Source: Myxococcales bacterium
GTDB taxonomy: Bacteria; Myxococcota; Myxococcia; Myxococcales; Myxococcaceae
Assembly (NCBI GenBank): GCA_020846875.1
Contig: JADLDB010000108.1
Coordinates: forward strand, 1-60,514
Direction of reading: 5' to 3'
Length of the DNA: 60,514 nucleotides
The notes under the pieces are model-generated. The model saw only the letters and a list, made by a program, of their open reading frames with translations. It was not told the DNA's origin and searched no databases. Of the stretch, positions 1-60,514 are shown piece after piece; within the stretch, counting starts at the first letter, position 1; every line of letters starts with the position of its first letter. The position numbers were made by a program, and so were the translations under genes.

Positions 1-46
1 CAAGGCGCGCGAGTCGAACGCCCTCATCGTCTGGACAAGGCCGCCC

Positions 47-1006
47 TCAGCGCCACTCCGTCACCTGCTGCAGCACCTTCGGCTTCTCGCCCTTCTCTTC
101 CACCACGAGGGCGCCAAAGCGCACCGGCAGCGGCGCCTCAGGCACCTCGCCGGGGCGGGCCGCCCGCGTCTCCACCCGCGCCGGGGACTTGCCGCGCGCG
201 GGGCGCTCCACGAGCACCGTCTCGAGCGGCCTGGGCCCCGCCGTCACCTCAGGGCCTGGCAGGCCCTCCGGCGCGGCGTCGGGCAGGGTGGACAACAGCA
301 CGCGCAGCACCTCCAGCAGCGTCTGCGACGTCTCCGTCGTCTTCCCCTTGCCGCCCGTCGCCGGGACACCCGTGCTCGTCGTCACCACCTTGCCGCCCGC
401 AGAAGACACCTCCCGCCTCACTGTCACGCCCAGGGCCTCGCGGGTCGTCCAGGAGGAGCCGGCGCGGAAGGCCTCCACCGGCGCGGGCGAAGGCACCTCG
501 GCGTGGCCCACGCCCACCAGCGCCACGCTGTACGTCTCCTCGGGGCTCATCACCGTCTCGTCCACCAGGCCGCCGGTGAGGGCCAGCTCCTTCGCGGGCG
601 AGGCCTCGCAGCCGGCGCCGCGCGTCCCCTCGGGCTTCTGCGAGCCCCAGGCGTAATTCTGACAGGCGAACATGGCGCCCCCGCGCTGCAGCGACACCGG
701 CCGCGCGTCGAAGTTGGGGCGGGCCTTCGCCTTCTCTTTGGGCGCTTGGCCTCCTGGCGCCAGCCGGAAGCGCGCCCCGCCCTCCAGCCAGCGGACGGGC
801 CGCCCTCGCACCGCGCGCACGTCCACCACCACCTCCGCCTTCGACACCTCCGCCGCCTGGAGCCGCAGCACCACCTTCGCGCCGGCGGAGCCGCTCACCT
901 CGTACTCCACGTAGTCGCCGGCGGTGACGGAGGAGAGCGCGGGCAGCTTCGCCTTCGGGACGCCCGCCAGGAGCGCGCAGAGTCCCACGGCCAGGGCGGT
1001 GTGCAT
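47..1006 (-). CDS. Secreted protein of unknown function
   Basis: A 319-residue protein begins with a clear Sec signal peptide (MHTALAVGLCALLAGVPKA, cleavage probably after the last Ala), so it should be periplasmic or surface-exposed. The mature part is mostly beta-prone and has one close pair of cysteines in the middle (FACQ...GAGCEA) that could form a disulfide. No catalytic motif or known family is recognised. The frame stays open upstream, but the signal peptide and the divergent PilZ gene, whose start lies about 90 bp away, favour this ATG. It probably shares a divergent promoter region with the PilZ gene. Coding status is supported by the signal peptide and strong third-position GC; function is unknown. 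Confidence 0.7.
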   Translation of the reverse strand: MHTALAVGLCALLAGVPKAKLPALSSVTAGDYVEYEVSGSAGAKVVLRLQAAEVSKAEVVVDVRAVRGRPVRWLEGGARFRLAPGGQAPKEKAKARPNFDARPVSLQRGGAMFACQNYAWGSQKPEGTRGAGCEASPAKELALTGGLVDETVMSPEETYSVALVGVGHAEVPSPAPVEAFRAGSSWTTREALGVTVRREVSSAGGKVVTTSTGVPATGGKGKTTETSQTLLEVLRVLLSTLPDAAPEGLPGPEVTAGPRPLETVLVERPARGKSPARVETRAARPGEVPEAPLPVRFGALVVEEKGEKPKVLQQVTEWR

Positions 1007-1094
1007 GGAGGCGCATTCTGGAGAGCCCGCGGCCAGACGCAACGGCGCGGGCCGAAAACTGGACGCGCTGCAGGCCTGTGGAAGCCTGTCGCGC

Positions 1095-1436
1095 ATGACG
1101 CCTCGCCGGAAGACGCTGCGCCGCACCATCCGCCTGCCCCTCTCGCTGGGCCGGCGCCTGCCTGCCCTCACCGCCGACGTCTCGCGCGGGGGCTTCTCGG
1201 CCGAGTTGCCGCAGGTGTTTCTCCCCGGCAGCCAGGTGCACGGCTTCTTCCTGGTGGGCGACGCGGAGGTGCCCTTCAAGGGCACGGTGGCCTGGGCCGA
1301 GGCCGGCAACCCCCAGGCGTCCGTCTTCTCGCGCATCGGGGTGCGCTTCGACGGCTGGCCACAGGGGCTGCAGGCCCTCTTCGCGCAGCACGACGCGCGG
1401 CGCAAGAAGCTCAAAGGCCCGCGCCCGGCGAAGTAG
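1095..1436 (+). CDS. PilZ-domain protein (probable c-di-GMP receptor)
   Basis: This 113-residue protein consists almost entirely of one PilZ domain. The N-terminus has Arg-rich RxxxR spacing (RRKTLRRTIR), followed about 25 residues later by ADVSRGGF, which fits the DxSxxG motif. Both motifs are needed for cyclic di-GMP binding in PilZ proteins, so the domain looks binding-competent. A short beta-rich tail (GTVAWAEAG...RIGVRF) completes the barrel. The start is the ATG just before the basic stretch; longer upstream starts would overlap the divergent gene. It lies 24 bp before a membrane-anchored gene and probably shares its transcript, so it may regulate a surface function in response to c-di-GMP. 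Single-domain PilZ proteins are common in myxobacteria; the target is unknown. Confidence 0.85.
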   Translation: MTPRRKTLRRTIRLPLSLGRRLPALTADVSRGGFSAELPQVFLPGSQVHGFFLVGDAEVPFKGTVAWAEAGNPQASVFSRIGVRFDGWPQGLQALFAQHDARRKKLKGPRPAK

Positions 1437-1460
1437 CGTGCGGGCGAGGACGGCCTTCCC

Positions 1461-2330
1461 GTGACTCGCCCGCGCCGACGCCCACAGTCAAACCTGCTGA
1501 CGCTGGCCCTGTCGGTGGCGCTGGCTGTGACGGTGGGCTTCATCCTTTACCTGGCCGTCACCAGCCTGCCCTACCTGGCCGCGTCGCCCACCAGCGACCC
1601 CACCTTCGGGGCCCTCAACCAGTGCCTGTTGTCCAACGCGCCGCAGCGGGTGGGCTTCGCGGTGGCGCGGGACGCCCGGCGGGCCGCGGTGTGGACGACG
1701 GAAGAGGTCGTGGAGTGCGCCGAGGCGGACGACGGCGCGACAGCGCGCACCTGGCGACTCCCCGGCGCGACGATGGGGGCGTACGACGGGCGCGGGCGGC
1801 TGTGGGTGGCGGCGCGCGGCGCGGACGCGGGCCTGTCGGGCCTCTTCGTCCTCGAGGAGGGCACCTCCCGGCCGGTGGGAGAGTTGACGCCCCGGGCGTT
1901 GGCGGGGACGCGGGACGGCGTGGTGGCGCTGGAGCCGACGGGGCGCGTCGTCAGCCTCGACGCGGAAGGCCACCTCACCGGGGTGCGGGACTTGCCGTCG
2001 GCGCAAGGCGCCGTGGTGACCTCCAGCGCAGACGGCCTGCGGGTGGCCGTGCTGGTGGGTGGCGGCCTGTACGCGCTGGACGCGCTGACGCTGGCGGTGC
2101 TGCGCGCCGAGGCGCCCTGCCAGGTGGAGCGCCTGTGGTGGACGAAGGGGGGCCACCGGGTGCTGCTGTCCTGCGGGCCGGGCCAGAGCTGGGCGCTTTG
2201 GGTGGACGTGGACAGCGGCCAGACGGACACGGCGCCGGCGCGCGCGCGCGTGGACTCGGTGCTGGCCGGCCCCGACGGCCCGTGGGTGCAGGCGTGCGAC
2301 GTGCTGCCGTGCACGGCCGAGGAGCCTTGA
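1461..2330 (+). CDS. Membrane-anchored repeat protein, possibly beta-propeller-like
   Basis: A 289-residue protein has a basic N-terminus (MTRPRRRPQ) and one transmembrane helix at about residues 11-36, giving a single-anchor protein with a periplasmic body. The body contains recurring short units ending in aromatic/hydrophobic strands around Gly-Arg turns (DGRGRLWVAARG, DALTLAVL, GQSWALWVDVDSG), suggesting a WD/PQQ-like beta-propeller, but no confident family match is possible by eye. Six cysteines, two near the C-terminus (ACDVLPC), could form disulfides. It follows the PilZ gene by 24 bp on the same strand, so the two are probably co-transcribed. Function unknown. Confidence 0.75.
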   Translation: MTRPRRRPQSNLLTLALSVALAVTVGFILYLAVTSLPYLAASPTSDPTFGALNQCLLSNAPQRVGFAVARDARRAAVWTTEEVVECAEADDGATARTWRLPGATMGAYDGRGRLWVAARGADAGLSGLFVLEEGTSRPVGELTPRALAGTRDGVVALEPTGRVVSLDAEGHLTGVRDLPSAQGAVVTSSADGLRVAVLVGGGLYALDALTLAVLRAEAPCQVERLWWTKGGHRVLLSCGPGQSWALWVDVDSGQTDTAPARARVDSVLAGPDGPWVQACDVLPCTAEEP

Positions 2331-2354
2331 GCCGCAGCGCCCCGGTTTGCCCGC

Positions 2355-2373
2355 GGCGCTGGCGGCCAGCGCC
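2355..2373. terminator. Perfect hairpin between convergent genes
   Basis: GGCGCTGGCGGCCAGCGCC is a perfect inverted repeat (about 8-bp arms, 3-nt loop) just after the stop of the membrane-anchored gene and before the stop of argJ. There is no clear T-run, so it may stop transcription weakly or need Rho. Position between convergent genes supports a two-way terminator. Confidence 0.45.
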
Positions 2374-2447
2374 ACCGCCCTCACCTCCGTGGAGTTCCGC
2401 GACACAGGCCACCGCCTGAGCCCCCGAGTCCTCCTCAGGAGCCCAGG

Positions 2448-3653
2448 TCAGGTGGTGTACTCGGCGTTCACCTGCACGTAGCGGTAGCCGAGGTCGCTGG
2501 TCAGCACCACCGCGTGGCCCGGGCCGTCCTTCAGCTTGAGCTCCAGCCTCACGTCCTCCTGGGCCATGGCCTTCGAGGCGGCGGCGCGGTCGAAGGCGGT
2601 GGGCTCGCCATTCTTGAAGACCTCGAGGCCCTGCAGCACGCAGGACAGGGACCTCGGGTGGCGCACGTCCTTCGAGTTCCCCACCTGGCTGGTGAAGCGG
2701 CCCCAGTTGGGGTCATTCCCGTAGAGCGCGGTGCGCACCAGGGCGGAGGTGGCCACCAGCTTCGCGATGCGGCGCGCGGCCTCAGAGGTGGCGGCGCCCG
2801 TCACTTCGATGGTGGTCACCTTGGTGGCGCCCTCACCGTCGCGGGCGATGAGCCACGCCAGCCGCCGCGCCACCGGCTCCACGTGCCGGGCCCAGTCGGT
2901 GGACGGCCTCACCTTGCGGGTGGAGAAGAGGAGGAAGGTGTCGTTGGTGCTGGTGTGCGAGTCGACGTGCACCGCGTTGAAGCTGGCGGCGGCGAGGCCC
3001 GGCAGCGCGCGCTTGAGCTGCTCGCCGCGCAAGTCGAGGTCCATGGCCATGAAGGCCAGCATGGTGGCCATGTTGGGCTCAATCATCCCCGCGCCCTTGC
3101 ACACCCCGGCCACCACCGCCTCGCCCACCCGCGCGCTGGCCTCCTTGGGGAAGGCGTCCGTCGTCATGATGGCCGAGAGGAAGCGCCGCCCGGCCTCGGG
3201 CTCGCGGGACAGTTGGGCCAGCGCGTCGTCGATGCCCGCCCGCACCTTGTCCATGGGCAGCTTCACCCCGATGACGCCGGTGCTGCACACCAGGACCTGC
3301 TCGGGAGGGCAGCCCAGGCCCTTCGCCACCCGGTGGGCCATCTCCTCCGCGTCCTTCTCGCCCTGAAGGCCGGTGCAGGCGTTGGCGTTGCCGCTGTTCA
3401 CCACCAGGGCCCGCGCGGTGTGGCCGCTGCGCACCAGGTTGGCCTTCGACAGCACCACCGGGGCGGCGGCGAAGTGGTTCTGCGTGAAGAGGCCCGCCAC
3501 CGCCATCGGCGCGTCCGAGACGAGCAGCCCCACGTCGGGGTTTCCCGAGGCCTTGAGGCCGGCCTTCACCCCCGCGGCCTTCAGGCCGGGCACCTGGGTG
3601 AGGGTCAGCTCGGCAGGCGGGAAGGACGGCACGGGCGGCACGGGAATCGACAT
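2448..3653 (-). CDS. argJ: Bifunctional glutamate N-acetyltransferase / amino-acid acetyltransferase ArgJ
   Basis: ArgJ transfers the acetyl group of N-acetylornithine to glutamate and, in bifunctional forms, also uses acetyl-CoA, closing the cyclic arginine pathway in the cytoplasm. The approximately 401-residue protein has the family landmarks in order: VVNSGNANACTG, STGVIG, KGAGMIEPNMATML and HTSTNDTF, ending near the usual C-terminus. The ATM within the third motif contains the conserved Thr that becomes the nucleophile after self-cleavage into alpha and beta chains, so it should mature normally. The start chosen is the second Met (MSIPVPPVP); an ATG ten codons upstream is also possible. 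It lies about 65 bp downstream of the HD-family gene in the same direction. No other arg genes are nearby. Confidence 0.96.
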   Translation of the reverse strand: MSIPVPPVPSFPPAELTLTQVPGLKAAGVKAGLKASGNPDVGLLVSDAPMAVAGLFTQNHFAAAPVVLSKANLVRSGHTARALVVNSGNANACTGLQGEKDAEEMAHRVAKGLGCPPEQVLVCSTGVIGVKLPMDKVRAGIDDALAQLSREPEAGRRFLSAIMTTDAFPKEASARVGEAVVAGVCKGAGMIEPNMATMLAFMAMDLDLRGEQLKRALPGLAAASFNAVHVDSHTSTNDTFLLFSTRKVRPSTDWARHVEPVARRLAWLIARDGEGATKVTTIEVTGAATSEAARRIAKLVATSALVRTALYGNDPNWGRFTSQVGNSKDVRHPRSLSCVLQGLEVFKNGEPTAFDRAAASKAMAQEDVRLELKLKDGPGHAVVLTSDLGYRYVQVNAEYTT

Positions 3654-3717
3654 GGCGCGCGCCTCATTACCCCCAGAGATCACCTGAGTCGAACACTGGG
3701 GGAGCGGACAGGGGCGG

Positions 3718-5055
3718 CTACTTGAGCAGCTTCACCAGCTCGCGCAGCGCCTCGGCGCGGGTGTCTGCGATGTGGGTGGTGGCCTCGGCCAGCCCCACCA
3801 CTCCGTCGCGCGGCTGCCGGGCGAGGAAGTCGCGCGCGGACAGCTTGCCGGCCCACCAGGCCTGCGCCACCTCCACCCCCGCCATCACCGAGGCCTCGCC
3901 CTGCGCGGAGTAGAGGAAGGTGGCCAGGGGCGACGGGCTGATGTCGAAGGACGACGGGGTGGCCCGGCCGCCCTTGAGGAGTTGGAGCAGCTCGCCGTCC
4001 ACGTCGCGGGCGCGCGCGGGCTGAGGGAGGAATTGCTCGACGCGCTTCATCCTCGGCCCGCCCGGCTCCGGCAGCCCACCCATGAAGTAGTCCAGCGGCA
4101 CGTCCCCGCCCGACTCGACGGCGAGCGCCTCCACCAGCGCGGTGCTGTACAGCTTGCAGCGCAGGTAGCGCACCCCCAGGGCCATGTTCCGCCTCGCCAC
4201 CGCCACCCGGGCCTCGTAGGCCTCGGGCGCGGGCTCTGCGCCCCAGCGGCGGAAGACGCGCTCGGGCGGAAGCTGGGCGAGGAAGCCTTCCATCTTCATC
4301 AGCGCCACCCGGTACTCGCGCACGCTGTAGGTAGAGGCCGTGTGCAGCGCCGGGTTGGTCTCCGGCAGCAGCTTCCAGGTGTTGTCGAGGAAGCGCGCCG
4401 GGTCCGGGTCGGCGAAGTTGCCGACGTCGTTGTTGGACAGGCGCACCGCGCGGCGCACCAGGTCCGTCACCTCCGCCTCGGGCAGGGCCAGCGCCTTGAG
4501 CCGCTCCGCCAGCGCGTCGAAGGCCTTGTCCTCCCGAAAGGGGATGGTGCCCTCGATGCAGGCCGCCACCGCCAGCAGTTGGCCGCGGGACAGCACGCCT
4601 TCCAATTCCTTGATGGCCACCAGCGCGCTGGCCAATTCGTTGAGGCCGGTGAAGGGCGTCAGCACCTCGTGGGCCTTCCGGCCGAAGACGGCCAGCACCT
4701 CGGACGCCGCGGGGTCGCTGGCCGCGTGCGGGAGGACGCGCCAGCCCGCCTCCTCCTTGCGGATGAGCGGCTGGAGGAGCGACGCGAAGTGCTCCGGCAC
4801 GCCCAGGTCCACCTGCACGTAGACGGTGTCGTGGTAGAGGGCGCCCAGCGTCTCCAGCGGGTCCGCGTTCTCCACCAGCTCCAGCACGTGCTGGTGGGTG
4901 TGGAACTCCCGGGCGCGGGACGACAGGCACTGGTGGACGGCGATGCCCCAGCGCTCGACGAAGAGGGGCGGCACGCCCAGGTGCAGCGCCTCCACCGCCC
5001 TCGAGAAGGTCGCGATAATCCGATGGATTGGCGACCGGCCCACCGCCTGACTCAT
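3718..5055 (-). CDS. HD-superfamily metal-dependent phosphohydrolase-like protein
   Basis: A 445-residue cytoplasmic protein carries an HD-type signature near its N-terminus: FHTHQHVLEL at about residues 51-60 and GALYHDTVY at about 71-79. This resembles predicted metal-dependent HD phosphohydrolases of the YHTLEH...WFHDxVY kind, whose His and His-Asp residues bind metal ions. The rest is helical, with conserved-looking polar stretches (LSNNDVGNF, RRNMALGVRYLRCKLYS), and is much longer than the simple HD proteins of about 200 residues. That extra region has no recognised domain. No signal peptide or membrane segment. It is divergent from the FAH gene (84 bp between starts) and about 65 bp upstream of argJ. 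Substrate unknown; HD assignment is moderate. Confidence 0.75.
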   Translation of the reverse strand: MSQAVGRSPIHRIIATFSRAVEALHLGVPPLFVERWGIAVHQCLSSRAREFHTHQHVLELVENADPLETLGALYHDTVYVQVDLGVPEHFASLLQPLIRKEEAGWRVLPHAASDPAASEVLAVFGRKAHEVLTPFTGLNELASALVAIKELEGVLSRGQLLAVAACIEGTIPFREDKAFDALAERLKALALPEAEVTDLVRRAVRLSNNDVGNFADPDPARFLDNTWKLLPETNPALHTASTYSVREYRVALMKMEGFLAQLPPERVFRRWGAEPAPEAYEARVAVARRNMALGVRYLRCKLYSTALVEALAVESGGDVPLDYFMGGLPEPGGPRMKRVEQFLPQPARARDVDGELLQLLKGGRATPSSFDISPSPLATFLYSAQGEASVMAGVEVAQAWWAGKLSARDFLARQPRDGVVGLAEATTHIADTRAEALRELVKLLK

Positions 5056-5138
5056 GGAGGGGCCAGTGTAGACCCTGTGGGCGCGGCTTTCGAGTTGCTT
5101 CCCTTGACTTCCCGCGCTGTGGCGGGTGGAAGCGCCCC

Positions 5139-6119
5139 ATGAAGCTGGCGACGCTGAAGACGGAAAAGCGCGACGGGGCGCTGCTGGTGGTGAAGCGGGA
5201 CTTGTCCGCTTGGACCAGGGCCGACGACGTGGCGCCCACCCTGCAGGCCGCGCTGGACGACTGGGCCCAGGTGGAGCCGAAGCTGCGCGAGCGCGCGAAG
5301 GAGCTGGAGGCCGGCCGCGTGCCCGCCGAGGCCTTCGAGGTGCAGCGCCTGCTGGCGCCGCTGCCCCGGGCCTACGAGTGGGTGGACGGCAGCGCGTACC
5401 TCAACCACATCCTGCTGGTGCGGAAGGCGCGCAAGGCGGCGCCGCCCCCGGGGCTGGAGACGGATCCGCTGGTGTACCAGGGCGGCTCAGGCGACCTGCT
5501 GCCGCCCACCGCGGACATCGTCATCCGCGACGAGGCGTGGGGCTGCGACTTCGAGTCGGAGGTGGCGGTGGTGCTGGGCGACGTGCCGATGGGCACCACC
5601 AAGGCCGATGCCGCGAAGTGCGTGCGGCTGGTGCTGCTGGCCAACGACGTCAGCCTGCGCCACCTCATCCCCGACGAGCTGGCCAAGGGCTTCGGCTTCT
5701 TCCAGTCCAAGCCGGCGACGGCGTTTTCCCCGGTGGCGTGCACGCCGGACGAGTTGGGCGAGGCGTGGAAGGACGGGCGGGTGCACCTCACGCTGAAGAC
5801 GTGGCTCAACGGCGTGCAGGTGGGCGACACCCACGCCGGCCCTGAGATGCACTTCAGCTTCTTCGACCTGGTGCAGCACCTGGCGAAGACGCGCAACTAC
5901 GTGGCGGGCACCCTGCTGGGCTCGGGCACCGTGTCCAACGCGGACCGCGCGCGCGGCATCAGCTGCCTCGCCGAGCGGCGGATGATTGAGACCATCGACG
6001 AGGGCGCGCCGAAGACGCCGTTCCTCAAGGACGGGGACCGGGTGGAGCTGGAGATGCGGCTGCCCGACGGGACGAGCGTCTTCGGGCGGCTTGACCAGCG
6101 GGTGCGCCTGGTGAAGTGA
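5139..6119 (+). CDS. Fumarylacetoacetate hydrolase (FAH) family protein
   Basis: A 326-residue cytoplasmic enzyme of the FAH superfamily, which cleaves or decarboxylates acyl-pyruvate-type substrates in aromatic amino acid and aromatic compound breakdown. The core contains DFESEVAVVLG, where the Glu-x-Glu supplies metal ligands, followed by the family-typical LLANDVSLR and QSKPATAFSPV, then GTVSN and FLKDGDRVELEM at the C-terminus. About 110 N-terminal residues precede the catalytic core, as in two-domain members. The ATG chosen gives MKLATLKTEKRDG, a family-like first strand; the longer open frame would run into the divergent HD gene. The exact substrate cannot be told. It converges with pilX, leaving only 5 bp between stops. 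Confidence 0.88.
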   Translation: MKLATLKTEKRDGALLVVKRDLSAWTRADDVAPTLQAALDDWAQVEPKLRERAKELEAGRVPAEAFEVQRLLAPLPRAYEWVDGSAYLNHILLVRKARKAAPPPGLETDPLVYQGGSGDLLPPTADIVIRDEAWGCDFESEVAVVLGDVPMGTTKADAAKCVRLVLLANDVSLRHLIPDELAKGFGFFQSKPATAFSPVACTPDELGEAWKDGRVHLTLKTWLNGVQVGDTHAGPEMHFSFFDLVQHLAKTRNYVAGTLLGSGTVSNADRARGISCLAERRMIETIDEGAPKTPFLKDGDRVELEMRLPDGTSVFGRLDQRVRLVK

Positions 6120-6124
6120 AGGCG

Positions 6125-6652
6125 TCAGCCTCCGCCGGCCACTTGATTGCCACCCTGTCCCCCAGAGGGCATCTGCACTTCCACCTCGATGACGGCGGTG
6201 TACTGGTCGTTGTCCTGCGAGCGGCCCACCGACGTCAGCACCACCAACGGGAGGCTGTTGCCGTTGCTGATGCCCTGCTGGGCGCCGTCGAGGCCTCTGC
6301 GATCGCGCTGGAAGATGGACACGGTGTAGCGGGCCTGCGTCTCCCCTGCGAGCAGGGGCGGCGAAGAGGTGAAGGGCGGCGGAGTCGTCCCGCACGTCTC
6401 CGCTTGAGCGCACAGGGGCAGGGTCTGCCAGGACAGCCCGGTGCGCAGGCGCGCCAGCCCGTCCTGGATGCCGGCCGCGCTGTTGATGGCCGCCTGGTTC
6501 TGGAAACGCGAGCTGTCCAGCGCGGCAGCCTCGGACACCGACGTCTTCAGCACGCCGGTCGCCAACACCGTCAGCACCAGCAGCATGACCATGACGAACA
6601 CCAGGGTGTAACCACGCGGAGCGCGCCGGCTGGCTGGGAGGTGATGACTCAT
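6125..6652 (-). CDS. pilX: PilX-like minor pilin
   Basis: A 175-residue protein has a type III (prepilin) signal: a short basic leader ending RAPRG, then YTLVFVMVMLLVLTVLATGV. The residue at mature position 5 is Phe rather than Glu, as in GspK/PilX-type pilins that sit at the tip complex. The mature part is short, with cysteines near the middle (PLCAQAETCGT) and a Gly-rich tail. It is the last gene of the five-gene PilY1/minor pilin operon, 8 bp after pilW. In type IV pili, PilX joins FimU, PilV, PilW and PilY1 in the priming complex that starts pilus assembly and stays at the tip. The assignment rests on the prepilin motif and gene order. Confidence 0.85.
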   Translation of the reverse strand: MSHHLPASRRAPRGYTLVFVMVMLLVLTVLATGVLKTSVSEAAALDSSRFQNQAAINSAAGIQDGLARLRTGLSWQTLPLCAQAETCGTTPPPFTSSPPLLAGETQARYTVSIFQRDRRGLDGAQQGISNGNSLPLVVLTSVGRSQDNDQYTAVIEVEVQMPSGGQGGNQVAGGG

Positions 6653-6660
6653 GGCGAACC

Positions 6661-7812
6661 TCACTGCATCGGAAGGTAGGGATTGGGAATCTGGACGGAG
6701 GCCGAGGCCCTCATCCGGTTGAGGTCGTCCACCGGGCCCTGCGGCGCGTCGAAGCTGGCGGGAAGCCGGGCGCCGACGATGCGCTCCGCGCGGGCGGTCA
6801 ACTCGATGGTCATCGAGCGCACGTACGCCTCTTCTGGCTGAGGCAGCGCGTTGTCTCCCAGGACGCAGGGGGCTGCTGGAGCGGTGTTGCACCGGCAGAC
6901 GTTCCAGTTGGGCACGGCACCGGCGATGGCCGTGGCGGTGCAGCCCTCGACGGCCAGGTTGCCACCGTCCAGCAGCGGGCCGACGACCGGCGAGACCTGC
7001 ATGTTCTCGACGCCCAGCGCCAGGGGAGTAAACACGTTGCCGAAGGTGCCCGGGCCGGTCGCCTCCTGAAGGTACAGCCCGGTGTCCGCCCCGTTGGCCT
7101 GCTGGTAGACGACGATCCGCACCTTCTGCTCCAGCACGTACACCTCTGAGTCTGGCGTGCACGGGCAGGCCGCTCCCGACAGACAGTTGGGCCCTGCGCC
7201 CGCCGAGGCCAGGTCGTCGTCGAGGAACTCCAGCTGGAGGTTGGGGTTGCTCGGGCTCGCCGCCGCCGTCAGCCGCGCGAGGCAGGCGTCCTGGGGTTCC
7301 CACGGGTCGGTGAAGAGCACAATCTGCCCACTGGGCGCGGTGAGTTCGTTGGGGGTTGCTGGATCCTCGAGGAAGGGGTCGGCGGTGGCGAGGCGCACGT
7401 TGTTCCCCGTGCGCGCCACGGAGACCAGGCCGGTCCGCCGCATGCCGCTCGGGCTCATCGCCACCTCCAGCACGTCCGTCCCGGCGATGATGCCGGCCCC
7501 CGCCGCGCCCCGCGTCACCACGTCCGTCGTGCTCCCGTCGTAGTTTGGGAGCGTGCCGGCGGCGACGTTGTTCCTCATCCGCGCGGCGAAGCGGGCGTTG
7601 GCGAACCCGACCCCGGCGTTCGACATGCGCCGCTCCAGCTGAGAGAGCGCCAGCGACAGGGTGGCTTCGGCCGCAGAGCGCCGCCCCTGCCCCTGCGTGA
7701 ACTGGACCATGGTGATACCGGACGCCACCACCGCGGTGATGACCAGAGACGCCACGGCCACGGTGATGACCAACTCGACCAGCGTCAACGCTCTGGGGTG
7801 TAGGCGCCTCAC
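6661..7812 (-). CDS. pilW: PilW-like minor pilin
   Basis: A 383-residue minor pilin, long as is usual for PilW. The GTG start overlaps the pilV stop as GTGA, so translation is probably coupled. The leader is MRRLHPRA followed by LTLVELVITVAVASL, with Ala rather than Gly at the -1 position and the expected Glu at mature position 5. The globular part holds several Cys pairs and segments typical of PilW (MRRTGL, VRIVVYQ, MTIELTAR). PilW links the other minor pilins with PilY1 at the pilus tip. The open frame extends upstream, but the overlap and the prepilin motif define this start well. The Ala at -1 is unusual but tolerated by some prepilin peptidases. Confidence 0.88.
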   Translation of the reverse strand: MRRLHPRALTLVELVITVAVASLVITAVVASGITMVQFTQGQGRRSAAEATLSLALSQLERRMSNAGVGFANARFAARMRNNVAAGTLPNYDGSTTDVVTRGAAGAGIIAGTDVLEVAMSPSGMRRTGLVSVARTGNNVRLATADPFLEDPATPNELTAPSGQIVLFTDPWEPQDACLARLTAAASPSNPNLQLEFLDDDLASAGAGPNCLSGAACPCTPDSEVYVLEQKVRIVVYQQANGADTGLYLQEATGPGTFGNVFTPLALGVENMQVSPVVGPLLDGGNLAVEGCTATAIAGAVPNWNVCRCNTAPAAPCVLGDNALPQPEEAYVRSMTIELTARAERIVGARLPASFDAPQGPVDDLNRMRASASVQIPNPYLPMQ

Positions 7813-8312
7813 AGCGAACACCCCCGGTTGACGAACGCCGTGTAGGTATCGGCCACCTGAACGGGCGGGGCTACCTGCGGGTTCAACACGCTGGTGACCG
7901 TCACCGAAACCGTCTTGCAGCACACTCCCCCCGCGCAGCAGGCCTGACTCGTGGGGAGGGCCGTGACGTTGAAGGACGTCCCCGGCACCCCGTTGCAGTC
8001 GTCGATGACCCGCGTGTCGAACTGGATGCTGCGGCCGTCGGCGTCGTAGTCGGTGCGCGAGTAGAGCTGGCCTGGCGCCGCGGCCCCCGGCGGGATGAAG
8101 TCGAAGCCCGGCTGGGTGAAGCGAAGAAACTCGTCGTACGCCATGCGGCCCACCACGGCCCGCTTGGAAGCTCGCGCCAGCCGCGTGGAGGAATTCAGCA
8201 GCAGCGCGACCAACCCGGTGAAGCCCACCACGAAGATGATGCTTGCGATCATCGCCTCGAGCAGGCTGAAGCCGCGCCCGCCGCGACGCCGCCTGGAGAA
8301 GGAGGTCCTCAT
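7809..8312 (-). CDS. pilV: PilV-like minor pilin
   Basis: A 167-residue prepilin-like protein with a very basic leader (MRTSFSRRRRGGRG) cut before FSLLEAMIASIIFVVGFTG; Glu is present at mature position 5. The C-terminal half contains many cysteines (QACCAGGVCCKT), an unusual cluster likely to form disulfides outside the cell. The start ATG overlaps the fimU stop as ATGA, and its own stop overlaps pilW, so the three genes are translationally coupled. It is expected in the tip-priming complex together with FimU, PilW, PilX and PilY1. The FSLLEA type of N-terminus and the gene order favour PilV over other minor pilins. Confidence 0.87.
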   Translation of the reverse strand: MRTSFSRRRRGGRGFSLLEAMIASIIFVVGFTGLVALLLNSSTRLARASKRAVVGRMAYDEFLRFTQPGFDFIPPGAAAPGQLYSRTDYDADGRSIQFDTRVIDDCNGVPGTSFNVTALPTSQACCAGGVCCKTVSVTVTSVLNPQVAPPVQVADTYTAFVNRGCSL

Positions 8313-8935
8313 GGCAGATTCACCGTCCCGTCGGGCCGGACCACCACCTGCTGGTTGATGTCGTTGTTGGGAGCCGGGTACTCGAGGCGAATGGTCCAGG
8401 GTCCGGCTCCGAGCGCGGTGTGCACACTCCCCGCGGAGCAGTCGTCCGACTCGAAGGCGCTCACCTGGCCCTCGGGGTCGAACACCAACTGGATGGTCCG
8501 GTTGTCCGCGGAGGGAAGCGCCCATTCCACCGGAGCGGTGAGCATGAGGTCGACGCTGCGGGTGTCCGGCAGAGTGGCGGCCGGGTCGTACCCAGACACC
8601 GTCGGCGCCACCACGGCCGCAGGGCACGGCGCCTGAATGCAGACTTGTTGGGGCAGGGGCGCCCCCTTGCGGAAGGTGAACGCCGCCCGTGGCGGACCTT
8701 CCCCGCCCGCCCAGGTGCGGCCGCGTAGGCAGGCCACCATGGGGAAGCCCCGCGTGGTGGCCTGCGCGCGCAGCGACGACAACAACGCCCGCAGGTCCCG
8801 GGCGTCGCTGGCCACCCGCGACGAGCGCACCAGGCGGATCAGGTTGGGGGCCGAGAGCGCGGCGAGCGTCCCGATGATGGCGACCACCACCGTCAGCTCT
8901 ACCAGCGTCATGCCGCGGGCCGTTCTCGTCCTCAT
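8309..8935 (-). CDS. fimU: FimU/GspH-like minor pilin
   Basis: A 208-residue prepilin with leader MRTRTARG, then MTLVELTVVVAIIGTLAAL; Glu is at mature position 5. The LVELTVVVAIIG helix is typical of FimU/GspH pseudopilins, and the mature region continues with a helix RDLRALLSSLRAQATTRG, matching GspH topology. A Cys pair (QVCIQAPCP) lies in the beta part. The ATG overlaps the pilY1 stop as TGATG and its stop overlaps the pilV start as ATGA, so expression is tightly coupled. FimU is expected to connect the tip complex to the major pilin shaft. Confidence 0.87.
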   Translation of the reverse strand: MRTRTARGMTLVELTVVVAIIGTLAALSAPNLIRLVRSSRVASDARDLRALLSSLRAQATTRGFPMVACLRGRTWAGGEGPPRAAFTFRKGAPLPQQVCIQAPCPAAVVAPTVSGYDPAATLPDTRSVDLMLTAPVEWALPSADNRTIQLVFDPEGQVSAFESDDCSAGSVHTALGAGPWTIRLEYPAPNNDINQQVVVRPDGTVNLP

Positions 8936-11900
8936 CAGCGCACGCGCCTCCAGGACTTGACCCGGAACGGCTGGCCCACGCCACCGATGGGCAGTTGCTG
9001 GGGAGCGATACCGGCCGCGCTCCCACCCGCTCCGGCGCCTGGCATGTAGACGATGGAGTTGTTGAGGGACACCAGGTCCGAGGCGATGCCCGGGCTGGCG
9101 TAGGTGACGCGCGTCATCCGGCCGCCGCTGATCATCTGAGGTGCCGGATCCAACAACTGGGCCGCGGGGGTCTCGTTGAAACAGTACTCGGGGGAGCCGC
9201 TGATCTTGTGGAAGCAGTAGAACTTGGTGAAGCCGGCCGCCCCGCAGCCACCCGAGCCACCCGGCGGGACATAGACGGGCACGATGATGTACGGGCCGAC
9301 GATCGCCGGCTCGCTCAGCACCTTCTCGCCCGCGGCCTTGTCCAGGTACACGCCCCACAGCGTTGCGCCGTCGCAGGTCGCGCCGGTCGCGCCGGTATCG
9401 TCCTCAACCGCCCAGAAGTAGTTCTGCACGTTCAGGTCCTCCGGCACCCGGGAGTTGCCGGAGCCGACGTACACGACGTTCCGGCCGGTGCTGTCGGGCG
9501 GCAAGTCGTGGAGGCCGACGATTGGCCGAGTCCACAGCTCAGGCAGGCCTTCGGCCTGCGGGGGGTCGCTGAGGGGCATGCTCATCGTGGTCGGCGCGCT
9601 GGGGTGGTCGACGGTCGGGTTCACCGGCTTACCGCAGACGGTGGTGAACGGGTTGAACCAGATGGCTGGCTCCCAATCCCGCGCCCGGTCGCCCAGCATG
9701 TCCATGCGCAGCAGCTTGCCGTCGGTGTCACCGAAGTACACCGTCTTCACGCGCGAGCCGTCGTTGGGCCGCACCAGCCGTGCCCGGCCGGGCACGTTGT
9801 TCTTCGGCGGGCCCACCGGGTTGTTGGCCGCGTCGCGCAGCCGGTTGACCGGGTCGATGCACCACTTGGCCTTGTGGTTCCGCGCGCTGCAGCCCTCGGA
9901 GCACATCGGCTCGGCGTGGTAGCCGTTGCGCTCGGCCGGGTCCGCGTCCAGCACGTAGAAGAAGTTGCCGATGGGCCGATCCGACGGGTCCCAATCATCC
10001 CAGTCCGCCGAGCAGGAAGTCTCGCCGGTGCTCGAGTACCCACCGCCGACGAAGACGCCCCACTTGTAGGAGTCGCCCCCCAGGCGCACGCGCGCCAGCA
10101 CCGGCCCGGACTCGGTCTCACCCATGTTCTTGTCCTGCGGGTTGTTGCCGCTGGAGTTGTTGAAGTCCCACAGCCACACCGGCTCGTCGGGGTCGGAGAT
10201 GTCCAGCGCGTAGAGGTAGTTGCCTCCGCGCCCGGCCGCGCCCACCAGCACCGTGCGCCACTTGCCGCCGCTGGTGTCCTCGCAGTCGCTCTCGGAGAAG
10301 CACACGTCGCTGAGGGCCATCGCCCCGTCGAGGCCATACTTGCCGCCTTCGCGCAGGGACAGCCAGCGCTCCATCATCCGCCGCGGGGCGAAGCCCCACC
10401 TCTCGGTGCCCATCCAGGTGGCGGACGCGAGGACGGCTTCATTGGGGTCTTCGCGGATGGCGTGCAAGAGGCCCCCGTTCGACTGGACGTACACCCGCGC
10501 CTCGCGGGCCTGCATGTTGACGGTGTTGCCCGAGGCGTAGGAGTAGCTCGTCTGCGTCTTGAAGGCCTTGTACGAGGCGAAGAACTTCGTGTTCTCGAAG
10601 CTCGACCCCTCCGCCGAGATGCCGAGGTTCGGCGACGCCCAGGTGTCCGAGAAGAACGGCGCCCCGATGGCCGCCGGCTGCGAGTGGACGATGCTGGTGA
10701 GCCGCGACTTCTTCACCTGACCGTCGTTGAAGGTGCCGACCTTGATGCCGCTGCGGTCGTTGCGCACCCAGTAGACGGCCGGGTTGGCCGCCCCCCGTTC
10801 CCAGTTGTCGCACCAGCCGTTGCCGGTGATGGTCTCGGTGATTTCATCGTTGTCGCCCGAGCAGTCGTTCAGCTCGTCGACCTTCGAGGCGTGGTCGAGC
10901 CCGTTGGCCCGCGCCCAGATCTCCCGGGACGCCGCGGGCATGTTGTTCAACTGGTCGTCGAACTTCCACACCGGGCTGGAGCTCACCAGCCCGTTGGCGA
11001 TGGGGTAGGCGTCCAGGTAGCCGAAGTACTCACGGGGAGAGGTGCCGGAGTGCGCGAAGTACGCCGCGTACACCCGCTTCCCATCGGAGGTGATGGTCGG
11101 CTTGGACCGGGTGTAGTAGCCGTTGAGCTGCTGGCCGACGATGTCATTGAGCGCCGTCATCAGGGCGGTGTAGTTGGTGGCGTCGTAGGCGCTGCCGCCG
11201 ACGTCGGTGCCCGCCGCCACGGCCATCGAGTCGAGCAGCCCGCCGGCGACCCCGAAGCCGACCACGTACACGTCGATGCCGTCATTCCTCATGCCCGTCA
11301 CCACGCCCACCGGGTCGGTCCCGGTCGCGAGCGGATCCGGCTCTTCGAGGCCGTCCGTCACCAGCAGCACCGAGTACTTGCGGCACGTCGCCAGGTCATC
11401 GCCGCCCACCGCCGAGCTGTTGGTCCGCACCCAGTTGATGTAGTCGTGGGCGTTCTGCAGGGCCCCCGACAGCGGGGTCATGTCGCCGATCTCCGGCATG
11501 CGCAGGCCCATGGGGTTGCTCGCAGCGTCATAGCGCCGCAACAGCCGCTTTGGATCAGACATGTTGTCACCCCAGCGGTAGGCGGTGACACCGTATTGCC
11601 AGGCCGGCGCGACGGTGGGCGGGATCAGGCTCAAGCCCAGCTTCTTGGTGTCGAACGGACAGGTGGTGGAAGGCGCACAGGGCCCGGTGCCGGACACCTG
11701 CGTCTGCACCTCGGCGACGTCAGGCTCCGTCAGCCAACTGAACCGGTCGTAGTCCTTGTCGGGGTGGTCGAAGGGGTTGAAAGACGTGCCATCAAAGTAA
11801 TAGGGCAGCCACGAGCTGCGGGAGCCGGCGTTGTTCTGCGCCAGCCCCGAAGCCGCCAGGGAGTAGTAATCGGCTACCAGCTTCTTCGGCTGCCAGGTGC

Positions 11901-14475
11901 GCGCCACGTAGGGCTGGCCGCCCGGCTGGGTGTAGCACCAGTCGGACCAGATGGAGTTGTACCCTGCCGGGAGGTTGGGCAGCGCTCCGGTGTTGGCGTT
12001 GGGGTCACCCACCGGGCAGCCGGGCGTGGGGCCGCTGGAGTTGAAGGGCTGCAGGCGGTCCTTCGCTCCACCCGTCCCACCGCCCAGGTAGTTCGCGAAG
12101 CGCTGGTTCATCGCGGAACCCCACCGCAGCTTGCAGCGCTGCGCCGTCGCCGGGCAGCCGTCAGTCCCTGGCGCCAATTCGGCCTGGCAGTTCGCGCCGC
12201 TCGGCACCGTAAAGCCCGTCGCATCGGCGTAGGTGGCCTGCACCTGCGGGGCGTTATTGCTGAGGCAGTACTCCGAGCCCACGGGGGCAGTCGCCGGATA
12301 CTGGAGGTTGGCGGTGAGGAAGGAGCCCTGGTAGTCGCCGGCGACCAACTGGAAGTTGTACTCGAAGCGCCGACGCTGGAACTGGTAGACGTACGCGCGG
12401 TAGGCGCAGGTCGGGATCTGCTGGCTGTAGGTGTAGCGCTGCCGCGTGTACCTGCACGTGGGGCTGTTGGTCGCGGGGGTGGTCGCCCGGTAGGTCAGCC
12501 GCTTGATCTCGAAGTTGCAGATCGTCTTACCGAGGTCGGACCGCCAGGTCTTGTTGATGAACCGCGCCTGGCAGTTGTGCGCCGCGGTCACGCTGGTGCC
12601 GGCAGCGCACGGGACCGCGGTGCCGTTGTAGGTGCCGGAGGTGATGGTGAAGTTGCCCGTGTCTGTACAGGCGACGTTGCCGTCGAGCATGTACGAGTAG
12701 GCGTCCCAGGCGCCCGCGGGCTGCAGGGTGTAGGCGATGCCGTCGAGCGAGCCGCTGAGGTTGTCCGCGCGCCGGTTGGTGCGGGTGTGCGTGCAGACGC
12801 CGCCGCTCGGAGCTCCCCAGGAGGCGCTCGGGCAACTGAAGTTGTCGGTCGGTGTCGCCGACGCTCCGTTGCGGGTCAGGTCGCAGGGATTCGTAGCCGA
12901 GCAGCCGCCCCAGGAGGCCCCGTCGGTGAAGCCGGTGACGGTCGCCGGGCAGGTGCCCCCGAAGAGGCTGGCGGCGAGCGTCTGCGGACCCTGCCCGGCG
13001 GGCCCGGTGCGAGTCTGGTACTGCGTGCCGTTGATGGTGACCGGCCAGGCCGTTCCGTAGTCGCGGTACACGTTGATGGAGCTGACGTTGCTGAGCCCGT
13101 CGCCCGTGGGGTGCCGGAAATATGTGCACATGTTGCCAGCCGTGCAGTTGCCGTGAACCGCCGTCCCGTAGACGTTGGCGGCGCCGAAGCGGTCGGTGAA
13201 CTCGGAAGCGGCCCCCGCGCACGAGCCTCCGGGGATCGCCGTGGCCGGCACGTTGATGGTCTGCAGCACGCCCGTCGCGTTCAGGAACTGGGTGTCGGGG
13301 TCCGGAAGCGTGGGCGCACACAGGCCGGTGATGGCGGCCGGGTTGGTGGGGACGGTGGTGCGGCAGGCCACGTCCGGGTGCTGGTACCGCGCGCCGCTCC
13401 AGGTCGCGCCGCCCGAGGTGTTGATGGTGTTCTGCCAGGTCCAGCGCATGTTGCAGGTGCGCGCGGGCTGCCCCATGGCACAGGTGGTGTTGAGGGCGGC
13501 GGGGGCGGTGCCGCCAGCCAGGTTGCTGGCCGAGGTCATCGCCTCCGGGTTGCAGGAGAAGTCCACGCCGGGGGCGCCTGCGGCCGGCAGCGAACCGGCG
13601 TGGTTGGTGATGTCGCGCCAGTCGTTTGCCCGCCCGGGGGCCGGAGTGCCGGCGTTCCACCACAGGGCGCCGGCGCCTCCCGCGGAGATGGCGTCGTAGC
13701 GGCACTGGGTCTGGTAGCCGGCCGGGATTTCGGGGTTGGCCTTCTCCCAATACTGCTGGAAGTAGCCGGCCACCGCGAACTCGATGAGGGGCTCGGCGGT
13801 GTCCACCACGTTGTACACGGCCCGCTTGCCCAGGCAGAACTTGGAAGAGGTGTTGCCGGGCGGGCAGGGGTCGTTGCCGCAGATGACGGACGCCACGCCG
13901 AACTTCGACGTCATGTAGCAGGGGTTGCCGTCGAAGCCGTTGTCCATGTTCCAGGTGCAGCTCGCCTGGCCGAGGCAGAGCGTCTCCACCTTGGCCTTGA
14001 TGTTCTTCCAGCCGCGGTAGACGCCGGACTCCATGACGCTGCCGCTCAGGTTGCACCCGCTGGTGTTGTCGGTGGGCATGATGGTGCCCAGGTCGCAGCG
14101 GAGGTCTGACTCGGCCTGGCGCCCGTAGTAGGCGAACTCGATGGCGCTGATGGTCTGCCCGCCGGGGCAGGAGATGTTGATGTCGCTGCCCTGGTTGGCC
14201 GTGCCGCACACCCGCGTGGTGGCCCCGACGCCGGGCGGGTCGTAGTCCATGTTCGGGAACTCGGCGCTCTCGTCCGGCGCCCAGCGCATCGAGCGCGAGG
14301 TGTCGAAGATGATCAACATGCGCGGCTTCTGCGTCGCGCCGCCAAAGCCGGGCAAGCCGGCCGACTGGGCTTCCGCGTCCCCGGGGCCCATTCCAGCCCC
14401 GTGTGGGAGCAGCACGGACAGCGTCACTGCACAGAGGATGAGCTTCAGGCGAGACGCGGAATCAGGCAGGCGCAT
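8935..14475 (-). CDS. pilY1: PilY1-like type IV pilus tip adhesin with an N-terminal lectin-like domain
   Basis: A 1846-residue secreted protein, longer than most PilY1 proteins. After a signal peptide (about residues 1-37), the first strand of a VWA domain appears with the MIDAS-type motif DTSRSM (58-63). A Cys-rich block at about 88-200 follows, resembling a SUEL-type lectin (ISCPGGQTIS, YYGR, GQASCTW, FDGNPC, KFGVASVIC). A long Cys-rich region comes next, and the VWA fold resumes near residues 1000-1110 (LLVTDGLEEPDP). The C-terminal third is the PilY1 beta-propeller (GNYLYALDISDP, GPVLARV, WGVFVGGGYS). PilY1 sits at the pilus tip, promotes assembly with the minor pilins and mediates adhesion. 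The start chosen gives a good signal peptide and follows an AGGAG ribosome site. It is first in the operon. Confidence 0.93.
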   Translation of the reverse strand: MRLPDSASRLKLILCAVTLSVLLPHGAGMGPGDAEAQSAGLPGFGGATQKPRMLIIFDTSRSMRWAPDESAEFPNMDYDPPGVGATTRVCGTANQGSDINISCPGGQTISAIEFAYYGRQAESDLRCDLGTIMPTDNTSGCNLSGSVMESGVYRGWKNIKAKVETLCLGQASCTWNMDNGFDGNPCYMTSKFGVASVICGNDPCPPGNTSSKFCLGKRAVYNVVDTAEPLIEFAVAGYFQQYWEKANPEIPAGYQTQCRYDAISAGGAGALWWNAGTPAPGRANDWRDITNHAGSLPAAGAPGVDFSCNPEAMTSASNLAGGTAPAALNTTCAMGQPARTCNMRWTWQNTINTSGGATWSGARYQHPDVACRTTVPTNPAAITGLCAPTLPDPDTQFLNATGVLQTINVPATAIPGGSCAGAASEFTDRFGAANVYGTAVHGNCTAGNMCTYFRHPTGDGLSNVSSINVYRDYGTAWPVTINGTQYQTRTGPAGQGPQTLAASLFGGTCPATVTGFTDGASWGGCSATNPCDLTRNGASATPTDNFSCPSASWGAPSGGVCTHTRTNRRADNLSGSLDGIAYTLQPAGAWDAYSYMLDGNVACTDTGNFTITSGTYNGTAVPCAAGTSVTAAHNCQARFINKTWRSDLGKTICNFEIKRLTYRATTPATNSPTCRYTRQRYTYSQQIPTCAYRAYVYQFQRRRFEYNFQLVAGDYQGSFLTANLQYPATAPVGSEYCLSNNAPQVQATYADATGFTVPSGANCQAELAPGTDGCPATAQRCKLRWGSAMNQRFANYLGGGTGGAKDRLQPFNSSGPTPGCPVGDPNANTGALPNLPAGYNSIWSDWCYTQPGGQPYVARTWQPKKLVADYYSLAASGLAQNNAGSRSSWLPYYFDGTSFNPFDHPDKDYDRFSWLTEPDVAEVQTQVSGTGPCAPSTTCPFDTKKLGLSLIPPTVAPAWQYGVTAYRWGDNMSDPKRLLRRYDAASNPMGLRMPEIGDMTPLSGALQNAHDYINWVRTNSSAVGGDDLATCRKYSVLLVTDGLEEPDPLATGTDPVGVVTGMRNDGIDVYVVGFGVAGGLLDSMAVAAGTDVGGSAYDATNYTALMTALNDIVGQQLNGYYTRSKPTITSDGKRVYAAYFAHSGTSPREYFGYLDAYPIANGLVSSSPVWKFDDQLNNMPAASREIWARANGLDHASKVDELNDCSGDNDEITETITGNGWCDNWERGAANPAVYWVRNDRSGIKVGTFNDGQVKKSRLTSIVHSQPAAIGAPFFSDTWASPNLGISAEGSSFENTKFFASYKAFKTQTSYSYASGNTVNMQAREARVYVQSNGGLLHAIREDPNEAVLASATWMGTERWGFAPRRMMERWLSLREGGKYGLDGAMALSDVCFSESDCEDTSGGKWRTVLVGAAGRGGNYLYALDISDPDEPVWLWDFNNSSGNNPQDKNMGETESGPVLARVRLGGDSYKWGVFVGGGYSSTGETSCSADWDDWDPSDRPIGNFFYVLDADPAERNGYHAEPMCSEGCSARNHKAKWCIDPVNRLRDAANNPVGPPKNNVPGRARLVRPNDGSRVKTVYFGDTDGKLLRMDMLGDRARDWEPAIWFNPFTTVCGKPVNPTVDHPSAPTTMSMPLSDPPQAEGLPELWTRPIVGLHDLPPDSTGRNVVYVGSGNSRVPEDLNVQNYFWAVEDDTGATGATCDGATLWGVYLDKAAGEKVLSEPAIVGPYIIVPVYVPPGGSGGCGAAGFTKFYCFHKISGSPEYCFNETPAAQLLDPAPQMISGGRMTRVTYASPGIASDLVSLNNSIVYMPGAGAGGSAAGIAPQQLPIGGVGQPFRVKSWRRVR
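13876..14214 (-). other. Predicted SUEL-type lectin domain inside PilY1
   Basis: Residues about 88-200 of the PilY1-like protein follow the pattern of D-galactoside/L-rhamnose-binding SUEL lectins: a first Cys-Pro-Gly (SCPGGQTI), the YGR signature, further cysteines, KVETLCLGQASCTW, then FDGNPC and a final KFGVASVIC. The number and order of Cys residues match that family. The assignment is by eye and not tested by a profile search. The domain lies between the first VWA strand and the rest of VWA, that is, as an insertion. Confidence 0.65.
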
Positions 14476-14711
14476 GGTGTCTCCTGGGACGAGGCTGTGC
14501 CGCCAAAGCACGTCCCATGCCGGGTGGATCCACGGCGGAGTGTGCCCGGCTCACCTCTGGGCGCCAGAAAACACCCGGGCCCTGCGGGCGATCATCCCCT
14601 GCGGTCCGCAAACATTTCCTAGCTACAAAGTGGCGTGGGCGCATGTCGGCGGGGGGAGCACCCGGCCGGTTTCTTCGCCGGCAGGAGGGGCCGCTGGTAC
14701 CTTGCGCGGCC

Positions 14712-15191
14712 ATGCAACGGCTCCTGGTGGCGGCGGTCGCAGTGCTGGTCCTGGCGGTGGGAGGTGCCTTGGTGGCGCGAGCGCTGCGCGGCGGGACCAT
14801 CAAGCCTGCGCTGTCGGTGGTGATGCCGGCGGGCCCGGACGGCGGGCTGCGCGCGCCCATCGACTCGACGGTGCAACTGCAGGTGACCCTCGCCGCGCCG
14901 GCGTACGTCTACCTCTTCGACGAGATGAACGGCCTGGCCCGGCTGGTGTGGCCGCACGTCGGCGACGCGTGGGTGGCGGGCACGTACGAGTCCGAGAGCG
15001 CGGTGCTGGAGAAGAGCGGCGTGCACCACCTCGTCCTGGTGGCTTCGCCGAAGCTCAAGGACCGCTGGGACGGAACGACGGCTGCGGAGCTGCTGGCCGA
15101 GTGCAGGGACTGCGAGTCCAGCGCCGTCACCATCGAGGTGTTCGGCGAGCGCGCGCCGACGCCGCCGGAGCAGCGGCTCAACCCCAACTGA
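14712..15191 (+). CDS. Membrane-anchored protein with a DUF4384-like periplasmic domain
   Basis: A 159-residue protein has an N-terminal hydrophobic segment (about residues 3-25, LLVAAVAVLVLAVGGALVA) that may be an uncleaved anchor or a signal peptide. The rest contains VQLQVTLAAPAYVYLFDEMNG followed by a region of strands, reminiscent of DUF4384 domains often found next to or fused with bacterial kinases and caspase-like proteins. One CRDC motif lies near the end. It is divergent from pilY1 with about 235 bp between starts, a region that should hold promoters for both. Function unknown; the DUF4384 likeness is tentative. Confidence 0.75.
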   Translation: MQRLLVAAVAVLVLAVGGALVARALRGGTIKPALSVVMPAGPDGGLRAPIDSTVQLQVTLAAPAYVYLFDEMNGLARLVWPHVGDAWVAGTYESESAVLEKSGVHHLVLVASPKLKDRWDGTTAAELLAECRDCESSAVTIEVFGERAPTPPEQRLNPN

Positions 15192-15254
15192 ACTCTCCTC
15201 ATCACCAGGCAGCGGGGCTCGTCACGCCCGGTCTCTTCACACCGCCGCGTCCTC

Positions 15255-15272
15255 GGCGCCCGCCCGGGTGCC
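15255..15272. terminator. Imperfect GC-rich hairpin between convergent genes
   Basis: GGCGCCCG and CGGGTGCC form an 8-bp stem with one mismatch and a 2-nt loop in the 159-bp gap between the anchored protein gene and the exonuclease gene, which converge. A second short inverted repeat (CCGCGC...GCGCGG) follows about 20 bp on. No T-run; terminator role is a guess. Confidence 0.3.
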
Positions 15273-15350
15273 CAGCAGCCGGCAGCAGGTGCCGCGCAAG
15301 ACCGCGCGGTGCGGCGCCACCTCCCGCTCGAAGCCCGCAGCGCCCAGGCC

Positions 15351-16238
15351 TCAATCCTCCCACCAGCGGGCCGGCCGCGGCTTCATCGTCTGGCTGCCCA
15401 CCGCGTCGCACCAGGCGAGGTAGCGCTTGCGCGGGGCGCCCGGCCACTCCAGCGCCTCCAGGGGCTCGGCCAGCGGCACGTCGAGCCGCAGGGTGGCCAG
15501 GGCGCGGTACAGCTTCGCCGCGTCGCGCTCGCGGTTGAGCGAGGCGGCCAGCTTCTCGGCCCCGCGCGGCTTCACCTTCCACTCCGACACCCTCTGCGGA
15601 ATGTCCTCGAGGTGCGGGTGCGCGGACAGCACCTCGGCGGTGGACTTCTCGCCCCAGCCCTCGAGGCCGGGAATGCCGTCGGCGGTGTCGCCCACCAGCG
15701 CGAGGAAGTCGGGGACGCTTCCGGGCGCGAGGCGCTTGTCGGCGCGGTGCGAGGCCTCGGTGATGAGCTTCTGCCGCACCCGGTCCACCTGCACGATGCG
15801 CTCGCCCGACAGCACCTGCCCCAGGTCCTTGTCCGGAGTGAGAATGCGCACCTGCTCCACCCGCGCGTCCTTCGCGAAGCGCACCGCGGCGCTGGCCAGG
15901 GCGTCGTCGGCCTCGAACTCCACGCAGCGCCACACCACGACTCCCAGCGCCGCCACCGCCTCCTCCACGTCGTCGAACTGCGCGCGCAGCTCGGGCGGCA
16001 CCCCGGCGTCCGTCTTGTAGCCGTCGAAGAGGCGGTTGCGGAACGAGACGATGGGGTTGTCGAAGGCCACCGCCAGGTGCGTCACCTGCTCCTGCGCGTC
16101 GGCCAGCAGGGAGAGCAGCGAGGACACCACCCCCACGGTGGCCTTCAAGTCCTTCCCCTTCGGCGAGGCGTGCGGCGGGCGCTTCGAGAAGTGCGCGCGG
16201 AACAGCTCGTACGTGCCGTCCACCAGGTGCACGCGCAT
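15351..16238 (-). CDS. 5'-3' exonuclease (PolA N-domain/FEN family)
   Basis: A 295-residue stand-alone flap-type nuclease related to the 5' exonuclease domain of DNA polymerase I. Metal-binding acidic residues occur in the expected places: VDGTYELFRAHF at the N-terminus, EFEADDALASAA and TPDKDLGQ in the middle, then the helix-3-turn-helix DNA-binding segment with VGDTADGIPGLEGWG and KSTAEVL. Length matches family members that lack the polymerase part. Such enzymes remove RNA primers or flaps during replication and repair. It lies 11 bp after the TPR gene on the same strand, so the two are likely co-transcribed. The ATG chosen starts directly at the first beta strand. Confidence 0.93.
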   Translation of the reverse strand: MRVHLVDGTYELFRAHFSKRPPHASPKGKDLKATVGVVSSLLSLLADAQEQVTHLAVAFDNPIVSFRNRLFDGYKTDAGVPPELRAQFDDVEEAVAALGVVVWRCVEFEADDALASAAVRFAKDARVEQVRILTPDKDLGQVLSGERIVQVDRVRQKLITEASHRADKRLAPGSVPDFLALVGDTADGIPGLEGWGEKSTAEVLSAHPHLEDIPQRVSEWKVKPRGAEKLAASLNRERDAAKLYRALATLRLDVPLAEPLEALEWPGAPRKRYLAWCDAVGSQTMKPRPARWWED

Positions 16239-16249
16239 GGGCCGTCCCT

Positions 16250-18428
<2,179 letters not shown>

Positions 18429-18456
18429 CGCGCTTTCCCCGCTACGCTGCGCGGCC

Positions 18457-19968
18457 GTGCGAGTCCTTCCCTGGTGTGCGCTGGCGCTGCTGGCCGCGGG
18501 CTGCAACTGCTCTTCCCCGATGACGACGGAGGACTCGGGCCCTCCGGTGCCCGACGCCAACGACGTGCACGGGGACTTCGTCGACCGCTACCTGGTCAAC
18601 GACGGCGGCCTGGTGCTGGTGCCGCAGCAGCTCGAGGGGCGCACCGTCAGCTTCCACGTGGAATTGGAGGACGGCGGCTTCGAGACCTTCGGCGGGGTGG
18701 GCGCCAACGACGGCACCTTCTTCGTCATCGGCGTGCCGGACGGCGCGCGCTACACGCTGGAGCTGGGCAACGTGCGGGTGCACACCGACGCGCGCGTGCT
18801 GCACCTGGGCAGCAACTCGCTGGGCCGGCCGGACACCTTCCAGGCCGACCGCAACGAAGGCCTCTCGCTCTTCGTGAGCGGCCTGTCCCCCTGGACGGAG
18901 GAGGACGAGCTGCAGGTGCACAGCTGGAACGCGGGCATCGGCTTCTACTCCACCTCCTCCCAGAGCCCGCCCTTCCAGGAGAACGCGCCGGACGCGGGCG
19001 ACACGGAGCTGGACGCGGGCGTGCTGGACTTCGAAGGCGAGCCGGTGCCGGAGGCGGCGCGCGGGGACGACCTCACCTTGCTGCAGCTGCATGGAGAGCG
19101 CTCGGACGCCGGGGTGCTGGTGAAGACGGCGGTGCGGGCGCTCGCCACCCAGACGACGCTGGCCATCGGCGCGCCCACGCCGCTGGCCGGCACCTTCGTG
19201 ACGCTGCCGCTGGAGCACGGGACCTTCACCCTGCGCGCGCCGGAGTTCACCCGCCACGGCGCGCTGGTGGGCCCTTCCGCGCAGCCCTTCGTGGCGCGCC
19301 TGTTGGTGGACGCGCACCCGGGCGCCTTCGGCCGCACCACCCACACCGGAGGCACGCCGGACCTCGCGGTGGTGGAGCTGCCGCCCGACGCGGGTGAGAC
19401 GGCCCTGTCCTTCCAGTACGGCAACCCCTTCTCCTCCTCGTGGACGCCCTTCGTCTCCGCGGGCGCGCTGTACGACCTGCAGTACCGGGTGGCGCTGCCG
19501 GACGGGGGGATGACGTTCCCGCGCTCGGAGTTGGGCTTCGTGTCGGTGGCGCTGCTGAAAGACGCGGCCGCGGCCGGCCCCATCGCCCCGCTGGTGACGC
19601 CCCCGCGCGACGTGCTGCTGGACGGACAGGCCAGCGCCGTCGCCCTCACCGGGGTGTCGACGACGCCGGTGGTGTCCTGGACGGCGCCTGCCTTCGGTGC
19701 CCCGCGGCGCGTAGAGATTGAGGTGGTGCGGCTCGAGCCGACGATGATTGGCGGGACACGGCGGGTGGGCGCGGGCACCTTGCGGGTGCTGGGTGGCGTG
19801 ACGCGGGTGCGGCTGCCCCCCGGCATGCTCAATCCCCGGCAGACGTATTACCTGCGGGTGACGGCGCTCGCGCTGCCGGACACGTACGACGCCACCTGGC
19901 CTTTGCTGGACGTGGGGCCTCCGGCGGGCGCGGCGTCGGCGTCCACCGCCGCCTTCACCACGCGATGA
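18457..19968 (+). CDS. Lipoprotein with a fibronectin-like C-terminal part
   Basis: A 503-residue protein starts at GTG with a lipoprotein signal (MRVLPWCALALLAAGC; lipobox LAAGC), so it should be lipid-anchored in the outer or inner membrane. A short Cys/Ser linker and an acidic region follow. The body is rich in beta strands, with several TLP/VELPPDAG segments. Near residues 400-490 a fibronectin type III-like unit appears (PVVSWTAPAFGAP, TYYLRVTALALPDTYD). No enzymatic motif. It begins 28 bp after mreB, and its stop overlaps the next start as ATGA. Function unknown, probably structural or ligand-binding at the cell surface. Confidence 0.88.
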   Translation: MRVLPWCALALLAAGCNCSSPMTTEDSGPPVPDANDVHGDFVDRYLVNDGGLVLVPQQLEGRTVSFHVELEDGGFETFGGVGANDGTFFVIGVPDGARYTLELGNVRVHTDARVLHLGSNSLGRPDTFQADRNEGLSLFVSGLSPWTEEDELQVHSWNAGIGFYSTSSQSPPFQENAPDAGDTELDAGVLDFEGEPVPEAARGDDLTLLQLHGERSDAGVLVKTAVRALATQTTLAIGAPTPLAGTFVTLPLEHGTFTLRAPEFTRHGALVGPSAQPFVARLLVDAHPGAFGRTTHTGGTPDLAVVELPPDAGETALSFQYGNPFSSSWTPFVSAGALYDLQYRVALPDGGMTFPRSELGFVSVALLKDAAAAGPIAPLVTPPRDVLLDGQASAVALTGVSTTPVVSWTAPAFGAPRRVEIEVVRLEPTMIGGTRRVGAGTLRVLGGVTRVRLPPGMLNPRQTYYLRVTALALPDTYDATWPLLDVGPPAGAASASTAAFTTR

Positions 19969-20699
19969 GGCGCTTCCCGAAGGAGTTTGCCTCGCTGCTC
20001 TCGAAGGAGGGCCGGGCGGTGCTGCGCGGGACACACCGCCTGGCCGGCGTGCTGGCCACCGGCAAGTCGCGCTTCGTGGCGGCCACCGGCCTGTTGGACT
20101 CTGCGAAGGCGCACGCGGCGGCCGCGCTGCTGGACCGGGCGCTGGGCGACGCGCTCGAGCCCATGGAGAAGCGGATTCCGCGCGAGGCCACGTGGGGGAT
20201 GAAGGAGGCGTACCTGGAGGCGCTGCCCAAGACGGTGCGCGTGCAGACTGGCCTGGTGGACACGCCCCGCACCGCGGCGCGCGCGCGGGCGAAAGAGCTT
20301 GGCCTCATCGGCATGCTGCGCAGTCCCTCGATGCACGAGTTCGCGCAGGCGCTGTCGGGCTACCCGCTGCGGCGGCGGTGGGGGTTGCAGGTGCTGTGCT
20401 ACGGCCCGAAGGACTACGCGGGGCCGCACAACGATCACCACCCCGACGAGCCGCTGGGGAAGGACGGGTACACCGACCTGCACCTCACCTTCTGCACCAG
20501 GGGCGTGAAGCACCAATACCTGGTGTACGAGCGCGACGGCCACCTCACCGAGTCGGCGGACGTGGCCAGCGTGGGCGGCGTGACGTGCTACCGGCTGCCC
20601 TTCTGGCACTACACCACGCCGCTGGAGCCGAAGCGGGGGCGGGAAGACGCGCGGCGGTGGGTGCTGCTGGCTACTTTTCTCGACCGCTGGGGCGGGTGA
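19965..20699 (+). CDS. Possible 2OG-Fe(II) oxygenase-like protein
   Basis: A 244-residue soluble protein. The second half contains GPHNDHHPDEP, a possible HxD iron-binding motif, then LHLTFCTRGVKHQYLVYERDG and PFWHYTTPLEP, whose His could be the third ligand, and an Arg in RRWVLLATF that could bind 2-oxoglutarate. This arrangement resembles prolyl-hydroxylase-type 2OG-Fe(II) oxygenases but is not conclusive. The N-terminal 120 residues are helical and basic. Start and the upstream lipoprotein stop overlap (ATGA), indicating coupled translation. An alternative is a non-catalytic cupin-like fold. The coding call is firm, the function tentative. Confidence 0.6.
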   Translation: MRRFPKEFASLLSKEGRAVLRGTHRLAGVLATGKSRFVAATGLLDSAKAHAAAALLDRALGDALEPMEKRIPREATWGMKEAYLEALPKTVRVQTGLVDTPRTAARARAKELGLIGMLRSPSMHEFAQALSGYPLRRRWGLQVLCYGPKDYAGPHNDHHPDEPLGKDGYTDLHLTFCTRGVKHQYLVYERDGHLTESADVASVGGVTCYRLPFWHYTTPLEPKRGREDARRWVLLATFLDRWGG

Positions 20700-20721
20700 G
20701 GCCTTCCCAGCGGAGCTGCCC

Positions 20722-20750
20722 CCCGTGGCGCCAGGGCCGCGAACCACGGG
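20722..20750. terminator. Hairpin between convergent genes
   Basis: CCCGTGG and CCACGGG form a 7-bp perfect stem with a 15-nt loop in the 67-bp gap between the oxygenase-like gene and the MopE-like gene, which converge. No T-run is visible on either strand, so its strength is uncertain. Confidence 0.4.
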
Positions 20751-20766
20751 AGGGCCCCGCCTCTCG

Positions 20767-22887
20767 TCAGTTCGCCGTGCACGTCCCCACGACGCGGCAG
20801 TTGGTGCCCTCGAGGAAGTTGCAGCTCTGCGTGATGGTGTTGGCCGACGTAGCCGTGCAGTTGCCCAGCCCGCTGAGGATTTGCGCCGAGTAGCTGCTCA
20901 GCGAGAAGCCCGCGGGGCAGAAGGTGCTGGTGATGAGCGTGAAGTTCTGCGGCCCATTGGGGCACGTCTGCGCGTGGGACACGGTGGTGTACGCGCCCGG
21001 CAGCACACAGGTGCTGGTGGCGGCGGAGTTGGTGTCGCGGCAGTCGTCGCCCGCGCAGCTGATGGCGAGCCGCTGCCCGGCCGAGGGCGAGCTGCCGATG
21101 CATTGGGTCACCGCGGCGCCAGCGCACCAGGTGTCCCCGTCCCCGTCGCTGCGCACGGCGGCCAGGCGGAACAGGCCTCCGTTGGTGTCGTTGCAGTCGT
21201 CCGGCGTCTGGCAGTTGGCCGAAAAGCGCCGGCCGGAAGGGGCCGCCACGCCGACGCACTCATTCACCGTGGCACCGGTGCAGTAGGTGTCGTTGTCCGA
21301 GTCGGCGCGCGTCTGCATCAGCCGGTACAGGCTGAGGCTGGCGTCGTTGCAGTCCTCACCCACCGCGTTGCAGGACGCGGCGAAGCGGCGGCCGGGCAGC
21401 GGGGTGCTGCCCACGCAGTCCATCGACGCGCCGCCCACGCACACGGTGTCCCCGTCGGCGTCGGTGCGGGAGGACAGCAACTGCCAGCTGGAGGCGCTGC
21501 TGTCGTTGCAGTCTTCCGTGGCGGCGCAGGCGGTGACGAAGCGGCGGCCAGCCAGCGCCGTGGTGCCCACGCAGTCGTTGGAGGCCGGGCCCGCGCAGTA
21601 CCCGTCGGTGTCGGCGTCACCGCGCGAGGACACCAGGCGGTAGCGGCTGCCATTCAGCGCGTCGCAGTCCGCGCCCAGCGAAGCCGCCGGCGCCACGAAG
21701 CCCACCGGGCAGTTGCCGGCCTGCGGGCGCGCCACGTTGGGGCACTGCTGGCTGGTGGTGGTGCCGTCGGCGTAGCCGTCGCCGTCCGCGTCGGCGTTGC
21801 AGGCAATGGTGAGCGTCTCATCCACCTGCCCGTCGCAGTCGTTGTCCACGCCGTCGCACACCTCGGCCGACAGGGCGACGCAGGCGCCGTTGCACACCGA
21901 CTGGCCCCCCGGGCACTGGCAGGCGCCGGACGTGCACGCCTGCCCCGTGGCCGGGCACAGCCCCGCGCCCGCCTCGTCCACCTGTCCGTCGCAGTCGTCG
22001 TCCAGGGTGTTGCACGTCTCCGCGCTGCTCATCCCCGGCACCGCGGTGCAGGACAGGGTGCCGGCCGAGCAGACGGTGCTGCCCAGCATGGCGCAGACGC
22101 CCACCCCCATGGTGCAGGTGCCGTCTGGGTTCGCGACGCCACCATCCAGCACGCCCACGCCGCCGTCACCGGTGACGGTGGTGGCCCCGTCGTCGGGCTG
22201 GCCGTTGCAGTCGTCGTCCACGCCGTTGCACACCTCGGCCTGGGGCTGCACGGAGCAGGTGGAGAGGGCGGTGCCGCCGTCCACCACCTCGCACGTCTGG
22301 GTGCCGCGGCCGGCGCAGCAGGGCTGGGACGCGCCGGGCGTGCAACTGCAGCCCTCGTTGGCGGTGCCGTCGCAGTCCTCGTCGGCGCCGCTGGCGTCGC
22401 ACACCTCGGCCGCGGAGGGGTTTACCTGCGCGCGCGCGTCGTCGCAGTCGCTGCGGTCGTCCACGAAGCCCTGGGGCGCGGCGCAGCCCACGCGCGTCTG
22501 AGCGCCGGGCGCGTTGGAGCCGAAGCCGTCGCCGTCCGCGTCCACGGTGAAGGTGCGGCCCACGCCTTCATCCACCTCCCCGTCGCAGTCGTCGTCGACG
22601 GCGTTGCACACCTCCGTCGAGGGCTGCACGGCGCCGGTGCAGGTGGACTCGAAGTGGCCGCCCACGCAGCGCTGGGTGCCCTTGCGGCAGGCCCCCACGG
22701 CGTCGGGGCCGCAGGGGCGCGTCTGCCCGTCGGTGCAGTCCGTCGTCGTGGAGGGGGCGACGCAGGCGCCGCCTTCACACACCTGGCCGGTGGGACAGTC
22801 GAGGTGGCTCTGACACGTCGACGACGGAGGCGAAGAGGAACACGACACGAGGAGGAGGGCTGCGGTGAGGCGGAGGGAGGGGTTCAT
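20767..22887 (-). CDS. MopE-like lipoprotein with metal-motif repeats
   Basis: A 706-residue lipoprotein (signal MNPSLRLTAALLLVSC, lipobox LVSC). After a Cys-rich segment (CQSHLDCPTGQVCEGGACV) it carries about five MopE-type motifs of the form CNxxDDDCDGxxDE (CNAVDDDCDGEVDEG, CNTLDDDCDGQVDEAG, CDGVDNDCDGQVDE and relatives). These resemble the putative metal-binding motif of the copper-binding surface protein MopE of methanotrophs; by analogy they may bind calcium or copper. The C-terminal third is a tandem array of about 52-residue units, listed separately. Nearly all cysteines should be disulfide-bonded at the cell surface. It is divergent from an ECF sigma gene. Calcium- or metal-dependent surface structure is an inference. 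Confidence 0.88.
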   Translation of the reverse strand: MNPSLRLTAALLLVSCSSSPPSSTCQSHLDCPTGQVCEGGACVAPSTTTDCTDGQTRPCGPDAVGACRKGTQRCVGGHFESTCTGAVQPSTEVCNAVDDDCDGEVDEGVGRTFTVDADGDGFGSNAPGAQTRVGCAAPQGFVDDRSDCDDARAQVNPSAAEVCDASGADEDCDGTANEGCSCTPGASQPCCAGRGTQTCEVVDGGTALSTCSVQPQAEVCNGVDDDCNGQPDDGATTVTGDGGVGVLDGGVANPDGTCTMGVGVCAMLGSTVCSAGTLSCTAVPGMSSAETCNTLDDDCDGQVDEAGAGLCPATGQACTSGACQCPGGQSVCNGACVALSAEVCDGVDNDCDGQVDETLTIACNADADGDGYADGTTTSQQCPNVARPQAGNCPVGFVAPAASLGADCDALNGSRYRLVSSRGDADTDGYCAGPASNDCVGTTALAGRRFVTACAATEDCNDSSASSWQLLSSRTDADGDTVCVGGASMDCVGSTPLPGRRFAASCNAVGEDCNDASLSLYRLMQTRADSDNDTYCTGATVNECVGVAAPSGRRFSANCQTPDDCNDTNGGLFRLAAVRSDGDGDTWCAGAAVTQCIGSSPSAGQRLAISCAGDDCRDTNSAATSTCVLPGAYTTVSHAQTCPNGPQNFTLITSTFCPAGFSLSSYSAQILSGLGNCTATSANTITQSCNFLEGTNCRVVGTCTAN
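21046..21669 (-). repeat. Four tandem 52-residue Cys/Asp repeats in the MopE-like lipoprotein
   Basis: The region encodes four imperfect units of 51-53 residues. Each begins DCND or DCDA, contains RxDxDxDxxC, a CVG, and GRRF or GQRL, and ends with a Cys before the next DC. A partial fifth unit follows. The Asp-rich loops could bind calcium. Units differ enough in DNA that they are not a recent expansion. Confidence 0.8.
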
Positions 22888-22981
22888 GCCCGGCCTGACA
22901 CGACGTGCGCGACGGCTTTTCACGCGGGAGCCGAATTCCGGTAGAAGCACTCTGTTTCCAGTCACTTGGCGCGAGGCCGCG

Positions 22982-23677
22982 ATGAGCGAGGTGTCAGACA
23001 CCCCACAGGCGGGACACGCCGACGACGTGCGGCTGGCCGAGGGCTGCGCGCGGGGGGACGGGGAGGCGCTGGCCCGCTTCGACGCCGCCTTCGCGGGCCT
23101 CATCACCCGCACGGCCCGCCGCTTTGGCCCGGAGGACTTCGCGGACGACGTGGCGCAGGTGGTGCGGCGCCGGCTGCTGGTGCCTGAAGACGGAGCCCCG
23201 CCGCGCATCTCCGAGTACCGGGGCCGCGGGCCGCTGGCCGCCTTCGTCCGCGCGGTGACGGTGCGCCTGTCACTCAACGCCCGCCGCGCCCGCGGGCTGC
23301 CGGAGGTTGCGGCTGGTGACGACGCGCTGCTGGAAATGCCGGGCGGTGGGGACGACCCGGAGCTGGCCGCCATCAAGCAGCGCTACCGCGAAGAATTCAA
23401 GGCCGCCTTCGCGCAGGCGATGGGGGCGCTGGACGACGAGGCGCGCAACGCGCTGCGGCTGCACTACCTCGACGGGCTGACGCTGGCGGACGTGGGGGCC
23501 CTGTACGGCTGGTCCGTGCCCACCGCCTCGCGCCGGCTGGCGGCGGCCCGGCAGGCGTTGTTGGACGCCACCCGCGCCTGCATGAGTGAGAAGCTGAAGC
23601 TGTCGTCCACCGAGCTGGACAGCGTGCTGCGCCTCATCGAGAGCCGCCTCTCGGTGACGGGGCTGACGAGAGACTGA
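22982..23677 (+). CDS. ECF-type RNA polymerase sigma factor
   Basis: A 231-residue sigma-70-family protein with region 2 at about residues 25-95 (RFGPEDFADDVAQVVRRRLL, PLAAFVRAVTVRLSLN) and region 4 at about 150-200 (LDDEARNALRLHYLDGLTL...SVPTASRRLAAARQALLD), the latter with a helix-turn-helix. No region 3, as expected for ECF sigma factors. About 30 residues extend beyond region 4. The ATG chosen starts MSEVSDTPQAG. The gene converges with a kinase gene whose N-terminus carries an anti-sigma-like zinc finger; only 8 bp separate the stops. No separate anti-sigma gene is adjacent, so the kinase may be the regulator. It is divergent from the MopE-like gene. Confidence 0.9.
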   Translation: MSEVSDTPQAGHADDVRLAEGCARGDGEALARFDAAFAGLITRTARRFGPEDFADDVAQVVRRRLLVPEDGAPPRISEYRGRGPLAAFVRAVTVRLSLNARRARGLPEVAAGDDALLEMPGGGDDPELAAIKQRYREEFKAAFAQAMGALDDEARNALRLHYLDGLTLADVGALYGWSVPTASRRLAAARQALLDATRACMSEKLKLSSTELDSVLRLIESRLSVTGLTRD

Positions 23678-23689
23678 CGCGCACGTCAG
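23674..23689. terminator. Hairpin spanning both stop codons of convergent genes
   Basis: CTGACGCGCACGTCAG is a perfect 6-bp inverted repeat with a 4-nt loop. It contains the TGA of the sigma gene on one arm and the stop of the kinase gene on the other. It may end transcription from both sides; no T-run is present. Confidence 0.4.
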
Positions 23690-26457
23690 CGCTGCTTCGC
23701 CAGCGCCTTCCGGCTCTTCTCCAGCGCGGCCGTCACCTCCTGGCGGCTCTCGTCGAGCGCCACCATCGCGGTGCCCTTCTCTTCGACTTTGGCGATGGCG
23801 GCCAGGGCGCGCTCCAGCGCCTCGATGGCGGCCTGCCAGCGGGCGGCGCGCGAGGCCGGGGGCGACTGCTCCGCCCACTGCATCAGCACCTGCCCCTCGT
23901 TGCTCAGCGTCATCGCCCACAGGTTGCGGATGCGGCCCAGGTCCGGGTGCTCCGTCAGGAGCGCCTCGAAGCCCACCAGCGCTTGCTTGTTCTCGGCCAG
24001 GGCGTCCTGGAAGCGGCCCTGCGAGGCGCGGACGCCGGACAGGCCCAGGTGCGCGGTGTTGGACACCTCCCGCGTCGTCACCGCGTCGGGCCCGGACGGA
24101 GGCAGCGTGGCCGCCACCTCGAAGAGCTCTGCGAAGAGGCGCTCGGCCTCGGCGGGGTGGGCGCGCTCCGTCTCCGCGAGGGCCACGATGGAGAGGACCT
24201 GCACGAGGTCGGCCCGCCACCTCAGGTTGTCCGGCGCCTCGGCGCACTGGGCCCGCTGCAGCGCCAGCACCTCTTTCTCCAGCGCCGGGGCCTCCGTCTT
24301 CTCGCCCAGGCCCAGGCCGATGACGAGGTTGACGAGGCTGGCCATCAAGTCTCGGCGGGCGGTGGCGTTGGCCGGGTCCGCCTTGACGAGGGAGCGCGCC
24401 AGCTCGAGGTCCTTGCGCGCGTACCGCACCGCGTTGGGTTGGTCGCCCAGCAGGTTGTAGAGGCTCAGCAAGGCGCCCCACACGGTGGAGAGGACGCGCC
24501 GGGCCTCCACGTCGTCCGGTTTCTGTTTCACCAGCTCCTCGAAGAGGCGCTCCGCTTCCTTCGCGCTCGCCAGTGCGTCCTGCAGCTTGCCTTGGTCCTG
24601 CTGCACCACGGCCAGCATGCGGTGGGAGATGCCGAGGTTGCGCAGCAGCGCCGCCTGGGGCCTGGCCTTCACCGCTGGGGAGAGGACGGTGATGGCGCGC
24701 TGGTACGCCGCGGCCGCCTCGTCCAGCTTCCCCAACTGGCGCAAGACGTCGGCTGCGCGAATGTCCACCCGGGCGAGGCCCAGCTGTCCTTCCTGGTCGT
24801 CGGGGCGCTCCACCGCGAGGGCCTGGGCGAGGGCGCGGGCCTTGTCGTACTCGGCCAGCGCCTCGGGGAGGGCCGTCTGCTGGGAGAGGTTGTCGCCCAG
24901 CTTCTCGTGGCAACCGACGAGCACCTGCCGCGCCTCCACGTCGCCCGGCGCCGCGGCCAGCACCGAGTCCAGCTGGGCCTTCGCGCGCTGGTAGCTCTGC
25001 CGGGCCTCCGCCAGCTTCCCCAGGCTGCCGGCGGTGGCTTCGCCCTGCGCGTCGCCCAGGCGAAGCCAGGCGCGGGCCAGCTCCTTCTTGAGGACGAGGT
25101 CGCCCTGGGCCTCGCTGGACAGCGCGTCCAGGTACGAGCGGGCGTCATCCACCATGCGGGCGCGCAGGGCCGTCGAGCCCGGCAGCGCGACGAGGGCGTC
25201 GTGGTAGTCGAAGAGGACGCTCCTGGCGAGGCGGCGCACCTGCTCGAAGCGGCGCTGGGCGAGGTCCCTTTCCTTTTCGGCGCGGCGCGCCTGCCAGAGG
25301 GTGGCGGCCAACCCCACGGCCAGCGCGAAGAAGCCCACCGCCAGCGCGGAGACGAGCACCTTGTGACGGCGGACGAAGCGCGAGGCGCGGTAGGCGGCGT
25401 TGCCCCGGCGGGCGACGGTAGGCTGGCCACTCAAGGCGGCGCGCACGTCGTCGGCCAGCGCCTGCACCGAGGGGTAGCGGTCCTTCGGCTCCTTCCGCAG
25501 CGCCATCAGCACGATGGCGTCGACGTCGGCGGCGAGCTCCCTGCGGAGGCGGGCGCGGGTGGTGCCGCGCTGGTGCACCGCGTCGTCCGGGGCGCGGTCC
25601 ACCGCGGCGCTGGGGGGCTGGGGCTCGGCGTCGCGAATGGCGCGCAACAGCGCGTCGACGTCGTTGCCGTCCACCGCCCAGGGGCTGACGCCGGACAGCA
25701 GCTCGTACAGCACCACGCCCAGGGAGAAGACGTCGGACGGGGTGGCGGCGCTCTCCCGGCGGACCTGCTCGGGCGAGGCGTAGGCGGGCGTCATGGGCGT
25801 CATGCCCGTCTGGGTGAGGCCGGCGCCGGGCCCCTCCAGCAGCCGGGCGAGGCCGAAGTCCACCAGCCGCGGGGCGCCCCTCGAGTCGACGAGGATGTTG
25901 CCGGGCTTCAAGTCCCGGTGGACGACGAGGTGCTGGTGGGCGTGGGACACCGCGGCCAGCACCGGCAGCATCAACTCCAGGCGCTGCCGCACGGTGAGAC
26001 GGCGCCCGTCGCACCAGGCGTCCAGCGGCTGGCCGTCCACCAGGTCCATGGCGAACCAGGGCCGGCCGTCGTCCGTCTCGCCCGCGTCGAGCAGCCGCGC
26101 GATGTGGGGGTGCTCGAGGCCGGCCAGCACCTGTCTCTCGTGCAGGAAGCGCTGGGTGCGGTGGGCGCCGTCGCCCTGGGACTCGTGCAGCACCTTCACC
26201 GCCACCAGGCGGTCCACGCTGGAGTCGTGCGCGGCCCACACCGTGCCCATGCCGCCGGCGCCCAGCTTCTCGCGCAACAGGTAGCGGCCCACCGTCTTCG
26301 GAGGCGGGCGCTCGCCGGACGTGCGCGCCACCTCGGCCAACAGCTCGCGGCAACTGGCGCAGCGCGCCACGTGGGCGGACATCGCCGCTACGTCGTCCTT
26401 CGAGGCCTCGGGCCAGCCGGCCAGTTGTTCGTCGGAGAGGCAGTCGTCCGCCCGCAT
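23686..26457 (-). CDS. Membrane Ser/Thr protein kinase with N-terminal anti-sigma-like zinc finger and TPRs
   Basis: A 923-residue protein. Residues 29-36 contain H-x3-C-x2-C (HVARCASC), the zinc motif of ZAS anti-sigma factors. The kinase domain runs from about 55 to 330: glycine loop KLGAGGMGTVW, catalytic HRDLKPGN near 181, DFGLAR and APE-like SPEQV. All catalytic residues look intact. One transmembrane helix is near 370, followed by a long TPR region (about 400-920) outside the cytoplasm. Such fusions are seen in myxobacteria and planctomycetes. Its convergence with an ECF sigma gene suggests it binds or phosphorylates that sigma, with the TPRs sensing a periplasmic signal; this is inference. 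Confidence 0.92.
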   Translation of the reverse strand: MRADDCLSDEQLAGWPEASKDDVAAMSAHVARCASCRELLAEVARTSGERPPPKTVGRYLLREKLGAGGMGTVWAAHDSSVDRLVAVKVLHESQGDGAHRTQRFLHERQVLAGLEHPHIARLLDAGETDDGRPWFAMDLVDGQPLDAWCDGRRLTVRQRLELMLPVLAAVSHAHQHLVVHRDLKPGNILVDSRGAPRLVDFGLARLLEGPGAGLTQTGMTPMTPAYASPEQVRRESAATPSDVFSLGVVLYELLSGVSPWAVDGNDVDALLRAIRDAEPQPPSAAVDRAPDDAVHQRGTTRARLRRELAADVDAIVLMALRKEPKDRYPSVQALADDVRAALSGQPTVARRGNAAYRASRFVRRHKVLVSALAVGFFALAVGLAATLWQARRAEKERDLAQRRFEQVRRLARSVLFDYHDALVALPGSTALRARMVDDARSYLDALSSEAQGDLVLKKELARAWLRLGDAQGEATAGSLGKLAEARQSYQRAKAQLDSVLAAAPGDVEARQVLVGCHEKLGDNLSQQTALPEALAEYDKARALAQALAVERPDDQEGQLGLARVDIRAADVLRQLGKLDEAAAAYQRAITVLSPAVKARPQAALLRNLGISHRMLAVVQQDQGKLQDALASAKEAERLFEELVKQKPDDVEARRVLSTVWGALLSLYNLLGDQPNAVRYARKDLELARSLVKADPANATARRDLMASLVNLVIGLGLGEKTEAPALEKEVLALQRAQCAEAPDNLRWRADLVQVLSIVALAETERAHPAEAERLFAELFEVAATLPPSGPDAVTTREVSNTAHLGLSGVRASQGRFQDALAENKQALVGFEALLTEHPDLGRIRNLWAMTLSNEGQVLMQWAEQSPPASRAARWQAAIEALERALAAIAKVEEKGTAMVALDESRQEVTAALEKSRKALAKQR

Positions 26458-26484
26458 GCGTCCCCCTGAAGTGCGCCGCGGGCC

Positions 26485-27639
26485 TTAGTCCAGCACGCCG
26501 CGCCCGTCGGGGCCGATGCGCAGCGGGTGCGTGTCCACCGCGGAGGCGTGAATGCCGCGCACCCCGCCGCCCATGCCCAGCTCCAGCTCCACCACCAGCG
26601 GCCGGCCCAGGGGCGTGCCCTTCTTCGCCGCCCAACCTTCCAGCTTCCCTTCGTCGCTGAAGGCGAAGGCCGTCGCCCCCGCTTCCAGCGCCGTCTTCGG
26701 GCGCAGCGCGGTGGCGGCCACGTCTTCCCCCATGGCCTCGACGATGGGCGCCTTCACCTGCTCGTACGTCACCAGGCGGTAGGGCGTCTCGGCGTAGTCG
26801 TCCATCTCGGTGTCCGGCTTCTCGAAGAAGAGGCCCCCGCCCGCGTACACCGCGGAGTGGAGCAACTCCATGCTGCCAAAGCCTTCCCGGAAGCGGTCGA
26901 AGCGCACCACGTCGCCGGGCTCGAGCTGCGAGAGGAAGGCGGGCGCTTCCCCGGGCTTGGCGCTGCCCAGGGCCGCGAAGCACTTCTCGTCCACGTAGTG
27001 GACGTCGGCGGTGCTGGCGTCGCCGAAGTGCAGGCTGACGTTGCCCGCGCTCTGGCCCTGGTAGGCGCGCATCGCCTCCCACGCGGTGCCGTGGCAGTTG
27101 GGGTCGAGGCTGATGGTGAAGTCGCCTTCGCCCGCCTCGCGCAGCTTCGCGGTGCCCTTGAGCTCCACCATCTTGCCGGTGTCGAGGTCCTTGAAGACGA
27201 GCGCCTGCAGGGCCGGAGGGAGGAAGTCCACCGCGGTGTACTCGCGCTTGGCGTCGTACGGCACCTTCGAGGCCCCGCCGAACTCGGCCTTCAGCGCGTC
27301 GAACTGCGCCTGGGACAGCGTGCCGAACTTCACCTCCACGCCCTGCTGCATCAGCGCCTTCTTCCCGGCGAGGCCGTCGAAGTGCACCACCGTGGCGCTG
27401 GCCACCGGCACCCCCGCCACCGACTTGGGGAACTTCGCCGGCCCGCCCGCCTGGCGCCGCGGCTCCACCAGCGTGCCCTTGAGGCCGTCCAACAGGCCGG
27501 GTTTCCTGCCTCCACCGGCGGCCTTCCACCCGGCGGCGGTGGTGGACTTCGGGGCGTCGGGCGTCTTCGGAGCGGCCGAAGGGGAGGTGCGGGCAGGGGT
27601 GGTGACGACCGGCGAGGAGTTCGAGCGGACGCGCGTCAT
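26485..27639 (-). CDS. Leaderless protein with a possible papain/NlpC-like fold
   Basis: A 384-residue protein without a signal peptide but with an N-terminal Ser/Thr/Pro-rich stretch (MTRVRSNSSPVVTTPARTS). The middle has DPNCHGTAWEAMRAYQG, a Cys in a position like the nucleophile of papain-like amidases, followed later by LEPGDVVRFDRF and LLHSAVYAGGGLFFEK, whose His could complete a Cys-His pair. This pattern resembles NlpC/P60 or CHAP enzymes that cut peptidoglycan or acyl bonds, but no confident family is identified. The 27-bp spacing to the kinase gene suggests a shared transcript. The divergent neighbour starts with a similar MTRV sequence. Substrate unknown. Confidence 0.72.
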   Translation of the reverse strand: MTRVRSNSSPVVTTPARTSPSAAPKTPDAPKSTTAAGWKAAGGGRKPGLLDGLKGTLVEPRRQAGGPAKFPKSVAGVPVASATVVHFDGLAGKKALMQQGVEVKFGTLSQAQFDALKAEFGGASKVPYDAKREYTAVDFLPPALQALVFKDLDTGKMVELKGTAKLREAGEGDFTISLDPNCHGTAWEAMRAYQGQSAGNVSLHFGDASTADVHYVDEKCFAALGSAKPGEAPAFLSQLEPGDVVRFDRFREGFGSMELLHSAVYAGGGLFFEKPDTEMDDYAETPYRLVTYEQVKAPIVEAMGEDVAATALRPKTALEAGATAFAFSDEGKLEGWAAKKGTPLGRPLVVELELGMGGGVRGIHASAVDTHPLRIGPDGRGVLD

Positions 27640-27808
27640 CCCTTCCTCGTAGCCGGGCCGGCGACGACGGGCAAGGAAGGTCCCCCCCGGGGAACGACCT
27701 CCCGTGGGACAACCTTCGCCGCCTGGCCTTGTGTCCTGGGGACCCCTCCTCCGCTATGGTGGCCCTCTGGGCCCGAAGGGGAGTGGGCCCTTTCACCCCG
27801 GAGCCACC

Positions 27809-28123
27809 ATGACGCGCGTCAGCAACCGCAAGCCCACCGTCCGCACCGGCGGCAGCAAGTCGGCCGGCAGCACCACCCGCAAGGGCGGCAGCAAGTCGTC
27901 CTCGTCCAGCGGCAAGACGTCCAACACCGGGTGGAAGCCCAAGCCCAGCACCAACCGCAGCGGCGGGAGCAAGGGCAGCTCGACGTCCTCGGGCACCTCG
28001 CGCGGCGGAGGCTCCAAGTCGTCCTCGTCGACGTCCTCGCGGCCGAGGACCAACACCACCTCGGCCCCGGAGGCGACTCCGTCGGTGCGCTCCGGCGGCT
28101 CGAAGAACATCGGCGGGATGTAG
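27809..28123 (+). CDS. Small basic low-complexity protein with GGSK repeats
   Basis: A 104-residue protein starting MTRVSNRKPTVRTGGSK, composed almost only of Ser, Gly, Lys, Thr, Arg and Pro. The unit (R/K)GGSK or SGGSK(S/G) recurs about six times. No hydrophobic segment or cysteine is present, so it should be fully disordered and highly positively charged; nucleic-acid or acidic-polymer binding is possible. The strong codon bias and clean stop argue for a real gene, though low-complexity frames deserve care. It is divergent from the papain-fold-like gene, which begins with the same twelve bases in mirror position. Function unknown. Confidence 0.65.
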   Translation: MTRVSNRKPTVRTGGSKSAGSTTRKGGSKSSSSSGKTSNTGWKPKPSTNRSGGSKGSSTSSGTSRGGGSKSSSSTSSRPRTNTTSAPEATPSVRSGGSKNIGGM

Positions 28124-28151
28124 CCGGCGCGGCCCTCGCCGGGCCCTTCGG

Positions 28152-31100
28152 CTACGGCACCGTCATCACCCCCAGCTGCGCCGTCTCGAAGGTGAGGCCG
28201 GCGTTGGCGCCCGCCCCATTCAAGTCGCCGTACGTCCAAGTCAACCCGCTGTCGACGCTGAAGCGGAAGGTGTAGCGGTAGCTGCCCGGCGTGGCCGGCG
28301 CGGTGAGCGTTCCCTGGTACTCGTCGTCGTTGCCCACCTGCACGTTGAAGGTGGCGGGGACGAACTGCCACCCGCACTGCGTCGTCGGGTCCACGCCCGC
28401 GGGGCCGAAGCCCACCTGCGCCACCACGTTGGGCGCGGGGCCGGCGGGGGGAGTCACGCCCGCCTCGAAGACTCGCCCGAACAGCAACTCCGTCACCGCG
28501 GACGGGGCCACGGTGGTGGCGGGCGGGAACTGCAGCACCGCGTAGTCCGCCTCCGAAGGCAGGTCGGTTTCGTTGCGCGCGCCGCACAGTACGCAGCCGG
28601 CCGGGGGTGCCACGGTGTTGCGCGGCGTCGGCGTGGCCGCCACGAAGTCCAGCCCGTTGTCGTTGCTGTCCACGCCCACGCGCCGCGCCGCCACGGTGTT
28701 GCCCAGGGTGGCCGTCGGGGCGGCGCCTTCGAAGCAGTTGGCCGTGGCACCGTAGCCGACGAAGTCGACGAGGCCGGTGGGGCACACGCCGGACAGCGTG
28801 GTGATGCTGGGCACCAGCGCCACCTTCCCTGCCGTGCCGGACATGGCGGTGGTGCCGGTCGCGTCTGGCGTGGGCAGCGGCGCTCCGTTGGTGCCGCCGC
28901 TGCCCTGCTGCACGAGGAGGTACTGCCCGGGCTGAAGGGTGATGGCCGGGAGGTTGGTGCGAGTCCAACTGCTGCCGGCCGCGGACGCGTACTGGACGGA
29001 CCACCCCCCCACGCTGGCGGGCGCGAGGCCCAGGTTCTGGAGCTCGATGAAGTCGTTGGTCCACGGCGCCCCGGAGTTGCCGCCCCCGCCGTACACCTGG
29101 CTGATGACGACGCCGCAGGCGGACGAGGGGACGAAGGCCGTCGTGAAGCCCGTCGGGTTGGTGTACGCCGTCAGCGCGTTGCCGAAGGTGTCCTGGGCGA
29201 CGCTGGTGACGCGCAGCCTGTACCGGGTGTTGCGGGCCAGTCCCGGGGCGGGCGTGGCGGTGACGCTGGTGGCGGTGGTGGTGAGGCCGCCCAGCCCGAG
29301 GCAGGTGACGAAGTCGTCCGCGGACAGTTGCACGGTGCCGGTGCACGGGCCGGCGGCCGCCTGCACGGAGAAGGTGGCGGCGTTCATCGCGTTGGTGAAG
29401 GTGGCGGACACCGTCGTGCCGGGGGCGGCGCCGGTGGCGCCGTCGGCCGGGGTGGTGCTGACGACGGAGGGGCCCTGGCACACCGTGGCGGTGCACACCC
29501 CCGTCTGGCAGTCGGTGCCCACCAGGCAACTCCTCGTGGGCGCGCACGCCGGGCAGGTGCCGCCGCCGCAGTCCACGTCCGTCTCGGCGCCGTTGCGCAA
29601 CAGGTCCGTGCAGGACGCCGGCTGGCAGACGTTGCCTGTGCACACCCCGCTGGCGCACTGGGCGCCCGAGACGCACTCCACGCACGCGCCGCTGCCGTCG
29701 CACACCGTCCCGCCGGACTGGCTGCAGGTGGCGCCGCTCGTCAACGGGGGATTGGAGGGCACGCCCCCGGCGCACACGTCGTCGGTGCACTGCTGGCCGT
29801 CCACCGGCACGTCCGTGTCCGTGTTGGCGGAGCCCGTGCCGCCGTCGCCGTCGCACACCGCCGTCAGGCAGTTGCCGGCCGTCTGGGTGGAAAGCGGCGT
29901 GCCCGCGTCCGCCGTCCACCGCCCGCAGGTGTTGCCGAGGCAGGTGGGCGCCTCGCACTCACCGTTGGGGCCGGGGCAGTCCGAGGCGGCCACGCACTGG
30001 ACGCAGGCGCCGAAGCCGTCGCACATGGCGCCGCCGCCCTGGGTGCAGGCGGTGCCTGTGGGGCGCGCGGGGTTGCCCGGCACGCCGGCGTTGCACACGT
30101 CGTCGGTGCACTCCAGCCCGTCCACCGGGAGGTCGGCGTTGGCCACCGCGTTGTTGACGCCGCCCGCGCCGTCGCACAGCAGCGCGTGACAGTCGCCCGC
30201 CACCTGGCCGCCGGTGGGGGTGTTGGCCGGCGTGTAGCTGGCGCCGCACAGGCCGGAGTTGCAGGCGTAGGACACGCAGTCCGTGGCCGCCGGGCAGTGG
30301 GAGGCCTGGTTGCACTCCACGCACGCGCCCGACGCGTTGCAGCGGGTGCCGCCGCTCTGGGTGCAGGCCGTGTCGATGGGCTGCGGCGGGTTGCTGGGCA
30401 CGCCGTTGGTGCAGACGTCCTGGGTGCACTGGAGGTTGTCGACGGGCCTGTCCGCGTCGGCGTTGATGGAGGTGACGCCGCCCGTCCCGTCGCACACCGC
30501 GGTGAGGCAGTCCCCGGCCGTCTGCGCCGCCAGCGCCGTGCCCGTCGGGGTGAAGGTGGCGCCGCACACGTTGTTGGTGCAGGTGATGGTGAGGCACTCC
30601 GAGGACATGCCCGCGCAGTCGGCGGCGGTGACGCAGCCCACGCATTGCCCCGCGCCGTCGCACACCAGGTTGGTGCCGCAGGGCGTGCCGGCCGCCGCGT
30701 CGTTCTGCGAGGGCGTGCCCGCGGTGCACACGCCGGCCGTGCACGGGTTGGCGTCGGTGGGGACGTCGGTGTCGTCGACGGCGTTGGCGCTGCCCCCGGC
30801 GCCGTCGCACTCCTCGCGGTGGCAGTCGCCGGCCGTCTGGCCAGGCAGCGGCGTGCCCGCGTCCGCGTCGAGGGAGCCGCAGGCGTGGCCCACGCACACC
30901 CGCGCGCGGCAGGTGGTGTCCTGTCCCGGGCAGTCGGTGGGCTGGTTGCAGGCCACGCAGGCGCCGGCCCCGTCACAGACGATGCCTCCGTCGGCGCAGG
31001 CGGTGCCGGCCGCGGTAGGCACGTTGGACGGCGTCATCCCCGTGCACAAGTCGTCGGTGCAGGCGTTGTTGTCCTCGGGCACGTCGGCGGCGCGCGCCAC

Positions 31101-31688
31101 CGCCACCACGTCGCCCTGCGCGGTGCACTGGCTCTCCTGGCAGTCGCCCGGCGTCTGGGTGGCGGTGGGCGTGCCCTGCGGCTGGAGCGAGACGTCGCAG
31201 GTGCCGGCGTTGCAGACGCGGGTGCGGCAGTCCGTGTCCTGCCCGGCGCAGTCCGTCCCCAGGACGCAGCCCACGCACGCGCCGCCGCCGTTGCACACCA
31301 GGCCCCCGTCGGCGCCGCAGCCCACGCCCGCGTCGGCATTCCCGTGGTTGGGCGCGCCCTGCACGCAGGAGTCCACCGTGCAGTCGTTGCCGTCGTCCTC
31401 CACGTCGGTGGCGTCCTCCACCGAGACGACGTTGCCCACGCCGTCGCACTGGCGCACCTGGCAGTCGCCGGCCGTCTGGGTGGACACGGGCGTCCCCGAG
31501 GCCACCGGGCTGAAGCCGCACACGCCGTTGACGCAGGACGCCTGACGGCACTCGGCCTGCGGCGCCGGACAGTCGGCGGGGGCGGTGCACTGGGCGCCGG
31601 CGTCCATCTGGGGGGAGCCTCCGCAGTTGCACCCCGCGAAGGCGAAGGAGAGCGCGGCGAAGGAGAGAGCGAGGCGGCGGGAGAGCAT
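28152..31688 (-). CDS. Large Cys-repeat lipoprotein with Ig-like and lamin-tail domains
   Basis: A 1178-residue lipoprotein (MLSRRLALSFAALSFAFAGC). After the anchor come six tandem Cys-rich repeats of about 105 residues, then a short Cys-rich linker. A bacterial Ig-like domain follows at about 745-860 (STTPADGATGAAPGTTV, RYRLRVTSVAQDTFGN). A lamin-tail domain comes next (about 865-950: CGVVISQVYGGGGNSG, NDFIELQNLG, LQPGQYLLVQ), and a final beta-rich region. No enzyme motif. The protein is probably a long stalk at the cell surface; lamin-tail domains in bacteria occur in secreted or surface proteins. The converging small GGSK gene ends 28 bp away. Confidence 0.88.
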   Translation of the reverse strand: MLSRRLALSFAALSFAFAGCNCGGSPQMDAGAQCTAPADCPAPQAECRQASCVNGVCGFSPVASGTPVSTQTAGDCQVRQCDGVGNVVSVEDATDVEDDGNDCTVDSCVQGAPNHGNADAGVGCGADGGLVCNGGGACVGCVLGTDCAGQDTDCRTRVCNAGTCDVSLQPQGTPTATQTPGDCQESQCTAQGDVVAVARAADVPEDNNACTDDLCTGMTPSNVPTAAGTACADGGIVCDGAGACVACNQPTDCPGQDTTCRARVCVGHACGSLDADAGTPLPGQTAGDCHREECDGAGGSANAVDDTDVPTDANPCTAGVCTAGTPSQNDAAAGTPCGTNLVCDGAGQCVGCVTAADCAGMSSECLTITCTNNVCGATFTPTGTALAAQTAGDCLTAVCDGTGGVTSINADADRPVDNLQCTQDVCTNGVPSNPPQPIDTACTQSGGTRCNASGACVECNQASHCPAATDCVSYACNSGLCGASYTPANTPTGGQVAGDCHALLCDGAGGVNNAVANADLPVDGLECTDDVCNAGVPGNPARPTGTACTQGGGAMCDGFGACVQCVAASDCPGPNGECEAPTCLGNTCGRWTADAGTPLSTQTAGNCLTAVCDGDGGTGSANTDTDVPVDGQQCTDDVCAGGVPSNPPLTSGATCSQSGGTVCDGSGACVECVSGAQCASGVCTGNVCQPASCTDLLRNGAETDVDCGGGTCPACAPTRSCLVGTDCQTGVCTATVCQGPSVVSTTPADGATGAAPGTTVSATFTNAMNAATFSVQAAAGPCTGTVQLSADDFVTCLGLGGLTTTATSVTATPAPGLARNTRYRLRVTSVAQDTFGNALTAYTNPTGFTTAFVPSSACGVVISQVYGGGGNSGAPWTNDFIELQNLGLAPASVGGWSVQYASAAGSSWTRTNLPAITLQPGQYLLVQQGSGGTNGAPLPTPDATGTTAMSGTAGKVALVPSITTLSGVCPTGLVDFVGYGATANCFEGAAPTATLGNTVAARRVGVDSNDNGLDFVAATPTPRNTVAPPAGCVLCGARNETDLPSEADYAVLQFPPATTVAPSAVTELLFGRVFEAGVTPPAGPAPNVVAQVGFGPAGVDPTTQCGWQFVPATFNVQVGNDDEYQGTLTAPATPGSYRYTFRFSVDSGLTWTYGDLNGAGANAGLTFETAQLGVMTVP
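29673..31589 (-). repeat. Six tandem Cys-rich repeats of about 105 residues
   Basis: Each unit has the order CxxxxDC...CxxxxC...CG, then GTP/GTA...QTxGDC...CDGxGG, DxDxP.D...CTxDxC, GxPSN, GxxC and ends VCDGxGACVxC. All six keep the Cys positions. They look like independent disulfide-rich modules that form a stalk. DNA copies differ clearly, so they are old duplications. Confidence 0.85.
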
Positions 31689-31763
31689 GGACGTGACTCC
31701 GGTATGCGCGGGCCGGGTACTGTGGCGCCTCGCGCAGCAAGAGCCAAGCCCGACAGGGCGACT

Positions 31764-32115
31764 TCAGGCCGACGCCTGCGGCCGGATGCGGAAGGTCATC
31801 GGCAGCGCCTCGCGCGTCTCGAGCAGCAGGGTGAGCAGGTCGGTGGACGTCACCAGGCCTGTCAGCTTCCGCCCTTCGCCGACGATGGGCAGCGCGTCGA
31901 GGTGGTGGGTCGACATGGTGTGGACCAGCTCGGCGACGGACGCGCCTTCGAGGCTCCACCGCCATCACCTGGCCGGCGGCGACGTCGGAGAAGACGAGCG
32001 CCCCGTCGCGCGCGCGGGTGCAGAAGCCGAGGAAGTCGCGGTCCGACACCACGCCCACCAGCCGGCGCAACGGAAGACCGCCCGGTTGAAACCGCGGCGG
32101 GCGAAGGCTTTGCGC
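31764..32115 (-). pseudogene. CBS-domain protein remnant with two frameshifts
   Basis: Three pieces in different frames together read as a CBS-pair protein: ARKAFARRGFNRAVF, then RRLVGVVSDRDFLGF and VFSDVAAGQVM, then ASVAELVHTMSTHHLDALPIV, LTGLVTSTDLLTLLLE and a stop after RIRPQASA. Frame changes occur near 32072 and 31955. CBS pairs sense adenosyl ligands and regulate other proteins. The 5' end is also unclear because it meets the oxygenase gene. Either a decayed gene or two base-calling errors could explain it. Confidence 0.75.
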
Positions 32116-32175
32116 GCCGCCCCAGGTGGACCCACACCAGCCGCGCCACCGCCGCGAGCAACAGGCTGAGCAGCA

Positions 32176-33417
32176 TCAGCCCGCCGCTTCTGCCGAGGGC
32201 GCCTCGGACGGCCGGCGCAGCATCAGCACCCAGCCCAGCGAGCCGCCCAGCAAGCCGTTGAGGCCCACCGCCCACCACGCGGGGATGACGCCGCCCACGC
32301 CCAGCGCGGTGATGAGGGCGATGGTGCCCAGCAGGCGGCCCACCTCCAGCGACGCGGCCCAGCGCTTCGACTCCAACAGCGCGCTCCAGGCGGTGGCGGC
32401 GGCCCACAACAAGAGCGACAGCGCCACCTGCTGCCAGCCGGAGAGCGGCGTCTTCGTGTGCGTCACCAGCAGCATCACCGGGAAGGCGAGCAGCACCTGC
32501 GCCACCAGGTACGGCTTGCTGCCCGGCAGCGGGGTGGACTGGAACTTCACCTCCCGGCCGTCGGCGGTGCGCCACGTCCCCTTCTTCCGCGCCGGCACGC
32601 CCTCGGGCCGCCAGCCGGTGGGCATGAACCACACCCGCAGCTTGTCGAACCAGCGCGGCGCGTCCAGCGCGTCCTTCACCACCTCGCGCCACACCTGGAA
32701 GTTGATGAAGGTCGGGTCCCAGGTGTTGGGCGGGCTGGTGACGCCGTAGCGGCACGCCTCCGTCTCGGGCTCGAAGCTGCCGAACAGCTTGTCCCAGAGG
32801 ATGAGGAAGCCGCCGTAGTTCTTGTCCAGGTAGCGCTCGTTGCGCGCGTGGTGCACCCGGTGGTGGCTGGGCGTGTTCAGCCACGCCTCGATGAAGGCGG
32901 GCAGCTTCGGCACCACGCGGGTGTGCGGCAGCAACTGCAGCACCAGGTGGAAGGCCACCATGGCGATGACCCACTCCGCGGGGAAGCCCACCAGCGCCAG
33001 CGGCCAGTAGAAGAAGAAGCTGAAGAAGCGCTGCGTCACCGAGGCGCGCAGGGCGACGGCGTAGTTGAGCTCCTCGGTGGAGTGGTGCGGCATGTGCGCC
33101 GCCCAGCCGACGTTGGTGCGGTGCCCGAAGCGGTGGAACCAGTAGAAAAGGAAGTCCACCCCCAGGAAGAGCGCCAGGCCCGTCCACAGGTTGGCCTCCA
33201 CGCGGAACAGGCCGTGCGAGGCCAGCCAGCCCAGCACCGGGTACCAGACGAGCGCCACGGCCACGTTGACGCACTGGTTGATGATGGCGGTGCCCAGCGA
33301 GGCCACCGAGTCCTGGAACTCGTAGTACCCGTTCTTCCTCTTGAGGCAGAAGGCCACCTCGAGGGCGATGAGGACGAGGACGAAGGGCGTCGCCACGGCG
33401 TAGACGTTGAGCGGCAT
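32176..33417 (-). CDS. Sterol desaturase/fatty acid hydroxylase family membrane oxygenase, AGMO-like
   Basis: A 413-residue integral membrane di-iron enzyme. The eight-histidine signature is intact: HRFGH, HMPHHSTEE and NTPSHHRVHHARN, followed by DKNYGGFLILWDKLFGSFEPE. This last stretch strongly resembles mammalian alkylglycerol monooxygenase (TMEM195), which cleaves ether lipids with O2 and a pterin. About six transmembrane helices flank the core, and the C-terminal region has extra helices. M. xanthus makes ether lipids during development, so ether-lipid turnover is an attractive role, but a related C-hydroxylation is possible. It is divergent from a Crp/Fnr regulator; a 14-bp palindrome lies between. 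Confidence 0.9.
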   Translation of the reverse strand: MPLNVYAVATPFVLVLIALEVAFCLKRKNGYYEFQDSVASLGTAIINQCVNVAVALVWYPVLGWLASHGLFRVEANLWTGLALFLGVDFLFYWFHRFGHRTNVGWAAHMPHHSTEELNYAVALRASVTQRFFSFFFYWPLALVGFPAEWVIAMVAFHLVLQLLPHTRVVPKLPAFIEAWLNTPSHHRVHHARNERYLDKNYGGFLILWDKLFGSFEPETEACRYGVTSPPNTWDPTFINFQVWREVVKDALDAPRWFDKLRVWFMPTGWRPEGVPARKKGTWRTADGREVKFQSTPLPGSKPYLVAQVLLAFPVMLLVTHTKTPLSGWQQVALSLLLWAAATAWSALLESKRWAASLEVGRLLGTIALITALGVGGVIPAWWAVGLNGLLGGSLGWVLMLRRPSEAPSAEAAG

Positions 33418-33453
33418 GGCGGGACTCGTAGCCCCACCGCCCCGGCGCTCGCG

Positions 33454-33467
33454 TTAACCCGGGTTAA
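33454..33467. promoter_or_regulatory. 14-bp palindromic operator candidate
   Basis: TTAACCCGGGTTAA is a perfect palindrome in the 85-bp gap between the divergent AGMO-like and Crp/Fnr genes. Its TTAA ends stand out in this GC-rich sequence. Two-fold symmetry fits a dimeric regulator such as the adjacent Crp/Fnr protein, although it is not the classical TGTGA or TTGAT site. Confidence 0.55.
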
Positions 33468-33502
33468 GAAACGCCGACTCCACAAGCCGGGCGCTCGCGC
33501 TT

Positions 33503-34123
33503 ATGACTCGGGGCGTGGCACCGGGACTCGGGCTGACGACGGAGGAGGGCGCGGCGCTCGAAGCGCACCTCTCGTCCCTCGCCCCGCTGTCGTCCCGGAC
33601 GTGGAAGGCGCTGCTGGCGCTGGGCCAGCGCCGGCGCCTCGCGAAGGGTGGCTGCTTCACCCGCCCCGGAGCGCCGGCCTCGCACTTCGCGGTGGTGCTG
33701 TCCGGCCTCTTGCGCCACTACTACGTGGACGCGCGGGGCAAGGAGTCGGTGAAGGCCTTCCGGGGCCCGCTGGACGTCTCGGCGCCGTACGCGGAGCTGA
33801 TTCTCCGCCGCCCCTCCCGCACCTACATCGAGGCGCTCACCAGGACGGAGCTGCTCGTCTTCCGCTTCGACGACTTCGAGGCGCTGGCGAGGGACTCGGT
33901 GGAGCTGCAGCGGCTGGCCCGCCGCTTCGGCGAGGTGCACTTCGTCCAGAAGGAGCAGCGGGAGTACGAGTTCCTCATGCTGTCCGCCGAGGAGCGCTAC
34001 CGGCAGTTCTGCGCCCGCATGCCGGAGCTCTTGCAGCACATTCCCCAGCACCAGGTGGCCTCGTACATCGGCATCACCCCGGTGGCCCTGTCCCGCATCC
34101 GCGCCCGGAGCCGGCGGCCGTGA
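33503..34123 (+). CDS. Crp/Fnr family transcriptional regulator
   Basis: A 206-residue protein. An N-terminal cyclic-nucleotide-type beta roll (about residues 30-120: KGGCFTRPGAPASHFAVVLSGLLRHYYVD, KAFRGPLDVSAPY, RTYIEALTRTELLVF) is followed by the dimerisation helix and a C-terminal winged helix (HIPQHQVASYIGITPVALSRIRAR). No Fnr-type Cys cluster is seen at the N-terminus. The arrangement is normal for small Crp/Fnr regulators, and the effector cannot be told. It is divergent from the AGMO-like gene and its stop overlaps the next start (GTGA). It probably controls its neighbours through the intergenic palindrome. Confidence 0.9.
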   Translation: MTRGVAPGLGLTTEEGAALEAHLSSLAPLSSRTWKALLALGQRRRLAKGGCFTRPGAPASHFAVVLSGLLRHYYVDARGKESVKAFRGPLDVSAPYAELILRRPSRTYIEALTRTELLVFRFDDFEALARDSVELQRLARRFGEVHFVQKEQREYEFLMLSAEERYRQFCARMPELLQHIPQHQVASYIGITPVALSRIRARSRRP

Positions 34124-34701
34124 GGTGGACTCCTTTGCCCCGCGCCTTCGCCGACGACGACGCGGAGTCCGTCGCCCGCGCGCTGCTGGGCCAGCACCTG
34201 GTGCACGTGGTGCGGGGGCGGGCGCGGGTGGGCCGCATCGTGGAGACGGAGGCCTACCTGGGCCCGCACGACCTGGCCTGCCACTCCTCGAAGGGCCGCA
34301 CCGCCCGCACCGAGGTGATGTTCGGCCCGCCCGGGCACGCGTATGTGTTTCTCGTCTACGGCATGCACCACTGCGTCAACGTGGTGACGGGCCGGGGCGC
34401 GGCGGTGCTGCTGCGGGCGCTGGCGCCGGTGGAGGGCCTCTTCGACGCGCGCACCGACGGGCCGGGGCGCCTCACCAGGGCGCTGGCCATCACCAGGGCC
34501 CGCGACGCCCACCCGCTGGACGAGGTGCCGCTCTTCCTCGCGGCAGGGGACGCTGTGGAGCGGAAGGCCATCGCCCGCGGGCCTCGCATTGGCGTGGACT
34601 ACGCCGGGCCCTGGGCGAAGCGGCCGCTGCGCTTCTGGCTGGCGGACAACCCGCACGTCTCCAAAGTGACGCGCTACAGCGGCACCCGGCGGCCGACGTA
34701 G
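34120..34701 (+). CDS. mpg: DNA-3-methyladenine glycosylase (AAG/MPG family)
   Basis: A 193-residue base-excision repair enzyme that removes alkylated purines. The sequence has VETEAYLGPHDLACHSSKGR, then MFGPPGHAYVFLVYGMHHCVNVVTG and the ending RFWLADNPHVSKVTR, all typical of the AAG family; the catalytic Glu is in VETEAYLG. Length matches bacterial AAG. Translation starts at GTG overlapping the Crp/Fnr stop (GTGA), so both are in one transcript. The 3' end overlaps the convergent NlpC/P60 gene by 28 bp. Confidence 0.94.
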   Translation: MRWTPLPRAFADDDAESVARALLGQHLVHVVRGRARVGRIVETEAYLGPHDLACHSSKGRTARTEVMFGPPGHAYVFLVYGMHHCVNVVTGRGAAVLLRALAPVEGLFDARTDGPGRLTRALAITRARDAHPLDEVPLFLAAGDAVERKAIARGPRIGVDYAGPWAKRPLRFWLADNPHVSKVTRYSGTRRPT

Positions 34702-35696
34702 GACGGGTTGTCGAGGTACTTGCTGGCGTCGCTCACCCGCACGCTGCCGTTGCCCAGCCCGTCGCCGTCCGGGTCTCCGTCGGAAGTGGCCTCCAGCACC
34801 TTGCCGTTGCCCAGGTAGACGACGACGTGGCCATTCGTCACCAGGAGGTCGCCCTTCTGCAGCGCGCTCTTCGGCACCGCGGGCAGCCCGTTCTTCATGG
34901 TGCTGCTGGAGGCCAGGCCGCGCGCCGCGAGGTCCACGCCCGCGCGGCGGAACATCGACACCACCAGGCCGGAGCAGTCGAAGCCGATGACGCCCTGGGG
35001 CGAGCGGTACGGCCGCTGGCCCTGCATCTGGTAGACGCGCCCGTCGCCGGGCCGGCCGAAGCGGAAGGGGCTGCCGCCGCCGACGTACGGCGCGCCGAGG
35101 TGGCTCATCCCGAAGTCGAGGGCCGACTGCAGCCGCGCCGCGTTGGACGTGGAGGCCGTGGAGGCCGTGGGCGCGGTGGGGGCCACGGAGCCGGTGGCGT
35201 TGCGCAGCGCCGCCATCGTCTGCGGGCCCGCCCAGCCGTCCACCGTGAGGCCCTGCTGCCGCTGAAACGCCTTCACCGCCTGCTCGGTGGCGGGGCCGAA
35301 GTTGCCGCCCACCGCGCCGGCGTACAGGCCGAGCGCCTGGAGGCGCTGCTGCAGCTCCTTCACCGCCTCGCCGCGCGCGCCCACCACCAGCCGCGGTCCA
35401 CCCGGAGGAGCCGCGGGCGGACGGGGCGCCGTACGCGCCGCGACGACGGCCCTCAGCTTCGCCATCGTCTGCGGCCCGGCCCAGCCGTCCACCGTCAGCC
35501 CCTGGCGCCGCTGGAAGCCGCGCACCGCGGCGTCCGTCACCGGACCGAACCGGCCGTCGACGTTGGCGGTGTAGAGGCCCAGGGACTTGAGGAGCTGCTG
35601 CAGCTCCTGCACGGCCGGGCCGGACGCGCCGCGCTGGAGGCGTGAGGCAGACGAGGAGGAGGAGGGACGAGCGGTGGTGGAGTGGACGGTCGTCAT
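34674..35696 (-). CDS. NlpC/P60 peptidase with two peptidoglycan-binding domains, no signal peptide
   Basis: A 340-residue protein. The N-terminus is Ser/Thr-rich (MTTVHSTTARPSSSSSASR) with no signal peptide. Two PG_binding_1 domains follow (about residues 20-80 and 105-170), both ending FQRxQGLTVDGWAGPQTMA, so one arose by internal duplication. The NlpC/P60 domain begins near 190; the catalytic Cys is in IGFDCSGLVVSMFRRAG and the His in TNGHVVVYLG. These enzymes cut D-Glu/DAP-type peptide bonds in cell walls. Lack of a leader suggests release by lysis or by a non-Sec route, or action on prey. An upstream ATG exists but would not add a leader. It converges with the glycosylase gene. Confidence 0.9.
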   Translation of the reverse strand: MTTVHSTTARPSSSSSASRLQRGASGPAVQELQQLLKSLGLYTANVDGRFGPVTDAAVRGFQRRQGLTVDGWAGPQTMAKLRAVVAARTAPRPPAAPPGGPRLVVGARGEAVKELQQRLQALGLYAGAVGGNFGPATEQAVKAFQRQQGLTVDGWAGPQTMAALRNATGSVAPTAPTASTASTSNAARLQSALDFGMSHLGAPYVGGGSPFRFGRPGDGRVYQMQGQRPYRSPQGVIGFDCSGLVVSMFRRAGVDLAARGLASSSTMKNGLPAVPKSALQKGDLLVTNGHVVVYLGNGKVLEATSDGDPDGDGLGNGSVRVSDASKYLDNPSYVGRRVPL

Positions 35697-35754
35697 GCCG
35701 CGGAGATTGTCGGTGGCGCGGTGCGCCAGAATTCCCCGCCCCGCGTAAAGGTGA

Positions 35755-35949
35755 CTGACAGCCCGCGGTGCTTCCTGGCCTGCCGGCGCAGGCATCGGCC
35801 CTGCGAAGAAGGTCGCCATCTGGTGGGGCGTCTCGCTCCTGTACGTCCTCCTCTTCTCGCCGGCCCTGTTCCGGCTGGAGCGCCTCGCCGGAGGACAGGC
35901 GCCGGGCGCCGCGTGGCCAGGCGTCGCGCTGCGCGTGTACCTCGAGTAG
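35755..35949 (+). pseudogene. Possible small membrane protein lacking a usual start codon
   Basis: An open frame ends at a TAG and reads GPAKKVAIWWGVSLLYVLLFS followed by PALFRLERLAGGQAPG: a basic start, one transmembrane helix and a short tail. No ATG, GTG or TTG precedes it in frame before the upstream stop, so it would need CTG or ATC, or it is a remnant. It sits in the otherwise empty 300 bp between the NlpC/P60 gene and the TPR gene. Confidence 0.3.
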
Positions 35950-35996
35950 CGAAGCCCTCAGGGCCCCCGCCTCCCACCTGGGCTACGGTGGCCCTC

Positions 35997-36632
35997 GTGT
36001 TCGGCCCCAAGCCCTACGACCGCGCCGAGGTGTGGGCCCAGGCCGAGCAGGCCCGCGGCAAGGGCCAGCGCAAGAAGGCCGTCGCCGCCTACCGCAGAAT
36101 CCTCGAGCAACAGCCCGACGACTGGCAGGTGCACGGCAAGCTGGCCCCGCTGCTGGTGGACGAGGACCCTCTGGACGCGTGGAACAGCTTCGAGAAGGCC
36201 GCGCAGGGCCACCTGGACAAGGGCTTCCTCGAGCGCGCGGTGGCCGTCTACCGCCAGGCGATGACCGAATTGCCCTTCATCCCCGAGGGCTGGGAGCAGC
36301 TCGCCTCCCTCTACCAGCGCAAGGGCCGCGCCCCCGACGCGGTGAAGGCGCTGGTCGAAGGACAGGCCCACTTCCGCAAGACGCCCGAGGACCGGCTGGT
36401 GGCCGAGCGCCTCCTCACCTCCGCCCTGGCGCTGGACGCCTGGCACGTCGACGCCACCGTCGACCTGGCCCGCCTGCTCAAGCGCCGCAAGGACGTGGCC
36501 GGCGCGGTGGCCCGCCTCGACGCCCTCGCCAGCCACCTCCCCGCAAGCCCTGCGCGAAGGCGCGTGCTGCGGGCCCGCCTGCAGGTGTCGTTCACCTTCC
36601 GGCACCTCTGGACGTGGCTGCGCGGGAAGTGA
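35997..36632 (+). CDS. TPR protein
   Basis: A 211-residue protein begins at GTG (MFGPKPYDRAEVWAQAEQARGKG) and contains several TPR-like units, for example QRKKAVAAYRRILEQQPDDW, LERAVAVYRQAMTELPFIPEGW and APDAVKALVEGQAHF. No signal peptide or enzymatic motif. It ends with a basic, aromatic tail (FTFRHLWTWLRGK). The ECF sigma gene begins 131 bp downstream, so they may be separate units. It probably acts as a cytoplasmic scaffold; partner unknown. Confidence 0.82.
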   Translation: MFGPKPYDRAEVWAQAEQARGKGQRKKAVAAYRRILEQQPDDWQVHGKLAPLLVDEDPLDAWNSFEKAAQGHLDKGFLERAVAVYRQAMTELPFIPEGWEQLASLYQRKGRAPDAVKALVEGQAHFRKTPEDRLVAERLLTSALALDAWHVDATVDLARLLKRRKDVAGAVARLDALASHLPASPARRRVLRARLQVSFTFRHLWTWLRGK

Positions 36633-36763
36633 TGAAACCAAGGGCGCGTTGGGGTGAAGGAACAGCAGGCAACCCCGCGTGTTGAAGAGCGTCACGGGGC
36701 CAAGGGGAGCTTCACGAAATGCGGCTTGACGGACCAGGGCAGAGGGTCGACGGTGGGCCGGTG

Positions 36764-37357
36764 ATGGAGCCCCCCGACGACGCCGCCTTGCTGGCGCGCG
36801 CCCAAGCCGGCGACGTCAGCGGCTTCGAGGCCCTGGTGGAGAAGCACAAGCACCGCGTCTACGCCCTGGCCCTGCGCATGTTGAACAGCGAGGCCGACGC
36901 CGCCGAGGTGACGCAAGAAGCCTTCCTGTCCGCCTTCCGCAACCTGCAGGAGTTCCGCGGCGACTCGCAGTTCGGCGCCTGGGTCCACCGCATCGCCGCC
37001 AACTTCGCGCTGATGCGCCTGCGCCGCCGCCGGACCGCCGGCGAGACGCTGGAGTCCGCCGTCGACACCGAGCCGGCCTTCAACGAGCGCGGCAGCCTGC
37101 TGGACGCGCCTTCCGAGTGGCGCGACGCCGAGACGGACGCGCTGGACGCCGAGCTGCGCGTCGCCATCGAGCGCGCCGCCGCCGGCCTGGCCGACGACTA
37201 CCGGCAGGTCTTCGTGCTGCGCGACCTCGAGGGCCTCAGCTACGAAGAAATCGCCGCCCTCACCGGCGACAGCGTGTCCGCCATCAAGAGCCGCCTCCAC
37301 CGCGCCCGCCTCTCCCTGCGCGCCGCCATCGACCGCTTCTACGAGGAGAAGGCCTGA
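36764..37357 (+). CDS. ECF RNA polymerase sigma factor
   Basis: A 197-residue sigma factor of the RpoE-like ECF type. Region 2 occupies about residues 10-80 (EALVEKHKHRVYALALRML, EAADVTQEAFLSAF-like stretch, FGAWVHRIAANFALMRLRRRR) and region 4 about 135-190 (LADDYRQVFVLRDLEGLSYEEIAALTGDS...KSRLHRARLSLR). No region 3. A GTG one codon upstream is an alternative start. The zinc-finger anti-sigma gene follows after 91 bp, a standard sigma/anti-sigma pair. The target regulon is unknown; the VWA and membrane genes just downstream are candidates. Confidence 0.94.
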   Translation: MEPPDDAALLARAQAGDVSGFEALVEKHKHRVYALALRMLNSEADAAEVTQEAFLSAFRNLQEFRGDSQFGAWVHRIAANFALMRLRRRRTAGETLESAVDTEPAFNERGSLLDAPSEWRDAETDALDAELRVAIERAAAGLADDYRQVFVLRDLEGLSYEEIAALTGDSVSAIKSRLHRARLSLRAAIDRFYEEKA

Positions 37358-37448
37358 ACATGTTTGCAGGTGGTCGCCACGGCGACGAAGTTCAGTTGCA
37401 TCAGGGGGACCTCGCGCGCACAGAATTGGCCGTTGGCCGCGCCTCACC

Positions 37449-37685
37449 ATGATCTCCTGCCGTGACAGCCTGCAGCTCCTGCTCGACTACGCCGAGGGCC
37501 ACCTGCCCGACGACGTGCGGGCGCGGCTCGAGCGGCACTTCGGCGACTGCCAGCCCTGCGAGGACTTCTTGAAGACGTACCGGGCCACGCCGGAGCTGTG
37601 CCGCAAGGCGCTGGAGGCGAAGATGCCCGAGGCGGTGGCCCAGAAGCTCTCTGCCTTCCTGAAGAAGGAGCTGGAGCGGAAGTAG
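37449..37685 (+). CDS. Zinc-finger anti-sigma factor (ZAS type), soluble
   Basis: A 78-residue protein with C4 and H30-x3-C34-x2-C37 (HFGDCQPC), the ZAS signature, and amphipathic helices on both sides. There is no transmembrane segment, so unlike RseA-type factors it is cytoplasmic. It should bind the sigma factor encoded just upstream and keep it inactive until a signal, perhaps redox or metal acting through the zinc site, releases it. The gap of 91 bp may hold its own start signals. A Lys-rich tail (KKELERK) ends the protein. Confidence 0.9.
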   Translation: MISCRDSLQLLLDYAEGHLPDDVRARLERHFGDCQPCEDFLKTYRATPELCRKALEAKMPEAVAQKLSAFLKKELERK

Positions 37686-37703
37686 CGCTCCCTCTCTCCT
37701 CCA

Positions 37704-37730
37704 TCGGTCAGCCGACCGACGGTCATTCAC
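37704..37730. repeat. Cluster of short GACCG/CGGTC inverted repeats
   Basis: Downstream of the anti-sigma gene, TCGGTCAGCCGACCGA (6-bp arms) overlaps GACCGACGGTC (5-bp arms), with further CCGAC copies up to about 37755. It may be a transcription stop or a binding site upstream of the VWA gene. There is no T-run. Confidence 0.35.
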
Positions 37731-37811
37731 CCGACCACCGACATTCGTCCGATGAGCGCGCGGCCGCGTGCGTGAGACCGTCTTCCTCGTCTCGCACCCA
37801 CCGGAGCCGCC

Positions 37812-39164
37812 ATGAACCTGACCAGGACGTTCCTCTCGCTCGCCGCCCTCCTCTCCGCGGCGACGGGCCTCGCCACCCTCCTCACGCCGCCCCCTCCGCA
37901 AGCGCCGCGCGGCACGCCTTCGGCCCACAGCGGCGGGATGACGGTGGAGGTGAGGAAGAGCCACGGCCTGGTGCACCCCGGCGCCGACGTCTTCGCCGAG
38001 GTCTCGGTGCGGCTGCCCGCGGAGGCGGCCCGGCCCGAGGCCCACGCGGTCAGCCTGGTGCTGGTGCTGGACCGCTCCGGCTCGATGGACGGCGTCAAGC
38101 TGGCGGACGCCAAGCGGGCGGCGCAGCGGCTCGTCTCACTCCTCGGCCCGGACGACGAGCTGGGCTTCGTGCACTTCGGCACCGACGTGGCGTCCACCCC
38201 GCGACGGAAGATGACGCCCGAGAACAAGGCGCAGCTCACCGCTGAAATCGCCGCGCTGCGCTGCGACGGCAGCACCAACATCTCCGCGGCGCTCGCGGCC
38301 GCCCACGAGGTGCTCCGCGGGGCCACGGGCGCGCAGCGGGTGGTGCTGGTGTCCGACGGGCAGCCCACCGCGGGCGACACCACCCCGGACGGGCTGGCGC
38401 AACTGGCGGACCGACTGCACGCGCAGGGCGTGACGGTGACGGCGCTGGGCGTGGGCCACGACTACGACGGCCCGCTGATGCAGCGGCTGGCCGAGCGCGG
38501 CGGCGGCATGTACGGCTACCTCGCCTCGGCGGCGATGCTGGAGGAGGTGCTGGGCAAGGAGCTCTCGGCCGCGCGGCGCGCCACGGTGCGCAACGTCGAG
38601 CTGGAGCTCGCCGTGGCCGACAGCCTCATCATCGCCGACGTGCCGGGCCGCAACCTGGAACGCCGGGGCTCTGCCGCGGTGGTGCAACTGGCGGACCTCC
38701 AGCCGGGCATGACGACGCGTGCCTGGGTGCACCTGCGCGCCTCGGACGTGCGCGCGGGGACACAGCCCACGCTGTCGGCCACCGTGCGCTGGCGCCGCCT
38801 CGAGGCGGACCTGGTGCTGCACGCCACCGTCTCGGCGCCCTTCCTGGCGGTGGATGACCCCCGGGCCGCCGAGGCCTCACGGGACGAAGCCGTCTTCTCC
38901 CAGGCGGTGACGGCGCTGGGCACGGTGAAGTTGGCCGCGGCCACCCAGGCCTACGAGCGCGGCGACGACACCAGCGCCCTCCTCTTCCTCGACAACGCGC
39001 GGCGCCTCTTCGCCATGTCCGCCGACGCGCTGGCGGGCGCCACCGAGGCGGACCGCATGCAGGCCGACTACGCGAGGGCCGACGCGGTGGAGCGCAAGAA
39101 GCTGTCGAAGGGGCTGGAGAAGAAGTTCATGAGCAGCTTCGGCAGAGAGAACGAAGGCTACTGA
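37812..39164 (+). CDS. Secreted or anchored VWA-domain protein
   Basis: A 450-residue protein with an N-terminal hydrophobic signal (MNLTRTFLSLAALLSAATGLATLL). The VWA domain (about residues 75-250) has an intact metal site: DRSGSM, then a Thr in CDGSTNIS, and the Asp in LVSDGQPT. It is followed by a beta-sandwich region (about 250-340) and a helical C-terminal part resembling VIT/VWA-type proteins. VWA domains bind ligands through a divalent cation. It is 126 bp downstream of the ZAS gene and 2 bp upstream of a membrane protein gene. Role unknown; a surface adhesion or envelope function is possible. Confidence 0.88.
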   Translation: MNLTRTFLSLAALLSAATGLATLLTPPPPQAPRGTPSAHSGGMTVEVRKSHGLVHPGADVFAEVSVRLPAEAARPEAHAVSLVLVLDRSGSMDGVKLADAKRAAQRLVSLLGPDDELGFVHFGTDVASTPRRKMTPENKAQLTAEIAALRCDGSTNISAALAAAHEVLRGATGAQRVVLVSDGQPTAGDTTPDGLAQLADRLHAQGVTVTALGVGHDYDGPLMQRLAERGGGMYGYLASAAMLEEVLGKELSAARRATVRNVELELAVADSLIIADVPGRNLERRGSAAVVQLADLQPGMTTRAWVHLRASDVRAGTQPTLSATVRWRRLEADLVLHATVSAPFLAVDDPRAAEASRDEAVFSQAVTALGTVKLAAATQAYERGDDTSALLFLDNARRLFAMSADALAGATEADRMQADYARADAVERKKLSKGLEKKFMSSFGRENEGY

Positions 39165-39166
39165 CG

Positions 39167-40138
39167 ATGCGCGCGCCGAAGGCAGTGACGCAGTTCTTCG
39201 CGGTGCGCTCGCCCGAGACGGTGGGCCGCACCCTGGCGGTGAGCGCCGCGGTGGGCGTGCTGGGAGCGGGCCTCGCGGCGGTGGTGGGAAGCGCCTCGCC
39301 CTTCCTCCCCGCGGCGCTGACGGCGGCCGGGCTGGTGGTGGCGCTGCCGCGCTTCGCCTCGGCGGGCCGGGTGGCCCTGGGGCTGGGCTTCCTGGTGCTG
39401 GCGCTGGCGTTGGGCCGCGAGCTGCCGTCGCTGCTGGTGCTGCCGGCCCTGCTGGGGCTGGCGCTCTCGCTGGAAGGGACGCCGGGGTGGAGCCGCGCCG
39501 CGCGCCTCCTGGGAGGGCCGGTGCTGGGCGCGCTGTGGGCGGCCGCCCTGGTGGAGGTGCTGCAGCCGTGGAGCCCGGCCACGCGCCTGCTGGAGCTGGC
39601 GCTGCGCGGCGCGGTGGGCCTCTTCCTGGGGGTGGGCCTCGTCGCGGCGCAGGTGGAGTGGGTGAGGGACCCCTTCGCCGAGCGCTTCACCGGCCGCTCC
39701 GCAGAGGTGTGGCAGCGCCTGACGCGGGCCCTCGCGCGGCTGCCCCGCGGTCCTGCGCGGAGTCGCCTGAAGGCGCAGGTGCAGGCGGTGGCGCTGCGGC
39801 TCCTGGCGCGGCTGGACGAGGCGCGCGACGTCACCGCCGCGCTGGCCACCGCGAACGCGCCGCTCCTGCGCGCCGAGCTGGAGGCCTTGAGCCAGCAACT
39901 GGAGAGCGCCGTGGACAGCGCCGCGCGGGCCCACCTCCTCGACGCGCTGCGCGCCCACAAGGACACCCTGGAGCAGGTGGACGGGCTGGAGCGGCAGCGC
40001 GAGCGGCTGGCGGCGCGGGCCGCGGCGGAGGTGGCCCGGCTGGAGCGCGCGGCCCTCTGCCTGGAGGTCGCGCCACCCACGGGCTCGCTGGCGACGCTGG
40101 CCGAGCGCCTCGCGCACCTCACCGCCGAGACGGCCTGA
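39167..40138 (+). CDS. Membrane protein with C-terminal coiled coil
   Basis: A 323-residue protein with about five hydrophobic helices in the N-terminal half (residues about 20-160: TLAVSAAVGVLGAGLAAVVG, ALGLGFLVLALALG and others). A long cytoplasmic or periplasmic helical region follows (about 170-315), rich in Glu, Arg and Ala, predicted to be coiled coil (LEALSQQLESAVDSAARAH, LEQVDGLERQRERLAARAA). No known family. It begins 2 bp after the VWA gene, so the two are co-expressed and may form a membrane complex. Confidence 0.82.
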   Translation: MRAPKAVTQFFAVRSPETVGRTLAVSAAVGVLGAGLAAVVGSASPFLPAALTAAGLVVALPRFASAGRVALGLGFLVLALALGRELPSLLVLPALLGLALSLEGTPGWSRAARLLGGPVLGALWAAALVEVLQPWSPATRLLELALRGAVGLFLGVGLVAAQVEWVRDPFAERFTGRSAEVWQRLTRALARLPRGPARSRLKAQVQAVALRLLARLDEARDVTAALATANAPLLRAELEALSQQLESAVDSAARAHLLDALRAHKDTLEQVDGLERQRERLAARAAAEVARLERAALCLEVAPPTGSLATLAERLAHLTAETA

Positions 40139-40189
40139 CGTGCCGAAGGCTGGGCGCCGGGCCGCAGGAGGGGCGCGCCAGGCGGAAGC

Positions 40190-40218
40190 GGCTCCCGCGA
40201 TTTCTCCGCGGGAGAGCC
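40190..40218. terminator. Strong hairpin after the VWA/membrane gene pair
   Basis: GGCTCCCGCG pairs with CGCGGGAGAGCC, apart from one bulge, around a TTTCTC loop. It lies between the membrane protein stop and the next lipoprotein start. No T-run; terminator role is plausible. Confidence 0.4.
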
Positions 40219-40239
40219 CGGCGGTAAAGTCGCGGGGGT

Positions 40240-42654
40240 GTGAGGCCGCTTCGGCTCTTCTGGTTGCTGGTCTTCGCGGTCACCGGCTGCGCGAAGGTGG
40301 CGGGCGACGCGCTCAAGGTGACGCTGCGCACCGCCGAGGCCCACGCCGACACCTGCTTCGAGGTCGAGGTCCGCGACGAGCAGGCGAGCCTGGCCTCGAC
40401 GCGCTTCCCGCGCGAGCAGGGCAGGACGAGCTACGTCGTCGCAGTCGCCCGTGACTTCCTGCCCCGGACGGTGCGGGTGAGCGCGAGGGCCCTGGCCGGG
40501 GCGGACTGCGCGAGCGCGACGCTCGTCAACGGGGTGGCCGAGTCCGTCAGCGCGACGTTCGACCCGCAGGCCCTCGTCGAGGTGCCGCTCTCACTCGAGG
40601 GCGGGGACGGCGACGGCGACGGCTTCGTGTCCATCGCCTCGGGGGGCCTCGACTGCGACGACGGCGACGAGCGGGTCTTTCCGGCCGCCGAGGAGCAGTG
40701 CAGCGGCCTGGCCGACCGCGACTGTGACGGCCGGCCGTCGTGCTCCGACGAGAGCTGCGCGGGGCGCCCGTGCGCGGGCGTGGGCGCGAAGCTGGCCTTC
40801 GTCACCGTGCCGGCGAGCGTCCGGCCCGGGGCGTGCAGCGGCGCGCTCGACGTCGAGGTGCGCGACGCGATGGATGTCCCCACCTCTCCGAGCGACGACG
40901 GGCCGCTCACCGTCTCGGGGCCCGTCACCTTCTTCGCCGGCGGGGCGTGCGCGGGCGCGCCCCTCACCGGCGCCGCGCTCGAGGCGCGCGCCGTCTTCTC
41001 GTTCATCGCCACGGCGCCCGGCCCGGTCACGCTGACCGCCAGCGCGCCGGGGCTCTCACCGGCGACGGCGACTGTCGAGGCGCTGTCGGGCCCGCCTTCG
41101 GGCCTCGCCCTGGGCGCGCAGGTCCGCGCGACGGTGGGCGCCTGCTCGCCGCAGTTGGTGGTCGGGCTCGTCGACGACGGAGGCTTTCGCAGCGTCCCCG
41201 CCGCGCCCGTGGTGGTGAGCCTGAGCAGCGACGCGGGCGCGCCCTTCGGCTTCTACGCCGACCTGCTGTGCACCCAGGCCATCTCCTCTCTCGTCGTCTT
41301 CGACGGCGGCGAGGCGACCTTCCACTTCCAGGGCCAGCGCGCGGGCGCCTTCCAGGTGCGGGCCGAGAGCCCGCAGCTCGGCTTCGCGGAGCAGGCCGCG
41401 CTGCTCGAGGCGGGCGCCGCGGCGACCGTGCAGCTCGCGCCTCCCGACGGCGGCGCTCTGCCTTCCGCGACCTGTGTCGGGCCCTTCGTGGTGAGCGCGG
41501 TGGACGCGTTCGGCAACCCTCTCGGGGCCCCGCAGGTGTCCGTGGACGCAGGCGCGGGCGTGGACGTGTTCACCAGCGCCGCCTGCACCACGCCCGGCGG
41601 CTCGGCGAGCTTCGGCGCCATCTTCCCCGACGAAGGTGCGTACACGCTCACCGCGACGGTGGGTGGCGTGTCGGCCACGCAGACGGTGCTGGTGCGGCAC
41701 CCGGGGCCGCAGGGCAGCGCCTGGCGCTGGCCGTTGGCGGTGAGCACCGGGGCGCGCGCGCCGCAGGGCGGCTACGACGGCTACACGCTGCTCGCGGCCT
41801 TCGACTCGCGCGCCGACGTCGACGCGGGCCGCATCGACGCGACGGGCTCCAACCTGCGCCTCTTCTTCCGCGCCGACGGAGGGTGGCGGGAGCTCGATCG
41901 CCTCGTCGAGGGCCTCGACACCGCCAGTACGGCCGTGCGCTTCCGCAGCCAGACCGACCTGCCCGACAACACGAGCGACGGCCGCTACTCGCTCTTCGCG
42001 GGGCCGTTCGACGGGGGCGCGCCGGCGGCGGACCCGAGCGCCGTCTACCTCTTCTTCGACGACTTCGAGGGCGGCTCGCTCGGCAAGTGGACCATTCGCA
42101 GCGGCACGCTCTGGGCGCTCGCGACGGACCAGGCGCACAGCGGCGCCAGCGCGCTCAGGCACACGGCGGAGACGGACGCGCACGCCGTCATCGAGGCGCA
42201 GCCGGCGCTGGCCGAAGCCGACGTCTTGTTCGAGGCGTGGTGGCGCACCAGCAACACCGGCGACACCGACTTCTCGCAGTGCGTGCGCATGCAGCCAGGG
42301 GAGCTCACCCAGTACGAGAGCAACGTCGAGGACACCGCGGGGTGGAACATCGCGCGCATGCAGCAGGGCGCCTGGGCCGAGCTGTCCCCCAACCGGAGTC
42401 CGCCCGCGCAGGGCACCTGGATGAGAATTGGCGTCAGCATCGCAGGGCGCGAGCTGCGCGTCTGGCGGGCCGGCGCGCAGATTACCCCCGCGAGCGGCGC
42501 GTTCCAGGTGCCTACGCCGGCGCTGGGCGGCGGCAACGTCGGCTTCCGCAAGTGGGACCTGGGCGGCTCGTTGTGGCTCGACGACGTCTCGGCGCGCCGC
42601 TACACCGAGCCCGAGCCGGCCGTCGTGGTGGGCGCGCCGTTCCTCACGCCGTGA
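40240..42654 (+). CDS. Lipoprotein with MopE-like motif, DUF2341 and concanavalin/LamG-like domain
   Basis: An 804-residue lipoprotein starting at GTG (MRPLRLFWLLVFAVTGC; lipobox VTGC). A MopE-type motif occurs at about residues 125-165 (GLDCDDGDERVFPAAEEQC, DRDCDG). Three Ig-like beta modules follow to about 485. The C-terminal part begins with a DUF2341-like domain (GSAWRWPLAV, YDGYTLLAAFDSRADVDAGRI) and ends with a LamG/concanavalin-like sandwich (FFDDFEGGSLGKW, VLFEAWWRTSNTG, LWLDDVSARRY). Such C-terminal pairs often bind carbohydrate in secreted proteins. It is probably displayed on the cell surface; the ligand is unknown. Confidence 0.87.
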   Translation: MRPLRLFWLLVFAVTGCAKVAGDALKVTLRTAEAHADTCFEVEVRDEQASLASTRFPREQGRTSYVVAVARDFLPRTVRVSARALAGADCASATLVNGVAESVSATFDPQALVEVPLSLEGGDGDGDGFVSIASGGLDCDDGDERVFPAAEEQCSGLADRDCDGRPSCSDESCAGRPCAGVGAKLAFVTVPASVRPGACSGALDVEVRDAMDVPTSPSDDGPLTVSGPVTFFAGGACAGAPLTGAALEARAVFSFIATAPGPVTLTASAPGLSPATATVEALSGPPSGLALGAQVRATVGACSPQLVVGLVDDGGFRSVPAAPVVVSLSSDAGAPFGFYADLLCTQAISSLVVFDGGEATFHFQGQRAGAFQVRAESPQLGFAEQAALLEAGAAATVQLAPPDGGALPSATCVGPFVVSAVDAFGNPLGAPQVSVDAGAGVDVFTSAACTTPGGSASFGAIFPDEGAYTLTATVGGVSATQTVLVRHPGPQGSAWRWPLAVSTGARAPQGGYDGYTLLAAFDSRADVDAGRIDATGSNLRLFFRADGGWRELDRLVEGLDTASTAVRFRSQTDLPDNTSDGRYSLFAGPFDGGAPAADPSAVYLFFDDFEGGSLGKWTIRSGTLWALATDQAHSGASALRHTAETDAHAVIEAQPALAEADVLFEAWWRTSNTGDTDFSQCVRMQPGELTQYESNVEDTAGWNIARMQQGAWAELSPNRSPPAQGTWMRIGVSIAGRELRVWRAGAQITPASGAFQVPTPALGGGNVGFRKWDLGGSLWLDDVSARRYTEPEPAVVVGAPFLTP

Positions 42655-42726
42655 GCCCCTGGTGGCCGTCAACCGCCCGCAGGCTCCCGGTAGAAGGGGC
42701 TGGCGGAGCCCTGCCGCGCGCTGGGG

Positions 42727-42978
42727 TCAGTAGATGGGCGGCAGGTCCTCTTCCCGCACGGCCGTCGCCGTGACGCCACGCACCTTCGCCTGGTGGGCCG
42801 CCTTGAAGAGCTGCTCCAGCGCGGCCAGCACCTGCGGGTGTTCCGGCGCGAAGGCCCGCGCGATGCGCAGGTTGCGGTCCGCCTCCTGGAAGCGGAAGCG
42901 CACCAGGTCGTCCATGCCCAGCCGGTAGAAGACCTCCACGAGGGCAAGGGGCGAGCGCGGCGAGGCGGGAGCAGTCAT
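42727..42978 (-). CDS. Small TPR-like protein
   Basis: An 83-residue protein starting MTAPASPRSPLALVEVFYR. It forms two or three helices resembling one TPR pair (RLGMDDLVRFRFQEADRNLRIARAF as two segments, then ALEQLFKAAHQAKV) and ends with an acidic/Pro tail (REEDLPPIY). No signal peptide. A longer form starting 22 codons upstream is possible. It converges with the DUF2341 lipoprotein gene, leaving 72 bp. Function unknown. Confidence 0.6.
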   Translation of the reverse strand: MTAPASPRSPLALVEVFYRLGMDDLVRFRFQEADRNLRIARAFAPEHPQVLAALEQLFKAAHQAKVRGVTATAVREEDLPPIY

Positions 42979-43294
42979 GGACACCTGTGGCGGTCGCCCC
43001 CCGGGCACGCCGTGAGTGAAGTTGTACCACGAGGCCTCTTCCACGGTTCAGCGTGACTGAAGGCGCGGCTGACGCACCTTCTCATCCCTGCCCTCTTCGC
43101 GGACGCATGGTCACTCGAATTCACAGGTTACGGCGTGACGCTCCTCGCTACCCGAGTCGACCGCGCTCCCACCTCGCGGCACCTTCGGCGCATGCGTCGC
43201 ACCGTCCTCTTCGGCCGCGCAGGGCTGGCGCGACCCCGAAGACTGCCACCGGGCAAGCTCGACACGCCCGGCGCTCCTCCACTACGAAGGCCCC
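42979..43294. other. Intergenic region between divergent genes
   Basis: This stretch separates the small TPR-like gene from the DUF2007 gene. It should hold promoters for both, but no convincing -35/-10 pair or repeat is seen. A longer N-terminus of the small TPR gene could use the first 66 bases. No RNA gene is visible. Confidence 0.5.
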
Positions 43295-43795
43295 ATGGCG
43301 CTGGAAGTGGTGCTTCGCACCTCCGACCCGTACGAAGCGCAGTCGGTGTGCGACCGCTTGAAGGCGGTGGGCATCGACGCGGTGCTGCAAGGCGCGGCCC
43401 AGGCCAGCCTGCTGGGAGTCGGCCAGCACCTCATCGAGCAACTGGTGCTCGTCCCGCAGGAGCAGCTGGCGCAGGCGAAGGCCTTCTTCGACTCGAAGCT
43501 GGTGCTGGACGGCACCCAGCCCACCGGCGAGTCGCTGGCCGACGCGGTGTGCGCGGTGCATGAAGAGCCGGCCGTGGCCACCTGTGCGCGCTGCGGCAAC
43601 TTCCTGTGCGCGAAGTGCGGCTCGCTGGGCACGCCGCCTTTGTGCGAGGACTGCGTGGAGCGCCATGAGCCGCCGGTGGCGCGCGGCACCTGGGCGAAGA
43701 ACCTGGCGAAGGGCTACCTCCTCCTCTACTCCCTGGGCATCGGCCTGGCGGTGCTGGTCACCCTGGTGGTGCTGTTCAAGCGCTTCGCCGACTGA
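43295..43795 (+). CDS. DUF2007 / zinc-ribbon membrane protein
   Basis: A 166-residue protein. The first about 70 residues resemble DUF2007, a small ferredoxin-like signalling domain (MALEVVLRTSDPYEAQSVCDR, HLIEQLVLVPQEQL). A B-box-like zinc region follows (CAVHEE, CARCGNFLCAKCGS, PPLCEDCVERH) with enough Cys/His for two zinc ions. One transmembrane helix near the C-terminus (YSLGIGLAVLVTLVVLFKRF) makes it a tail-anchored protein with a cytoplasmic zinc domain. The function of this domain pair is not known. Confidence 0.86.
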   Translation: MALEVVLRTSDPYEAQSVCDRLKAVGIDAVLQGAAQASLLGVGQHLIEQLVLVPQEQLAQAKAFFDSKLVLDGTQPTGESLADAVCAVHEEPAVATCARCGNFLCAKCGSLGTPPLCEDCVERHEPPVARGTWAKNLAKGYLLLYSLGIGLAVLVTLVVLFKRFAD

Positions 43796-43807
43796 AGCGA
43801 GGGTGCC

Positions 43808-44096
43808 TCACAACTGGAAGGCGACCTGGGCGTCTTCCCCCGCTACCACGGTGACGTCCTTGGTGGAGCGAATGGCCGGCTGCACCGCGCGGCTGTCGAT
43901 TTCCACCACGCAGGAGCCCGGCGCGCTGGAGGTGAGCGTGACGGTGCGTGCGCTGCACGTCTCCTGCTCCGCTTTCAGCGCCGGGGGACGATAGAGGGCG
44001 ACGTGGTACGGCAGCACCACGCCAGAAGGGCAGCCGGTGGCTCCCAACGTCCAGGTGACGACGACGTCCGCGGACCTGGGCCGGAGGGTGAGCGCG
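43808..44096 (-). pseudogene. Truncated duplicate of the lipoprotein gene at 47741-48400
   Basis: The sequence encodes SADVVVTWTLGATGCPSG through GEDAQVAFQL, nearly identical to the C-terminal half of the intact lipoprotein 3.6 kb away, on the same strand. About ten base changes and one 27-bp in-frame difference are seen by eye. The signal peptide, lipobox and first half are missing; the open frame extends only a few unrelated codons upstream (MRKECALTL). It is probably a non-functional leftover of a duplication; it might still be translated as about 100 residues, but without an export signal. Confidence 0.8.
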
Positions 44097-44217
44097 CACT
44101 CTTTCCGCACGCGACCTCCGGCCCTGGCCTTCGCGTCGGCCTAGACTCACACCGCATGGGAACGCGCACGTCCGCTCCAGCCAGCCCGGCCACCCTGCCC
44201 GCGCTCGGAGCTCTGCC

Positions 44218-47154
<2,937 letters not shown>

Positions 47155-47235
47155 GCAAGCCTGCCACCGTGTGGGGGTGTCCTGGTTTGACAAAGGGAGG
47201 GTGGGCAGCGCTTTTCCGGGGACAGAAAATGCTGC

Positions 47236-47721
47236 ATGGCACCCATCAACCGGACCCGAAGCGTCGCCGTCGCCGCCCCGTCCACCCCGGACGTGAAGCC
47301 CGCCGTCCAGAAGCCGAGCGCGGGGACTGCCGTCTCTCGCGCGGCGCTGATGTCGGGCGTGTCGGTGGCAGTGCAGCAGCGCCTCAACGGGCCGAAGGCG
47401 GCGGTGAATGTGCAGTCGTTCAACGGCTTCAGTCCGACGCCCCGATTGGGGCCAAACCTCTTCCCTTCGGGGCCGACGATGGGGCCTCCGACGATGGGGC
47501 CTCCGACGATGGGGCCTCCGACGATGGGGCCTCCGACGATGGGGCCTCCGACGATGGGGCCTCCGACGGTGGAGCCTTCGCCGAGCGGGCCGACCATCGG
47601 TGGCCCCGAGGGCGAAGACGGCGGGACTTCGAAGAACGGCGGCAGTGGTGGCAACTCGGGCAGCCGTGGTGGGGGCGGCTCCAGCGGCGGCGGCGGGATG
47701 ACGCCGCCCTTCATTCTCTGA
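47236..47721 (+). CDS. Pro/Gly-rich leaderless protein with TMGPP repeats
   Basis: A 161-residue protein starts MAPINRTRSVAVAAPSTPD, a leader-free Ala/Pro/Thr-rich N-terminus. The middle has six exact TMGPP units and one variant (TVEPS), followed by a Gly/Ser-rich end (GGSGGNSGSRGGGG) and MTPPFIL. No catalytic motif. It resembles an extended, flexible linker or surface filament component. It begins 81 bp after the kinase gene. The purely low-complexity composition calls for caution, but the frame is clean and the codon bias is normal. Confidence 0.6.
   Translation: MAPINRTRSVAVAAPSTPDVKPAVQKPSAGTAVSRAALMSGVSVAVQQRLNGPKAAVNVQSFNGFSPTPRLGPNLFPSGPTMGPPTMGPPTMGPPTMGPPTMGPPTMGPPTVEPSPSGPTIGGPEGEDGGTSKNGGSGGNSGSRGGGGSSGGGGMTPPFIL
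47476..47580 (+). repeat. 15-bp tandem repeat, six perfect copies plus one variant
   Basis: The unit ACGATGGGGCCTCCG repeats six times without change (47476-47565), then once with several changes. It encodes TMGPP. Exact copies suggest recent expansion by slippage, so the number may vary between strains; multiples of 15 keep the frame. Confidence 0.9.
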
Positions 47722-47740
47722 ACTGAGGGCCTCATCCGCG

Positions 47741-48056
47741 TCACAACTGGAAGGCGACCTGGGCGTCTTCCCCCGCTACCACGGTGACGTCCTTCGTGGA
47801 GCGAATGGCCGGCTGCACCGCGCGGCTGTCGATTTCCACCACGTAGGAGCCCGGCGCGATGGAGGTGAGCGTGACGGTGCGCGCGCTGCACGTCTCCTGC
47901 TCCTCCTTCACCTTCATGGTGAGCGCTCCGCCGGGCTGCGCCGGAGGGCGGTAGAGGGCGACGTGGTACGGCAGCACCACGCCAGAAGGGCAGCCGGTGG
48001 CTCCCAGCGTCCAGGTGACGACGACGTCCGCGGACTTGGGCCGGAGGGTGAGCGCG
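47741..48056 (-). repeat. Direct repeat partner of 43808-44096
   Basis: This 316-bp segment matches 43808-44096 in the same orientation with about ten substitutions and one 27-bp length difference. Similarity ends sharply after GAGCGCG in both copies. Homologous recombination between them would delete or amplify the kinase and repeat-protein genes in between. Confidence 0.85.
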
Positions 48057-48400
48057 ATGGGCTCGCCTCTGGTGCCCGACGACGAGGAGACGGTGAGGGA
48101 CGTGCCCAGGTGCGTGACGCGCGCCACCCCGCCGGCGTCCAGGCCTACCGCGCGGATGGTGTAGGAGCCTTTCGAGGGCGACAGCTCGCCCAGCTTCCCG
48201 CCGCCGGCCGTGCAGGGAAAGTCCACGTCGGTGAGGGCGCCGCCCGCCGGGCCCCAGGTGACGCGCACCGTGGCGATGGCGTTGGAGGCGCAGTCGCCCG
48301 TCTCGAAGGCCCACGTCACGTTGAGAGAGAGGTCCGACGAGGTGCCACCACAGGAGAAGAGCGACAGCACCGCGACGGACGACGCCAGACGCTTCGACAT
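47741..48400 (-). CDS. Small lipoprotein, intact copy
   Basis: A 219-residue lipoprotein (MSKRLASSVAVLSLFSC, lipobox LFSC). It has two similar beta-rich modules: residues about 22-115 (LSLNVTWAFETGDCASNAIA...SYTIRAVGLDAGG) and about 120-219 (VVVTWTLGATGCPSG...SYVVEIDSRAVQ). Both have a VTW...C pattern, so the gene itself probably arose by an old internal duplication. Each half has two Cys residues. No known family. Its C-terminal half is duplicated at 43808-44096. It lies 90 bp downstream of the metzincin gene in the same direction. Confidence 0.85.
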   Translation of the reverse strand: MSKRLASSVAVLSLFSCGGTSSDLSLNVTWAFETGDCASNAIATVRVTWGPAGGALTDVDFPCTAGGGKLGELSPSKGSYTIRAVGLDAGGVARVTHLGTSLTVSSSSGTRGEPIALTLRPKSADVVVTWTLGATGCPSGVVLPYHVALYRPPAQPGGALTMKVKEEQETCSARTVTLTSIAPGSYVVEIDSRAVQPAIRSTKDVTVVAGEDAQVAFQL

Positions 48401-48454
48401 GGGGGCCTCCTGGGGTGGTGTGCCCCGGGAGCTTAGCCGACGAGGGGCCGCTTC

Positions 48455-48479
48455 CCCTCTCCCCCGATGGGGGCGAGGG
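48455..48479 (-). terminator. Long GC hairpin after the metzincin gene
   Basis: CCCTC-T-CCCCC pairs with GGGGG-C-GAGGG around a GAT loop: 11 bp with one mismatch. It lies just after the metzincin stop. No T-run. Similar short hairpins are often dispersed in genomes, so it could also be a repeat element. Confidence 0.45.
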
Positions 48480-48490
48480 AGGAGGTGGGT

Positions 48491-51340
48491 TCAGCGGAAG
48501 TACGGCGAGCAGGCGAGGTCCAGCCGGCGGAGGAGGTCGTCGATTTGCGCCTGGCCCTGTGCGTTGTAGCGGGCGCGCTCCGCCACCAGCGCCACCCGCG
48601 CCGTCACCAGCGCGTCGTACGCCTCGTCGGTCTGCATCGCCTTGAGGACGTCCACCACCACGCGGCGGTTGGCGAGGAAGCGGTGCCCGTCGCTGTTGAC
48701 CAACATGTCCTTCGCCACCGCGGCCACCCGGGCGCGGAAGGTGGCGTCGGCGAGGGACGGGTTGACGGCGATGGGGTCGCGCCACTCCGCCGGGTCGACG
48801 AAGAGGTTCTGCAGGAACGCGACGGCCAGGGTGTCCGCCCACGCCTCCGCGTTGGGGCCCAGCGCCAGCACGTCCGCCCGCAAGGGAGGCGCCACCTCGC
48901 CCATCAGCAGGTTGAAGGCCTCCAGCCGCTGGGCCTCGCTGCCCGGCGCGCGCACGTAGCGGGTGATGGTGTGGATGTCGGCGTAGAGGAGGCCGCGCGT
49001 CTCGGCGAGGTTCTGCCGCACCTTCGCGGTGAAGGCCGGGCCGAGGTCCGTGGCCAGCGGGTTGGCGCCGGTGTCCCAGCGGTCGCAGGAGGCGTCCACC
49101 CAGGTGTCCTCGTCGGTGCAGAAGGGCTGCGAGGCGGGGGCGGTGTCCAGCCCGTAGAGGTAGCGCACCGCCGCGATGTCCCACGCGCCCGGCCGCGGCA
49201 TCAGCGAGGCGTCTTCGTCGCGGGTGTAGTCCATCACCGACGAGCCCTGCAGGCTGCCCTTGAAGTTGTGGCGCAGGCTCAAGGTGTGGCCCACCTCGTG
49301 GAGGATGGTGTGGGTGATGACGTTCTCGATGAAGTCCCGGCGCGTCATCCCTTCGGGGATGGTGGCCACCTGGTGGCGGTCCAGGGCGCACGTCTCACCG
49401 GGCGTCATCGGCTCCCACACCAGGCGGGCCGCGGGGCGGCCGGTGGCGGGTGGAGGCACCAGCGCCACCCCGCCGTCGACGGCCGAGGAGGGCGGCGTGA
49501 CGGCAGCCGGCGCGGTGCAGGTGCAGGCGTAGGCCGCCGAGAGGGTGCTGCGCGGGGCGGGGGCGCCGGTGGAGAAGTCGGCGAAGTTGACGTTGGTGTC
49601 CGTGCAGCCCTGGTCGAGGCGCAGCGCCGAGGTGCTGGCGGACAGCGTGGGGGTGGAGAAGGCGCCTTCGGCGCAGTTGGTGGCGCCATAGCCGACGAAG
49701 TCGAGGACAGCGGGGCCCGTGGGGCAGGCGCCGGTGGCGGCGGTGGTGCCTTCGACGAGGGCCACCTTGCCGGCGGACAGGCTCAAGGAGAGCCCGCCGC
49801 GCAGGTCGACCTGAGGCAGCGCCACGCCCCCATCGCCGGCGGTGTTGAGGCCGATGAGGAAGTAGCCGCCTGGCGCCACGCTGCCCGACAGCGGCAACAC
49901 CTGCCAGGCCGTGCCGGAGGCCGCGCCGTACTGCAGCGACAGGCCGCTTACGGAGACGGCCGCGCTGGTGCGGTTGTGGAGCTCGACGAAGTCCTGGTTG
50001 AAGACGCCGGCGTTGGAGTTGCCGCCGAAGACCTGGCTGATGACGAGGGCCGGCGCGCAGGAGACGCCCGCGTCGGGGGTGCCACCGGCGTCGGCGGCGC
50101 TCCCCGCGTCCACGTCGACGCCCGCGTCCAGCGGCTGGCCGGCGTCCTCGGGCGCGCCGCCGTCGTGCCCAAGCGCCCCGTAGACGAAGGCCGCCGAGAA
50201 GTAGACGGACGCGCCGCGGATTTCGCCGGTGTTGGGGTTTTCTCGCCAGTTGGCGAAGGCGAGGCCGGCGCCGGGGTTGGGGTCCACCACGATGAAGTTC
50301 TTGTCGTCGTCGCCGGGCGAGTCGCCGGCGCCGGTGGGCACCACGCGGAAGACGGGGAAGCCGAAGGCGTCATTCCAGCGCTCCACGCCGCGGGTGATGG
50401 CGCCGCGCACGTCGACGCCGGTCAGGCGGGGGTCGCGCTCCAGCGCCTCCACGGACTTCGAGATGCGCCAGTCGATGGGCTGCATGCCCGGGCGGATGTT
50501 CCACTTCACCGCCCACTGGCGGTAGCGGGGCTCGTTCTTCACGTACTGCCAATTCGAGGCCCAGAAGTACGGCCGCGTGGCCGTCTCGGTGTACTCGGTG
50601 GGGGTGAAGTCGGGGCTCTGCTGGTAGCGGCGCAGCGTCATCCGCAGGGTGCCGGAGCCACGGAAGGGCTGGGAGTAGTCGAGGAGGCCCGGCCCGGGCA
50701 GCTCGGTGTAGCCGGTGAAGACTTCTTCCCAGGACACGCCGTCGGGCAGCGCCTTGAAGCCCTGGAGGAAGGTGAGGTCCGTCTGGAAGCGCGCCCAGTA
50801 CTGCTGGGCCAGCTCGTCGCCCTCCACGCCGAAGCGGTTGAGCCCCGCGGCCGGGTCGAAGAGGACGTAGTTGCTCGCGCCGGGCAGCGCGTTGAACTCC
50901 GCGTTGGTGGTGACGACGGGCCAGGCCTCGACGATGACGGAGGGGTCCAGCACGTCACTCCAGGCGTGGCCGTCGGTGACGTCGAAGACGAACAGCTTGC
51001 CGTTCTGCACCTTGAAGCTGACGACGCGCGTGCCCAGGCTGCGCACCGGCGTGTTCTCCGAAGGGTGCCACTGCGTCAGGTACGCCGAGAGGAACCACTT
51101 CTGCCCCAACTGCGACTTGTGGACGGCGAGGTAGAAGGTGTCCTCGGACGGCGAGGTGAGGCCCAGCGCGCCCCCGTCGGCGGCGAAGGGAGACAGGGCC
51201 TCGCGGGAGACGCGCACGAAGGGCTCGTTCTGCGAGAGGTCCGACTCGGACAGGGTGAGGTCCGCGGTGCCACAGGCGGAGGCGAGCAGCGCGCACACCA
51301 ACAGCACGGGCGCGGACGCGCGCCGAAGCGACGGGAACAT
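48491..51340 (-). CDS. Metzincin-type zinc metalloprotease lipoprotein with inserted lamin-tail domain
   Basis: A 949-residue lipoprotein (MFPSLRRASAPVLLVCALLASAC). The zinc site HEVGHTLSLRH (about residues 680-690) matches HExxHxxxxxH and is followed by SSVMDYTRDED, a Met-turn, as in metzincins; the Glu is the general base. The region resembles the bacterial DUF5117/DUF4953 metalloproteases. A lamin-tail domain (about 426-600: ALVISQVFGGNSNAG, DFVELHNRT, GGYFLIGL) with an Asp/Ala/Gly-rich linker (DAGVDVDAG) is inserted before the zinc helix. An outer-membrane protease acting on prey or matrix is likely. The ATG chosen gives a proper lipobox. Confidence 0.9.
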   Translation of the reverse strand: MFPSLRRASAPVLLVCALLASACGTADLTLSESDLSQNEPFVRVSREALSPFAADGGALGLTSPSEDTFYLAVHKSQLGQKWFLSAYLTQWHPSENTPVRSLGTRVVSFKVQNGKLFVFDVTDGHAWSDVLDPSVIVEAWPVVTTNAEFNALPGASNYVLFDPAAGLNRFGVEGDELAQQYWARFQTDLTFLQGFKALPDGVSWEEVFTGYTELPGPGLLDYSQPFRGSGTLRMTLRRYQQSPDFTPTEYTETATRPYFWASNWQYVKNEPRYRQWAVKWNIRPGMQPIDWRISKSVEALERDPRLTGVDVRGAITRGVERWNDAFGFPVFRVVPTGAGDSPGDDDKNFIVVDPNPGAGLAFANWRENPNTGEIRGASVYFSAAFVYGALGHDGGAPEDAGQPLDAGVDVDAGSAADAGGTPDAGVSCAPALVISQVFGGNSNAGVFNQDFVELHNRTSAAVSVSGLSLQYGAASGTAWQVLPLSGSVAPGGYFLIGLNTAGDGGVALPQVDLRGGLSLSLSAGKVALVEGTTAATGACPTGPAVLDFVGYGATNCAEGAFSTPTLSASTSALRLDQGCTDTNVNFADFSTGAPAPRSTLSAAYACTCTAPAAVTPPSSAVDGGVALVPPPATGRPAARLVWEPMTPGETCALDRHQVATIPEGMTRRDFIENVITHTILHEVGHTLSLRHNFKGSLQGSSVMDYTRDEDASLMPRPGAWDIAAVRYLYGLDTAPASQPFCTDEDTWVDASCDRWDTGANPLATDLGPAFTAKVRQNLAETRGLLYADIHTITRYVRAPGSEAQRLEAFNLLMGEVAPPLRADVLALGPNAEAWADTLAVAFLQNLFVDPAEWRDPIAVNPSLADATFRARVAAVAKDMLVNSDGHRFLANRRVVVDVLKAMQTDEAYDALVTARVALVAERARYNAQGQAQIDDLLRRLDLACSPYFR

Positions 51341-51445
51341 GGGACGAGCTCCTGGAACGAGGACGGCGCGTGACGCGCCGCGTACGGGGAGCAAGACCCG
51401 GTGGGGGCGGCCGGTGTGCAACGGTGTCGGAGTGGACATGCACCA

Positions 51446-51478
51446 GTGTCGGCAAAGCCCCATGAGGTGGGGCGACAC
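51446..51478. terminator. Inverted repeat upstream of the metzincin gene
   Basis: GTGTC...GACAC arms enclose GCCCCA-TGAGG-TGGGGC, giving a two-part stem with a short bulge. It lies between the small basic gene (51524-51784) and the metzincin start, so it could end the former transcript or regulate the latter. Confidence 0.35.
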
Positions 51479-51523
51479 CGGGGTGGACCGCTTGCGCCAC
51501 GGCGGCCGCGCAGGCCGCGCTCG

Positions 51524-51784
51524 TCAGCCGTCCGTCAGCTTGCTCAGCGCGATGGCCTCTTCGATGTCGCCCACCACCTCGGTGGGGGACACCTGCTGGG
51601 TGGCGCCGGCGTCGAAGGCCGGGTTCACCTGGGTGGCCTCATCCACGGGCGCAGGCGGCGCCGGCCGCTTCGGAGCGCGGGCGCGCCTGGTGGAAGGCCG
51701 CCTCTTCGCGGACGACTTCTTCTTCGTGGGGCTGGAGCGCTTCTTCTTCCCCACAGTTCGCTTCGTCTTGCGTCGCTGGGCCAC
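51524..51784 (-). CDS. Small histone H1-like basic protein
   Basis: An 86-residue protein starting at GTG (MAQRRKTKRTVGKKKRSSP). The first about 45 residues are almost only Lys, Arg, Ser, Thr, Ala and Pro, like histone H1 tails or the HimA/H1-like proteins of some bacteria. The last about 40 are acidic and could form a helix (EVVGDIEEAIALSKL). A DNA- or RNA-binding role is possible. Longer upstream starts exist but add no recognisable sequence. The opposite charges of the two halves are notable. Confidence 0.6.
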   Translation of the reverse strand: MAQRRKTKRTVGKKKRSSPTKKKSSAKRRPSTRRARAPKRPAPPAPVDEATQVNPAFDAGATQQVSPTEVVGDIEEAIALSKLTDG

Positions 51785-52005
51785 GGTCCCCTCCGGAAAG
51801 GCGGTGTAGCGGACCTGGCAACAGGGGCTCACGCGCGCCTCGTCCGCCGCGGCAGTCTCTCACGTCTCGAGAAGGCCAGGCCCACGTGAAGACGGCGAGG
51901 AGGGCTGGCCCGTGCGTTGCGCTGCGCCCGGACGCCCGACAGGTCTTCAAGTGCGCCGAGAGCGCGACGCGATGCCGCGGCGCCTGGTTGAGCTAGGATT
52001 TCGTC

Positions 52006-52742
52006 ATGCCGCGCGCGCCGATCTTGCGATCACTTGTCATGGCCGTGATCGCGACCCTCGTTGCCTCGTGTGCAGGGCCTCATGCTCCCTCGCAGTCGCA
52101 ACCTTCCCTACCTCCCGCAGCGCCCGGGTCGGCCGCGGTCTCGGAGTCGGGTCCGTTTCGATGGGGATCGACGGCAATCCCGCCGATCCACTCGATCACG
52201 AGGCTCAGCCCTGGCGATGCGTGCCGGATGGACGCAACGAGCGCCCGTGTGACATCGAAGTGACCGCTGATGGAAAGGTCTTCTTTCGCGACCGTAGTGG
52301 CGCTCCTGCTGGCGTCATTGGGCCCGACCTCTCACTTCGGCGGGGTGTCAGCGAACCGGCCGTGTTCGCCCTCGAGCCCACAGGGGACTTGCTCGGGCTT
52401 GGACTGCTCCAGCGCCCCGATGCCGCGCAGGTGCTGTTCTGCCGGCTCACGGCGGAACCGGCGCTGCGGTGCCACCATGAATTCAGAACATCGCTCCGGG
52501 GCCGGATATGGAACGAAGAGAACTGCTCCAAGTCGTTCGTGGCACGAGTCGAACGAGGGGCGATTACAATCGCGTTCCCTGCGTTTCCCGACGCGCCGCC
52601 TTACCTTGCTGCGCGAATCGTGCCCCTGCCCGCAGACGATGCCTCGAAGGCACTCGCTCTCTTTCTCTTCGCGATGGAGGCCGTGGACCGGGATACGGAT
52701 CGCCATACGCCGTACGTCGACGACATGCAGGTGCCGCGGTAG
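52006..52742 (+). pseudogene. Lipoprotein gene broken by a frameshift
   Basis: The first frame starts MPRAPILRSLVMAVIATLVASC, a good lipoprotein signal, but stops at 52263. From about 52170 a second frame carries on with MGIDGNPADPLDHEAQ, CDIEVTADGKVFFRD, ALEPTGDLLGLG and ends DRHTPYVDDMQVPR. Joined by one base change near 52150-52175 they give about 245 residues of plausible lipoprotein. Base composition is less GC-rich than in neighbours, suggesting recent transfer. A sequencing error is an alternative. Confidence 0.65.
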
Positions 52743-52748
52743 AGCTAC

Positions 52749-52763
52749 CGCGCGAAGCGCGGC
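52749..52763 (+). terminator. Hairpin with short T-run
   Basis: CCGCGCGAAGCGCGG forms a perfect 6-bp stem with a GAA loop, followed by CGCCTTTC. It lies 7 bp after the stop of the broken lipoprotein gene and before the convergent nhaA gene; the best intrinsic-terminator candidate in the window. Confidence 0.5.
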
Positions 52764-52889
52764 GCCTTTCAACGGCGTATGCCGCGGAGTTCAGCCACCT
52801 GAGAAGAAGACTGGTGTCCCCTCGTCCTGAGCCCGGCGCCGTGCCCTCACCACACCACCGCTTCCTCCTGGCTCGCCGGGCGCCGGCCC

Positions 52890-54290
52890 TCACACCGCGT
52901 CGCTGGCCTCCGCCTCGGCCTCTGTCTTGGCGGCCCCCGCGGCCAGCCCCGGCTCGAGCGCGAGGCGGCCCACCACCCACGAGAGGACGCCCGCCGCGGC
53001 GGTGCCCGTCAGCACGCCCAGCTTGGCCGTCTCCAGCAGCGGGCCCGGCGGGAAAGCGAGGGTGGCGATGAAGATGGCCATGGTGAAACCGATGCCCGCG
53101 GCCAGCCCCACCACGCCGAGGTGCCGGCTGGACAGCCCTTTCGGCACGGTGACCAGCCCCACGCGCGCGGCGCCCTTCGCCACCAGGAAGACGCCCAGCG
53201 GCTTACCCACCGCGAGGCCCACCGCCACCCCGAGGAAGGCGCTCAGGCCTTCGCCCTCGAAGGTGGCTGCGCCCAGCGGCACGCCGGCGTTGGCGAGGGC
53301 GAACAGGGGCATCACGCCGTACGCCACCCAGGGGTGCAGCACGTGCTGGAGCCGCTCGACGGGAGAGACGGCTTCCCGGCGGGCCACCTCGAGGGCGGCG
53401 AGGTGCGGCAGGAGGTCCTTCTCGCGGAGCGGCTCGGCCGCGCGGAGGTCGGCGAGGTGCGCGTCGACTTCCTCGAGGAAGCGCTGCTGGGTGAACCACA
53501 CCCGCGTGGGCGTCAGCAGCCCCACCACCACCCCCGCCAGCGCGGGGTGCACGCCGGCGACGAGGGCGCCCGCCCAGACGACGGCGCCGGGCGCGAGGTA
53601 CACCCAGGACCGCCGCGCGCCGGTGGCCTGAAGCGCGAAGACGGCCGCGACGCCCAGTCCCATCAGCCCGAAGCCGGTGGGTTCGAGGCCCTGCGAATAG
53701 AAGAGCGCGATGACGACGATGGCGCCCACGTCGTCCATCACCGCCAGGGCCAGCAGGAGAATGCGCATCGCCGGGGGCACCCGCTTCCCCAGCAGGGCCA
53801 GCGCCCCCACCGCGAAGGCGATGTCGGTAGCCATGGGAATTCCCCACCCGCGGGACGAGGCGGAGCCGGCGTTGAAGGCCAGGTAGATGAGCGCCGGCAC
53901 CAGCATTCCGCCCAGCGCGGCCGCCAGCGGGAGGGCGGCCCGCCTCAAGGACTCCAATTCGCCCTTGTTCACCTCGCGGCGAATCTCCAGGCCCACCACA
54001 AAAAAGAAGACGGTCATCAGCCCGTCGTTGACCCAGAAGTGCAGGTCCTTCTCGAAGCCAAACCCGCCCAGCGTGAAGCCCAGCGGGGTGTGCCACAGCG
54101 CGTGGTACCGGCCGGCGAAGGGGCTGTTGGCCCAGGCGAGCGCGACGGCCCCCATCACCAGCAGCACCACGCCGCTGGACGCCTCGATGGCCAGGAAGCG
54201 CTCCACCGGCGCGAGGGCCTTGCGCAGCACGCGGCGGGCAGGCGCCCAGGCGCCCGGCGGCGGCAGCGGCTCGGGAACAGACTGCGGCAC
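52890..54290 (-). CDS. nhaA: Na+/H+ antiporter NhaA
   Basis: NhaA exchanges internal Na+ for external H+, controlling cytoplasmic pH and salt. The 466-residue product has the family core of about twelve helices with FFFVVGLEIRREV, WGIPMATDIAFAVG and LALAVMDDVGAIVVIALFYS, which contain the conserved Asp residues for ion binding (Asp in MATDIA and the DD pair). The C-terminal tail is Ala/Glu-rich (KTEAEAEASDAV). The size is slightly above the usual about 390 residues because of the tails. It is divergent from the ATP-grasp gene; the broken lipoprotein gene converges with it. Confidence 0.97.
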   Translation of the reverse strand: MPQSVPEPLPPPGAWAPARRVLRKALAPVERFLAIEASSGVVLLVMGAVALAWANSPFAGRYHALWHTPLGFTLGGFGFEKDLHFWVNDGLMTVFFFVVGLEIRREVNKGELESLRRAALPLAAALGGMLVPALIYLAFNAGSASSRGWGIPMATDIAFAVGALALLGKRVPPAMRILLLALAVMDDVGAIVVIALFYSQGLEPTGFGLMGLGVAAVFALQATGARRSWVYLAPGAVVWAGALVAGVHPALAGVVVGLLTPTRVWFTQQRFLEEVDAHLADLRAAEPLREKDLLPHLAALEVARREAVSPVERLQHVLHPWVAYGVMPLFALANAGVPLGAATFEGEGLSAFLGVAVGLAVGKPLGVFLVAKGAARVGLVTVPKGLSSRHLGVVGLAAGIGFTMAIFIATLAFPPGPLLETAKLGVLTGTAAAGVLSWVVGRLALEPGLAAGAAKTEAEAEASDAV

Positions 54291-54417
54291 CCCCCAAGCT
54301 TGAGTGCTTCCGCTCTGAAAGTCCCGAGAACTTCCGACGGATTCTACCTGGCCCTGGGGCGCGCGGCGTCTTCCGTGGACGGCCGCCCGTCCCGTGCTCT
54401 ACTCGGGCGCGCCCGGC

Positions 54418-55581
54418 ATGAACGTCCTCTTCCTGTCCCCGACGTTTCCTCCGCAGTTCTTCCGCTTCTGCACCGCGCTGCGGGCCCACGGCATCAACGT
54501 GCTGGGCATGGGCGACACCCCGCCCCACGAGCTCCACCACGACCTGCGCGCCGCCCTGGGCGAGTACGTCCACGTGCCGGACCTCGACCACCACTACGAC
54601 TCGGCCCTGCGCGCCACCGCCTACCTCACCTGGAAGCACGGCCGCCTCGCCCGCGTCGAGTCGCACAACGAGCACTGGCTGACGCTGGAAGGCCGCCTGC
54701 GCGAGGACTTCAACGTGCCCGGCCCGCGCCCCGAGACGCTGCAGCGCTGGCGCGCCAAGTCCAGCATGGGCGAGCTGTTCGCCGCCGCCCACATCCCCGG
54801 GCCGGTGGGCCACGTGCACACCACCGAGGCCGGCACGCGCGCCTTCGCGAAGACCCAGGGCTACCCGCTCATCTTCAAGCCCAACACCGGCGTGGGCGCC
54901 CAGCGCACCTTCAAGGTGAACAACGACGCCGGCCTCGACGCCGTCTTGAAGGAGCCGCTGGCCGGCTACCTGGTGCAGCCCTTCGTCACCGGCACGGTGG
55001 TCAGCTACGACGGGCTGGTGGACGAGGCGGGGCACATCGTCTTCGAGACGTCCCACGAGTACTCCAGCGGCATCATGGAGGTGGTGAACCAGCGGCTGGA
55101 CGTCAGCTACTGGAACGTGCGGGACATTCCCGCGCAGCTCAAGGAGTACGGCCGGCGCACCGTGGACCGCTTCGGGGTGCGCGGGCGCTTCTTCCACATC
55201 GAGTTCTTCCGCCTGGCCGACGGCAGCCACCGGGCGCTGGAAATCAACGTGCGCCCGCCCGGGGGCTTCACCACCGACATGATGAACTACTCGGCGGACA
55301 TCGACGTGTACGACTTGTGGGCGCGGATGGTGGCGGGCCAGGACCTCAGCGGCTTCAGGTGGGCGCCGAAGTACCACGTGCTGTACGCGAGCCGCCGCGC
55401 CGGCCGCCACTACCGGGCCGACCACCAGGCGCTCAAGGCCCACCTCGGGGCGCGGCTGCTGTTCGAGCGCGAGATGCCCGGCGCCCTGGCCGCGGCGATG
55501 GGCGAGCACCTGGTGATGGTGCGGCACCCGGAGCTCTCGCAGGTGCAGGCCGACGCGGCCTTCATCCAGGCGACGGTCTAG
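54418..55581 (+). CDS. ATP-grasp family ligase
   Basis: A 387-residue cytoplasmic enzyme with an N-terminal pre-ATP-grasp domain (MNVLFLSPTFPPQFFRFC) and an ATP-grasp core: LIFKPNTGVGAQRTFKV (ATP-binding Lys), YLVQPFVTGTVVSYDG, and HIEFFRLADGSHRALEINVRPPGGF, with the Glu and Asn that bind Mg2+. The family joins a carboxylate to an amine or thiol using ATP. The substrate is not clear; the order resembles carboxylate-amine ligases that make peptides or modify acids. It starts 127 bp after the divergent nhaA start. The convergent esterase gene ends 15 bp away. Confidence 0.9.
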   Translation: MNVLFLSPTFPPQFFRFCTALRAHGINVLGMGDTPPHELHHDLRAALGEYVHVPDLDHHYDSALRATAYLTWKHGRLARVESHNEHWLTLEGRLREDFNVPGPRPETLQRWRAKSSMGELFAAAHIPGPVGHVHTTEAGTRAFAKTQGYPLIFKPNTGVGAQRTFKVNNDAGLDAVLKEPLAGYLVQPFVTGTVVSYDGLVDEAGHIVFETSHEYSSGIMEVVNQRLDVSYWNVRDIPAQLKEYGRRTVDRFGVRGRFFHIEFFRLADGSHRALEINVRPPGGFTTDMMNYSADIDVYDLWARMVAGQDLSGFRWAPKYHVLYASRRAGRHYRADHQALKAHLGARLLFEREMPGALAAAMGEHLVMVRHPELSQVQADAAFIQATV

Positions 55582-55596
55582 CTCGAGAGCGCCCCC

Positions 55597-56373
55597 TCAC
55601 GTCCCCAGCGTCCACGCCAGCGCGCCCGGCAACCGCCGCTGCCAGTCGGCCTCGCTGTGGACGCCTTCGGGCTCCAGCCAGCAGTGCAGCTCGTGCGGCC
55701 CGTAGCCCAAGCCCGCCAGGTGCTGGTGGAAGGCGCGCACCTTCTCTCCGTACGGCATGTCCCAGGCGCCGCGCGCCAGGCCTTCCTTCTCCCCCGCGTC
55801 GAGGTACAGCTTCGTCCACTGCCCGGTGTGCCGCGTCCACCGGCGAAACAGCTCGTCGTCGCCCCACATCACGGAGGGAGACAGGGCCGCGATGCGCCCG
55901 AAGACGTCGGGCCGGGTGAGGCCCAGGTACAGTGAGATGAGGCCACCCAGGCTGGAGCCCACCGTGGCCGTCCACCAGGGCTCGTCGCGCAGGCGGTAGC
56001 GCGCGCGCGCCCAGGGCACCAGTTGCTCGGTGAGGAAGCGGCAGTACACGTCGCCGCGCCCCTTCACGGCGTCGCGCGGCTCGTCCCAGGGCGAGAAGTC
56101 CTCGAAGCGCCCCAGCCCGTGGTCGACCGCCACGATGAGCCATGGCCCCACCCGCCCCTCGTCCATCAGCCGCTGCAGGGCGAAGTTGGCCTGCCAGGTG
56201 GGCCAGCGCGCCGCCTGCGGGTGCTCGAAGACGTTCTGCCCGTCGTGCATGACGATGAGGCCGAAGCGCGTGTCAGGGAAGGCGTCGTACTGCCAGGGGG
56301 TGAAGGCGCGCAGCACCCGGGGGAAGCCCTCGGCCTCGCTGTGGAAGCCGCGCAGAATCTCGATGCCGCTCAT
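55597..56373 (-). CDS. Alpha/beta-hydrolase esterase (esterase D/Fes-like)
   Basis: A 258-residue putative esterase. The nucleophile elbow GSSLGG, the Asp in KLYLDAGEKEG and the His in EGVHSEADW form the catalytic triad. FGLIVMHDGQNVF and LIVAVDHGL provide the oxyanion-hole region. This fits the PF00756 esterase family, which includes esterase D and Fes-type siderophore esterases. No signal peptide, so it is likely cytoplasmic. It is downstream of a lipoprotein gene (65-bp gap). No siderophore genes are nearby, so the substrate is open. Confidence 0.9.
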   Translation of the reverse strand: MSGIEILRGFHSEAEGFPRVLRAFTPWQYDAFPDTRFGLIVMHDGQNVFEHPQAARWPTWQANFALQRLMDEGRVGPWLIVAVDHGLGRFEDFSPWDEPRDAVKGRGDVYCRFLTEQLVPWARARYRLRDEPWWTATVGSSLGGLISLYLGLTRPDVFGRIAALSPSVMWGDDELFRRWTRHTGQWTKLYLDAGEKEGLARGAWDMPYGEKVRAFHQHLAGLGYGPHELHCWLEPEGVHSEADWQRRLPGALAWTLGT

Positions 56374-56438
56374 GACGCGAGCGGGAGGCTAGCGGACTTT
56401 GGGCGCGCGCGGGCGCGAGGAGAACGGCACGCGAAGCG

Positions 56439-57467
56439 TCAGGGCAGCCTGGAGCCCCAGTAGTAACAACCCTGGTCGATGACGACGCAGTCATCCATGC
56501 GGATGTTGAGGTAGTAGGTCTGGCCGGCGACCATCGAGACGCCCCCGGCGACCCCTTCCGGACCCGCGCCCTGGCTGTAGCTGAAGTCGATGTTCGACGA
56601 GGTCTGACCCCTGAGGTACCTGATTCTGTTCGTGGCGAAGTTGGAGTTGTCCACGTCGACAAGCCCGTGGTCGACGTCGCACGCGGTCTTCGACACCGCC
56701 CAGGTCACCGTCTTGTACCCACCGTAAACGGCGCCGAGGAAGGCCTCCTTCGTCCCACGCGCGTTGGCCGGAACCGTCATCTGGATGGACATGACCTGGC
56801 CGTTCCGGGTGAAGACCCCGACGTCCGGGTCCCAGCCTGGGGTCTGAGACGGGTGCGGGTACCAGGTGCTGTTGGTGATTGCATCGCTCGGGCAGTTCTC
56901 GAAGCCGCCCGCGTTGAAGGTGTAGCTCGCGGACTGGTTGGTGTTGCCAGAGCCGTTGCCGGCCTGGTTCGAGAACTGCGCCACGGTCCAGGTCATGTCC
57001 TGCGAGACGTTCGGCACCGTGCAGGACGTCGACAGCGTTGCCATCGACGACGGGCAGTCGCCCGGCACCTCAGGGCTGCCGTTCTGGTCCTCATCCTTCC
57101 AGGTGACCGCGATCGGGAGTGTGCCGCTGGTGCAGGACAGCGTCAGGCCGACGCTCTGGGCGGCCGGGCCGCCGGAAGTCGGGTTCGCCGTCAGCGCGCA
57201 TCCTGCCGGCGCAACCAAACCATCACCACCACCACCTCCTCCTCCAGCGCCTCCGGCAGTCCCACCTCCGGTACCACCACCAGCGGCCCCGCACACGCAG
57301 GTGTCGAACGTACCGTCGGCCTTGCACGTCTGCGCCCCGGTCCGACCGTCGACACAGGCGCAGGAGACGGAGGCGCCTGGGGTGCATGGCGGCGAAGAGC
57401 CAGCGCACGAGGCCACGAGCACGGCAGCAAGTCCCATGACGCCTACCAGCGAGCCACCCTTCGACAT
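56439..57467 (-). CDS. Lipoprotein with Cys-rich and Gly-rich linker
   Basis: A 342-residue lipoprotein (MSKGGSLVGVMGLAAVLVASC). After a Cys-rich start (CTPGASVSCACVDGRTGAQT) a Gly-rich linker follows, with long GGG runs. The rest contains two beta-rich domains with paired Cys (CALTANP...LSCTSG; GGFENCPSD) and ends with YYLNIRMDDCVVIDQGCYYWG. No family recognised. It is divergent from a kinase gene with 134 bp between starts and upstream of the esterase gene. Confidence 0.85.
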   Translation of the reverse strand: MSKGGSLVGVMGLAAVLVASCAGSSPPCTPGASVSCACVDGRTGAQTCKADGTFDTCVCGAAGGGTGGGTAGGAGGGGGGGDGLVAPAGCALTANPTSGGPAAQSVGLTLSCTSGTLPIAVTWKDEDQNGSPEVPGDCPSSMATLSTSCTVPNVSQDMTWTVAQFSNQAGNGSGNTNQSASYTFNAGGFENCPSDAITNSTWYPHPSQTPGWDPDVGVFTRNGQVMSIQMTVPANARGTKEAFLGAVYGGYKTVTWAVSKTACDVDHGLVDVDNSNFATNRIRYLRGQTSSNIDFSYSQGAGPEGVAGGVSMVAGQTYYLNIRMDDCVVIDQGCYYWGSRLP

Positions 57468-57601
57468 TCGCGCTCCCGTCGGCTTGAGGATTCAGGCGGA
57501 AACGTTAGCTCTTTCGGTCGGGGTCGAACAGGCCGACTCCAGCGCCCGCCAGCGCAAGCAGATGACTGGAGCGGCCCTTCGGCGGTGCTACGGTCGCACC
57601 C

Positions 57602-59203
57602 ATGGCGGGAACGGATCCCATGCTCGGAGTACAGGCCCAGGTGCCTTCGGTGGTGGTGGACAGTGATCCGCTGATCGGCCTCAACCTGGGCGGCTTCGTG
57701 GTGAAGAAGCTGCTCGCCTCGGGCGGGATGGGGCTGGTCTACGAGGCGCTGCACGAGCAGATCGGCCGCCGCGCGGCGGTGAAGGTCTTGAAGCCCGAGG
57801 TCGCGGCGGATCAGGAGTGGACGCGGCGCTTCCTCACCGAGGCGCAGGCGCTGGCGTCGCTCAAGAACAAGAACCTGATCGAGGTCTTGAACTTCGGGAA
57901 GACGCCCGACGGGCGCGAGTTCCTGATGATGGAGTTCCTCGAGGGCGAGGCGCTCGACGGCTACATCTCTCGGATGGGCGCGCTGACCCCGGCGGTCGCG
58001 CTGGGCCTCACCGAGCAGATCCTCAACGCCCTGTCCGAGGCGCACAAGAAGGGCGTGGTGCACCGGGACTTGAAGCCGTCCAACGTGTTCCTCCTGCGCG
58101 AGCACTCCGGCGAGCTGCTGGTGAAGGTGATCGACTTCGGGCTGGCGCGGCAGGAGCCGGTGAAGCTGCTGGACGCGGCGTTGGCGCTGCCCAAGGCGCC
58201 GGACGGGGCCTCGCTGCTGGCGGGCACGCCCGAGTACATCGCCCCCGAGCAGGCGCAGGGCCGAAAGGTCGACCACGCGGCGGACCTGTACTCGCTGGGG
58301 ATCATGCTCTTCGAGATGCTCTCCGGCTCGTTGCCCTTCGCGGCGGACTCGGTGACGGAGCTGTTGCAGCAGCACCTCTCGGCGAAGCCGCCGAAGCTGT
58401 CCTCACAGGTGAACAACCTGCCCGAGGGCTTCGACGAGCTCGTCGACGCCCTGCTGGAGAAGGATCCGGCGAAGCGGCCTTCCTCGGCGGACGCGGCGCG
58501 GGTGCAGGTGCAGCGGCTGCTCAAGCGGCTGGCGATGGACTCGACGGCGGTGCGGGTGGACCCGAAGCACGTGCCGACGATCAAGATCGATCGATCAAAG
58601 GAGCCGGTGCCCGAGGTGGTCCCGCCCGCGGGCGCCGCGCCGAAGCTCCAGGCCCAGTCGCCGACGACGGATCTCGCGCTGCAGAAGGCGATCCCGAGGC
58701 GGGGGCCCGGAGTGTGGATCGGCCTGGGCGCGGGAGTGCTGGCGCTCCTGGCGGTCGGCTGGTGGGCGAGCACGCCCGCGGAAGTGCCTGCCGAGCCGAC
58801 GCCGCCTGTCGCCGCGGCGCTCCCGCCCGAGCCCCCGGAGCCATCGCCGTCGCCAGAGGCGCCGCCCAAACAGCCCGACCCGGTGGAGGAACCCCAGCCG
58901 CTGCCCACGGTGGTGAAGAGCCTCGAGCCGACGAAGGCGAAGAGGCCCGAGAAGGTCGCGGTGGAGGCAGCGCCAGAAGCGTCGGCCTGCGCGAACCTGG
59001 CGCAGTGGAAGGCGGGCATGAAGCGCGACGTGACCGAGCTGGAGAACAGTTGGCTGAGCAAGCACCCGGAGCACGAGGCGGCCTGGAACGCGGCGCTGCC
59101 GGTGGTGTCGGCGTACGCGGCGGTCGTGGATCTGGGCGGCTGCGTGAAGGTCCAGCGGCGCTTCGATCAATTCAAGCGGCAAGTCGGCTTGCCGCTTCGT
59201 TGA
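57602..59203 (+). CDS. Membrane-anchored Ser/Thr protein kinase
   Basis: A 533-residue kinase. The catalytic domain (about residues 30-300) has KLLASGGMGLVYEAL, HRDLKPSN near 154, DFGLAR near 179, GTPEYIAPEQ and DLYSLGIMLFEML; all key residues are present. A linker leads to one transmembrane helix (about 371-391), then a long Pro/Glu-rich region and a small C-terminal domain with two Cys (SACANLAQ, LGGCVKVQ) outside the cytoplasm. No zinc finger is present, unlike the other two kinases here. It is followed by an envelope gene with 68 bp between them and may signal to or from it. Confidence 0.93.
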   Translation: MAGTDPMLGVQAQVPSVVVDSDPLIGLNLGGFVVKKLLASGGMGLVYEALHEQIGRRAAVKVLKPEVAADQEWTRRFLTEAQALASLKNKNLIEVLNFGKTPDGREFLMMEFLEGEALDGYISRMGALTPAVALGLTEQILNALSEAHKKGVVHRDLKPSNVFLLREHSGELLVKVIDFGLARQEPVKLLDAALALPKAPDGASLLAGTPEYIAPEQAQGRKVDHAADLYSLGIMLFEMLSGSLPFAADSVTELLQQHLSAKPPKLSSQVNNLPEGFDELVDALLEKDPAKRPSSADAARVQVQRLLKRLAMDSTAVRVDPKHVPTIKIDRSKEPVPEVVPPAGAAPKLQAQSPTTDLALQKAIPRRGPGVWIGLGAGVLALLAVGWWASTPAEVPAEPTPPVAAALPPEPPEPSPSPEAPPKQPDPVEEPQPLPTVVKSLEPTKAKRPEKVAVEAAPEASACANLAQWKAGMKRDVTELENSWLSKHPEHEAAWNAALPVVSAYAAVVDLGGCVKVQRRFDQFKRQVGLPLR

Positions 59204-59271
59204 GCTTGGCAGACTCGCCGAGGCTGCTAAGAACGCCTTATTCGCGCAGGTCCCGACGGGGGGTTTCGCAC

Positions 59272-60210
59272 GTGACGCATGGACAGAGGTGGGCGCTGTT
59301 GGCGCTGGCGCTCTCGACGACTGCGCTGGCCCAGACGCCGCAGCCGTCGGTGATGCCCTTCCCGCTGGAGCTCAAGCGCAAGCCCAGCGGCTTCTCGCAG
59401 AAGGAGGGCGAGGAGCTGCAGCGGGAGTTCGTGAGGTTGGTGCGCAAGAGCGGCGCGCTGGTGCCGGACTCGGGCAGCCTGGAGCTGGCGCTGAAGGAGT
59501 TGAAGCGCCAGGACTGCGAGCGCGAAGACGAGTGCCTCAAGGCGTTGGCGCTGCAGGCGCAGACGCTCTACGCGCTGTACGCGAACGTGGACTACACGCT
59601 GGAAGGCGCGGTGGTGGCGACGGGCCGCGTGGTGCGCGACGACGGGAAGAGCGCCGGCGGGCCGCAGACGGTGACGCTGCCGAAGGGGAAGGACGCCTTC
59701 AAGGACGTGGCGAAGGTGGCGCTGGTGCAACTGCTCGCGCTGCTCGAGCTGTCGAAGCTGCCGCCCTTCCGCCCGGTGGAGAAGCCGCCCGAAGAAGTGA
59801 AGCCGCCGGAAGTGAAGAACGGCAACGGGACGGTGAAGCCTCCGCCGGAGGAGAAGCCGCCGCCGGTGGCGGGGCCGAAGCAAGGGCCATCGGGGATGAA
59901 GATCGCGGGCTGGACGATGGTGGGGGTGGGTGGCGCGGCGGCGATCGCGGGCGCGGTGGTGTTCGCGACCACGTCGCTGCCGAGGAAGGACTCCAACGGC
60001 AACGTCTACGCGGAGGACGTGGGGAAGGTGGGGCCGGCGCAGGCGCAGCAGACCGCGGGCGTGGCGATCCTGGCGGTGGGAGCGGGAATCGCCGCGGCGG
60101 GCGCGGTGGTGTGGGCTCTGGCGCCGGCGAATGTCCCTGCGCCGGTGAAGCAGGTGTCGATTGTTCCGGTGAGCGGCGGGGCCGTCGCCGTCTTCGGAGG
60201 GAGTTTCTGA
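59272..60210 (+). CDS. Exported protein with Pro-rich linker and two C-terminal membrane helices
   Basis: A 312-residue protein starts at GTG with a signal peptide (MTHGQRWALLALALSTTALA, then QTPQP). The mature N-terminal domain (about 25-155) has alternating helices and strands, with a Cys pair (RQDCEREDECLKAL); this kind of TolB-N/CsgG-like fold is often found beside myxobacterial kinases, but the likeness is weak. A Pro/Lys-rich linker (about 165-205) follows, then two hydrophobic segments (WTMVGVGGAAAIAGAVVFA, VAILAVGAGIAAAGAVVWAL). It lies between the kinase gene and a lipoprotein gene in one direction. Confidence 0.82.
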   Translation: MTHGQRWALLALALSTTALAQTPQPSVMPFPLELKRKPSGFSQKEGEELQREFVRLVRKSGALVPDSGSLELALKELKRQDCEREDECLKALALQAQTLYALYANVDYTLEGAVVATGRVVRDDGKSAGGPQTVTLPKGKDAFKDVAKVALVQLLALLELSKLPPFRPVEKPPEEVKPPEVKNGNGTVKPPPEEKPPPVAGPKQGPSGMKIAGWTMVGVGGAAAIAGAVVFATTSLPRKDSNGNVYAEDVGKVGPAQAQQTAGVAILAVGAGIAAAGAVVWALAPANVPAPVKQVSIVPVSGGAVAVFGGSF

Positions 60211-60211
60211 C

Positions 60212-60514
60212 ATGAAGCGCGTACTGATGGGGGCTGTCGCGTTGCTGGCGGCGGGGTGTTTTCAGCCGACGAAGTGCACGTCGAACGCGGAGTGCACGGG
60301 CGGCGTCTGCGACACGGCGATGGGCGTGTGCGTGACGAGTGACGGGGGCACCGGCGGAGGAGGAGGAGGAGGCGGCGGCGTCGGCGGCGGCGGCGTCGGC
60401 GGCGGAGGTGGCACCGGCGGCGGAATGGGAGGCGGCGTCGGCGGCGGGCAGGGCGGAGGAATGGGAGGCGGCGTGGGCGGCGGCATGGGAGGTGGTGGCG
60501 GGACGCCGGCGTGC
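60212..60514 (+). CDS. Lipoprotein, 3' end outside the window
   Basis: Partial gene: the first 101 codons are in the window. The signal MKRVLMGAVALLAAGC (lipobox LAAGC) is followed by one Cys-rich module (CTSNAECTGGVCDTAMGVC) and a long Gly-rich stretch made of GGG, GVG and GMG units, then GTPAC at the window end. It overlaps nothing and starts 1 bp after the previous stop, so it belongs to the same transcript. Related Cys modules occur in other lipoproteins of the window. Confidence 0.82.
   Translation, partial: MKRVLMGAVALLAAGCFQPTKCTSNAECTGGVCDTAMGVCVTSDGGTGGGGGGGGGVGGGGVGGGGGTGGGMGGGVGGGQGGGMGGGVGGGMGGGGGTPAC

Follow-up and report, generated by a model that had tools for sequence, protein, structure and literature searches.

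A SUEL-type lectin-fold domain in the VWA loop of a myxococcal PilY1 pilus-tip adhesin

Introduction

PilY1 is a pilus-tip protein, and the N-terminal regions of PilY1 proteins are thought to decide what myxobacterial type IV pili attach to. The locus described here raises the question of whether such a region can carry a lectin-type domain and, if so, what that domain would recognize. The window, i.e., the whole stretch of 60,514 nucleotides that was analyzed (Myxococcales bacterium, family Myxococcaceae, GenBank assembly GCA_020846875.1, contig JADLDB010000108.1), encodes a PilY1 homologue in which the initial annotation had proposed an inserted domain of the rhamnose- or galactose-binding SUEL lectin type, which might recognize sugars on prey or on matrix polysaccharide and be a possible specificity module for type IV pili. 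Here, the gene and its operon, the evidence for the domain, its putative ligand-binding site, and its distribution are addressed in turn.

The pilY1 gene and its operon

The gene occupies a single open frame on the minus strand (8935..14511; approximately 1858–1871 codons), the translation of which (P0001) comprises 1858 amino acids. Because an AGGAG sequence lies just upstream of the ATG at codon 13 and a signal-sequence-like stretch lies downstream of it, this ATG is probably the start. P0001 numbering is used throughout; CDS numbering equals P0001 numbering minus 12. The C-terminal PilY1 β-propeller is recognized by PF05567 above the cut-off, and downstream of pilY1 follow four pilin-like genes in the arrangement of a minor-pilin operon, two of which reach the N_methyl cut-off (Table 1). 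The stop codon of pilY1 overlaps the start codon of the first of them, the FimU/GspH-like gene (TGATG).

The genome (7.06 Mb, estimated completeness 100, draft assembly of 200 contigs) encodes five PilT-family ATPases above cut-off. Neither a Pfam nor an alignment search of the genome delivered a second PilY1; the other matches span the VWA part only. A search of the same genome for DUF4114 gave no match, and its search controls gave none either. Elsewhere in the window, a large secreted-type open reading frame on the minus strand (20767–23376) contains repeated Cys- and Asp-rich DxDxDG-like motifs, which by eye resemble MopE metal-binding repeats.

Table 1. Features of the pilY1 locus, with positions in the window and P0001 residue numbers
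Feature	Position	Strand	Basis
pilY1 CDS	8935..14475	minus	ATG = ORF codon 13; PF05567, AGGAG, and N-terminal hydrophobic signal-like sequence
VWA strand 1 end with MIDAS motif DTSRSM, residues 70–75	14287..14304	minus	aligned with D[TN]SxSM of 8 homologues
Inserted SUEL-fold domain (predicted), residues 101–215	13867..14211	minus	PF02140, independent profile, AlphaFold model, PDB matches
Gln107, in the column of the essential glutamate	14191..14193	minus	Glu in 16 viral SUEL-like domains aligned; PMC2430599
VWA helix 1 start, KFCLGKRAVYNVV, from residue ~224	13799..13842	minus	homology with other PilY1 resumes; alignments and model
VWA second half, residues ~1009–1130	11122..11487	minus	MTPLSG (MIDAS Thr), VTDG (Asp), then VVGFG; invariant alignment columns
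PilY1 β-propeller segment, residues 1313–1496	10024..10575	minus	PF05567 E 5e-12, 45.9 bits, cut-off 28.1
FimU/GspH-like minor pilin gene	8309..8935	minus	N_methyl PF07963 above cut-off; GspH PF12019 below cut-off
PilV-like minor pilin gene	7809..8312	minus	N_methyl PF07963 above cut-off; start approximate
PilW-like minor pilin gene	6661..7812	minus	N_methyl E 0.005, below cut-off; operon order; start approximate
PilX-like minor pilin gene	6125..6658	minus	PilX_N PF14341 E 0.002, below cut-off; operon order; start approximate

Sequence and predicted fold of the inserted domain

The SUEL_Lectin profile (PF02140) gives a significant match to residues 113–203 in a scan of the protein (E 8.2e-7), with a score that is borderline against the curated cut-off of 31.4 bits: 29.7 bits were obtained in the protein scan and 31.8 bits, above the cut-off, in a frame search of the genome (13900–14175). 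An independent profile, which was constructed from viral, sea-urchin, and other myxococcal SUEL domains and from which the query sequence was left out, matches residues 101–212 (i-Evalue 3.5e-13 at Z=1000). In a phmmer search, SUL-I (5h4s), a rhamnose-binding lectin of the sea urchin, is the best match among solved structures, with an E-value of 6.9e-13 summed over three repeats and of 0.014 for the best single repeat. Together, the Pfam, profile, and phmmer matches place a SUEL-type domain, far above chance, where the initial annotation had located it. The Cys pattern and YGR signature that had led to that proposal are likewise borne out: eight cysteines are found at positions 102, 115, 139, 153, 179, 185, 198, and 211, the last four of which show the canonical 6/13/13 spacing of SUL-I repeat 1, and the YGR motif lies at residues 129–131.

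An AlphaFold2 model of residues 96–220 was computed from 16 viral SUEL-like sequences and without templates (mean pLDDT 72.5), and in this model residues ~101–215 are predicted to adopt the SUEL fold. The top 14 PDB matches found by Foldseek are all SUEL/RBL lectins (E 2.1e-6 to SUL-I), and a structural aligner returned Z scores of 11.2 to the SUEL domain of rice β-galactosidase and of 9–10 to latrophilin, SUL-I, and CSL3. The apicomplexan proteins 6z2l and 7pln (Z 8.3 and 6.2) were regarded as distant fold matches, and all remaining structures scored at most 4.5. The long loop at residues 146–166 (model residues 51–71) is modeled with a pLDDT below 50.

Insertion site in the VWA domain

The place of the domain in the chain was determined by comparison with eight same-family PilY1 homologues with a readable N-terminus, in seven of which the loop length was measured. 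In these alignments the MIDAS residues are intact, with DTSRS at 70–74 and the later Thr and Asp in invariant columns, and both flanks of the insert are homologous to other PilY1 proteins. The SUEL-fold domain is, as judged from the alignments, inserted in the loop between VWA strand 1 and helix 1: it lies between DYDPP and NTSSKFC and begins ~30 residues past the MIDAS, in agreement with its earlier placement just after the first VWA strand. A K[FW]C motif at the start of helix 1 is common to same-family PilY1 homologues, and its distance from the MIDAS is 148 residues here vs 31–56 residues in the seven homologues.

Helix 1 corresponds to residues 224–239 (model residues 185–200; pLDDT 50–60) in an AlphaFold model of residues 40–1190, which was computed with eight homologues and was used for the order of secondary structure elements only (mean pLDDT 33.9). 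Because this model of the whole VWA region is poor, an exposed position of the SUEL domain next to the MIDAS is read from the chain order. The GC content of the insert (0.672) is near that of the rest of pilY1 (0.685), and its GC3 is 0.99 vs 0.92; on this criterion there is therefore no sign of a recent low-GC import or of an obvious chimera.

The sugar-binding site

In latrophilin-1, the key bonds to rhamnose and galactose are made by two residues, a glutamate that follows the first cysteine and the lysine of loop 2; E42Q, E42D, K120R, and all other replacements made at these positions either sharply lowered binding or eliminated it (PMC2430599). In the myxococcal domain, the glutamate in the turn between strands 1 and 2 (E42 of latrophilin-1) is replaced by Gln107, while the loop-2 lysine (Lys120) is conserved as K203. 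Loop 2 reads NPCYMTSK instead of DPCPGTYK: the Asp of DPC is changed to Asn196, Gly117 to Met200, and Tyr119 to Ser202. Apart from the lysine, only the equivalents of Tyr63 (Y129) and Arg65 (R131) are kept, and loop 1 is extended by ~20 residues compared with relatives.

Because of Gln107 and the altered loop 2, the domain is unlikely to be a simple rhamnose/galactose lectin, and the rhamnose/galactose recognition that had been proposed at first is not supported by these residues. The best reading of the sequence is a ligand-binding role with changed specificity, for which the ligand may be a glycan or a protein.

Proposed role and alternative explanations

We consider it reasonably probable that the locus encodes a type IVa pilus-tip adhesin PilY1 that carries, in its VWA loop, a SUEL/RBL domain that binds a ligand and gives specificity. 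In this mechanism, the SUEL domain would be exposed at the pilus tip beside the metal-site face of the VWA domain, where its ligand would be either a protein or a glycan of a surface or of the matrix, though not simple rhamnose or galactose. Binding would confer attachment specificity on the pilus, and on retraction the pull would be transmitted to the pilus through the VWA domain and the propeller. That the domain acts as the specificity module of the tip is plausible because PilY1 is a pilus-tip protein and this one is the sole PilY1 in the genome. The initial proposal of a specificity module for type IV pili may hence stand in its general form, and the part of it that concerns rhamnose and galactose is not supported.

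A more tentative possibility is a protein-binding module comparable to that of latrophilin, which would contact a protein on another cell or elsewhere in the pilus-tip complex. The nearest structural matches include solved complexes in which latrophilin SUEL domains are bound to teneurin-2 and TOL-1, the sugar-site residues are degraded, and several animal SUEL domains are also devoid of sugar-site residues (PMC2430599). The similarity is, however, one of fold and not of contact surface, and no partner is known.

A classical SUEL lectin that binds l-rhamnose or d-galactose on the lipopolysaccharide of prey or on matrix polysaccharide appears improbable. Such a lectin would agree with the predicted SUEL fold and with the conserved Y129, R131, and K203, but the glutamine in place of the essential glutamate corresponds to E42Q, by which rhamnose and galactose binding of latrophilin-1 was sharply lowered or eliminated (PMC2430599), Gly117 and Tyr119 are replaced by Met and Ser in the sugar loop, and loop 1 exceeds that of the relatives by ~20 residues. 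Similarly unlikely is a structural spacer that extends and stiffens the VWA loop through its disulfides and binds nothing itself. Many myxococcal PilY1 proteins indeed have a long Cys-rich sequence without a recognized domain in the same loop, but a spacer would not need an entire ligand-binding fold that retains its Cys frame, and Lys203 and the YGR motif are kept. An assembly or gene-calling artefact, which might be suspected for a single case in a draft assembly of 200 contigs, is highly improbable, as the uninterrupted frame (~1858–1871 codons) spans both junctions, the flanks are homologous on either side, and GC and GC3 are near those of the rest of the gene.

The locus offers a compact, known, and expressible ligand-binding fold in the organism’s only PilY1, which allows for a direct test of tip specificity.

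Distribution of SUEL domains and of the arrangement

SUEL domains are found in 6 of 195 Myxococcota genomes by profile search and in 9 of 195 by more sensitive alignment, with the present genome included in both counts. The same 195 genomes deliver ~150 PilY1-family matches, and the other myxococcal SUEL matches that were examined belong to pectate lyase, LamG-type, and other large proteins, none of which is a PilY1. In one of these genomes, SUEL is fused to a pectate lyase (L033:4860-6365). The named PilY1 homologues are Myxococcaceae MAGs, and the genomes listed in the family of the present one come from these same contigs, by which the organism is assigned to the Myxococcaceae. None of the 80 named loci among the PilY1-alignment relatives contains a SUEL domain. 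A peptide-pattern scan of genome contigs gave no close relatives with the same arrangement. In a Pfam scan of 65 PilY1-type or VWA N-termini, SUEL occurs only in this PilY1, and Golvesin_C only in one acidobacterial protein. Among the genomes and loci covered here, the SUEL-in-PilY1 arrangement occurs in one genome only.

With this domain as query, no SUEL relatives were detected in plasmid and phage records, and viral scans with myxococcal SUEL queries gave no matches. An alignment of animal-type SUEL domains recovered 34 viral loci, which were used for the structure alignment. SUEL-like domains are encoded on IMG/VR viral contigs (L128–L161), mostly in open reading frames of 300–970 amino acids; in most of these viral domains the disulfide cysteines are lost, while the EG/EN turn, FASYGTP, and NDVFGDPCxGxxK are retained.

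Comparison with known systems

According to a 2026 survey of myxobacterial PilY1, vWFA and DUF4114 were the only N-terminal domains identified so far in published PilY1 proteins, and the survey makes no mention of lectin or SUEL (PMC13190605), and nothing relevant was found in literature searches for SUEL in pili or for PilY1 with golvesin or Gal_Lectin. Myxococcus xanthus PilY1.3 and other VWA-type PilY1 proteins (clades 1.3 and 1.5–1.7; PMC13190605, PMC9109919) have the N-terminal VWA domain, the long Cys-rich region, the C-terminal propeller, and the minor-pilin operon in common with the present protein but are without a reported SUEL domain. PilY1.1 and PilY1.2 of M. xanthus also combine PilY1 with a proposed sugar-binding N-terminal domain; there, DUF4114 replaces the VWA domain, whereas SUEL lies inside it here. 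In Streptococcus sanguinis, the minor pilins PilC and PilB carry a ConA-like lectin and a VWA module, respectively (PMC9934059). Lectin and VWA modules thus also meet at that type IV pilus tip, but on pilins, in two separate proteins, and with another lectin fold, instead of in one PilY1. Since the survey names only vWFA and DUF4114 and the S. sanguinis modules are located on minor pilins, the present protein unites a familiar adhesin and a familiar fold in a combination, and at a site, for which the literature searched contains no earlier description.

With SUL-I, CSL3, the lectin domain of latrophilin, and the C-terminal domain of rice β-galactosidase, the inserted domain has the fold, the YGR motif, and the SUL-I-type Cys frame in common. 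It differs from these SUEL/RBL lectins in the glutamine that replaces the sugar-site glutamate, in NPCYMTSK instead of DPCPGTYK, in the longer loop 1, and in its bacterial pilus context.

A PilY1-like protein of the Acidobacteriota MAG OFTM328 (L121:3447-4691) also carries a module in the VWA strand 1–helix 1 loop, which is Golvesin_C and not SUEL. Because golvesin occupies the same loop there, it is conceivable, at a rather speculative level, that this loop beside the metal site is a general insertion site for exchangeable ligand-binding modules. On this hypothesis, the binding of a ligand would be linked mechanically to the VWA domain, which senses force, and pili would evolve new specificities as one module is exchanged for another; the loop common to the SUEL and golvesin insertions suggests that changes of tip specificity may follow such a rule. 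In many other myxococcal PilY1 VWA domains (L173–L202), no Pfam ligand-binding domain is recognized in the strand 1–helix 1 loop, which comprises 100–200 variable and often Cys-rich residues.
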